A stretch of 38,416 bases of DNA from positions 1 to 38,416 of the forward strand of contig JABMPX010000003.1 in NCBI GenBank assembly GCA_013203625.1, given 5' to 3'. The notes beneath the pieces were generated by a model, which had not been told where the DNA came from, did not search any database, and worked only from the letters and a program-made list of their open reading frames with translations. Position 1 is the stretch's first letter, and the number at the start of each line of letters is the position of its first letter. The position numbers and the translations under genes were made by a program. Origin of the DNA: Parcubacteria group bacterium (GTDB lineage Bacteria > Patescibacteriota > Minisyncoccia > Portnoybacterales > UBA2143). Shown piece after piece: positions 1 through 38,416 of this stretch.

Positions 1-17
1 CTTTAATACTTCATATT

Positions 18-545
18 TCATAGTTTTGTTGTAATCATTAATGTTAACAAATCATTTAATAATCGTCCTTTAAGGTTGCAAACTGAAATATTCCTACACT
101 TATGCATCAACTTCCAGTCTTCACTATCTTGAATCTCTCCCTGCTTAGCATAAATCACTATTGCAGAATCATCGTGCTTCTTTTCAAGAACTTCCTTTAG
201 GGTAAAAGGTGCACCGCTATACTTAAATAATATTACATTTGCTTTCTTTATGTCTTCACTATCTTCTTCGGAAATAATCCTAAATATATTTTTTGTTGTA
301 AATATATGTGAATCTTTAATCAAATTGACTAGACTTTCAGAATCTTTTTGGCTAGCAATAACTGTTATTTTTTTTCTTGATAATCCAAGTCCTAATCGCC
401 AAAGTGGTTTTAATATACCTTTTATCCATGCAATAAAAGTTGTTATTGCTGTAATTATTACTACAGCAACTATAAACCACCCCACAGCATCAACTAATGT
501 GTTAAGCACCTTCCACGACAAAGATATATTTTCTATAAACATCAT
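18..545 (-). CDS. Membrane-anchored protein of unknown function: N-terminal TM segment plus alpha/beta cytoplasmic domain
   Basis: 175-aa ORF; hydrophobic helix (VGWFIVAVVIITAITTFIAWI) followed by a soluble domain with beta-like strands (KITVIAS, NVILFKY, SAIVIYA). Confidence 0.6.
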   Translation of the reverse strand: MMFIENISLSWKVLNTLVDAVGWFIVAVVIITAITTFIAWIKGILKPLWRLGLGLSRKKITVIASQKDSESLVNLIKDSHIFTTKNIFRIISEEDSEDIKKANVILFKYSGAPFTLKEVLEKKHDDSAIVIYAKQGEIQDSEDWKLMHKCRNISVCNLKGRLLNDLLTLMITTKL

Positions 546-675
546 ACTTTAGTATACCTATTATTAAAAAACTATTCAATATATCTTTGAGGTCTGTTAA
601 TCTTTTCATGCATAAATACTGCTAAGGTGATAGTTGTTGTTACATTCTTAAGATGCACAAAACTAACTATTTAGA

Positions 676-760
676 TACTGGCTACATGAGACAAAATTAG
701 AACTTTTCCACATAATTACCAACAAGGATAAAAGGCTCCTGACCCCATTTTACATTTTAT
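676..760. repeat. Imperfect direct repeat copy A (paired with 1457..1539)
   Basis: Shares ...ATGRGACRAAATTRGAAC-TTTTCCACATAATTACCAACAAGRATAAA-G-CTCCTGACC-CATTTTA... with copy B. Confidence 0.75.
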
Positions 761-816
761 CAAATCGTTCATATTTTTAATTTCCAATATATCCGCAATA
801 AAAGAAATTATCTAAT

Positions 817-1392
817 TTACTTTATCCAGACAATGCGAGTACCTGTTATCCTGTCCCAATATGGACCATAAATTAAATAACAGATGAAACCGATTCCAGT
901 TAATAATGAAAGGAATATTATTTCTCTAGCTATAATTCGAGGAAGCAAATGATCTTTTTCATCAAAATCAATTCTTATTTTAAAGATATATAATCCTATC
1001 GTAGTTTGATATTTATAAATACTTAAAGAAAAATAAAAAAAGTATAAAAGTAGCAATACAATTACTCCCGTTAAACTCTCTGGATTAATCGAAAGAGCTT
1101 GAAGAATTATGCAAAGTAAACCCAAAACAATAAAATCAATACAAAATGCAATATACCTTTTCCACATTGGCACACTATTTATTTCTTTCTGAATATCATT
1201 GATTATCTTTAAAACTTTTTTCGGAAAACCATTCGCTGGCGACTTTAATTTTTCAAGGAAATAGTGTTTATGCCATGACTCTTTATTTTTAAACTCGCTA
1301 CCATTTATTTCAAAAAACAGAAATTTTTCTATCTCTTGATCTGTTTTCCCTAAATTATTACTTAACCATGTTATTATCTCTTGTTTGTTCAT
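817..1392 (-). CDS. RDD-family-like multi-pass membrane protein
   Basis: 191-aa ORF; VPMWKRYIAFCIDFIVLGLL start and YKYQTTIGLYIFKIRI segment typical of RDD domains. Confidence 0.65.
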   Translation of the reverse strand: MNKQEIITWLSNNLGKTDQEIEKFLFFEINGSEFKNKESWHKHYFLEKLKSPANGFPKKVLKIINDIQKEINSVPMWKRYIAFCIDFIVLGLLCIILQALSINPESLTGVIVLLLLYFFYFSLSIYKYQTTIGLYIFKIRIDFDEKDHLLPRIIAREIIFLSLLTGIGFICYLIYGPYWDRITGTRIVWIK

Positions 1393-1393
1393 A

Positions 1394-1528
1394 TTATTTT
1401 ATTGCCTTTTTTATTGAAACACCAAGAGCTTTCGCTATTTTCTTAAGTGTATTAAGTGTTGGCAGTATGGGACGAAATTGGAACCTTTTCACATAATTAC
1501 CAACAAGAATAAAGACTCCTGACCACAT
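1394..1528 (-). pseudogene. 44-aa ORF/fragment resembling the C-terminal helices of an XRE-type HTH antitoxin/regulator; overlaps repeat copy B
   Basis: MWSGVFILVGNYVKRFQFRPILPTLNTLKKIAKALGVSIKKAIK*; LPTLNTLKKIAKALGVS resembles the XRE family HTH tail. Confidence 0.4.
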
Positions 1529-1539
1529 TTTATATATCA
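1457..1539. repeat. Imperfect direct repeat copy B (paired with 676..760)
   Basis: About 80% identity by eye to copy A over ~80 bp. Confidence 0.75.
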
Positions 1540-2400
1540 TTCTCTTGGCATTTCAGGAATTTGAATTGAAGGATCTATTTTGTGTGCAGTTTCAAATGCT
1601 TGTAATGAATTTTTATAATCCTTTAAATTGTAAAAGGCAAATCCTTTACTACTCCAAGCATTTGCATATTCCGGATTTATTTCGATAGCTCTATCAAGTA
1701 CTACTAAAGCTTCTTCATATTTGCCCAATTTATTAAGAGCTACACCCTTATTCCGCCAAGCTTTTACGTATAGAAAATTTAACTCAATCGCTTTATCAAA
1801 CGCAGTTATTGCTTTTTTGTATTTATTTAAATGACCAAGAGTTATTCCTTTATTATCCCATGTTCTTTCTTTAGGATTTATTTCAATAGCCTTATTAAAC
1901 ATTACTAAAGACTCTTCGTATTTACCTAGATTGCCAAGTACTATCCCTTTATTTTCCCAAACATTTTTATCTTGAGGATTAATTTCTATAGTTCTATCAT
2001 AGGCTTCTATAGCTTCCTCATATTTACCTAACTGGTTTAGTGTCCATCCTTTATTGTGCCACGCATTAGCGTATTCTGGATATATATTTATGGCCATATT
2101 ATATGCCTCTAACGCTTCTTTGTTTTGATCTAATTTATTTAAAGTATATCCTTTGTTATACCACGTAACTGCTTTATCCGGATAAATATCTATTGATTGA
2201 TCGTATTCCTTAAAAGCATCTTCATACTTCCCCAGTTCATTAAGTGTATATCCTTTATTAAAATGTTCTCGGCTTTGAACAATAACATCTTTGATCGAAG
2301 TAAAAACAGTATCTTTAGGCGAAAGCCAAACTCCAGCGACAATAAAACCTGCCCCCATAAAAGCCAAAATTGATCCTATTAAAGTAAAGTACCATCCCAT
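1537..2400 (-). CDS. TPR-repeat protein with N-terminal membrane anchor
   Basis: N-terminal TM helix then at least 6 TPR units (AWHNKGWTLNQLGKYEEAIEAYDRTIEINP...). Confidence 0.9.
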   Translation of the reverse strand: MGWYFTLIGSILAFMGAGFIVAGVWLSPKDTVFTSIKDVIVQSREHFNKGYTLNELGKYEDAFKEYDQSIDIYPDKAVTWYNKGYTLNKLDQNKEALEAYNMAINIYPEYANAWHNKGWTLNQLGKYEEAIEAYDRTIEINPQDKNVWENKGIVLGNLGKYEESLVMFNKAIEINPKERTWDNKGITLGHLNKYKKAITAFDKAIELNFLYVKAWRNKGVALNKLGKYEEALVVLDRAIEINPEYANAWSSKGFAFYNLKDYKNSLQAFETAHKIDPSIQIPEMPRE

Positions 2401-2475
2401 TTTATTTTGAATAAATTATTTTTTAAACACCCTGGTCTGCCTCGATACTACGCTGACTCGTTCTGAGGACACTCT

Positions 2476-2500
2476 ATTCGAACCCTTCTGGGATTCGAAT
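2476..2500. repeat. Hairpin ATTCGAACCC-TTCT-GGG-A-TTCGAAT
   Basis: Inverted repeat with one bulged A in a GC-richer noncoding patch. Confidence 0.5.
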
Positions 2501-2629
2501 TAAATTTATCCTTATTTAAAGCCGTTTTCTAGCCTTCATCGTTTTGACCAGTTCAGAAAAGATTTCGCTGCTTCTAAAGATTTGGCTTGGTTAAGCGAAG
2601 AAACGGGTCTGCACGATAAAAAAGTCTTG

Positions 2630-2703
2630 TGGCTGCCGGGCAGGGATTCGAACCCCGATGACATGCTTCAGAGGCATGTATCCTACCATTAGATGACCCG
2701 GCA
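2630..2703 (-). tRNA. tRNA-Gln (anticodon CUG), CCA encoded
   Basis: Cloverleaf TGCCGGG...CATGC CTCTGAA GCATG...GGTTCGAATCC...CCCGGCA-G-CCA. Confidence 0.92.
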
Positions 2704-2707
2704 AAAT

Positions 2708-3616
2708 TTATGCATCTAAATATCTTCTGACGGCTATTATACTGCTAACTGTTCCCATGACAATACCAACAAGCAGTTGAAGCAGTAAAAGCGCAATGAA
2801 ATTTGTCTGGAAAAAATAAAGTAGATCAGTACCAGGCAAATAAGTAGTAATTTTAGGAGAAAGATACCATAAAAGAGGAAACAAAACGGCCAAAGTTGCC
2901 AAAACTGCCACTATTCCGTAAATCGCGCCTTCAATAACAAAAGGGCCTCTGATAAACCAATTACTTGCGCCTACTAATTTCATCACTTTGATTTCTTTGC
3001 GGGAGCTGTAAATAGTCAAACGAATTGTATTAAAGGTAACTAAAATAGCCAAAATAGCTAAAATAGCCAAACCAATAAAACCAACTTGACGAATTGTTGT
3101 TGTAATAGAAGATAATCTAGCAATAACAGTTCTGTTTTCCTGATAATTGATTTTATCTATAACTTTCTGGTATTCTTCTTTTTCTAGAAAATTAACAATT
3201 GATTCGTATTGAGAAGCTACTTGAGCTTTAATATTTAAAGCAGCTTCTAAAGGATTAGTTTCAAGCTCTTGCAAGCTTTGCATTAAAACCTGATTGTCTT
3301 GATGTTTTGCCTTAAAATTTTTCAAGGCCTCTCCAGTTGAAATATATTCAACGCTTTTTACTTGGCTTAATTCAATTAAACTGTCTCTTGTTGCTAGAAT
3401 CTGTTCTTCTGAAGTATCTAGATTAAAATAAACGCTGATATCTATCTTGTCTTCTAAATTAGTAATCAAAGAATCAATTAAAACATTAACTAATAATAAA
3501 TTAGTAATGCCAAAAATAGCCAAACTCATTACAATAATAGTGGCTACTGAAAGCCATTTGTTCCGCCAAAAGCTTAACCCCCCAGATTTTGTTACACGTA
3601 TCAAAGAAGCAAACAT
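2708..3616 (-). CDS. ftsX: Cell division protein FtsX (permease-like)
   Basis: N-terminal TM, extracellular domain, 3 C-terminal TM helices; RLTIYSSRKEIKVMKLVGASNWFIRGPFVIEG motif; adjacent to ftsE. Confidence 0.93.
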   Translation of the reverse strand: MFASLIRVTKSGGLSFWRNKWLSVATIIVMSLAIFGITNLLLVNVLIDSLITNLEDKIDISVYFNLDTSEEQILATRDSLIELSQVKSVEYISTGEALKNFKAKHQDNQVLMQSLQELETNPLEAALNIKAQVASQYESIVNFLEKEEYQKVIDKINYQENRTVIARLSSITTTIRQVGFIGLAILAILAILVTFNTIRLTIYSSRKEIKVMKLVGASNWFIRGPFVIEGAIYGIVAVLATLAVLFPLLWYLSPKITTYLPGTDLLYFFQTNFIALLLLQLLVGIVMGTVSSIIAVRRYLDA

Positions 3617-3619
3617 ATA

Positions 3620-4303
3620 TTAAAATAAGATATATTTTCCGTTTTCATCATCTTTAATTATTTTACCTTTTTCTATGGTAACTACTCGTTTATCCAGTCC
3701 ATTAATAATATCCCTGTCGTGTGTAGACAAAATAACTGTAGTGCCCAATTCATTGATTTTAATCAAAAGCCGAATAATTTCCCATGTATGAAGCAAGTCC
3801 AAATTTCCAGTTGGCTCGTCAGCAACTAAAATATCCGGCCTATGGGCCAAAGCGCGAGCAATAGCCACTCGTTGCTGTTCCCCGCCAGAAAGCTGACTAG
3901 GAAAATGATCTGCTCTGTCTATTAAATTAACTAATTTTAAAAGCTGTGGAACATCGCGCTCAATTTCCTGTTTAGTCCAATCGCTTACTTCCATAGCAAA
4001 AGCAATATTTTCATAAGCTGTTTTATTTGGCAAAAGCCGAAAATCCTGAAAAATCATACCGATTTGCCGACGCCAAATTGGCAAGTCCTTATCCCTGATC
4101 TGCCCAATATCTTGTTTGCCCCAAAAAATATTGCCTTTGGTTGGAAATTCTTCTTTAATTAAAAGTCTTATTAAAGTAGATTTTCCAGCTCCAGAACGAC
4201 CAGCAATAGAAACAAACTCTTTGCTATTAATTGTTAAATTAATATTATCTAATGCTTTGCAATTAGGCAAATATATTTTAGAAACCTTATTAAATACTAT
4301 CAT
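3620..4303 (-). CDS. ftsE: Cell division ATP-binding protein FtsE
   Basis: Walker [10 protein letters not shown], signature [14 protein letters not shown], Walker [13 protein letters not shown]. Confidence 0.95.
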
Positions 4304-5064
4304 AATTTATCAATTTCTTCTTTAATAAATTTATCTAATTTCCCTCCAAGAACTGCTTCGGGATTTCCTGACTTAGCGCCAGTCCGATGATCTTTAACCA
4401 TCTGATAAGGATGGAGAACATACGAACGAATCTGGCTCCCCCATTCAACCGCTTTTGACTCGCCTCTTAATTCCTTTCTTTCCTGCTCCTTATTTTTTAA
4501 CTTATATTGGTAAAGCTTGCTATAAAGAAGCTTTATTGCTCTTTTTTTATTCTCTCCCTGCAAACGTTCATTCTGACAGGCAGCAGTTAAGCCAGTTGCC
4601 AAATGAGTTACTCTAACAGCTGATTCGGTTTTGTTCACATATTGACCGCCTGGACCGCTAGCTCGATAAGTATCAACCCTTAAATCTTCTGGCCTAATTT
4701 CAATTTCTTTCATTTCTTCAAATTCAGGCATTACTTCTACTAAGGCAAAAGAAGTATGACGCAAGTTATTAGCATTAAAAGGAGAAAGCCGAACTAAACG
4801 ATGAACGCCTGATTCTCTTTTTAGATAACCATAAGCATATGGACTCTCAATAATTAAAGTAACATTTTTGAATCCAGCTTCTTTGCCTTCTTTGATTTGA
4901 AGAACTTGAACCGGCCAATCGTTTTTCTGGGCAAACTTGAAATACATTTTCAAAAGCATTTCGGTCCAGTCTTGAGCATCAATACCGCCAGCTCCAGCAT
5001 AAATAGATATAATAGCATTATTCTTATCGTATTTACCTTTTAATTTATCTGTTATATCTTCCAT
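4300..5064 (-). CDS. prfB: Peptide chain release factor 2, lacking the N-terminal domain 1
   Basis: SPF stop-recognition motif (VRLSPFNANNLRHTSFALVEV) and GPGGQYVNKTESAVRVTH (GGQ); starts at the domain-2 AGAGGIDAQDWTEML segment. Confidence 0.93.
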   Translation of the reverse strand: MEDITDKLKGKYDKNNAIISIYAGAGGIDAQDWTEMLLKMYFKFAQKNDWPVQVLQIKEGKEAGFKNVTLIIESPYAYGYLKRESGVHRLVRLSPFNANNLRHTSFALVEVMPEFEEMKEIEIRPEDLRVDTYRASGPGGQYVNKTESAVRVTHLATGLTAACQNERLQGENKKRAIKLLYSKLYQYKLKNKEQERKELRGESKAVEWGSQIRSYVLHPYQMVKDHRTGAKSGNPEAVLGGKLDKFIKEEIDKL

Positions 5065-5104
5065 TTTATGAGTTTACCATATCTTTTAATTTTAGTAAAT
5101 AATG

Positions 5105-5176
5105 AGCCGACCCGGGGAGTCGAACCCCGAACCTATACTTTACGAAAGTATTGCTCTGCCATTGAGCTAGGTCGGC
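5105..5176 (-). tRNA. tRNA-Thr (anticodon CGU), CCA not encoded
   Basis: GCCGACC...ATACT TTCGTAA AGTAT...GGTTCGACTCC...GGTCGGC-T followed by CATT. Confidence 0.92.
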
Positions 5177-5250
5177 TGGAGCGGACGAAGGGAATCGAAC
5201 CCTCGTCATCTGCTTGGGAAGCAGAAGCTTTGCCACTAAGCTACGTCCGC
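5177..5250 (-). tRNA. tRNA-Gly (anticodon CCC), CCA encoded
   Basis: GCGGACG...TCTGC TTCCCAA GCAGA...GGTTCGATTCC...CGTCCGC-T-CCA. Confidence 0.92.
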
Positions 5251-5253
5251 TTA

Positions 5254-5685
5254 TTACTGGAAAAAATGCTCCCACCATTTCCAAAAATTAGATTCTTGTT
5301 TTTTTTGCAAAGAATCAACAATGTCTAAATTGTTATTAATAATCTCTTGGGTTGGTTCAGGGTCTATGTCTGCATCTTGAGTTTGATCTCCTGAAATAAC
5401 AACAACTTTCTCTCCTGGTTTTTTTAGATTAAGCTTTAAACGAGCTTCTTTTTCTAAATAAGATTCTTTTTTAAAATAATCCATTAAATTGGCCATTTGC
5501 TGATTTTTGCCTTCTAACTGCTCAATCTCTGTTTCTAATGCTTTTATTTCTTTAGTTAATTGATATTTGCGATAGCTTTCACGTCCAAAACCAATCACTA
5601 AAAAAATAAGGATAAGAATAACAACAAAAAGAACAATTTTTGAACTAAGAAATCTTTTTAAAAGTTTTTTGTCTAATTTGGTCAT
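5254..5685 (-). CDS. Septum formation initiator family protein (FtsB/DivIC-like)
   Basis: N-terminal TM followed by coiled coil (IKALETEIEQLEGKNQQM...) and KESYLEKEARLKLNLKKPGEKVVVI. Confidence 0.85.
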   Translation of the reverse strand: MTKLDKKLLKRFLSSKIVLFVVILILIFLVIGFGRESYRKYQLTKEIKALETEIEQLEGKNQQMANLMDYFKKESYLEKEARLKLNLKKPGEKVVVISGDQTQDADIDPEPTQEIINNNLDIVDSLQKKQESNFWKWWEHFFQ

Positions 5686-5705
5686 TTATGTTATTATTCT
5701 AATAC

Positions 5706-5810
5706 ATGAAACTATCCACACAAAAAAAATTATTTCGTTTAAGCTGGATTCTTTTAGCTAGTTTGGTTGTTTTAAGTATGCTTGTCTTTCTCTTTGTGCC
5801 TATGCTCTAA
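5706..5810 (+). CDS. Putative 34-aa single-TM small protein
   Basis: ATG...TAA: MKLSTQKKLFRLSWILLASLVVLSMLVFLFVPML; short basic N-terminus plus hydrophobic helix; no clear Shine-Dalgarno. Confidence 0.4.
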   Translation: MKLSTQKKLFRLSWILLASLVVLSMLVFLFVPML

Positions 5811-5857
5811 TCATATCAAAACAGAAGAATTTAATAAAGACTCTCTGAAGAGGGTTT

Positions 5858-7633
5858 TTATTTTTTCAAAACCTTTAAAAAAACTTCCTGTGGAATGTTA
5901 ATCCTGCCAATTGCTTTCATTTTTTTCTTGCCTTTTTTCTGCTTTTCCAGTAATTTCTTTTTGCGAGTGTAATCTCCGCCATATAAATAACCGGTTACGT
6001 CCTTGCGCATAGCGCTAATGGTTTCCCGAGCAATAATTTTCCCTCCAATAGCTGCTTGAATAGAAACTGCAAAAAGCTGTTTTGGAATAACGCTCTTTAG
6101 CTTTTTAACTAATGCTCTAGCTTCCCGTTCTGATTTTGTTTTATGAACAATCCTAGCAAAAGCTTCTGCTTTTTCACTGGCAATAAGAATATCCATTCTA
6201 ACCAAATCAGATGTCTGATAATCTATTATTTCGTAATTCATTGAAGCATAACCAGCTGTAGTATTTTTTAACTGGTCATAAAAATCAATAATAATTTCGT
6301 TCAGAGGAACTTTATATTTCAAAACAACTTTTTCTGCGCTTAGATATTCTGTATCCTGATAAAGTCCTCTTGTCTTTTTCAATAATTTCATAATCGTACC
6401 TAAAAACTGGCTTGGTAAAATTATTTCTAAAATTACCCATGGTTCTTGAATTTCTTTAATATCTCCTACTTCAGGCAAATCTGAAGCTGAAGTAACAGTC
6501 AAATGTTCTTCTTTTTTAGTAATTAACTTGTAGCTAACAGATGGAGAAGTAACAATTAAATTTAATTGGTATTCCCTTTTCAGCCGTTCCAAAACTATTT
6601 CTAAATGAAGCATGCCTAAAAATCCAGCTCGAAATCCGCGTCCTAGCCCTTGGCATGATTCTGGTTCATATTGTAGAGAAGCATCGCTTAATTTAAGCTT
6701 GCCTAAGCTGTCTTTAAGTAAATCATGATCATTGCTCTCAACTGGATAAAAACTAGCAAAAACCATTGACTTTGGCTCTTCATAGCCGGGCAAGGAAACA
6801 GAAGAGGCATTTTTTCCTAGAATTGATCCTATTGTATCTCCTACTCTGCACTGGCCTACATTTTTTAATCCAGTAGCTATATAGCCGATTCCTCCTGATT
6901 CAAGTAAATCAGTTTTAACCATTTGAGGCTTAAGCAAACCAACTTCTATTACTTCAGACACGGATTCAGAAGCCATCATTTTAATTTTGTCACCAGCTTT
7001 TACCTTGCCATCAACAATCCTGACATAAGCAAGAACTCCTTTGTAAGAATCGTATTTTGAATCAAAAATTAAAGCCCGTAAAGGACTTTCTAAGTCAATA
7101 ACCGGCTCTGGGACTTTTTTAATAATAGCTTGTAAAACTTTGTCTATATTAGTCCCTTGCTTGGCTGAAATCTCAATAATTTCTTCTTTATCTATATTCA
7201 ATAATTTACTTACTTCTAGAATTGTTTCTTCTATTTTGGCATGAGCTAAATCAATTTTATTAACTATTGGAATAATAGATAAATTCTGCTCCTGAGCTAA
7301 ATGAAGATTAGCTAAAGTTTGAGCCTGAATGCCCTGACTGGCGTCTATTAATAGGATTGCGCCTTCTACGGCTGCTAAACTGCGCGAAACCTCGTAAGAA
7401 AAATCAACATGCCCAGGAGTATCAATCAAATTTAAAATATATCCATTGTATTTCATTTGAACCGGCTGAAGTTTAATAGTAATTCCTTTTTCTTTTTCCA
7501 AGTCCATCATATCTAAAAACTGAGCCCGCATTTCTCTTTGTCCAATAGTCCCAGTTATTTCTAAAAGCCGGTCAGCCAAAGTTGACTTGCCATGATCTAC
7601 ATGACTAATTATTACAAAATTACGAATGTTCAT
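5858..7633 (-). CDS. lepA: Elongation factor 4 (LepA GTPase); likely start MNIRNF inside the longer ORF 5858..7660
   Basis: HVDHGKST, DTPGHVDF, NKIDL; C-terminal LepA motif AAIGGKIIARETISAMRKDVTGYLYGGDYTRKKKLLEKQKKGKKKMK. Confidence 0.97.
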   Translation of the reverse strand: MNIRNFVIISHVDHGKSTLADRLLEITGTIGQREMRAQFLDMMDLEKEKGITIKLQPVQMKYNGYILNLIDTPGHVDFSYEVSRSLAAVEGAILLIDASQGIQAQTLANLHLAQEQNLSIIPIVNKIDLAHAKIEETILEVSKLLNIDKEEIIEISAKQGTNIDKVLQAIIKKVPEPVIDLESPLRALIFDSKYDSYKGVLAYVRIVDGKVKAGDKIKMMASESVSEVIEVGLLKPQMVKTDLLESGGIGYIATGLKNVGQCRVGDTIGSILGKNASSVSLPGYEEPKSMVFASFYPVESNDHDLLKDSLGKLKLSDASLQYEPESCQGLGRGFRAGFLGMLHLEIVLERLKREYQLNLIVTSPSVSYKLITKKEEHLTVTSASDLPEVGDIKEIQEPWVILEIILPSQFLGTIMKLLKKTRGLYQDTEYLSAEKVVLKYKVPLNEIIIDFYDQLKNTTAGYASMNYEIIDYQTSDLVRMDILIASEKAEAFARIVHKTKSEREARALVKKLKSVIPKQLFAVSIQAAIGGKIIARETISAMRKDVTGYLYGGDYTRKKKLLEKQKKGKKKMKAIGRINIPQEVFLKVLKK

Positions 7634-7638
7634 TGTTT

Positions 7639-8976
7639 TCAGGCACGGCCTCTTATACATTTTAGTTTTCTTCTAAAAGCGATAAATAATAGGATGAAGT
7701 AGAGAATACTTCCGGCTGAAAAACCTAATGCTAGGCCAGGAACTCCCATTGATTGAGATAGAATCCAAGCAATGGATAAACGAAAAACTGTTGCAAAAAG
7801 TCCGATAATAAATGGTGTTTTAGTATCTTCTAATGCAAAAAAGCCGCGCAAAAATAACAGGATTAAAGCTTCAGCAAAAAGTCCGATTGAGAAATATGAC
7901 AAGGTTTGATAAGTTAGAATAATATTATCAACATTAAAACGGCCAGTTCCTAAAATAATTCGGACAATAGGTTCGCGCAGGAGGATAAATAAAGCGGTTG
8001 CAGGCAGGATATAAAAAAGAATTCTACGAGCAGTGTGGGAAAATGTTTTAACAAAATTGCTTATATCTCTCTTCTGAGCTGCTTCTGAAAGCTTAGGAAA
8101 AGCAGCTAGAACAAAAGAAAGACCAAAAACGCCTAATGGAAAGCTCCAAATATTAAAAGCTAGATTGTAAACAGCAATACTGCCTATGGTCAAAAAAGAA
8201 GCAAAAACAGTCATTACCCAAAAATTAATCTGCGAAAGCGCCAAGCTCAAAACACGGGCTGGCATAATTTTAAAAATCCTCTGAACTCCTTCAAATTTAA
8301 AATCAAAAACTGGCCTCCATCTAAATCCACAAAGATAAGCGCTGGGCACTTGAATTAACATATGCATAAAAGCGCCCAGAACTACGCCATAAGCTAATCC
8401 TAAAAGACCAAAATATTTAACTAAAACCAAAGCGCCAAAAATAATGCCTATGTTGTACATAATTGGTCCCAAAGAATAAACTAGGAAACGTTTGAAACTC
8501 TGTAAAATTCCTCCAAAAACAGCGCTTAACCCTAAAAACAAAGGGCTTAAGAACATAATTCTGGTTAATTGGATGCTTAAAGATAACTTTTCTGGATCAA
8601 AACCAGGAACAATTAATTTCATTAACCAAGGGGTGAATATAACAAAAATAAAAGAAATGACAATCAAAGACAAAGTCATCAAATTAAGAACGCTATTAGC
8701 CAAATGCCAAGATTTCTCCTTGTCTTTCTGCAGATAACTCACAAAAACAGGAATAAAACCAGCTGAAATAGCGCCAAAAACCAGCAATGAATAAACTAAA
8801 TCAGGAATACGAAAAGCAGCATAATAAATATCAAGTTCATCCCCTGCTCCAAACTGACCAGCTAAAATTCGATCTCTAATTAACCCTAGCAATCGGCTAA
8901 CCAAAGAAGCCGCTCCCAAAATGAAAGCGGCTGCAGCAATAGTTTTTGATTTGTTGTTAAAAAAATCTTTTAGCAT
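7639..8976 (-). CDS. murJ: Lipid II flippase MurJ / MviN family
   Basis: Multi-TM MVF-family protein; ASLVSRLLGLIRDRILAGQFGAGDELDIYYAAFRIPDLVYSLLVFGAISAGFIPVF. Confidence 0.92.
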   Translation of the reverse strand: MLKDFFNNKSKTIAAAAFILGAASLVSRLLGLIRDRILAGQFGAGDELDIYYAAFRIPDLVYSLLVFGAISAGFIPVFVSYLQKDKEKSWHLANSVLNLMTLSLIVISFIFVIFTPWLMKLIVPGFDPEKLSLSIQLTRIMFLSPLFLGLSAVFGGILQSFKRFLVYSLGPIMYNIGIIFGALVLVKYFGLLGLAYGVVLGAFMHMLIQVPSAYLCGFRWRPVFDFKFEGVQRIFKIMPARVLSLALSQINFWVMTVFASFLTIGSIAVYNLAFNIWSFPLGVFGLSFVLAAFPKLSEAAQKRDISNFVKTFSHTARRILFYILPATALFILLREPIVRIILGTGRFNVDNIILTYQTLSYFSIGLFAEALILLFLRGFFALEDTKTPFIIGLFATVFRLSIAWILSQSMGVPGLALGFSAGSILYFILLFIAFRRKLKCIRGRA

Positions 8977-8988
8977 ACTTTACTTATT

Positions 8989-11382
8989 TTAAAAGTTAAA
9001 AGTTGCGCCTAAAAATCTATCTATCTTTAAATCGCTTTCGTAATTTAAAATCCCTAATTCTTGATTTATTGCATCTGGATATTTCCATGATACCTGCCAA
9101 TTTTCTGGAAATTTTAATTTATGACTGAATTGACTACCAATGCTGCCTAATTGCTTTTGTGTTAATAAACTATAACTATCTACTGATTTCGTCAAGTCGA
9201 TTTTAAATGGCAGCCTATATTTATAAATCAAAACAACTGTTTCACCCGGACTGATATAAGTCCAGTTCCCAAAAACAGTTTTTCCGCTTTCCTGAAGAAT
9301 ATGAGTTCCTGTTTTTTTATCAATAACCATTTTACTCTCAATTTCATTTATTAAAGAATCTGTTTTAAAACCTTGTTCTTGATAATCAATTGGCGGCTGA
9401 TAAATTTCTAAACTTTGGCCTTGAGCTGAAATTAATTCACTGCCTAATGGCAGATAAACTCTTAGATAATTAGTGTTGACTCTATTCCACCAATCATATT
9501 TAGACTGACCGCCTTGATGCTTTCGAGTAACTGTCAAGGTGTCAATAATTGAACCGTCTGGCTGAATTTCTGCTTGGTGTTCAATTGTTTCCCTAACCAT
9601 CTTATCGGTCTTATACCCATTAATATTAGAAGAGACAACACTTAAATAATCCTTATCAGTGGATAAAATCTTGCCAGCCCAGCCCCATTCAATAGCTAAT
9701 TCCTCTAATGCTGGATTATTGAAATAAGCTAAAATATGCTTTTCTTCAAAACAGTTAAAAATAATTTCCAGCGCTTCTTTTCTTTCTTGAGAAGACAATT
9801 GATTTAGAGCATGAATAAATTTAGGAGCAAAGTCAGCTAAAATCTTCTTTGGGCGGTTTAGCTCTTTATCATAATCAACTTCTACTTTGTGCTGAATTAA
9901 TTCAACAAAATTATCTTGAGTTAAAACAACATCATACTCAGGCATAGAAATTGGGCCAGTTAATTCTAAAAGACGTTCAATAAGCGTTGGAGTTAAACTA
10001 ATTACTCCATCTGTGGTTGGCCCGCCTGTCTTTTCATAAAACCAAGATATTTTCTGGGCAGAAGTTGGAAAATCAGCAAACCAGTTAGCATCATGCATTG
10101 ACCAGGCAGTGCTAATTTTTTGAATTGGCTGAGGCGGGATAATCTTTTCATGAAGCTGACCATCGGCATTAAAAATGCCATCAATGAAAAGGTCTTTTAT
10201 TTCTCCTCTATCTAAAGTTAAAAGACCGTAAGTGCCGATAAATCCGCCTGTAGCCCTGATTTCGCTATTATTCTGGAAAATCAATAAATATTGGCGTGGG
10301 TTATCATGCCCCAAGAAATCCAGCAAAGCCTCTGAATAATCCAATGCCTGAGCAAGCATTTCTTCAATTAAGGGCAATTTTTCTTTTAAAGAAACTACTC
10401 CTTCCTGGATTTCAACAGGAAGAACATTAATATCAACTTGTTCAAGCTCTTGATTAGCTGATTTAATTCCGAGCAAGGCATTATTTAAATCATCTCTACT
10501 AATGTTTATAGAATCAGACAATGAATTTTTTTTAGAAGCAAGAATATTGTTTTTGGTTTCGCCTGGCAAATTAATTAAATTAAATAAATTATCAAAAGAA
10601 AATAAATTTACTGCTGAAGCCAATTTCTGTCCGGACTGAGCTAAATTCTCGCCAACTTTGACCAGATGACTTCCTGAAGAAATTAATGAAGAACCCGGCA
10701 AACTATCTAAAATACCTAAAGTTAATCTGCCTAATTTTTTGATTTCTTGATGAGCTTTAAAAAAGTTTGCATGAGCTGAACTAAAATTCTGTTCAGCTGT
10801 TTGCCAATCAGCTTGCTCTAATGAATTTTGGGCTGATAATAGGCTCTGGTAAGCAGATAAACTATTAGCCAGAACATTCTCTTTGATTTCAAATCCTTGG
10901 TTTAACCAAGCAGCAGTTGGGACAAGCAAGGCAATAAAAAAACCAACTATTAAAAAGCCGATTAAAGGTCTGGAATAAATTTTCTTCTTGCGCGTGATTT
11001 CTGATAAAGGAAATTTCTGGGAAGCTGCTTCTGGAAAATAAAAATCCTCTATGCTGGCAAGATTTGTTTTTTGCCGAACGCTTAAAAAGCTATCATCTGC
11101 ACCAAACTCTTCCAATTCAAATAGAATTTCTTCCTTGGTTGGCAAATTTTCAGTTTCTACTGGTTTTGGTTCAGACGAAATTTTAAGCTTTGATTCGTTT
11201 TGCGCTTCAAAATCTGATTTGACATTTATTGCCTTTTCTCTCTGCAAGTCTTCTTGTTTTGTTCTTCTATCTCTTAAATCTAAAACTGTTTGTATTTTTT
11301 TTATTTTCTCTACATCCAAATCGCCCTTATTAGTAACAGGCTTGATGTCAAATAAAGCAGTTAAGATGCGGTTAGGATACAT
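8989..11382 (-). CDS. DUF4012 domain-containing envelope protein (start MYPNRIL chosen; ORF extends to 11475)
   Basis: TM then FLGHDNPRQYLLIFQNNSEIRATGGFIGTYGLLTLDRGEI, a DUF4012 hallmark. Confidence 0.85.
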   Translation of the reverse strand: MYPNRILTALFDIKPVTNKGDLDVEKIKKIQTVLDLRDRRTKQEDLQREKAINVKSDFEAQNESKLKISSEPKPVETENLPTKEEILFELEEFGADDSFLSVRQKTNLASIEDFYFPEAASQKFPLSEITRKKKIYSRPLIGFLIVGFFIALLVPTAAWLNQGFEIKENVLANSLSAYQSLLSAQNSLEQADWQTAEQNFSSAHANFFKAHQEIKKLGRLTLGILDSLPGSSLISSGSHLVKVGENLAQSGQKLASAVNLFSFDNLFNLINLPGETKNNILASKKNSLSDSINISRDDLNNALLGIKSANQELEQVDINVLPVEIQEGVVSLKEKLPLIEEMLAQALDYSEALLDFLGHDNPRQYLLIFQNNSEIRATGGFIGTYGLLTLDRGEIKDLFIDGIFNADGQLHEKIIPPQPIQKISTAWSMHDANWFADFPTSAQKISWFYEKTGGPTTDGVISLTPTLIERLLELTGPISMPEYDVVLTQDNFVELIQHKVEVDYDKELNRPKKILADFAPKFIHALNQLSSQERKEALEIIFNCFEEKHILAYFNNPALEELAIEWGWAGKILSTDKDYLSVVSSNINGYKTDKMVRETIEHQAEIQPDGSIIDTLTVTRKHQGGQSKYDWWNRVNTNYLRVYLPLGSELISAQGQSLEIYQPPIDYQEQGFKTDSLINEIESKMVIDKKTGTHILQESGKTVFGNWTYISPGETVVLIYKYRLPFKIDLTKSVDSYSLLTQKQLGSIGSQFSHKLKFPENWQVSWKYPDAINQELGILNYESDLKIDRFLGATFNF

Positions 11383-11389
11383 ACGCCTA

Positions 11390-12502
11390 TTATACCACAG
11401 AAAGATAAATATCCATTGTCTCCTGAGCTGTTTTAAGCCAATCGTATTTCTTAATTCTTTTAAATCCTTGTTCAATAAGTTTTTTTTGAAGATTTTTATC
11501 TTCTAAAACCTGTTTAATTTTTTTAGCCATATCATCAATATTCTCCGGATTAAAATATACAGCTGCTTTACCTAAAATCTCCGGCAAACAAGATGAATTT
11601 GAACAAACCACTGGTATTCCATAAGCCATTGCTTCTAATGGCGGCAAGCCGAAACCTTCGCATAATGAAGGAAAAACATAAACAGAGGCATTTTTATATA
11701 AAGTAAACAATTCTTTATCTGAAACAAAATCAGTAAAAATTATCTGTTTTGAATTTGAGAATTGGTTTTGTATTCTCTTGTAAAAATAATCTATCTCTCC
11801 CACTAAAATCAATTGCAAATCCATTTGAGAGTCTTTTACTAACTTATTAAAAGCTAAAATCAATCGCTCTAAATTCTTGTGAGGATACGCATTGCCTACG
11901 TAGAGCAAATATTCTTTGGGGGCTGCCCCCAGTACTCTGGGAGCAGCCCCCAAAGATACTCCCTCATAAATTACCTTAATTTTTTCTTTTCTAACTCTGA
12001 AATACTTTAAAATATCTTTTTTAGTATAATTAGAAACAACAATAATTTTTTTAGCTCTTTTAACAGCTGAAAAAATAACTATTTTATAAGCTAAGTTTTT
12101 TAATGAATACAGAAAAGGGCTTAAAGTAGAAGCGCGGCTTGTTGGGAATTTTTTTAAAATTAAATCATGAATAGTGATAATAAACGGCTTAAAATAAAAA
12201 ACCGGTACATTAAAATGTGGAAAATGCATCAAATCAATCCCTGCTTTCTGAATTTTAAATGGCATAAAAATCTGCTCTTTAAGGCTATACCATTTGTAAT
12301 CAGCTAAAACTTTTTTGAAATTGGGATTAGCTGGTTGATATTCATCCCAATTTTCCTTTCTTAGAAAAATAACAAATTTATTAGTTGAATTTACTTTTTC
12401 TAAATTCTCTACTAATTTCTGGACATAACGGCCTAATCCTTTTTGTTTGGGACCAAAAAATCGCGCATCTATCCCGATTTTAATTTGATTTTTTTTTCTC
12501 AT
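11390..12502 (-). CDS. Glycosyltransferase family 4 (GT-B), carrying an in-frame palindromic insertion (LGAAPRVLGAAP)
   Basis: YVGNAYPHKNLERLILAF; ASVYVFPSLCEGFGLPPLEAMAYGIPVVCSNSSCLPEI. Confidence 0.92.
   Translation of the reverse strand: MRKKNQIKIGIDARFFGPKQKGLGRYVQKLVENLEKVNSTNKFVIFLRKENWDEYQPANPNFKKVLADYKWYSLKEQIFMPFKIQKAGIDLMHFPHFNVPVFYFKPFIITIHDLILKKFPTSRASTLSPFLYSLKNLAYKIVIFSAVKRAKKIIVVSNYTKKDILKYFRVRKEKIKVIYEGVSLGAAPRVLGAAPKEYLLYVGNAYPHKNLERLILAFNKLVKDSQMDLQLILVGEIDYFYKRIQNQFSNSKQIIFTDFVSDKELFTLYKNASVYVFPSLCEGFGLPPLEAMAYGIPVVCSNSSCLPEILGKAAVYFNPENIDDMAKKIKQVLEDKNLQKKLIEQGFKRIKKYDWLKTAQETMDIYLSVV
11913..11956. repeat. 44-bp near-perfect palindrome within the glycosyltransferase CDS
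   Basis: TCTTTGGGGGCTGC-C-CCCAG-TACTCT..: 14-bp perfect arms (11913-11926/11943-11956), one mismatch that is a U.G wobble on the mRNA strand, then 5 more bp. Confidence 0.95.
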
Positions 12503-13632
12503 TTTACCAGCATTTTTAATGTTTCTTTAGCGCATTTTTGCCAAGAAAACTTTTTGGCCTGTTCAATGCCTTTTTTAACTAATCGCTCTCTTAGTCCTTT
12601 GTCTGTCAAAATTGTTTCCATAGACCAAGCTAATTCATCAATGTTATAGGGATCAATCATTAATGCTCCCTGTCCAACTACTTCTGGCAAAGAAGAATTA
12701 CAAGAAACAATAGTTGGCTTGCCGCAAGCCATTGCCTCTAAAGGCGGGAATCCAAAACCCTCAAAAAAACTAGGATAAACAAAAATCTCAGCTAAATTGT
12801 AAAGACAGGGCTTGTCTGTTTCCTCAATAAAGCCAGTAAAAACTATATCTCGGCTGTATTTTGATTCTCTGGCTGTTCTTAGAATGTCTTGATAAAGCCA
12901 GCCTTTGGTTCCAGCAATAACCAATTGGATGGATTGTTCTTTTCTTAATAATTCAAACGCTTTAATCAATCCTATAAGATTCTTTCTGGGCTCAATAGTG
13001 CCGAAATAAAGAATGAATTTCTTTGGCAGCTTATATTTCTCCCTAATTTTCTTCTTAATTCCCGACTCATAATTCATAATTCTAAACTGTTTGCCTACTC
13101 CAGAATAAATCACCTTTATTTTACTTGGCTCAATTCCATAAATACTAATCAAATCATCTTTGGTTGATTGAGAAACAGCAATAATTTTATCTGCCTGTTT
13201 AGCTTCTTTCTGCGCATCTATTAAAAATTTCTGCCAAGCTCTTTTGCGCCAGGAAAAAAAATAAGGATAGCGCTCAAAAGATAAATCATGAAAAGTAACC
13301 ACTTTTTTACAATTAATTGACAAAGGAGCTGTAAAAAAATGCGGGTTAAAATAAACATCAACCTTGCCTAATAATTTATCTATTTTAGGCTGATTAAAAT
13401 ATCGCGTTCCTGCAAAAAAAAGACGATTAGGAATTCTAAAATTTTTTAAATAAACATTATCTAAAAAAAGCCAAGGATAATTTAACTCGGCTTTTTGATA
13501 AGCATTATAAAAAAGTTGATAATTAATTTTTGGATCAAGTGATAAAAGTTCGGACAATAGATTAATCGTATATTCCTCAACCCCAGTCCTTGTTCCTCGA
13601 GCCAAAACTCTAATGTCAATTCCAATGTTCAT
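12499..13632 (-). CDS. Glycosyltransferase family 4 (start MNIGIDIR chosen)
   Basis: YFGTIEPRKNLIGLIKAFELL; EIFVYPSFFEGFGFPPLEAMACGKPTIVSCNSSLPEVVG. Confidence 0.92.
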   Translation of the reverse strand: MNIGIDIRVLARGTRTGVEEYTINLLSELLSLDPKINYQLFYNAYQKAELNYPWLFLDNVYLKNFRIPNRLFFAGTRYFNQPKIDKLLGKVDVYFNPHFFTAPLSINCKKVVTFHDLSFERYPYFFSWRKRAWQKFLIDAQKEAKQADKIIAVSQSTKDDLISIYGIEPSKIKVIYSGVGKQFRIMNYESGIKKKIREKYKLPKKFILYFGTIEPRKNLIGLIKAFELLRKEQSIQLVIAGTKGWLYQDILRTARESKYSRDIVFTGFIEETDKPCLYNLAEIFVYPSFFEGFGFPPLEAMACGKPTIVSCNSSLPEVVGQGALMIDPYNIDELAWSMETILTDKGLRERLVKKGIEQAKKFSWQKCAKETLKMLVK

Positions 13633-14701
13633 AGATAAACTCCTTAATTCTTTGTTTGAACTTCTCCTGATCAAATTCCATTGCTTTTTCTCTAATAACT
13701 TTAGGATCAAAATTATTAGGATTAAACTTTTTCAAAACTTCTACTAAGCTTTTTTTTGTTTGTTCTTTAAAAAACAAACCTGTTACTTCTGGTTTAATAG
13801 TTTCCAGCGCGCCACCAGCTTGATAAGCAATAACTGGCCTGCCAGAAGCCATTGCTTCTACAGCTGTAATGCCAAAATCTTCTTCTTGAGGGAAAATAAA
13901 TGCCTGACAATGAGCATAGTAGTCCTTTAATTTATTATCTGAAACTAAGCCGACGAATTCTATGTTCCCCTTTGATATTTTTTCTAATCTTTTTCTGTCA
14001 GGACCATCGCCAATAATTTTTAATGGCAATCCTAATTGATTAAACGCTTCAATAGCCAAATCAATACGTTTGTATGGTAAAAAACGGCTGACTATAAGAA
14101 AATAATCATCTATCTTATCAGCCAAATAAAATAAATCTGTTTTAACTGGCGGATGAATAACTTTTGATTCCTGATGATAATATTTTCTTATACGCTGACT
14201 CACAAAATTAGAATTAGCAATAAATTTGTCTACCCGGGCTGCTGCTTGTTCGTCCCAAAGACGAATATAGTTCATAAAAAAAGGAATAATTTTTTTTATC
14301 GGTCCAGAATAACCAAATTCTTCAATATATCTATGAGAATCATCCCAGGCATAACGAATTGGCGTATGACAATAGCAAATATGGAGCGCCTTTGGCGAAG
14401 TAATCACACCCTTAGCATAACTGGCTGAATCAGAAAGGACTAAATCGTATTGAGAAAGATCAAATTGTTCAATAGCCAACGGCATTAACATTAAAAAGGG
14501 ACGATGATGCGATTTGACTAAAGGAACTTTTTGTAAAAAAGATGTTTTGATTTGACAATTTTTAAAAGCTGAACCAGTTCTTTTTTCATCATAAAGCAAG
14601 GTATAGATAGGCGCTTTTGGAAAAATTTGACAAAATGCCTCTAATACCCTCTCTGCCCCTCCGTATTGATTTAAGTAATCATGAACAAGAGCAACACGCA
14701 T
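13616..14701 (-). CDS. Glycosyltransferase family 4 (WbaZ/mannosyltransferase-like)
   Basis: MRVALVHDYLNQYGGAERVLEAF; CYCHTPIRYAWD; AFIFPQEEDFGITAVEAMASGRPVIAYQAGGALETI. Confidence 0.92.
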   Translation of the reverse strand: MRVALVHDYLNQYGGAERVLEAFCQIFPKAPIYTLLYDEKRTGSAFKNCQIKTSFLQKVPLVKSHHRPFLMLMPLAIEQFDLSQYDLVLSDSASYAKGVITSPKALHICYCHTPIRYAWDDSHRYIEEFGYSGPIKKIIPFFMNYIRLWDEQAAARVDKFIANSNFVSQRIRKYYHQESKVIHPPVKTDLFYLADKIDDYFLIVSRFLPYKRIDLAIEAFNQLGLPLKIIGDGPDRKRLEKISKGNIEFVGLVSDNKLKDYYAHCQAFIFPQEEDFGITAVEAMASGRPVIAYQAGGALETIKPEVTGLFFKEQTKKSLVEVLKKFNPNNFDPKVIREKAMEFDQEKFKQRIKEFIYEHWN

Positions 14702-14707
14702 TAATTT

Positions 14708-16096
14708 TTAACAGGCCGATCTATCCCTCAATAAAACAATCCCTGTTTTAAAAAAGATTTTTAAATCCATTAATAAGGACCAATTTTCCACATAGTAAGT
14801 ATCTAATTTAATTTCTTCTTCAAAAGGCAAATCCGAACTGCCGCTGGCTTGGGCAAAGCCAGTCATACCAGCTTTAATGGCCAAAACTTTTTTATGATGC
14901 TTCTGATATTGGGCTATTTCATCTGGTTGATGAGGACGCGGCCCAATTAAACTCATTTCTCCACTAAGAACGTTTATCAGTTGAGGCAATTCATCAATCC
15001 TATATTTGCGCAAAATTCGACCGACTTTAGTTACTCGAGGATCATTTTTTATCTTAAAAAGAGGGCCGTCCTCTCTTTCATTATGTTTCCTTAAGGATTT
15101 TTTCATTGCTTCAGCATCTTCAACCATTGAACGGAATTTATAAAGATCAAATTCCTTATTCCGGCTGATTCTTTTTAATTTAACTAAAACTGGCCCAGGA
15201 GAACCGCCTTTAATAATAAAAGCAATCAGCATAAAAAATGGGCTCAGTAAAATCAAGCCAAAGAAAGCAACTATAAAATCAATGAACCGTTTAATAATTT
15301 TCCCCCATCCATCTAAAGCAGTTCTTTTAATCTCAATCAAAGGAATAGTTCCTAATGTTTCAAATGAAGTATTAGCTGTTAATGTTTGGAAAAGATTTGG
15401 CACAAATTTAAAAATTAAATGATTTTCTTCGCAGAAATCAACTAATTCCAAAACTTTTCCTTTTGGCCAATTCAGATCTGCTAAAATAATTTCATCAAGG
15501 CCTTGTTTTTTAAATTTGATTTTAATTTTATTAATATCTACTCCTGCTAAACTGCCTGCTAATTGATAGCCCAGATTCGGCTGTTTTTTAATATTCTTAA
15601 TAATTTTCTCGCTAATGCCATCTTGACCAATAACCAAAACTCTATTGGCTCCAAAATGATGTTTTTTCATTAAATATTTCTGCCATTGATTAATTAAAAA
15701 ACGGCCAAAACAAACAGAAACAATAGCTATGGCCCAGCCAGCTAGTATAAGAAAACGGGAATCAAACCATTCTCGTTGAAGAAAAGTATAAAAAACTAAA
15801 ATGATAATGCCAGCTGAAATGCCAATAATTATTTTAAAAAAATCATTCAAAAGCGGTCTGATAGATTTAATCCTATAAAGGCCAACCAAAGCAAAAACAA
15901 TTAAAAGAAAAACAGAAATAATAATAATCAAGCTAAAATACCTACCAAAAGGAAGGTTTAAAGAGAAAAGCACTGGACGATATTCAGATACCCAAGGATT
16001 AATTCGTAGAAAATAAGCTCCTAACCCAGCGCATAAAAGCATTAAAAAATCCAAAGGAACTAGAATAGCTGTAAAAAAAAGCTCTGATTTCTTCAT
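14708..16096 (-). CDS. Polyprenyl-phosphate sugar-1-phosphate transferase (WcaJ/bacterial sugar transferase type)
   Basis: 4-5 N-terminal TMs, CoA-binding-like domain, KRFIDFIVAFFGLILLSPFFMLIAFIIKGGSPGPV...YKFRSMVEDAE...KYRIDELPQLINVLSGEMSLIGPRP. Confidence 0.95.
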   Translation of the reverse strand: MKKSELFFTAILVPLDFLMLLCAGLGAYFLRINPWVSEYRPVLFSLNLPFGRYFSLIIIISVFLLIVFALVGLYRIKSIRPLLNDFFKIIIGISAGIIILVFYTFLQREWFDSRFLILAGWAIAIVSVCFGRFLINQWQKYLMKKHHFGANRVLVIGQDGISEKIIKNIKKQPNLGYQLAGSLAGVDINKIKIKFKKQGLDEIILADLNWPKGKVLELVDFCEENHLIFKFVPNLFQTLTANTSFETLGTIPLIEIKRTALDGWGKIIKRFIDFIVAFFGLILLSPFFMLIAFIIKGGSPGPVLVKLKRISRNKEFDLYKFRSMVEDAEAMKKSLRKHNEREDGPLFKIKNDPRVTKVGRILRKYRIDELPQLINVLSGEMSLIGPRPHQPDEIAQYQKHHKKVLAIKAGMTGFAQASGSSDLPFEEEIKLDTYYVENWSLLMDLKIFFKTGIVLLRDRSAC

Positions 16097-16152
16097 TTCT
16101 TTATTCTAATTATTTTTTAAGAAAAAATCAATATCCAGAGTTATATTGCCCA

Positions 16153-16180
16153 TAAAAAAACACGCTTAATCACGTGTTTC
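16153..16180 (-). terminator. Intrinsic terminator downstream of rnpB
   Basis: Minus strand GAAACACG-TGATTAAG-CGTGTTTTTTT hairpin plus U tract. Confidence 0.85.
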
Positions 16181-16187
16181 TTTATAG

Positions 16188-16536
16188 CTCAAGCAAGCAA
16201 TAAGCCGGGTTCTGTTTTAGATAGTCATTTATCTAGCCCCGACGTTACCGTCGGGATCAAGCGAGCTACTTTTCATCAGCCGCTTGAGGCGACTGGTTTG
16301 CTCTTGCACCAGGCAGGGTTTACCACTCCGACAGGTCTCCCGTCGGAGAGAGGGGTCTTACTCCCTCACTTTTCACCTTTACCTCTTTTTAGGAGATTAC
16401 CCCTAAAATGAAGGAAATATTGTCTCTGTGGCACTTTCCCTATTCTCACGAACGGTGGGAATTACCCACTGCCGCTTACGGTGCCCGGACTTTCCTCCCC
16501 GACTTCACGTCAGGGCGACCATCTCGCTTACTTGAA
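16188..16536 (-). ncRNA. rnpB: RNase P RNA
   Basis: GAGGAAAGTCCGGGC and ACAGAACCCGGCTTA universal cores; P1 pairing CAAGTAAGC/GCTTGCTTG; ACAGAGA and GGTAAACCC segments. Confidence 0.96.
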
Positions 16537-16544
16537 CTGTCTAT

Positions 16545-16573
16545 ATATTATCATGGATAAAAAGCTCTGTCAA
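16545..16573 (-). promoter_or_regulatory. rnpB promoter TTGACA-N17-TAATAT (extended -10)
   Basis: Minus strand TTGACAGAGCTTTTTATCCATGATAATAT, about 7 nt upstream of the expected rnpB 5' end. Confidence 0.85.
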
Positions 16574-16575
16574 TC

Positions 16576-17010
16576 TTATAAAAGCGGTTGTTCTCTTCCT
16601 TGTTCATCTAACGCTTGATTAACCAATCTGTCAGCTTCTTTATTTTTTTCACGAGAAATATGCTTAAAACTAATTTGTTTAAAATCCAGCATTAAATTCC
16701 AAACTTTAAGAAAAAACGGCTGAAGATCCTCTTCTTTAATTTTATACTGATGATTAAGCTGCTTAACAATTAATTCACTGTCTGAACAAAATTCAATTTC
16801 TATTTCCTTAGCTTTCTTCTTGCCAAAAAGCAATTTAACTTTTTTTAAAGCAAAAATAACTGCTTGATATTCAGCTTGATTATTAGTTGCTTCATCAATA
16901 AATTCACTGTATTTCTTAATTGTCTGGCCATCTTGAATGATAACCACACCAATAGCTGATGGGCCAGGATTGCCACGCGCACCGCCATCAACATAGATAA
17001 CTAATTTCAT
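16576..17010 (-). CDS. RNase HI-family protein
   Basis: YVDGGARGNPGPSAIGVVI, NNQAEYQAVIFAL, SDSELIVKQLN, HISREKNKEADRLVNQAL. Confidence 0.92.
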   Translation of the reverse strand: MKLVIYVDGGARGNPGPSAIGVVIIQDGQTIKKYSEFIDEATNNQAEYQAVIFALKKVKLLFGKKKAKEIEIEFCSDSELIVKQLNHQYKIKEEDLQPFFLKVWNLMLDFKQISFKHISREKNKEADRLVNQALDEQGREQPLL

Positions 17011-17016
17011 AATAGT

Positions 17017-18780
17017 TTATTGTTCTGCGATTCTTAAATCAATAATTTTCATCTCTAAATATCTATTGCCATTCCATTCATTAATAATTAATTCAAAAAC
17101 AACATCAACTAAGTCCCCTTTATTTAATATATTATGCCATTTGCCTAAATTAAAAGCAATTGCTTTAAAATTTTTCCCTTGCTTTAGTTTGTCATTAAAA
17201 ACCATTAAATCTATTTTTAAATGACTATCTCTCTTGCCGACAGTTTTTAAATCATTGATTTCTGCTTTTTTAATTAGAAATCTTGGTTCTAGATTGCTTT
17301 TACCGAATGGAGCAAATTGCTGGATTTGATCATAATTTTGCCAATTAATTTCTTCCAAACATAATTCTGCGTCAATATCTAAAATAGACGTTAAGTCCTT
17401 GTCCTTTAATTCATTTTCAACTGCTTTTGTTAGAATATTCTTAACTTTATTTAAATCCTTTTTCTTCGTTCTAAAACCAGCTGCTCTTTTGTGTCCGCCA
17501 AAATTATCAAAAAATTTATCTGCCTGTTTAAGTATTTTTAATAAATCAAGCTGTCCAATACCGCGGCAAGAACCGTAAATAAAAGATCCTTTTTCTTGAT
17601 AAATAATTGTTGGCCGATGATATTGATCAGCTATTTTCCCAGCCACCAAGCCAATTAAACCAACTGACCAGTCAGCGCTGCCTTCAAAGATAAGTTTAGT
17701 GTCTTTTTCGCTGAATTTTTTATCAATACGTTCTTTAGCTTCTTTAACAATTTTCTCTGTTAAATTCTGCCTAACTAAATTATTTTCATTAATCTCTTGA
17801 GCTAATTTTTCTGCTTCTTTTTTGTCTTTGCTAATCAAAAGATTAAAGGCAACATTAGCGTGATTCATTCGGCCAGCTGCATTAAGACGAGGAGCTAAAA
17901 TAAAACCAAGCGTATAGGTATTAAGATTAGTTAAAGGCGCTTCTCCATTAGAAGAAGATTTGGTTAATTCAGGAACTATTTTAGCTATTTTCATTAATTC
18001 TTTAAGGCCTATCCGTTTTGTTTGAGCTAAAACGCCTAATCCATATTTAACTAATGTCCGATTTTCACGGATAATCGGCATAACATCAGCCACTGTTGCT
18101 AAAGCAACTAAATCTAAAAGCCATTTTTTTAATAAATCACCTGAATTATTTTCTTCTTCAGATAAAAGAGCGCAAGCTAGCTTATAAGTTACGCCTGCTC
18201 CAGACAAATCCTTAAAGGGATATTTGTCGTTCTTCTGAAAAGGATCAATTGAAGCAATTGCTTTTGGCAATCTATCTTTTGGCTGATGATGATCAGTAAT
18301 AACAACGTCTATGCCCAAAGAAGCAGCTAAGTCAGCTTCTTCTAAATTGCTAATACCACAATCAACTGTAATCATTAAATCAACCTTTTTTTTATTTATT
18401 TTCTTAATCGCCTCTTTATTTAATCCATGTCCTTCTTTGTTTCGGTCTGGGATATAAATTTGAAGATTTTTTGCGCCTAAAGATTGCAGAGTCAAAAATA
18501 AAATAGCTCCTGAACAAACACCATCAGCATCATAATCTGCGTAAATTATAATATTCTCCTGTTTTTTTATTGCCTGAAAAATGCGCTTAACTGCTTTTTT
18601 CATGCCATTAAGCAAAAAAGGATTATGTAAATCCCCTTCATAATCAGGATTAAAAAACTCATCAATTTGTTGCTGAGTTTTTATTCCTCGATTATAAAGA
18701 AGCTGTGAAATTAAAGAGGAAAATTCTGGAAATTGTTTTAAAAAAGCGCTAGGCGCTTTAGATTTAATTTGCCACTGCAT
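17017..18780 (-). CDS. recJ: Single-stranded-DNA-specific exonuclease RecJ
   Basis: YADYDADGVCSGAIL, VDCGISN, ITDHHQP, GAGVTYKLA, GHKRAAGF. Confidence 0.95.
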   Translation of the reverse strand: MQWQIKSKAPSAFLKQFPEFSSLISQLLYNRGIKTQQQIDEFFNPDYEGDLHNPFLLNGMKKAVKRIFQAIKKQENIIIYADYDADGVCSGAILFLTLQSLGAKNLQIYIPDRNKEGHGLNKEAIKKINKKKVDLMITVDCGISNLEEADLAASLGIDVVITDHHQPKDRLPKAIASIDPFQKNDKYPFKDLSGAGVTYKLACALLSEEENNSGDLLKKWLLDLVALATVADVMPIIRENRTLVKYGLGVLAQTKRIGLKELMKIAKIVPELTKSSSNGEAPLTNLNTYTLGFILAPRLNAAGRMNHANVAFNLLISKDKKEAEKLAQEINENNLVRQNLTEKIVKEAKERIDKKFSEKDTKLIFEGSADWSVGLIGLVAGKIADQYHRPTIIYQEKGSFIYGSCRGIGQLDLLKILKQADKFFDNFGGHKRAAGFRTKKKDLNKVKNILTKAVENELKDKDLTSILDIDAELCLEEINWQNYDQIQQFAPFGKSNLEPRFLIKKAEINDLKTVGKRDSHLKIDLMVFNDKLKQGKNFKAIAFNLGKWHNILNKGDLVDVVFELIINEWNGNRYLEMKIIDLRIAEQ

Positions 18781-18797
18781 TATATTTTAAATTGCGA

Positions 18798-18864
18798 ACA
18801 CTCTGGAATTTCTGAGACGCGTAGGGCGCCCTCTGGGCTAAAGCGCGAAGAAATTACAGAGTGT
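18798..18864. repeat. 67-bp GC-rich inverted repeat between pgk and recJ
   Basis: ACACTCTGGAATTTCT ... AGAAATTACAGAGTGT, 16-bp arms with one mismatch, 35-bp GC-rich centre. Confidence 0.85.
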
Positions 18865-18882
18865 AAGCTTAAATATTATGAA

Positions 18883-20055
18883 CTATTCAAGAGCTTCTAT
18901 TCCTGGAAGTTTTTCACCAGCTAAAAATTTAAGCATAGCGCCGCCGCCAGTAGAAATATGAGTTATTTTATCTAATAATCCCAATTCTTCTAAAAAAGCA
19001 ACTGTATCGCCTCCGCCAACTGTTGAAAAACCAGGATTTTTTGCTATTGCATGGGCAATTTCCCTGCTGCCCAAGCTAAATTTTTCTACTTCAAGAAGCC
19101 CCATTGGACCATTCCAAACAACCATTTTAGCTTGAGAAATTATTCGAGTAAATAGCTTTATAGTGTCTGGTCCTATATCTAAAATCATTTCATCTTTTTT
19201 AACATTACTTATTAAAGAAATTCTACTTGATGTCTTGCCAGAAGAATCAACCGACACAGCAACATCTACTGGAGCATGAAGCTTGGGATTATCTAAATCT
19301 AATTTTTTGGTTTCTTCAATCATTTCCTCTTCAGTTACAGATTTTCCAATATTGAATCCCTTTGCACTAATAATTGTATTGGCTAAAGCGCCGGCTAAAA
19401 GTAGATTATCAGCTTTGTCTAAAAAATTCTTAATAAATTTTATCTTTGTTGAGATTTTTGCTCCTCCAACAATAACAACTAAAGGATGCTCTGTTTTTTC
19501 TAAAATTTTAGAAAGAAACTTAATCTCTTTTTCCAAAAGCAAGCCAGCGCAATTAGGTAAATATTTTGGCAATCCGATTATTGAAGCATGCGCCCGATGA
19601 CTTGTTCCAAAAGCATCATTAACATAAATCTCTCCTAGATCAGCCAATTGTTTGGCAAAATCTGAATCATTATTTTTTTCTTCTGGATAAAAACGGATAT
19701 TTTCTAACAAAACAATATCGCCTGCTTGCATATTTCCTATTTGCTTTTCAACTTCTTCTCCAATACAATCATTGAGCTTAATAACTGGTCGCGCTAAAAG
19801 CTTTTCTAATCTTTTTTTTACTAAATCCAAGCGCAAATTTTCAACAATCTTGCCATTAGGCCTTCCAAAATGAGCTATTAGAATAATCTTTGCCTTTTGT
19901 TCAAGCAAGTAATTAATAGTCGGTAAAGTGGCTTCTATCCGCCAGTCCTCCTCATTGTCAATATCACCATTTTTACCTAGCCATAATGGAACATTAAAAT
20001 CAACTCTAACTAAAACTCTTTTATGTTCAAAATTGAAATCTCGAATAAATTTCAT
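18883..20055 (-). CDS. pgk: Phosphoglycerate kinase
   Basis: RVLVRVDFNVP, HFGRPNG, NDAFGTSHRAHAS, VVWNGPMGLLE, STGGGAMLKFLAG. Confidence 0.97.
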   Translation of the reverse strand: MKFIRDFNFEHKRVLVRVDFNVPLWLGKNGDIDNEEDWRIEATLPTINYLLEQKAKIILIAHFGRPNGKIVENLRLDLVKKRLEKLLARPVIKLNDCIGEEVEKQIGNMQAGDIVLLENIRFYPEEKNNDSDFAKQLADLGEIYVNDAFGTSHRAHASIIGLPKYLPNCAGLLLEKEIKFLSKILEKTEHPLVVIVGGAKISTKIKFIKNFLDKADNLLLAGALANTIISAKGFNIGKSVTEEEMIEETKKLDLDNPKLHAPVDVAVSVDSSGKTSSRISLISNVKKDEMILDIGPDTIKLFTRIISQAKMVVWNGPMGLLEVEKFSLGSREIAHAIAKNPGFSTVGGGDTVAFLEELGLLDKITHISTGGGAMLKFLAGEKLPGIEALE

Positions 20056-20831
20056 TTTTTTAGAACTTCCATAATTTTGACAAACTCGCTGGCATTCAAA
20101 GAAGCTCCACCAACAAGAACTCCGTCCATATTAGCTCCTTCAACTAAATCTACTACATTCTGGCTGGTAACACTGCCTCCATAAATAATTTTAACCTTTT
20201 CTGCAATTGACCGATCGTAAAGTTTAGTTAATATTTTGCGGATAAATAAAGTCGCTCTCATTGCATCATCAGATGAACAAGAATTGCCAGTGCCAATAGC
20301 CCATATTGGCTCATAAGCAATAACAAGATTTCTTATCCAAGCAGGACTAACTTCAATCAATGCTTTTTCAACCTGCTCGCCAATAACCAAACTCACTTCA
20401 TCAAGAGACCGTCCTTCAGAATCAAAAGAATCTCTTGCTTCTTCGCCAACGCATAGAACAGGATTAAGCCGCGCTTTTAAAATAGCTTTAAGCTTCCTAT
20501 TGATCACTTGGTCAGTTTCTTGAAAATACTTTCTTCTTTCTGAATGACCAATAATCACATACTGGCTTCCTAATTTTTTAAGCATTAAAGGAGATATTTC
20601 TCCAGTATAAGCGCCCTTGTCTTCCCAAAAACAATCCTGTGCTCCAAAAACAAGATTATCTTTTGCTATGCTTAATAAAGAAGATAAATAAATAAATGGC
20701 GGACAAATAACTACTTCTGCATTTTCGTTTCTCCCCATTTCTTTATTTATTGTATTCAAAAGACGCTCAGCTTCTTCAAAAGTGGCTGGATTCATCTTCC
20801 AGTTAGCTATAATTAATGGCTTATTGTTCAT
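20052..20831 (-). CDS. tpiA: Triosephosphate isomerase
   Basis: IIANWKMN, VIIGHSERRKYF, VIAYEPIWAIGTG, IIYGGSVTSQN, DGVLVGGASL. Confidence 0.97.
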   Translation of the reverse strand: MNNKPLIIANWKMNPATFEEAERLLNTINKEMGRNENAEVVICPPFIYLSSLLSIAKDNLVFGAQDCFWEDKGAYTGEISPLMLKKLGSQYVIIGHSERRKYFQETDQVINRKLKAILKARLNPVLCVGEEARDSFDSEGRSLDEVSLVIGEQVEKALIEVSPAWIRNLVIAYEPIWAIGTGNSCSSDDAMRATLFIRKILTKLYDRSIAEKVKIIYGGSVTSQNVVDLVEGANMDGVLVGGASLNASEFVKIMEVLKK

Positions 20832-21444
20832 TTTTTTTCTTTTTTATTATCAATACTATTAAAATCAGCGCAAAAACAACAAAAAGCAAAGAAACCTGCT
20901 CAGAATATTTAGAAACTAGCTCTTGATTAGAGCCAAAAGAATAACCTAAAACAGCAAGAATTGTCACCCAAACGCCAGAACCCAAAAAAGTATATAAAAT
21001 AAAACTTTTAAAACTCATGCGGGAAAATCCAGCAGGAATAGAAATTAATTGCCTGACTCCCGGAACTAATCTCCCTGTAAAAGTAGAAAGATTGCCATAC
21101 TTTAAAAAATAGTTTTCAGCTTTAATAATTTTTTCTTTATTGATAAATAAGAATTTAAAAAACCTGCAATCAACTAAAGAATAAATAACTTTTCTGCCTA
21201 AAGTATAAGCTAAAAAATAATTAATTGAAGCGCCTAATAAGCTCCCGACTATCCCAACAATAACAACAAGAAAAATATTCATTTCTCCTTGCTGAGCTAA
21301 ATAAGCAGCAGGCAGGATAACAACTTCAGAAGGAAAAGGGATAAAACAGCTTTCAATCGTCATTAAAAAACCAATGCCTAAATAACCTGCGCTAGAAATA
21401 ATTCCTGTAATAAATGAAGCAATTGTTGCTAAAAGAACATCCAT
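20821..21444 (-). CDS. DedA-family membrane protein
   Basis: ESCFIPFPSEVVILPAAYLAQQG ... FTGRLVPGVRQLISIPAGFSRMSF. Confidence 0.93.
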   Translation of the reverse strand: MDVLLATIASFITGIISSAGYLGIGFLMTIESCFIPFPSEVVILPAAYLAQQGEMNIFLVVIVGIVGSLLGASINYFLAYTLGRKVIYSLVDCRFFKFLFINKEKIIKAENYFLKYGNLSTFTGRLVPGVRQLISIPAGFSRMSFKSFILYTFLGSGVWVTILAVLGYSFGSNQELVSKYSEQVSLLFVVFALILIVLIIKKKKNEQ

Positions 21445-21451
21445 AAAAATA

Positions 21452-22441
21452 CTATTTTCTTAAAAATTCAGCTGCTTTCTCTGGCTTAATAGTGTTAATT
21501 TCTATGCCAGCGCCTAATTCAAAACCAGCCCAAATATTAAATTTAGGCAGGATATTCAAATGCCAATGATAATAATCATAATTAGCCCCATCACAAGGCG
21601 CAGTATGGAAATAGAAATTATAAGCTGGATCTTCTAATTTTTTATCTATTTTATTTAAAGCTTTTTGCAAAGCGTCAGCAAAAAATTCTTTTTCTTTTTC
21701 AGTTATTTTTTCAAAATAGGGTTTATGCTCTTTAGGATATACCCTTGTTTCAAAAGAAGTCTGTGGAGCAAAAGGACAAAGAACAACAAATTTTTCGTTT
21801 TCATAAATAATTCTTTGCCCATCTTTAATGTCCCAATCAATCATTGCGCAATAGACACATTTGCCTTGGCTTCGATAAAAAGCTTCAGCTCCATCTAACC
21901 CACTGCGCAAATCAGGATCAGTCACTGGAATAGCCATTAATTGAGAATGAGGATGAACTATAGAAGCGCCAGCTTCTTTGCCATGGTTATGAAAAATAGA
22001 AATATATTTAATAAACTTTTTGTCCATCAAACTTAAATACCTTTCTTGATAGACATCAATGACCATTTTTGCTTCTTCTATAGAAAATTGGGCTATTTCT
22101 CTTTCATGATCAGCAGTAATAATAACCTCATGATAACCAAGACCATTCATAATCCTATTAGGCCCCTGTCTCTGTTCCTGAAGTTCATCTCCTTCAGAAA
22201 AAGCAGGAAATTTATTGGGTATGGAAATAACAAACCAAGAGCCATCTTTTTTGTTTTTCCTAGCAATCTTTTCTTTTATATTCTCTTCCTTGCAAAAAGG
22301 ACAATCTTTTGGAGAAACAATTTCCTTAACTCTTTGATCTTTAACAAAAACATCTGGTCGATGAGCCCGGCCAGTAGCAATAAGCACCCAGTCATTAGAA
22401 ACTAAATCCATTCTTAATTCTGAAGGAAATTTTTTTTTCAT
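21452..22441 (-). CDS. galT: Galactose-1-phosphate uridylyltransferase
   Basis: CPFCKEE zinc site, FHNHGKEAGASIVHPHSQLMAIP HIT-like active site. Confidence 0.9.
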   Translation of the reverse strand: MKKKFPSELRMDLVSNDWVLIATGRAHRPDVFVKDQRVKEIVSPKDCPFCKEENIKEKIARKNKKDGSWFVISIPNKFPAFSEGDELQEQRQGPNRIMNGLGYHEVIITADHEREIAQFSIEEAKMVIDVYQERYLSLMDKKFIKYISIFHNHGKEAGASIVHPHSQLMAIPVTDPDLRSGLDGAEAFYRSQGKCVYCAMIDWDIKDGQRIIYENEKFVVLCPFAPQTSFETRVYPKEHKPYFEKITEKEKEFFADALQKALNKIDKKLEDPAYNFYFHTAPCDGANYDYYHWHLNILPKFNIWAGFELGAGIEINTIKPEKAAEFLRK

Positions 22442-22451
22442 ATTTTTAACT

Positions 22452-23186
22452 CTATTTATATCTTCCTATAATAAAATTCCATCTAATCCTTAAAAGTTCC
22501 CAAAACGTTCTTAAATATCCTTTCCAGCCAACATGAGAACTAGGATCATTAATCCAATTAACTGGGATCATTCCTATTCTATGTCCTAATTTTTTTGCCA
22601 AAGCTAATACTTCAATGTCAAATCCCCATCTATCAATTAAACATCTTTCAAAAATGTCTTTAGATGCCTTATTTGTAAACGCCTTAAATCCGCATTGAGT
22701 ATCCCAAACTCCTGGCACAACCATTAATTGAATCAAAAGATTGCCAAAATTTCCTAATTGCCTTTTAAAAAATGACTGGGCTACGGCTTGTTCAGCGCCA
22801 GCTGCATCTTTTTTATCACGAGAACCAATTACTACTTGATATCCTTTTTTAAAAAAAGGAATCATTTTTTCGAAATGATCAATAGTAGTAGCATTATCAG
22901 CATCCATAAAAAGACAATATTTTCCTTTAGCTTCCATCATCCCCTGTCTAACTACCCATCCTTTGCCATGATTTTTCTTATTATCAATTATTCTTAAATT
23001 TTTAATCATTTCAGTGAATTTATTAACAATTTGAACAGTTTTGTCTTTTGCCCCATCGCTAATAACAATAATCTCATAAGAATAATCTTGTTGAGTTAGA
23101 TAGGAATCAATCTCTAAAAGAGTTCTGCCAATTCGTTTTTCCTCATTATATGCTGGAATAATAATTGATAAATAAATCTTTTCCAT
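22452..23186 (-). CDS. Glycosyltransferase family 2 (dolichyl-phosphate glucosyltransferase-like)
   Basis: LSIIIPAYNEEKRIGRTL, VISDGAKDKT, CLFMDADNATTIDHF, DTQCGFKAF. Confidence 0.9.
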   Translation of the reverse strand: MEKIYLSIIIPAYNEEKRIGRTLLEIDSYLTQQDYSYEIIVISDGAKDKTVQIVNKFTEMIKNLRIIDNKKNHGKGWVVRQGMMEAKGKYCLFMDADNATTIDHFEKMIPFFKKGYQVVIGSRDKKDAAGAEQAVAQSFFKRQLGNFGNLLIQLMVVPGVWDTQCGFKAFTNKASKDIFERCLIDRWGFDIEVLALAKKLGHRIGMIPVNWINDPSSHVGWKGYLRTFWELLRIRWNFIIGRYK

Positions 23187-23227
23187 ATTTGCATTATACT
23201 ATATTTTCAGATAAGATACAAAATAAG

Positions 23228-24205
23228 ATGAAAAAATATTACATTATTACTTATGGATGCCAAATGAATGAAAGCGATTCCGAAAAAATCGCTTTTCAAT
23301 TAGAAAAAGAAGGATATAAGCCGGCTAAAGCAATGGAACAGGCAGATTTAGCTATAATTAATGTTTGCTCTGTAAGACAATCAGCAATTAATCGAGTGCA
23401 TAGCAAAATTAAACAACTAAAAAGTCTAAAATTAAAAATTATTCTAACTGGATGCATCTTAGAAAAAGACAAGAAGAAATTTAAAGATCAAGTTGACCAA
23501 ATATGGCCAATTATTGATTTTAAAGCCAAGTCAAAATATAAGCCAGACAAAAAAGCGCTTGTCCCAATTATGACCGGTTGTAATAATTTTTGCGCTTATT
23601 GCGCAGTTCCCTATACACGAAACAGGGAAAAGTCCAGACCAGTTGATGAAATTATTAAAGAAGTCGAAGCTTTAGTTAAAAAAGGATATAAAGAAATAAT
23701 TTTGCTTGGTCAAAATGTAAACAGCTACCAAAATTTTCCCGCACTTCTCCAATCTCTCAACAACATTCCTGGCAAATTCCAAATTAAATTTCTTACCTCT
23801 CATCCTAAGGATATGTCTGACGAATTAATTAAAGTTATTGCCAAAAGCAAGAAAATTTCCAGAGAAATCCATTTGTCAGTTCAATCAGGCAATAATCAAA
23901 TTCTAAAAAAAATGAACCGTGGCTATACAATTCAGGATTACAAAAAATTAATAAGAAAAATTCGCAAAGTAATTCCAAAAGCAGAAATCTCTACTGATTT
24001 TATTGTTGGTTTCCCAAATGAAACTGAAAAGCAGTTTGAAGATACTGTCAAATTAATTAAAGAAATTGGCTTTAAACGGGCTTATGTATCTGCTTACTCG
24101 CCTCGAGCTAATACTGCTGCATTTAAATTAAAAGATAACGTACCATCTAATGAAAAGAAAAGAAGAAAGAGAATTATTTTAGATATGTTAAAGCATGCAC
24201 AATAA
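23228..24205 (+). CDS. miaB: tRNA-2-methylthio-N6-dimethylallyladenosine synthase-like radical SAM enzyme, short C-terminus
   Basis: YGCQMNESDSEKI; TGCNNFCAYCAVPYTRNREKSRP (CxxxCxxC); SVQSGNNQILKKMNRGYT; followed by miaA. Confidence 0.92.
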   Translation: MKKYYIITYGCQMNESDSEKIAFQLEKEGYKPAKAMEQADLAIINVCSVRQSAINRVHSKIKQLKSLKLKIILTGCILEKDKKKFKDQVDQIWPIIDFKAKSKYKPDKKALVPIMTGCNNFCAYCAVPYTRNREKSRPVDEIIKEVEALVKKGYKEIILLGQNVNSYQNFPALLQSLNNIPGKFQIKFLTSHPKDMSDELIKVIAKSKKISREIHLSVQSGNNQILKKMNRGYTIQDYKKLIRKIRKVIPKAEISTDFIVGFPNETEKQFEDTVKLIKEIGFKRAYVSAYSPRANTAAFKLKDNVPSNEKKRRKRIILDMLKHAQ

Positions 24206-25085
24206 ACTGATTGTAATTTTAGGCCCCACAGCTTCAGGAAAATCAGACCTGGCTATTAAGCTTGCCAAAAAATTCAGAGGAGAAATTATTTCTGCTGATT
24301 CTAGACAAATTTATCGAGGAATGGATATTGGCACTGCTAAAATAACTAAAAAGGGAATGGACAATATTCCACATTACTTAATAGATATTATTAAGCCGAA
24401 TCAAGAATTTACTTTGGCTGATTATAAAACAAAAGCAGTAAAAATTATTAAAAATATCCAAAAACAAGACAAACTCCCTTTTCTAGTTGGCGGAACTGGC
24501 TTATATGTCCAATCAATAGTTGATAATCTAAAAATCCCGAAAATCAAGCCTAATAAAAAGCTGCGAATTAAATTAGAAAAATTGTCTAATCAGAAACTAT
24601 TTAATAAATTAGAAAAATTAGACCCAGATGCCCTAAAAATTATTGATATTAATAATAAAAGACGGATGATTCGCGCTTTAGAAGTCTGTTTAATAACCAA
24701 AAAGCCTTTTTCCCAGCAGAGAAAAAAAGAACAGCCTATTTTTAGTATTTTGCAAATTGGATTAAAAATAGATAAAAAAGATCTTGAGCAAAAAATTAAC
24801 AAAAGAACTAACCAAATAATTAAAAATGGCTTAATTAAAGAAGTAAAAAACTTAATCAAAAAATACGGCATTAAGCCGTATTCATTAAGCGGCATTGGCT
24901 ATCAGGAAATTATCCAATATATCAAAAAAGAAATAACATTAGAACAGGCCAAAGAATTAATTAATATTCATACTAGACAATATGCCCGCCGCCAAATAAC
25001 CTGGTTTAAACGAGACAAAGAAATTAAATGGATTGGAAATTATTCTCAAGCAGAAAAATTAATCAAAAAATTTCTTTTCTTATAA
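24195..25085 (+). CDS. miaA: tRNA dimethylallyltransferase
   Basis: GPTASGKSDLAI, SADSRQIYRGMDIGTAK, PHYLIDI, VGGTGLYVQS, TRQYARRQITWFKRD. Confidence 0.96.
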   Translation: MHNKLIVILGPTASGKSDLAIKLAKKFRGEIISADSRQIYRGMDIGTAKITKKGMDNIPHYLIDIIKPNQEFTLADYKTKAVKIIKNIQKQDKLPFLVGGTGLYVQSIVDNLKIPKIKPNKKLRIKLEKLSNQKLFNKLEKLDPDALKIIDINNKRRMIRALEVCLITKKPFSQQRKKEQPIFSILQIGLKIDKKDLEQKINKRTNQIIKNGLIKEVKNLIKKYGIKPYSLSGIGYQEIIQYIKKEITLEQAKELINIHTRQYARRQITWFKRDKEIKWIGNYSQAEKLIKKFLFL

Positions 25086-26603
25086 CTCTTTTAAGGCCTC
25101 TGTTAAAAGTTTCTTAACTATTTCTGGATTAGCCTGGCCTCTACTAGCAGCCATTACTTTGCCGACTAAAAACTGAAGAGCATTTTCCTTGCCTAATTGA
25201 TAATCTTTAGCTGGTTGAGGATTTTCCTGAATAACTTTTTTACTTATTTTAACTAAAACATCTTCATCATTCACTTGTTTTAATTCTTTGTCTTCAATAA
25301 TGTGAGAGGGGTCAGCGCCAGTAGCAAACATTTCTTTTAGAACAGTCTGAGCAGCTGAGCTGGAGATTTCTTTTTGTTGGATTAGAGTAATAAACTCTGC
25401 AAAATTTTCTGGACTGATTTTGCAATCTTCAATCCCAATCTTATTAACCAGCAAAAGCTTTTGAAGTTCAGTTAATAGATAATTAGCTGTTAATTTAATC
25501 ATTGGCTGTTTTTCATCAATTGATTTTATCTTTAACCAAGTTTTTAATTCAGAAACAACCTGTTCAAAATAATCAGCTAATTTTTCATTGATAATAAGAG
25601 TATTAATGTTAGCTGAAGGCAGTTGATATTCTTCAAAAAATCGAATTCGGCGTGATTGAGGCAATTCTGGTAATGCGTTTTTTATCTCTTCAATATTAAC
25701 TATTGAATGTTCAATGTCATGAGCGTTTTGTGTTTCATCTTGTTTTTTCCCATCTGCTTTAAGTGATTTTAAAGACAATGGAGGCAAGTCTGGTTCAGGA
25801 AAATAACGATAATCTTGAGATCCTTCTTTAATACGCTGAGAGAAAGTTCCTTGTTTGCTTTCGTCCCAGCCTCTAGTTTCTTGAATAATCTTTTCATCTG
25901 AATTTAATAAATCCGTTTGCCTTTTAATTTCATAATCAATAGAGCCCTGTACAGCACGGAAAGAATTAAGGTTTTTAATTTCTACTTTAGTCCCCAGTTC
26001 GCCCTTTTTTGTGCTTAGAGAAATATTCACTTCGCAGCGCATCTGCCCTTTTTCCATGTTGGCCTCAGAAACATCTAAATAACGCAGGATTAATTGAAAT
26101 TCTTCACAAAACTGTCTAGCTTCTATGCTAGTAGCGATGTCTGGCTCGGTAACTAATTCCATTAAAGGCCGTCCTGCCCGATTAAAATCAACCAATGAAT
26201 AATCAGCTCCATTTGAATGTACAAGTTTCCCAGTATCTTCTTCTAAATGAATTTCTCTAATTCTAATCTTCTTATCGTCAACTTCTAAAAAACCTTCGAC
26301 TGCAAGAGGGGAATAAAGCTGAGAAATTTGATAACCCTTAGGCAGATCAGGATAAAAATAGTTCTTTCGGTCAAATTTAGTTGTTTCTGGAATTTGGCAA
26401 TTTAGGGCAAGAGCGGTTTTAATAACTTTTCTTATTGCTTCTTGATTGATTACTGGAAGCGATCCAGGATATCCAAGACACACTGGACATATGTTTATGT
26501 TTGCCTTTCGTTCTCCAGGGTCATTAAGACAGCCACAAAACATTTTACTGGCTGTTTTTAATTCAGCATGAATTTCTAAACCAATTACTGGTTGATATTT
26601 CAT
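25080..26603 (-). CDS. gatB: Asp-tRNA(Asn)/Glu-tRNA(Gln) amidotransferase subunit B
   Basis: IGLEIHAELKTASKMFCGC, CPVCLGYPGSLPV, RKNYFYPDLPKGYQISQ, VDFNRAGRPLMELVTEPD. Confidence 0.97.
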   Translation of the reverse strand: MKYQPVIGLEIHAELKTASKMFCGCLNDPGERKANINICPVCLGYPGSLPVINQEAIRKVIKTALALNCQIPETTKFDRKNYFYPDLPKGYQISQLYSPLAVEGFLEVDDKKIRIREIHLEEDTGKLVHSNGADYSLVDFNRAGRPLMELVTEPDIATSIEARQFCEEFQLILRYLDVSEANMEKGQMRCEVNISLSTKKGELGTKVEIKNLNSFRAVQGSIDYEIKRQTDLLNSDEKIIQETRGWDESKQGTFSQRIKEGSQDYRYFPEPDLPPLSLKSLKADGKKQDETQNAHDIEHSIVNIEEIKNALPELPQSRRIRFFEEYQLPSANINTLIINEKLADYFEQVVSELKTWLKIKSIDEKQPMIKLTANYLLTELQKLLLVNKIGIEDCKISPENFAEFITLIQQKEISSSAAQTVLKEMFATGADPSHIIEDKELKQVNDEDVLVKISKKVIQENPQPAKDYQLGKENALQFLVGKVMAASRGQANPEIVKKLLTEALKEL

Positions 26604-27391
26604 AAATTTAATCGAACTTGAGCTAAAACAACGTTTTTTAATAAAAAAGCTACTGTTATAGGACCCAAACCGCCTGGCACTGGTGTAATCCAGCTAGCTT
26701 TATCTTTAACGTTTTCGAAATCAAAATCTCCTTTTATTTTACCATTTATTTTACTAATTCCGCCATCAATTAAAACTGTTCCATGTTTTATCATATTGCC
26801 TTTAATAATGTTTGGCTGGCCTAGAACAGAGATAATAACATCAGCTTGTATTAAATCACCTACAAATTCATCGCAAAAATCAATTAAATATTCAGCTTTT
26901 ATTTCTTTTTGCAATGCTTTCCCAAAAATATCTGAATTAACTAATGCAATTATTTTCTTATTTTTTAATTGTTCTCCAGTCCCATCTAATGCTCTTAAAA
27001 TAGCTTTAATAAATGGTGATTTAAAATGGCTCCCTTCAACAAATCCATCCACATCTTTGTTTGGGCTGATAGCTTGAATTACTTTATCAGAAGAAATTCT
27101 TTTAGGCAAAGGCATTTGAACAATAATTCCATGTATTTTTTTGTCTTGGTCGCATGCTTCAACTGTTTTTATAATCTCTTCTTCTGATGTTTGTTCAGGA
27201 ATAGTTATTTTCCTAAACTCAATGCCAATTTCTTTAGCTATCCCCTCTTTTATATCAACATACATTTCTGATGCTGGATCATTGCCAACTAAAATAACAG
27301 CCAAACAGGGTTTGATATTCTTTTCTTTAATTTCCTGTTTTAATTCAGCCAAAATCTCATTAGCTATTTCTTTGCCATTAATAATTTTCAT
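26600..27391 (-). CDS. folD: Bifunctional methylenetetrahydrofolate dehydrogenase/cyclohydrolase, divergent
   Basis: VGNDPASEMYVDIKEGIAKEIGI, IVQMPLPKRISSDKVIQAISPNKDVDGF, TPVPGGLGPITVAFLLKN. Confidence 0.88.
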   Translation of the reverse strand: MKIINGKEIANEILAELKQEIKEKNIKPCLAVILVGNDPASEMYVDIKEGIAKEIGIEFRKITIPEQTSEEEIIKTVEACDQDKKIHGIIVQMPLPKRISSDKVIQAISPNKDVDGFVEGSHFKSPFIKAILRALDGTGEQLKNKKIIALVNSDIFGKALQKEIKAEYLIDFCDEFVGDLIQADVIISVLGQPNIIKGNMIKHGTVLIDGGISKINGKIKGDFDFENVKDKASWITPVPGGLGPITVAFLLKNVVLAQVRLNL

Positions 27392-28629
27392 AAAACTGGG
27401 AATTTTTTCGATAATTTAATAACTTCTTTTTTAATTTCTTGCTTTATTTCTTGATTATCAACATTCTGAATAATTTTAATAATCCAAGAACCAATTTGTT
27501 CCATTTCTTTTTCTTTCAGCCCCTTTGTTGTCACTGCTGGCGTGCCAATTCTAATGCCAGATGTTTCCCATTTAGAACGCTCATCATAAGGAACCACATT
27601 ACGATTAACATAAATATTTGCTTGTTCAAGCGCATCCTGAACTTTTTTCCCAGAAAGACCAATCTCAGTTAAATTAATCAGAATTAAATGATTGTCCGTG
27701 CCTCCTCCAACTAAATTCAATCCTTCCCTTAAAAAACTCTTTGCTAAAACTTGCGCATTTTTAATTACTTGTTTTTGATATTGAACAAAACTTTTCTCTT
27801 GAGCTTCTTTTAAGGCAACTGCTTTGCCAGCAATCTCATTTTGCAAAGGTCCACCCTGCAATCCAGGGAAAACTGCTTTATCAATTTTTTCAGCTATCTC
27901 CTTGTCTTTTGAAAGAATTAAACCGCCACGAGCTCCTCTTAATGTTTTATGAACGCTCATAGTGACTACATCACAATAAGGAAAAGGATTAGGATGAAGT
28001 CCAGTTGCCACCAATCCGGCAATATGGGCAATATCGGCCATTAAATAAGCGCTGTTTTCTTTGGCGATTTGGCTAAATTTGGAAAAATCAATCTGGCGAG
28101 GATAACTAGAAGCGCCAGCAATAATCAATTTGGGCTTTTCTTTTTGAGTAATCTTTTTAATTTGTTCAAAATCTATCTGTTCTGTTTTTTTATCAACTCC
28201 GTAAAAAATAAAATTATATAAAGAACCAGAAAAATTTACTGAAGAACCATGGGATAAATGGCCCCCTTGGTCAATTCTCATTGCCAAAACTTTATCTTCT
28301 GGTTTAAGTAAAGCAAAATATACTGCTTGGTTGGCCTGGGAGCCAGAATGCGGCTGAACATTAGCATAGTTTGCTCCAAATAGCTTTTTAGCGCGCTTAA
28401 TAGCTATTTCTTCTATCTGGTCAATAAAGTCCTGTCCAGAATAATATCTTTTTCCAGGATAACCTTCTGCATAGCGGCTGCTTAAAATACTGCCAACTGC
28501 CTCGCGCACAGCCAAACTAGCATAATTATCAGCGGCAATCAAATCAAGCCCCTCTTGATGACGGACATGTTCCTGTTTAATTAAATTGCTGATTTTTGAA
28601 TCTGTTTTTGAAATTGAATTTTTAGACAT
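27388..28629 (-). CDS. glyA: Serine hydroxymethyltransferase
   Basis: LDLIAADNYASLAVREAVGS, YAEGYPGKRYYSG, DVVTMSVHKTLRGARGGLIL (PLP Lys), GGTDNHLILINL. Confidence 0.97.
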   Translation of the reverse strand: MSKNSISKTDSKISNLIKQEHVRHQEGLDLIAADNYASLAVREAVGSILSSRYAEGYPGKRYYSGQDFIDQIEEIAIKRAKKLFGANYANVQPHSGSQANQAVYFALLKPEDKVLAMRIDQGGHLSHGSSVNFSGSLYNFIFYGVDKKTEQIDFEQIKKITQKEKPKLIIAGASSYPRQIDFSKFSQIAKENSAYLMADIAHIAGLVATGLHPNPFPYCDVVTMSVHKTLRGARGGLILSKDKEIAEKIDKAVFPGLQGGPLQNEIAGKAVALKEAQEKSFVQYQKQVIKNAQVLAKSFLREGLNLVGGGTDNHLILINLTEIGLSGKKVQDALEQANIYVNRNVVPYDERSKWETSGIRIGTPAVTTKGLKEKEMEQIGSWIIKIIQNVDNQEIKQEIKKEVIKLSKKFPVL

Positions 28630-28654
28630 ATTCCTATAATATATCAGTTTTTAG

Positions 28655-28693
28655 GAAAAATAAAGCCCTGCTGGATTTTGTCCAACAGGGCTT
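28655..28693 (-). terminator. Intrinsic terminator downstream of the 28729..29619 gene
   Basis: Minus strand AAGCCCTGTTGGA-CAAAA-TCCAGCAGGGCTT then TATTTTT; the T/G pair is a wobble only on the minus strand, supporting transcription from that strand. Confidence 0.88.
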
Positions 28694-28728
28694 ATTTTGA
28701 TTTATTATCCGTTTTGGCTTCCTTAGAC

Positions 28729-29619
28729 CTACAATTCTTTTCTTGCCATGTCATGCAAAGCCGCCAAACCAGCCAATAAGGTAATCTGTTGAGCTGGCGT
28801 ATCTACGTTATGGCAGGAAAATTCATATCCTTTTCCTTCTTCAGGCCCCATATGAACAGGATTAAGCCCGCAAGCGTTTCCAGGACAACTAACATTAAGC
28901 CAACCACTTTCATAATCAATCGAGGCTCGAAAATCATGTTTCTCATATTCGGTCAAACCAATCATCACTTGATAAGCAGATTGCATTGCTTCAATCATTT
29001 CTGGAATAATGGCTCTATTGGCAGCTGCCTTTTTCATAAGAGAGTCCATCCAATTACATAAAAGAATGCTATACATTCCGCCAAGCGACCCACCATGCCA
29101 ATCTCTTCCAGTTGTAACTCTCACTGTCAAAAACTGGAGAAAAGTAGATGAAGTCTCTATCTCAAGATGATAGGATAAGACAAAAAAGACATTGAAACTT
29201 GCTGAAATGGCATAAGCCGATTGATAATCATAAATACATTCTTTGCCCTTGCCATTACAATAAATACATTCGTTGTCTGAACGCTTATCCCAACCAGAAC
29301 CCTGACAATAACTGCATTTCTTGCCGGTTTCCTTTTTTACTTGTGGTATCGTTACAAGAAATTCAACGAATTCTTCGGTTTCCCCGCGACGAATAAAGGT
29401 CTTGTCAAAACCGAAATTTCCGTTAAAGTTGCCGATGAAATCCTTAAAGCCAAATTCCTCCTTGAATTGGTTAACTATTGGAGCATCATTAGAAACAATT
29501 TTGGTGTTTCTGACAAAATCCTTATGTACTCTCAAGACAAGTGCTGGCTCTTTCTTTTGCCAAGACAACTCATACCAACAAGGAATATTGTCCATAGTTA
29601 GTACTTTAAAATCTCTCAA
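28729..29619 (-). CDS. Unknown protein with paired CxxCxGxG (DnaJ-type) zinc-binding motifs; probable TTG start (ORF drawn to GTG at 29628)
   Basis: KKCSYCQGSGW...ECIYCNGKGKEC; AAAGGAGG lies immediately upstream of GTG, so TTG at 29619 (8-nt spacing) fits better. Confidence 0.65.
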   Translation of the reverse strand: MRDFKVLTMDNIPCWYELSWQKKEPALVLRVHKDFVRNTKIVSNDAPIVNQFKEEFGFKDFIGNFNGNFGFDKTFIRRGETEEFVEFLVTIPQVKKETGKKCSYCQGSGWDKRSDNECIYCNGKGKECIYDYQSAYAISASFNVFFVLSYHLEIETSSTFLQFLTVRVTTGRDWHGGSLGGMYSILLCNWMDSLMKKAAANRAIIPEMIEAMQSAYQVMIGLTEYEKHDFRASIDYESGWLNVSCPGNACGLNPVHMGPEEGKGYEFSCHNVDTPAQQITLLAGLAALHDMARKEL

Positions 29620-29663
29620 TTCAATCACCTCCTTTTGTTGTTAAAAAACTTTAAAAGACAGGA

Positions 29664-29798
29664 TTATTTCCTGCCCCTCCATTTAATTTGTTTATCTGGA
29701 ATACCGATTTTGCATTCCTTTCCGGCATTACTTTTAATTATTATCCATCGCAATCTATAAAACCAAGACCTTTTTATCTTTTGCTTTCTTTTTCCCAT
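29664..29798 (-). CDS. Putative 44-aa basic small protein
   Basis: MGKRKQKIKRSWFYRLRWIIIKSNAGKECKIGIPDKQIKWRGRK*; AAGGAG 6 nt upstream of ATG; lies between rplK and the CxxCxGxG gene. Confidence 0.5.
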   Translation of the reverse strand: MGKRKQKIKRSWFYRLRWIIIKSNAGKECKIGIPDKQIKWRGRK

Positions 29799-29821
29799 TT
29801 CATTCTCCTTTTCTGTTAAGG

Positions 29822-30244
29822 TTATTTCACCTCTATGCCCATACTACGAGCTGTGCCTTCAATAATTCTCTCTGCCTGTTTTAAATCATAAGCATTCAAA
29901 TCAGTCATTTTCTTTTCAGCAATCTGGCGTATTTGATCCTTAGTTATTTTCCCTACCTTATTTTTAAACGCTTCGCCAGAACCTTTTTCAATGCCAGCTG
30001 CTTTCTTTAATAAATCTGAAGCTGGCGGTGTTTTTAACTTAAAATCAAAACTCCGGTCTTCATAAACCGTAATTTCTACTGGGACAATATCACCAGACAT
30101 TTCTTTAGTTGCTTCGTTGAACTTAGCGCAAAAATCCTGAATACTTAAGCCGTGCTGGCCTAAAGCCGGTCCGATTGGCGGCGCAGGATTAGCTTGTCCA
30201 GCTGGTATTTGTAATTTAATAACTGTTTTAATTGGCTTTGCCAT
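29822..30244 (-). CDS. rplK: 50S ribosomal protein L11
   Basis: [40 protein letters not shown]...[10 protein letters not shown]. Confidence 0.97.
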
Positions 30245-30256
30245 AAATTTATAAAT

Positions 30257-30799
30257 TTAGATTTTTTTCACCTGAAGAAAGTCTAATTCTACTGGCGTTT
30301 CCCGGCCAAACATTGAAACAAGAACTTTAATTTTACCGCGTTTTTCATCCACTTCGGAAATTTTGCCGTCATAGTCTTTAAATGGCCCATCAGTAATTTT
30401 AACCGCATCGCCAATAATTACATCAATCTTATACTTAGGCTCTTCTACTCCCATTCGTTTCTGCAAAGATTTGATTTCTGCTTCTGAGATGGGCGTAGGA
30501 ATTGTTCCGGCTCCAATAAAGCCAGTTACTCTTGGCGTATTTCTAACCACATACCAAGAATCATCAGTAACAATCATTTCAACTAAAACATAGCCAGGAT
30601 AAATCTTTTCTTCAACAACATGCCGTTTGCCTGATTTAATTTTTATCTTCTTCTCTGTAGGAATTAAAACATTAAAAATTTTATCTTCCATTCCCATTGA
30701 CTCAATTCTCTGTTTTAAATTCCTTGCTACAGCTTCTTCGTAATTAGAATATGTATGCAGAACATACCAATTTTTCCCCTGTTTTATTTGCTTAGGCAT
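30257..30799 (-). CDS. nusG: Transcription termination/antitermination protein NusG
   Basis: KNWYVLHTYSNYEEAVARNLKQRIES, KIYPGYVLVEMIVTDDSWYVVRNTPRVTGFIG, KOW domain VKITDGPFKDYDGKI. Confidence 0.97.
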   Translation of the reverse strand: MPKQIKQGKNWYVLHTYSNYEEAVARNLKQRIESMGMEDKIFNVLIPTEKKIKIKSGKRHVVEEKIYPGYVLVEMIVTDDSWYVVRNTPRVTGFIGAGTIPTPISEAEIKSLQKRMGVEEPKYKIDVIIGDAVKITDGPFKDYDGKISEVDEKRGKIKVLVSMFGRETPVELDFLQVKKI

Positions 30800-30813
30800 A
30801 ATTATTCCATTAA

Positions 30814-31014
30814 TTAGATAACAAATTCATTTAACAACCAGCTAAATAGGAAATCAAGACCGCCTAAAAAGGCAGCAACAGCTAAAGTAGAACCAATAAC
30901 AACTAAAGTATGTTTAACTGTTTCTTTGCGCGTAAGCCAAGTTACCCGCTTTAATTCAATGCGGACTTCTTTTAAAAATGTTATTCCTTTTTGCGGCAGT
31001 TGGCTAATTCCCAT
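30814..31014 (-). CDS. secE: Preprotein translocase subunit SecE
   Basis: 66 aa; FLKEVRIELKRVTWLTRKETVKHTLVVIGSTLAVAAFLGGLDFLFSWLL. Confidence 0.92.
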   Translation of the reverse strand: MGISQLPQKGITFLKEVRIELKRVTWLTRKETVKHTLVVIGSTLAVAAFLGGLDFLFSWLLNEFVI

Positions 31015-31026
31015 TGTATTTAAAAA

Positions 31027-31038
31027 ACCCCTAGGGGT
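31027..31038. repeat. Perfect palindrome ACCCCTAGGGGT followed (minus strand) by T6 in the secE leader
   Basis: Direct reading; sits between the secE promoter and the secE ATG. Confidence 0.8.
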
Positions 31039-31052
31039 ATTTATATATCCCC

Positions 31053-31081
31053 ATATTATGTCCTAACCAAAATTATGTCAA
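31053..31081 (-). promoter_or_regulatory. Promoter of secE-nusG-rplK: TTGACA-N17-TAATAT
   Basis: Minus strand TTGACATAATTTTGGTTAGGACATAATAT in the gyrB-secE gap. Confidence 0.85.
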
Positions 31082-31089
31082 GATGTCTA

Positions 31090-34335
<3,246 letters not shown>

Positions 34336-34345
34336 TTATTTTCTT

Positions 34346-34384
34346 ACTCCGACGCTTTGGTCGGAGTCCGACTTAACGTCGGAC
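34346..34384. repeat. Two tandem hairpins ACTCCGAC-gctttg-GTCGGAGT and GTCCGAC-ttaac-GTCGGAC
   Basis: 8-bp and 7-bp perfect arms; the second overlaps the pheT stop codon. Confidence 0.93.
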
Positions 34385-36316
34385 CTCCCACATCTCATTT
34401 TTTTCTAATTCATTAATAATTTTTCCTTGAATAATATTAACCTCTTTATCAGTTAAAGTATGGTCATTTGCTTGATAAATAATATGGAAAGCTAAACTCT
34501 TCTTATTCTCTGGAATGTTTTCCCCTTCATACATATCAAACAAATCCACATCGCAAACCAATGGTCCGCCAATAGTATTAATTAAATTAAGCACTTCTAC
34601 TATTTTAGTCCCTCTATCAACTAAAAGAGCAACGTCTCTGACTACAGCTGGATATTTAGAAGGCAAAGAATAAATTCTTTCTTCAGTAGCCAGCTCAACT
34701 AATTTTTCAAAATCCAATTCAAAAATATCATCAGTCAGCCAGCCTAATAGATCATTTCCTATTTTTATTTCCGCTCTAATATTTTTTTTAGATGATTCAT
34801 CATACCAAATATCAGTAATCCGCAGTTTATTCAGCAATGTCTCAATAATCCCCTTAAGGCAATAGAAATCAGATGGAAATAAAACTGCGCCTAATCTCTT
34901 TTTTTCAATAACCTTGTTTTTGTCCTTTTGAAAAACATTGCCAATTTCAAACAATCTAACTTCTTTAAAATACTTTTTATTGTCTTTAATGTTCTTAAGC
35001 AAATTAACTGATAAATTAGATCTTAAATATTTCTGTTCCTGGCTAATCGGATTAAGCAATTCTATTTCTTCTTTATTGCTGACAAAAGAATAATTATATG
35101 CCTCGCTAAAACCAAGATTGGCCAAAATTTCTTTAACTCTATTTTGATAAATTAAATTTTCATTCCTTTTTGAAGGAATTAAAACAGCAGATGGCAATTT
35201 AGAAGGAATCTTTTCAAAACCGTAAATACGGCCAATTTCTTCAATTAAGTCCTCTGGAATGCAGATATCAATCCTTGCTGTTGGAACAATAACTTGAAAT
35301 GTAGATTTTGTGGCTTGAAGCTTGAAACCTAATCTTTTTAAAATATCTGACACGTCTTTAACTGGAATACTAATGCCTAATAATCTTTTAACGTATTCTA
35401 TGTCTAATTTAATTTCTTTGGGTTTAACTTTATTTGAATAAACATCAACCACATCCTGCAGGATTTGTCCTCCAGCTATTTCTTGAATTAAACAAGCAAC
35501 TCTATCAATGGCTTGTTTAGTTAAGTTTGGATCTATGCCCTGTTCAAAGCGCCAAGAAGCATCTGTTTGTAATTTTAGTTGCTTAGAGGCCTGTCTGATA
35601 ATTTGTGGCGAGAAATTAGCTGCTTCTAAAATTATTAGCTTTGTTTGTCCGTCAATTTCAGGATTCTTGCCTCCTTTAATTCCAGCAATACAAACTGGAC
35701 TTTTCCCATCAGCAATAACCAAAATATTCTCGTCTAAATCATATTTTTCATTATCTAAAGTATTAATCTTCTCGCCTTTTTTAGCGCGACGGACAATTAT
35801 TTTCTTAATATCTGATGTACTTTTTAATTTATTTGCATCAAAAGCATGCAATGGCTGGCCAGTTTCCAACATAACATAATTAGAAATATCAACTATATTA
35901 TTAATTGGCCGCAAACCGCTGATTTTAAGATATTCCTGAATCCATTGAGGCGAAGCCCCAACTTTAACATTATTAATAACTCTTGCTGTATAACGAGGGC
36001 ATAAATCATTCTCTTTAATGTCTATTTTGACAAATTCACTGGCTTTTTCCTTAGAATTTTCTTTAATTTTTTTACTGTAATCAATTAATTCAAAAGGATA
36101 TCTTAAAATTACAGCTATTTCTCTGGCAATCCCCCAATAACTTAAACAATCATGAGCTCGATTAGGCAGAACATCAACATCTAAAAGATAATCGCTATTA
36201 ACTTTGCCAATTAATTTCGTTTCAAAAGAATGCATAGTCAATAAATCAGCCAACTTTTCTGGAATTGGTAACTTCTTTTTGAAAAATGATTGTAGCCAAT
36301 TATATGATATCTTCAT
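34373..36316 (-). CDS. pheT: Phenylalanyl-tRNA synthetase beta subunit, lacking the EMAP/tRNA-binding B2 domain
   Basis: MKISYNWLQSFF, LDVDVLPNRAHDCLSYWGIAREIA, ISNYVMLETGQPLHAFDANKL, C-terminal FDX-ACB SKYPAVVRDVALLVD. Confidence 0.95.
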   Translation of the reverse strand: MKISYNWLQSFFKKKLPIPEKLADLLTMHSFETKLIGKVNSDYLLDVDVLPNRAHDCLSYWGIAREIAVILRYPFELIDYSKKIKENSKEKASEFVKIDIKENDLCPRYTARVINNVKVGASPQWIQEYLKISGLRPINNIVDISNYVMLETGQPLHAFDANKLKSTSDIKKIIVRRAKKGEKINTLDNEKYDLDENILVIADGKSPVCIAGIKGGKNPEIDGQTKLIILEAANFSPQIIRQASKQLKLQTDASWRFEQGIDPNLTKQAIDRVACLIQEIAGGQILQDVVDVYSNKVKPKEIKLDIEYVKRLLGISIPVKDVSDILKRLGFKLQATKSTFQVIVPTARIDICIPEDLIEEIGRIYGFEKIPSKLPSAVLIPSKRNENLIYQNRVKEILANLGFSEAYNYSFVSNKEEIELLNPISQEQKYLRSNLSVNLLKNIKDNKKYFKEVRLFEIGNVFQKDKNKVIEKKRLGAVLFPSDFYCLKGIIETLLNKLRITDIWYDESSKKNIRAEIKIGNDLLGWLTDDIFELDFEKLVELATEERIYSLPSKYPAVVRDVALLVDRGTKIVEVLNLINTIGGPLVCDVDLFDMYEGENIPENKKSLAFHIIYQANDHTLTDKEVNIIQGKIINELEKNEMWEVRR

Positions 36317-36380
36317 GTCTTTATAATGTTAATATTATTAAGATAAAGTATAAATCATTAAATTTAAAAAAATAGAATAC

Positions 36381-36409
36381 TTGACAAAATTAGATGCTTC
36401 TGATAATAT
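36381..36409 (+). promoter_or_regulatory. Promoter TTGACA-N17-TAATAT with extended -10 (TGa) for the DUF397 gene
   Basis: TTGACAAAATTAGATGCTTCTGATAATAT. Confidence 0.82.
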
Positions 36410-36477
36410 TATAATTAATGTGCAATATAAACAACTTCCGTGTATTAAAATAGTTCTTTTGAAAGGAGGTGAATAAA

Positions 36478-36678
36478 ATGGAAGACAGTCCCTTAGGCAA
36501 AGATTTCCGTAAATCAAGCTTTAGCTATCCCGCCATGGGTTGCGTCATGACTGCCAAGAAAAATGGCGTGATAGTCGTTAGAGATTCAAAAGATCCGAAA
36601 AAAACCACGTTGACCTTTACCGAAAATGAATGGGATGCTTTCATCAAGGGGGTAAAATCTGGTGAATTCGATCTGTAA
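36478..36678 (+). CDS. DUF397 domain-containing protein (66 aa)
   Basis: FRKSSFSYPAMGCVMTAKKNGVIVVRDSKDPKKTTLTFTENEWDAFIKGVKSGEFDL matches the DUF397 pattern W/FRKSSxS...VRDSKDP...FtxxEWxAFixGVKxGEFD; perfect SD AAAGGAGGTGA upstream of ATG. Confidence 0.9.
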   Translation: MEDSPLGKDFRKSSFSYPAMGCVMTAKKNGVIVVRDSKDPKKTTLTFTENEWDAFIKGVKSGEFDL

Positions 36679-36707
36679 CTAGATAAGCGGGAAACTTTCC
36701 AAAACCG

Positions 36708-36742
36708 GGGAAACGACAAAATATTATCGTTTCCCTTTTTTT
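36708..36742 (+). terminator. Intrinsic terminator of the DUF397 gene
   Basis: GGGAAACGA-caaaatatta-TCGTTTCCC followed by TTTTTTT. Confidence 0.92.
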
Positions 36743-36826
36743 ATTTTTTTTTGCGAATCTGAAAAATTCATGCAGATTTTAAATATATCTTTTATATAAA
36801 CTTACATTTTACATTAACAAAAACTA

Positions 36827-37843
36827 TCAAAACTGATTTAAAAACCTTAAATCATTGGAATAAAACAATCTAATATCATCAATCTTGTGCTTCATCATAG
36901 CAATTCTGTCTAAGCCCATGCCAAAAGCAAAACCTTGCCATCTCTCAAGTACATAACCCGCTGATTTAAAAACATTTGGATGAACCATTCCACATGGAAT
37001 CACCTCCATCCAACCGCTTTGCCCACAAGTAGAACATCCCTTACCTCCACAGACACTACAACCCATCAATAATTCTAATCCTGGCTCAGTAAATGGGAAA
37101 TAACTCGGCTGCCATCGCAATTTAACTTGCGGTCCATAAAATCGTTTCATAAATCCCTCCAAAACGCCCTTTAAATTAGCCATGGAAATATTCTGGCCAA
37201 TCATCAATCCTTCTATCTGATGAAAGGTTGTCTCATGTGAAGCATCTGTTGCTTCATGGCGGAAACAACGACCAGGCACAATAATTCGCAAAGGCGGATT
37301 ATTCTTCTCCATATATCTGGCCTGCATTGGTGAAGTATGGGTTCGTAATAATAGATCAATATCCTTTAACCAAAAAGTGTCCCATAAATCTCTTGCTGGA
37401 TGGTTTTTAGGAACATTCAAAGCATCAAAATTATAATGTTCGGTTTCTACTTCTGGACCATTAATTATTGAAAAGCCCATTGATTGAAAAATTTCTTCTA
37501 TTTCTTGCTGAACTAAAGTAATTGGATGCAGATGTCCTTGAGCTGGTAATTTCCCAGGAGCAGTTACATCAATCCAATTTTTTTGCATGACAGAAACATG
37601 TCTGCTTTTAATAAAAAACTTTTTGCTTTTTGCCTTAATTACTTCTTCTATTTCTTGCCTAAGATTATTAGCTAATTTGCCTTTTTCTTTTCGTTCTTTT
37701 TCTGATAAATCTTTTAAAGAACGCAAAATCTTGGTCAATTCACCTTTGCGACCAAGATACTTTTTATAAATATTTTCTAAAGTTTTTAAATCTTTAGATT
37801 TTTCTATGTCATTTAAAAAATTTTGTTTTACTCTATCTAGCAT
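36827..37843 (-). CDS. pheS: Phenylalanyl-tRNA synthetase alpha subunit (start MLDRVK chosen; ORF to 37885)
   Basis: HPITLVQQEIEEIFQSMGF, PGRCFRHEATDASHETTFHQIEGLMI, CSVCGGKGCSTCGQSGWMEVIPCGMVHPNVFKSAGY, GFAFGMGLDRIAMMKH. Confidence 0.96.
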   Translation of the reverse strand: MLDRVKQNFLNDIEKSKDLKTLENIYKKYLGRKGELTKILRSLKDLSEKERKEKGKLANNLRQEIEEVIKAKSKKFFIKSRHVSVMQKNWIDVTAPGKLPAQGHLHPITLVQQEIEEIFQSMGFSIINGPEVETEHYNFDALNVPKNHPARDLWDTFWLKDIDLLLRTHTSPMQARYMEKNNPPLRIIVPGRCFRHEATDASHETTFHQIEGLMIGQNISMANLKGVLEGFMKRFYGPQVKLRWQPSYFPFTEPGLELLMGCSVCGGKGCSTCGQSGWMEVIPCGMVHPNVFKSAGYVLERWQGFAFGMGLDRIAMMKHKIDDIRLFYSNDLRFLNQF

Positions 37844-37866
37844 GTTTATAATTCTTAATTTAAAAT

Positions 37867-38259
37867 TTATCTTCTCCCCAGCCAATACTCAATCAATCCA
37901 ACTAAACCAACTAAAATTATTAAATACCACCAAGTTAACGCTCTCTGGCTTTGTAAAATTAAAACAGCGATTAAAATAACTGACAAAAGCAATCCCTGCC
38001 GAAAAGAAATCTCTAATTGATTAATAATCTTATTAATTGATGAACGCAAACGAAGAGTTTTTCTTTGGGAAAACCATCTAATAATCAACCCGCTTAGCGT
38101 AAAAACTCCTGTTGAACTAATGAATAAGCTTAAATAAAATAGAATGAAAATAAGCAAATCTGATGAATTCGGATTAAAATAAATTAAAATAGCCACTAAG
38201 CAGGCACTGGCTAATAAAGTAGTCAAAACTAACCCCGCTAAATATATTGAGAGATTCAT
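37867..38259 (-). CDS. Small multi-pass membrane protein of unknown function
   Basis: 130 aa with about 4 hydrophobic helices. Confidence 0.65.
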   Translation of the reverse strand: MNLSIYLAGLVLTTLLASACLVAILIYFNPNSSDLLIFILFYLSLFISSTGVFTLSGLIIRWFSQRKTLRLRSSINKIINQLEISFRQGLLLSVILIAVLILQSQRALTWWYLIILVGLVGLIEYWLGRR

Positions 38260-38317
38260 GCCTTTATTTTACCTTATTTTAAGAGACAAGGCAACAGTAA
38301 TTTAAGGTCTAAAAAAC

Positions 38318-38346
38318 TTGCCATTAACAAAATTATCCTCTATAAT
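38318..38346 (+). promoter_or_regulatory. Promoter TTGCCA-N17-TATAAT for the initiator tRNA
   Basis: TTGCCATTAACAAAATTATCCTCTATAAT; tRNA begins at 38352. Confidence 0.82.
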
Positions 38347-38351
38347 GGCAA

Positions 38352-38416
38352 TGCGGGGTGGAGCAGCGGCAGCTCGCAAGGCCCATAACCTTGAGGTCGT
38401 CTGTTCGAGTCCGACC
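38352..38416 (+). tRNA. Initiator-type tRNA-Met (anticodon CAU), truncated by the window end
   Basis: TGCGGGGTGGAGCAGCGGCAGCTCGCAAGGCCCATAACCTTGAGGTCG...; A11:U24 D-stem pair as in bacterial tRNA-fMet. Confidence 0.88.

Follow-up and report, generated by a model that had tools for sequence, protein, structure and literature searches.

A palindrome in frame within a glycosyltransferase gene

How does a near-perfect palindrome come to lie in frame within a protein-coding gene? The question is raised by a locus in the window, the whole 38,416-nt stretch of DNA analysed here, which comes from a bacterium whose order includes Candidatus Portnoybacteria. Positions 11913-11956 read TCTTTGGGGGCTGCCCCCAG-TACT-CTGGGAGCAGCCCCCAAAGA, a near-perfect 44-bp palindrome located in the reading frame of a glycosyltransferase (GT). 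The features of the locus are as follows.

11390..12502, minus strand: GT4-type glycosyltransferase gene, 370 aa, which hosts the element
11913..11956, minus strand: 44-bp palindromic element, a REP-like inverted doublet (REPIN-like), in the GT gene (pairing, fold, copies in the own genome and in relatives)
11918..11930, no strand assigned: first 13-nt module, GGGGGCTGCCCCC, itself a palindrome (pattern search and relatives)
11931..11938, no strand assigned: 8-nt linker AGTACTCT between the modules (also present in the GGGGAC-type element of rsmA in the relative G001)
11939..11951, no strand assigned: second 13-nt module, inverted, GGGAGCAGCCCCC, one base off the consensus (pairing and pattern search)
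11918..11953, minus strand: codons 184-195 (LGAAPRVLGAAP), derived from the element and forming an unstructured inter-domain loop (translation and AlphaFold2 model)

The palindrome is made of 20-nt arms around a 4-nt loop and its arms are 95% complementary, with 14 perfect pairs followed by one mismatch and five more pairs. On the mRNA (minus) strand, the mismatch is converted into a G.U wobble, so that the hairpin of the 44-mer pairs completely. Folding of a 124-nt piece around the palindrome gave −56.7 kcal/mol as compared with a mean of −29.6 for shuffled sequences (z = −8.1), and none of the 200 shuffles folded as low. The arms of 14 plus 5 bp and the wobble-containing mRNA hairpin of about 20 bp described in the initial annotation are thus both confirmed. 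The long palindrome is, moreover, composite: its repeat unit, GGGGGCWGCCCCC, is a palindrome of 13 nt found twice in the element, and the 44-mer corresponds to the inverted pair of this unit. The modules are perfect CWG-centred palindromes with 3-11 nt between them. The module core pattern matched four times across the window versus 0.31 expected, and all of these matches fall within the 44-mer.

In the GT reading frame, the element encodes L184-GAAPRVLGAA-P195, directly before KEYLLYVGNAYPHKNLE. The AlphaFold2 model of the protein, derived from 17 orthologs (mean pLDDT 86), shows the element residues as unstructured. They lie in the stretch that links 175-177, the final strand of the N-terminal domain, to 197-202, the initial strand of the C-terminal domain; a pLDDT below 50 is confined to one segment of the model, residues 190-193. 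This location agrees with the site predicted beforehand, a loop between the two GT-B domains. The loop is hypervariable among the orthologs of the window gene. In the nearest full-length ortholog (G005) it has an equal length and is encoded by unrelated, non-palindromic DNA, and the other orthologs have longer loops at this position. The idea of a frame-keeping peptide insert therefore holds in that the element is in frame and that the residues LGAAPRVLGAAP have no counterpart in the orthologs, but given the loop of the same length in G005, the "insertion" in the GT gene is strictly the replacement of a hypervariable loop. The added peptide is presumably neutral for function.

At C1 ~441,109-441,139 of the relative G007, a doublet marks the place where two tandem GT genes meet and leaves a single open frame of 767 aa. 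The window has the two as separate genes (12499..13710 and 11390..12502), and the G007 arrangement is an apparent fusion through the element.

A dispersed repeat family in the own genome and in relatives

Pattern searches of the own genome (G000; 470 kb in 22 contigs, 88.9% complete) revealed two doublets in total, both in genes. The second, GDVLDLLGAAPSILGAAPKIVSNIPYY, is in frame in rsmA (C15:22003-22045), where it yields the peptide LGAAPSILGAAP, nearly identical to the GT insert; its linker, AGTATTCT, differs by one change from that of the window copy. A lone GGGACAGTCCC module was also seen at C17:6031-6041 of the same genome, in a hairpin that resembles a terminator and precedes a T run; this type of sequence may be what such repeats derive from.

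Exact 13-nt modules numbered 146 in G007, 47 in G002 and three in the own genome, and none was present in the order's remaining 20 genomes. If one mismatch was allowed, G007 contained 172 copies as compared with three for the reversed-pattern control. A version with compensated arms, GGGGAC/GTCCCC (GGGGACWGTCCCC), has its core GGGACWGTCCC at 145 sites in G007 and at eight in G001, and the GGGGAC-type element in rsmA of G001 retains the window linker AGTACTCT. The G007 stretches comprise 63 exact doublets, among them 43 of the GGGGGC type with a 5-nt linker; the linker GCAAC/GTTGC is common to 37 of the 63. Among 84,980 species genomes, a set that may omit records of, or close to, the own genome, the exact GGGGGC-type doublet was found only in G002 (Candidatus Portnoybacteria RIFCSPHIGHO2_02_FULL_39_12) and in one Patescibacteria contig. 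The 84-bp element region had no match in the plasmid collection. Viral contigs were devoid of the GGGGGC-type doublet and contained one GGGGAC-type doublet, in a contig with GC-rich-looking reading frames. The copy search proposed in the initial annotation has thus revealed one further in-frame copy in the own genome as well as dozens to more than 100 copies in relatives; other copies do exist, and the orthologs do not carry the same residues encoded by non-palindromic DNA.

The compared genomes are draft or metagenome assemblies. Assembly breaks or N runs were noticed at element sites in G001 and G002, and contig C16 of G001 begins right after the GT loop. Short-read assembly was seemingly stopped by such hairpins, so that the copies are probably under-counted.

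Elements are depleted in genes and the genic copies keep the frame

The distribution of the copies relative to genes was analysed in G007 and G002, with gene calls from a simple hexamer model. Among the 97 elements of the G007 stretches, 55 are extragenic, 15 are at gene edges and 27 are inside genes, a genic share to be set against 88.6% coding DNA in the sampled stretches (p = 3e-44). The corresponding values for G002 are 14 genic elements out of 29 versus 85.7% coding DNA (p = 2e-6). These data indicate that the elements are kept out of genes overall and that the survivors keep the frame. The majority of the copies in the copy-rich relatives is extragenic, many of them near gene 3′ ends (median 10-11 nt), as with REPs. 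In G001, by contrast, each of the four doublets is genic and in frame; the hosts are rsmA, tsaD, a 317-aa ORF and a GT that carries it in the loop used in the window gene. A fixed reading frame for the element was rejected, as all three frames are occupied (modules: 21/14/12 in G007 and 9/8/7 in G002).

With respect to orthologs, the net gain was 6 aa for a UvrD-type helicase (G007 versus the own genome) and, in G002 versus G008, about 10 aa for LepA and 8 aa for AlaS, these names being assigned by conserved motifs. Alignment of G002 DNA with that of G008, of the same genus, showed that the element is absent from G008 at genic and extragenic sites alike; this presence/absence evidence for mobility comes from diverged relatives only. 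The G002/G008 alignments allowed no target-site signature or target duplication to be defined, since orthologs are too diverged even within a genus.

The same protein loops are occupied by different palindromes

In the own genome, G001 and G007, the window repeat family is found in the RsmA loop that is bounded by GD(V/I)L and NIPYY. Other repeats occupy this loop elsewhere: G004 has AGGTC palindromes, G002 the GGAGCWGCTCC element and G010 yet another palindrome, and family f7 shows repeats of the ATTCC(N)GGAAT or CCCCCTTT type. A stem of 9 bp or more was present in 10 of the 47 RsmA loops of the class versus 64 of 1,001 windows from other genes (p = 0.001). One tsaD loop is occupied in G001, G007 and G002, in differing frames, and the inter-domain loop of the GT is occupied in the window gene, in G007, in a G001 paralog and in G002.

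RAYT genes and the repeats at their flanks

Genes with a Y1_Tnp domain (PF01797) are present in 15 of the 23 genomes of the order. The RAYT gene of G007, at C1:160821-161387, has doublets of the window family immediately on both sides. Its product scored 62 bits with PF01797, and the best NCBIfam model was that of the REP-associated tyrosine transposase (NF047646, 73.5 bits, slightly below the cut-off of 80). The RAYTs share an invariant H61-x-H63 and conserved tyrosines (HUH motif, Y1 domain). A profile built from six RAYTs matched the E. coli TnpA_REP (4ER8) with E = 3.9e-7, while the search of the PDB with a single RAYT sequence gave no match; the RAYT profile had matches in 178 of the 286 genomes of the class.

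For 12 of the 18 RAYTs of the order and 22 of the 25 from the rest of the class, the two flanks have a common repeat of 13 nt or more, versus 29 of 552 control genes (Fisher test: 5e-11 for the order and 9e-23 for the rest of the class). The sequence of the flanking palindrome differs in most genomes across the class, and five of the 18 RAYTs of the order had no flank-shared repeat longer than 10 nt. The families are genome-specific: GGAGCWGCTCC occurs 33 times in the G002 stretches and AGGTCSGACCT 59 times in those of G004, with 0-4 occurrences in the others. RAYT-a of G002 (C38:8971-9537) has the GGAGC element on both sides, and nearly the whole of this element is also in frame in rsmA of G002. 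Similarly, the RAYT of G004 is flanked by AGGTCGGACCT palindromes, the core of which is in frame in rsmA of G004. The flanks of the G001 RAYT carry a palindrome other than the GGGGAC element. No GTAG tag was present in the flanks of 35 oriented G007 copies, which showed a weak A/T-rich preference and weakly conserved outer flanks.

We consider it likely that the window palindrome is a non-autonomous REP-like doublet (REPIN-like) belonging to a family spread in Portnoybacteria-related genomes via a RAYT, a Y1/HUH single-strand transposase. The RAYT would probably recognise and move the hairpin form in single-stranded DNA, most insertions into genes would be purged, and frame-keeping insertions in permissive loops would survive, adding a short Gly/Ala/Pro-rich peptide. 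Such in-frame insertions would persist, as none of the frames of the GC-rich palindrome contains a stop codon. This reading is built on the observed repeat family, its doublet form, its position on both sides of the G007 RAYT, the genome-specific REP/RAYT pairs elsewhere, the in-frame copies at recurrent loops and the genic depletion; transposition would be the step that connects them. Since no RAYT was detected in the 88.9% complete own genome, either by PF01797 or by the RAYT profile, we infer rather than observe that a RAYT placed the window copy. The own RAYT may have been lost, it may be located in the missing 11%, or the copies may have been inherited.

Alternative origins of the palindrome

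An RPE-like coding palindrome (RPE, Rickettsia palindromic element) could also have spread by another route, through another recombinase or through DNA uptake and recombination, with the RAYTs as mere neighbours of the repeats. This would account for an own genome that carries the element without a detectable RAYT and for the different flanks of the G001 RAYT, and the Rickettsia RPEs and CGTC REPs are themselves without a known transposase (PMC3733652). The shared flanking repeat is, however, strongly RAYT-specific with respect to the 552 control genes, class-wide and with differing palindromes, and we regard such a route as rather unlikely.

Alternatively, the palindromes might have formed locally: template-switch correction would extend short imperfect inverted repeats of variable loops, and similar sequences would appear with no mobility. 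The arms indeed vary in concert between the copies of the own genome and those of G001, and the linkers and outer arms of the G002 copies vary per copy but are still complementary beyond chance (mean extension of 3.2 pairs versus 0.54 expected). Simple copy-and-insert leaves this varying yet complementary pattern unexplained, and gene conversion or structure selection may therefore act besides insertion. Growth in place is nevertheless improbable as the origin of the family, because identical 13-mers at dozens to more than 100 sites, a common linker and the flanking of RAYTs require copying.

Selection of a functional RNA hairpin in the GT transcript (attenuator, terminator-like structure or mRNA stability) would fit the high stability of the mRNA hairpin and the many extragenic copies at short distance from gene 3′ ends. 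We find it very improbable, given that the hairpin is not kept in most of the order's orthologs of the window GT gene, that the element is also located in unrelated genes and frames, and that no Rfam family was matched at gathering score. Sub-threshold Rfam matches to hairpin microRNAs were taken as chance, and the RNA regulator and terminator readings were rejected for want of conservation at the GT site. That a low-complexity Gly/Ala/Pro loop is palindromic by accident, as the hypervariability of the GT loop might allow, is of negligible probability and is refuted by the additional in-frame copy in rsmA, an unrelated gene, and by the dispersed copies in relatives.

Relation to known repeat systems

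The initial annotation had described the palindrome as RPE-like. In support of this, the element is repeated, palindromic, frame-preserving, peptide-adding and missing from orthologs; its closest functional likeness is, however, to the REPIN/RAYT systems, the CGTC tag is absent at the ends of the window copy and of the oriented G007 copies, the unit is short, the copies are mostly extragenic in copy-rich relatives and the frame is not fixed. REPIN/RAYT systems are the closer kin because the G007 RAYT is flanked by the same repeat and because other RAYT palindromes occupy the same rsmA loop. As in the REPINs of Pseudomonas fluorescens SBW25 and the E. coli TnpA_REP system (PDB 4ER8; PMC3116915, PMC8266576), the present family consists of genome-specific, multicopy inverted doublets forming one hairpin, with repeats on either side of a Y1/HUH transposase gene (G007). 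Its location is mixed: 55 of the 97 G007 elements are extragenic, but the four doublets of G001 and the two of the own genome are all in genes. It differs from them by the lack of GTAG, the 13-nt perfect CWG-centred palindromes 3-11 nt apart, the many in-frame genic copies and the Patescibacteria host. With the RPEs it shares repeated palindromes in frame in housekeeping genes and the addition of short peptides. The distinction from RPEs is drawn from tag, unit and host: the present family has no CGTC, whereas RPE-4 and RPE-6 are CGTC REPs (PMC3733652), and it has a short nested-palindrome unit and an unrelated host. In addition, no transposase is known for RPEs, while a RAYT is found at the repeats in G007.

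REPs in genes, REP doublets and RAYTs were previously known (PMC3733652, PMC3116915). Intragenic GTAG/CGTC REPs have been described in Opitutus terrae, Rickettsia conorii, Thauera, Xanthomonas and others, and recB is hit at about the same site by REPs in two Xanthomonas species (PMC3733652). Like the present elements, they are often dimers in coding sequence, including UvrD/REP helicase and tRNA synthetase genes; in the present case, the same rsmA, tsaD and GT4 loops are reached in several genera by several palindromes of unrelated sequence, and some of these correspond to the RAYT of their own genome. The TIRYT/TIRtron (a RAYT with long terminal inverted repeats; PMC3733652) also has palindromic RAYT flanks without GTAG, but the flanking repeats described here are in addition abundant dispersed families occurring in coding loops. 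We classify the family as one of the REPIN/RAYT kind without GTAG that behaves like the Rickettsia coding palindromes. A survey of Y1/HUH enzymes makes no mention of Patescibacteria (PMC6006769), and we found no report, in the open-licence literature, of a REP/RAYT-type system with repeated same-loop hits in this group.

The origin of in-frame protein palindromes has been debatable ever since the Rickettsia elements were described, because no mobiliser was known for them (PMC3733652). A RAYT with the same end repeats as the in-frame copies in essential genes of a sister genome renders this question testable, and the other RAYT/palindrome pairs, with different sequences in the same loop, add to this. 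Small-genome Patescibacteria are also seen to carry RAYT-linked repeats at scale, with related RAYTs across much of the class. More speculatively, patescibacterial RAYTs might repeatedly put their own palindromes into a few defined housekeeping loops (RsmA before NIPYY, TsaD after LKTAVLY, and the GT4 inter-domain linker); a transposase of the domesticated type would then be a source of new loops, and the same kind of mechanism might explain the Rickettsia-type coding palindromes. We put this wider proposal forward as possible, with considerable doubt.

Other arrangements were seen at these loops. The rsmA loops of family f7 contain in-frame dRS3-like repeats (ATTCC..GGAAT), which resemble the CGTC-1 family, without a known transposase. 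In G017 and G018, the rsmA and GT loops are filled by in-frame tandem AT-rich units (CCAATTT, CAAATTT, AAAAATC) in place of palindromes. Finally, on C27 of G021, a RAYT gene with AGGTTGAACCT-type flanking palindromes directly adjoins rsmA.
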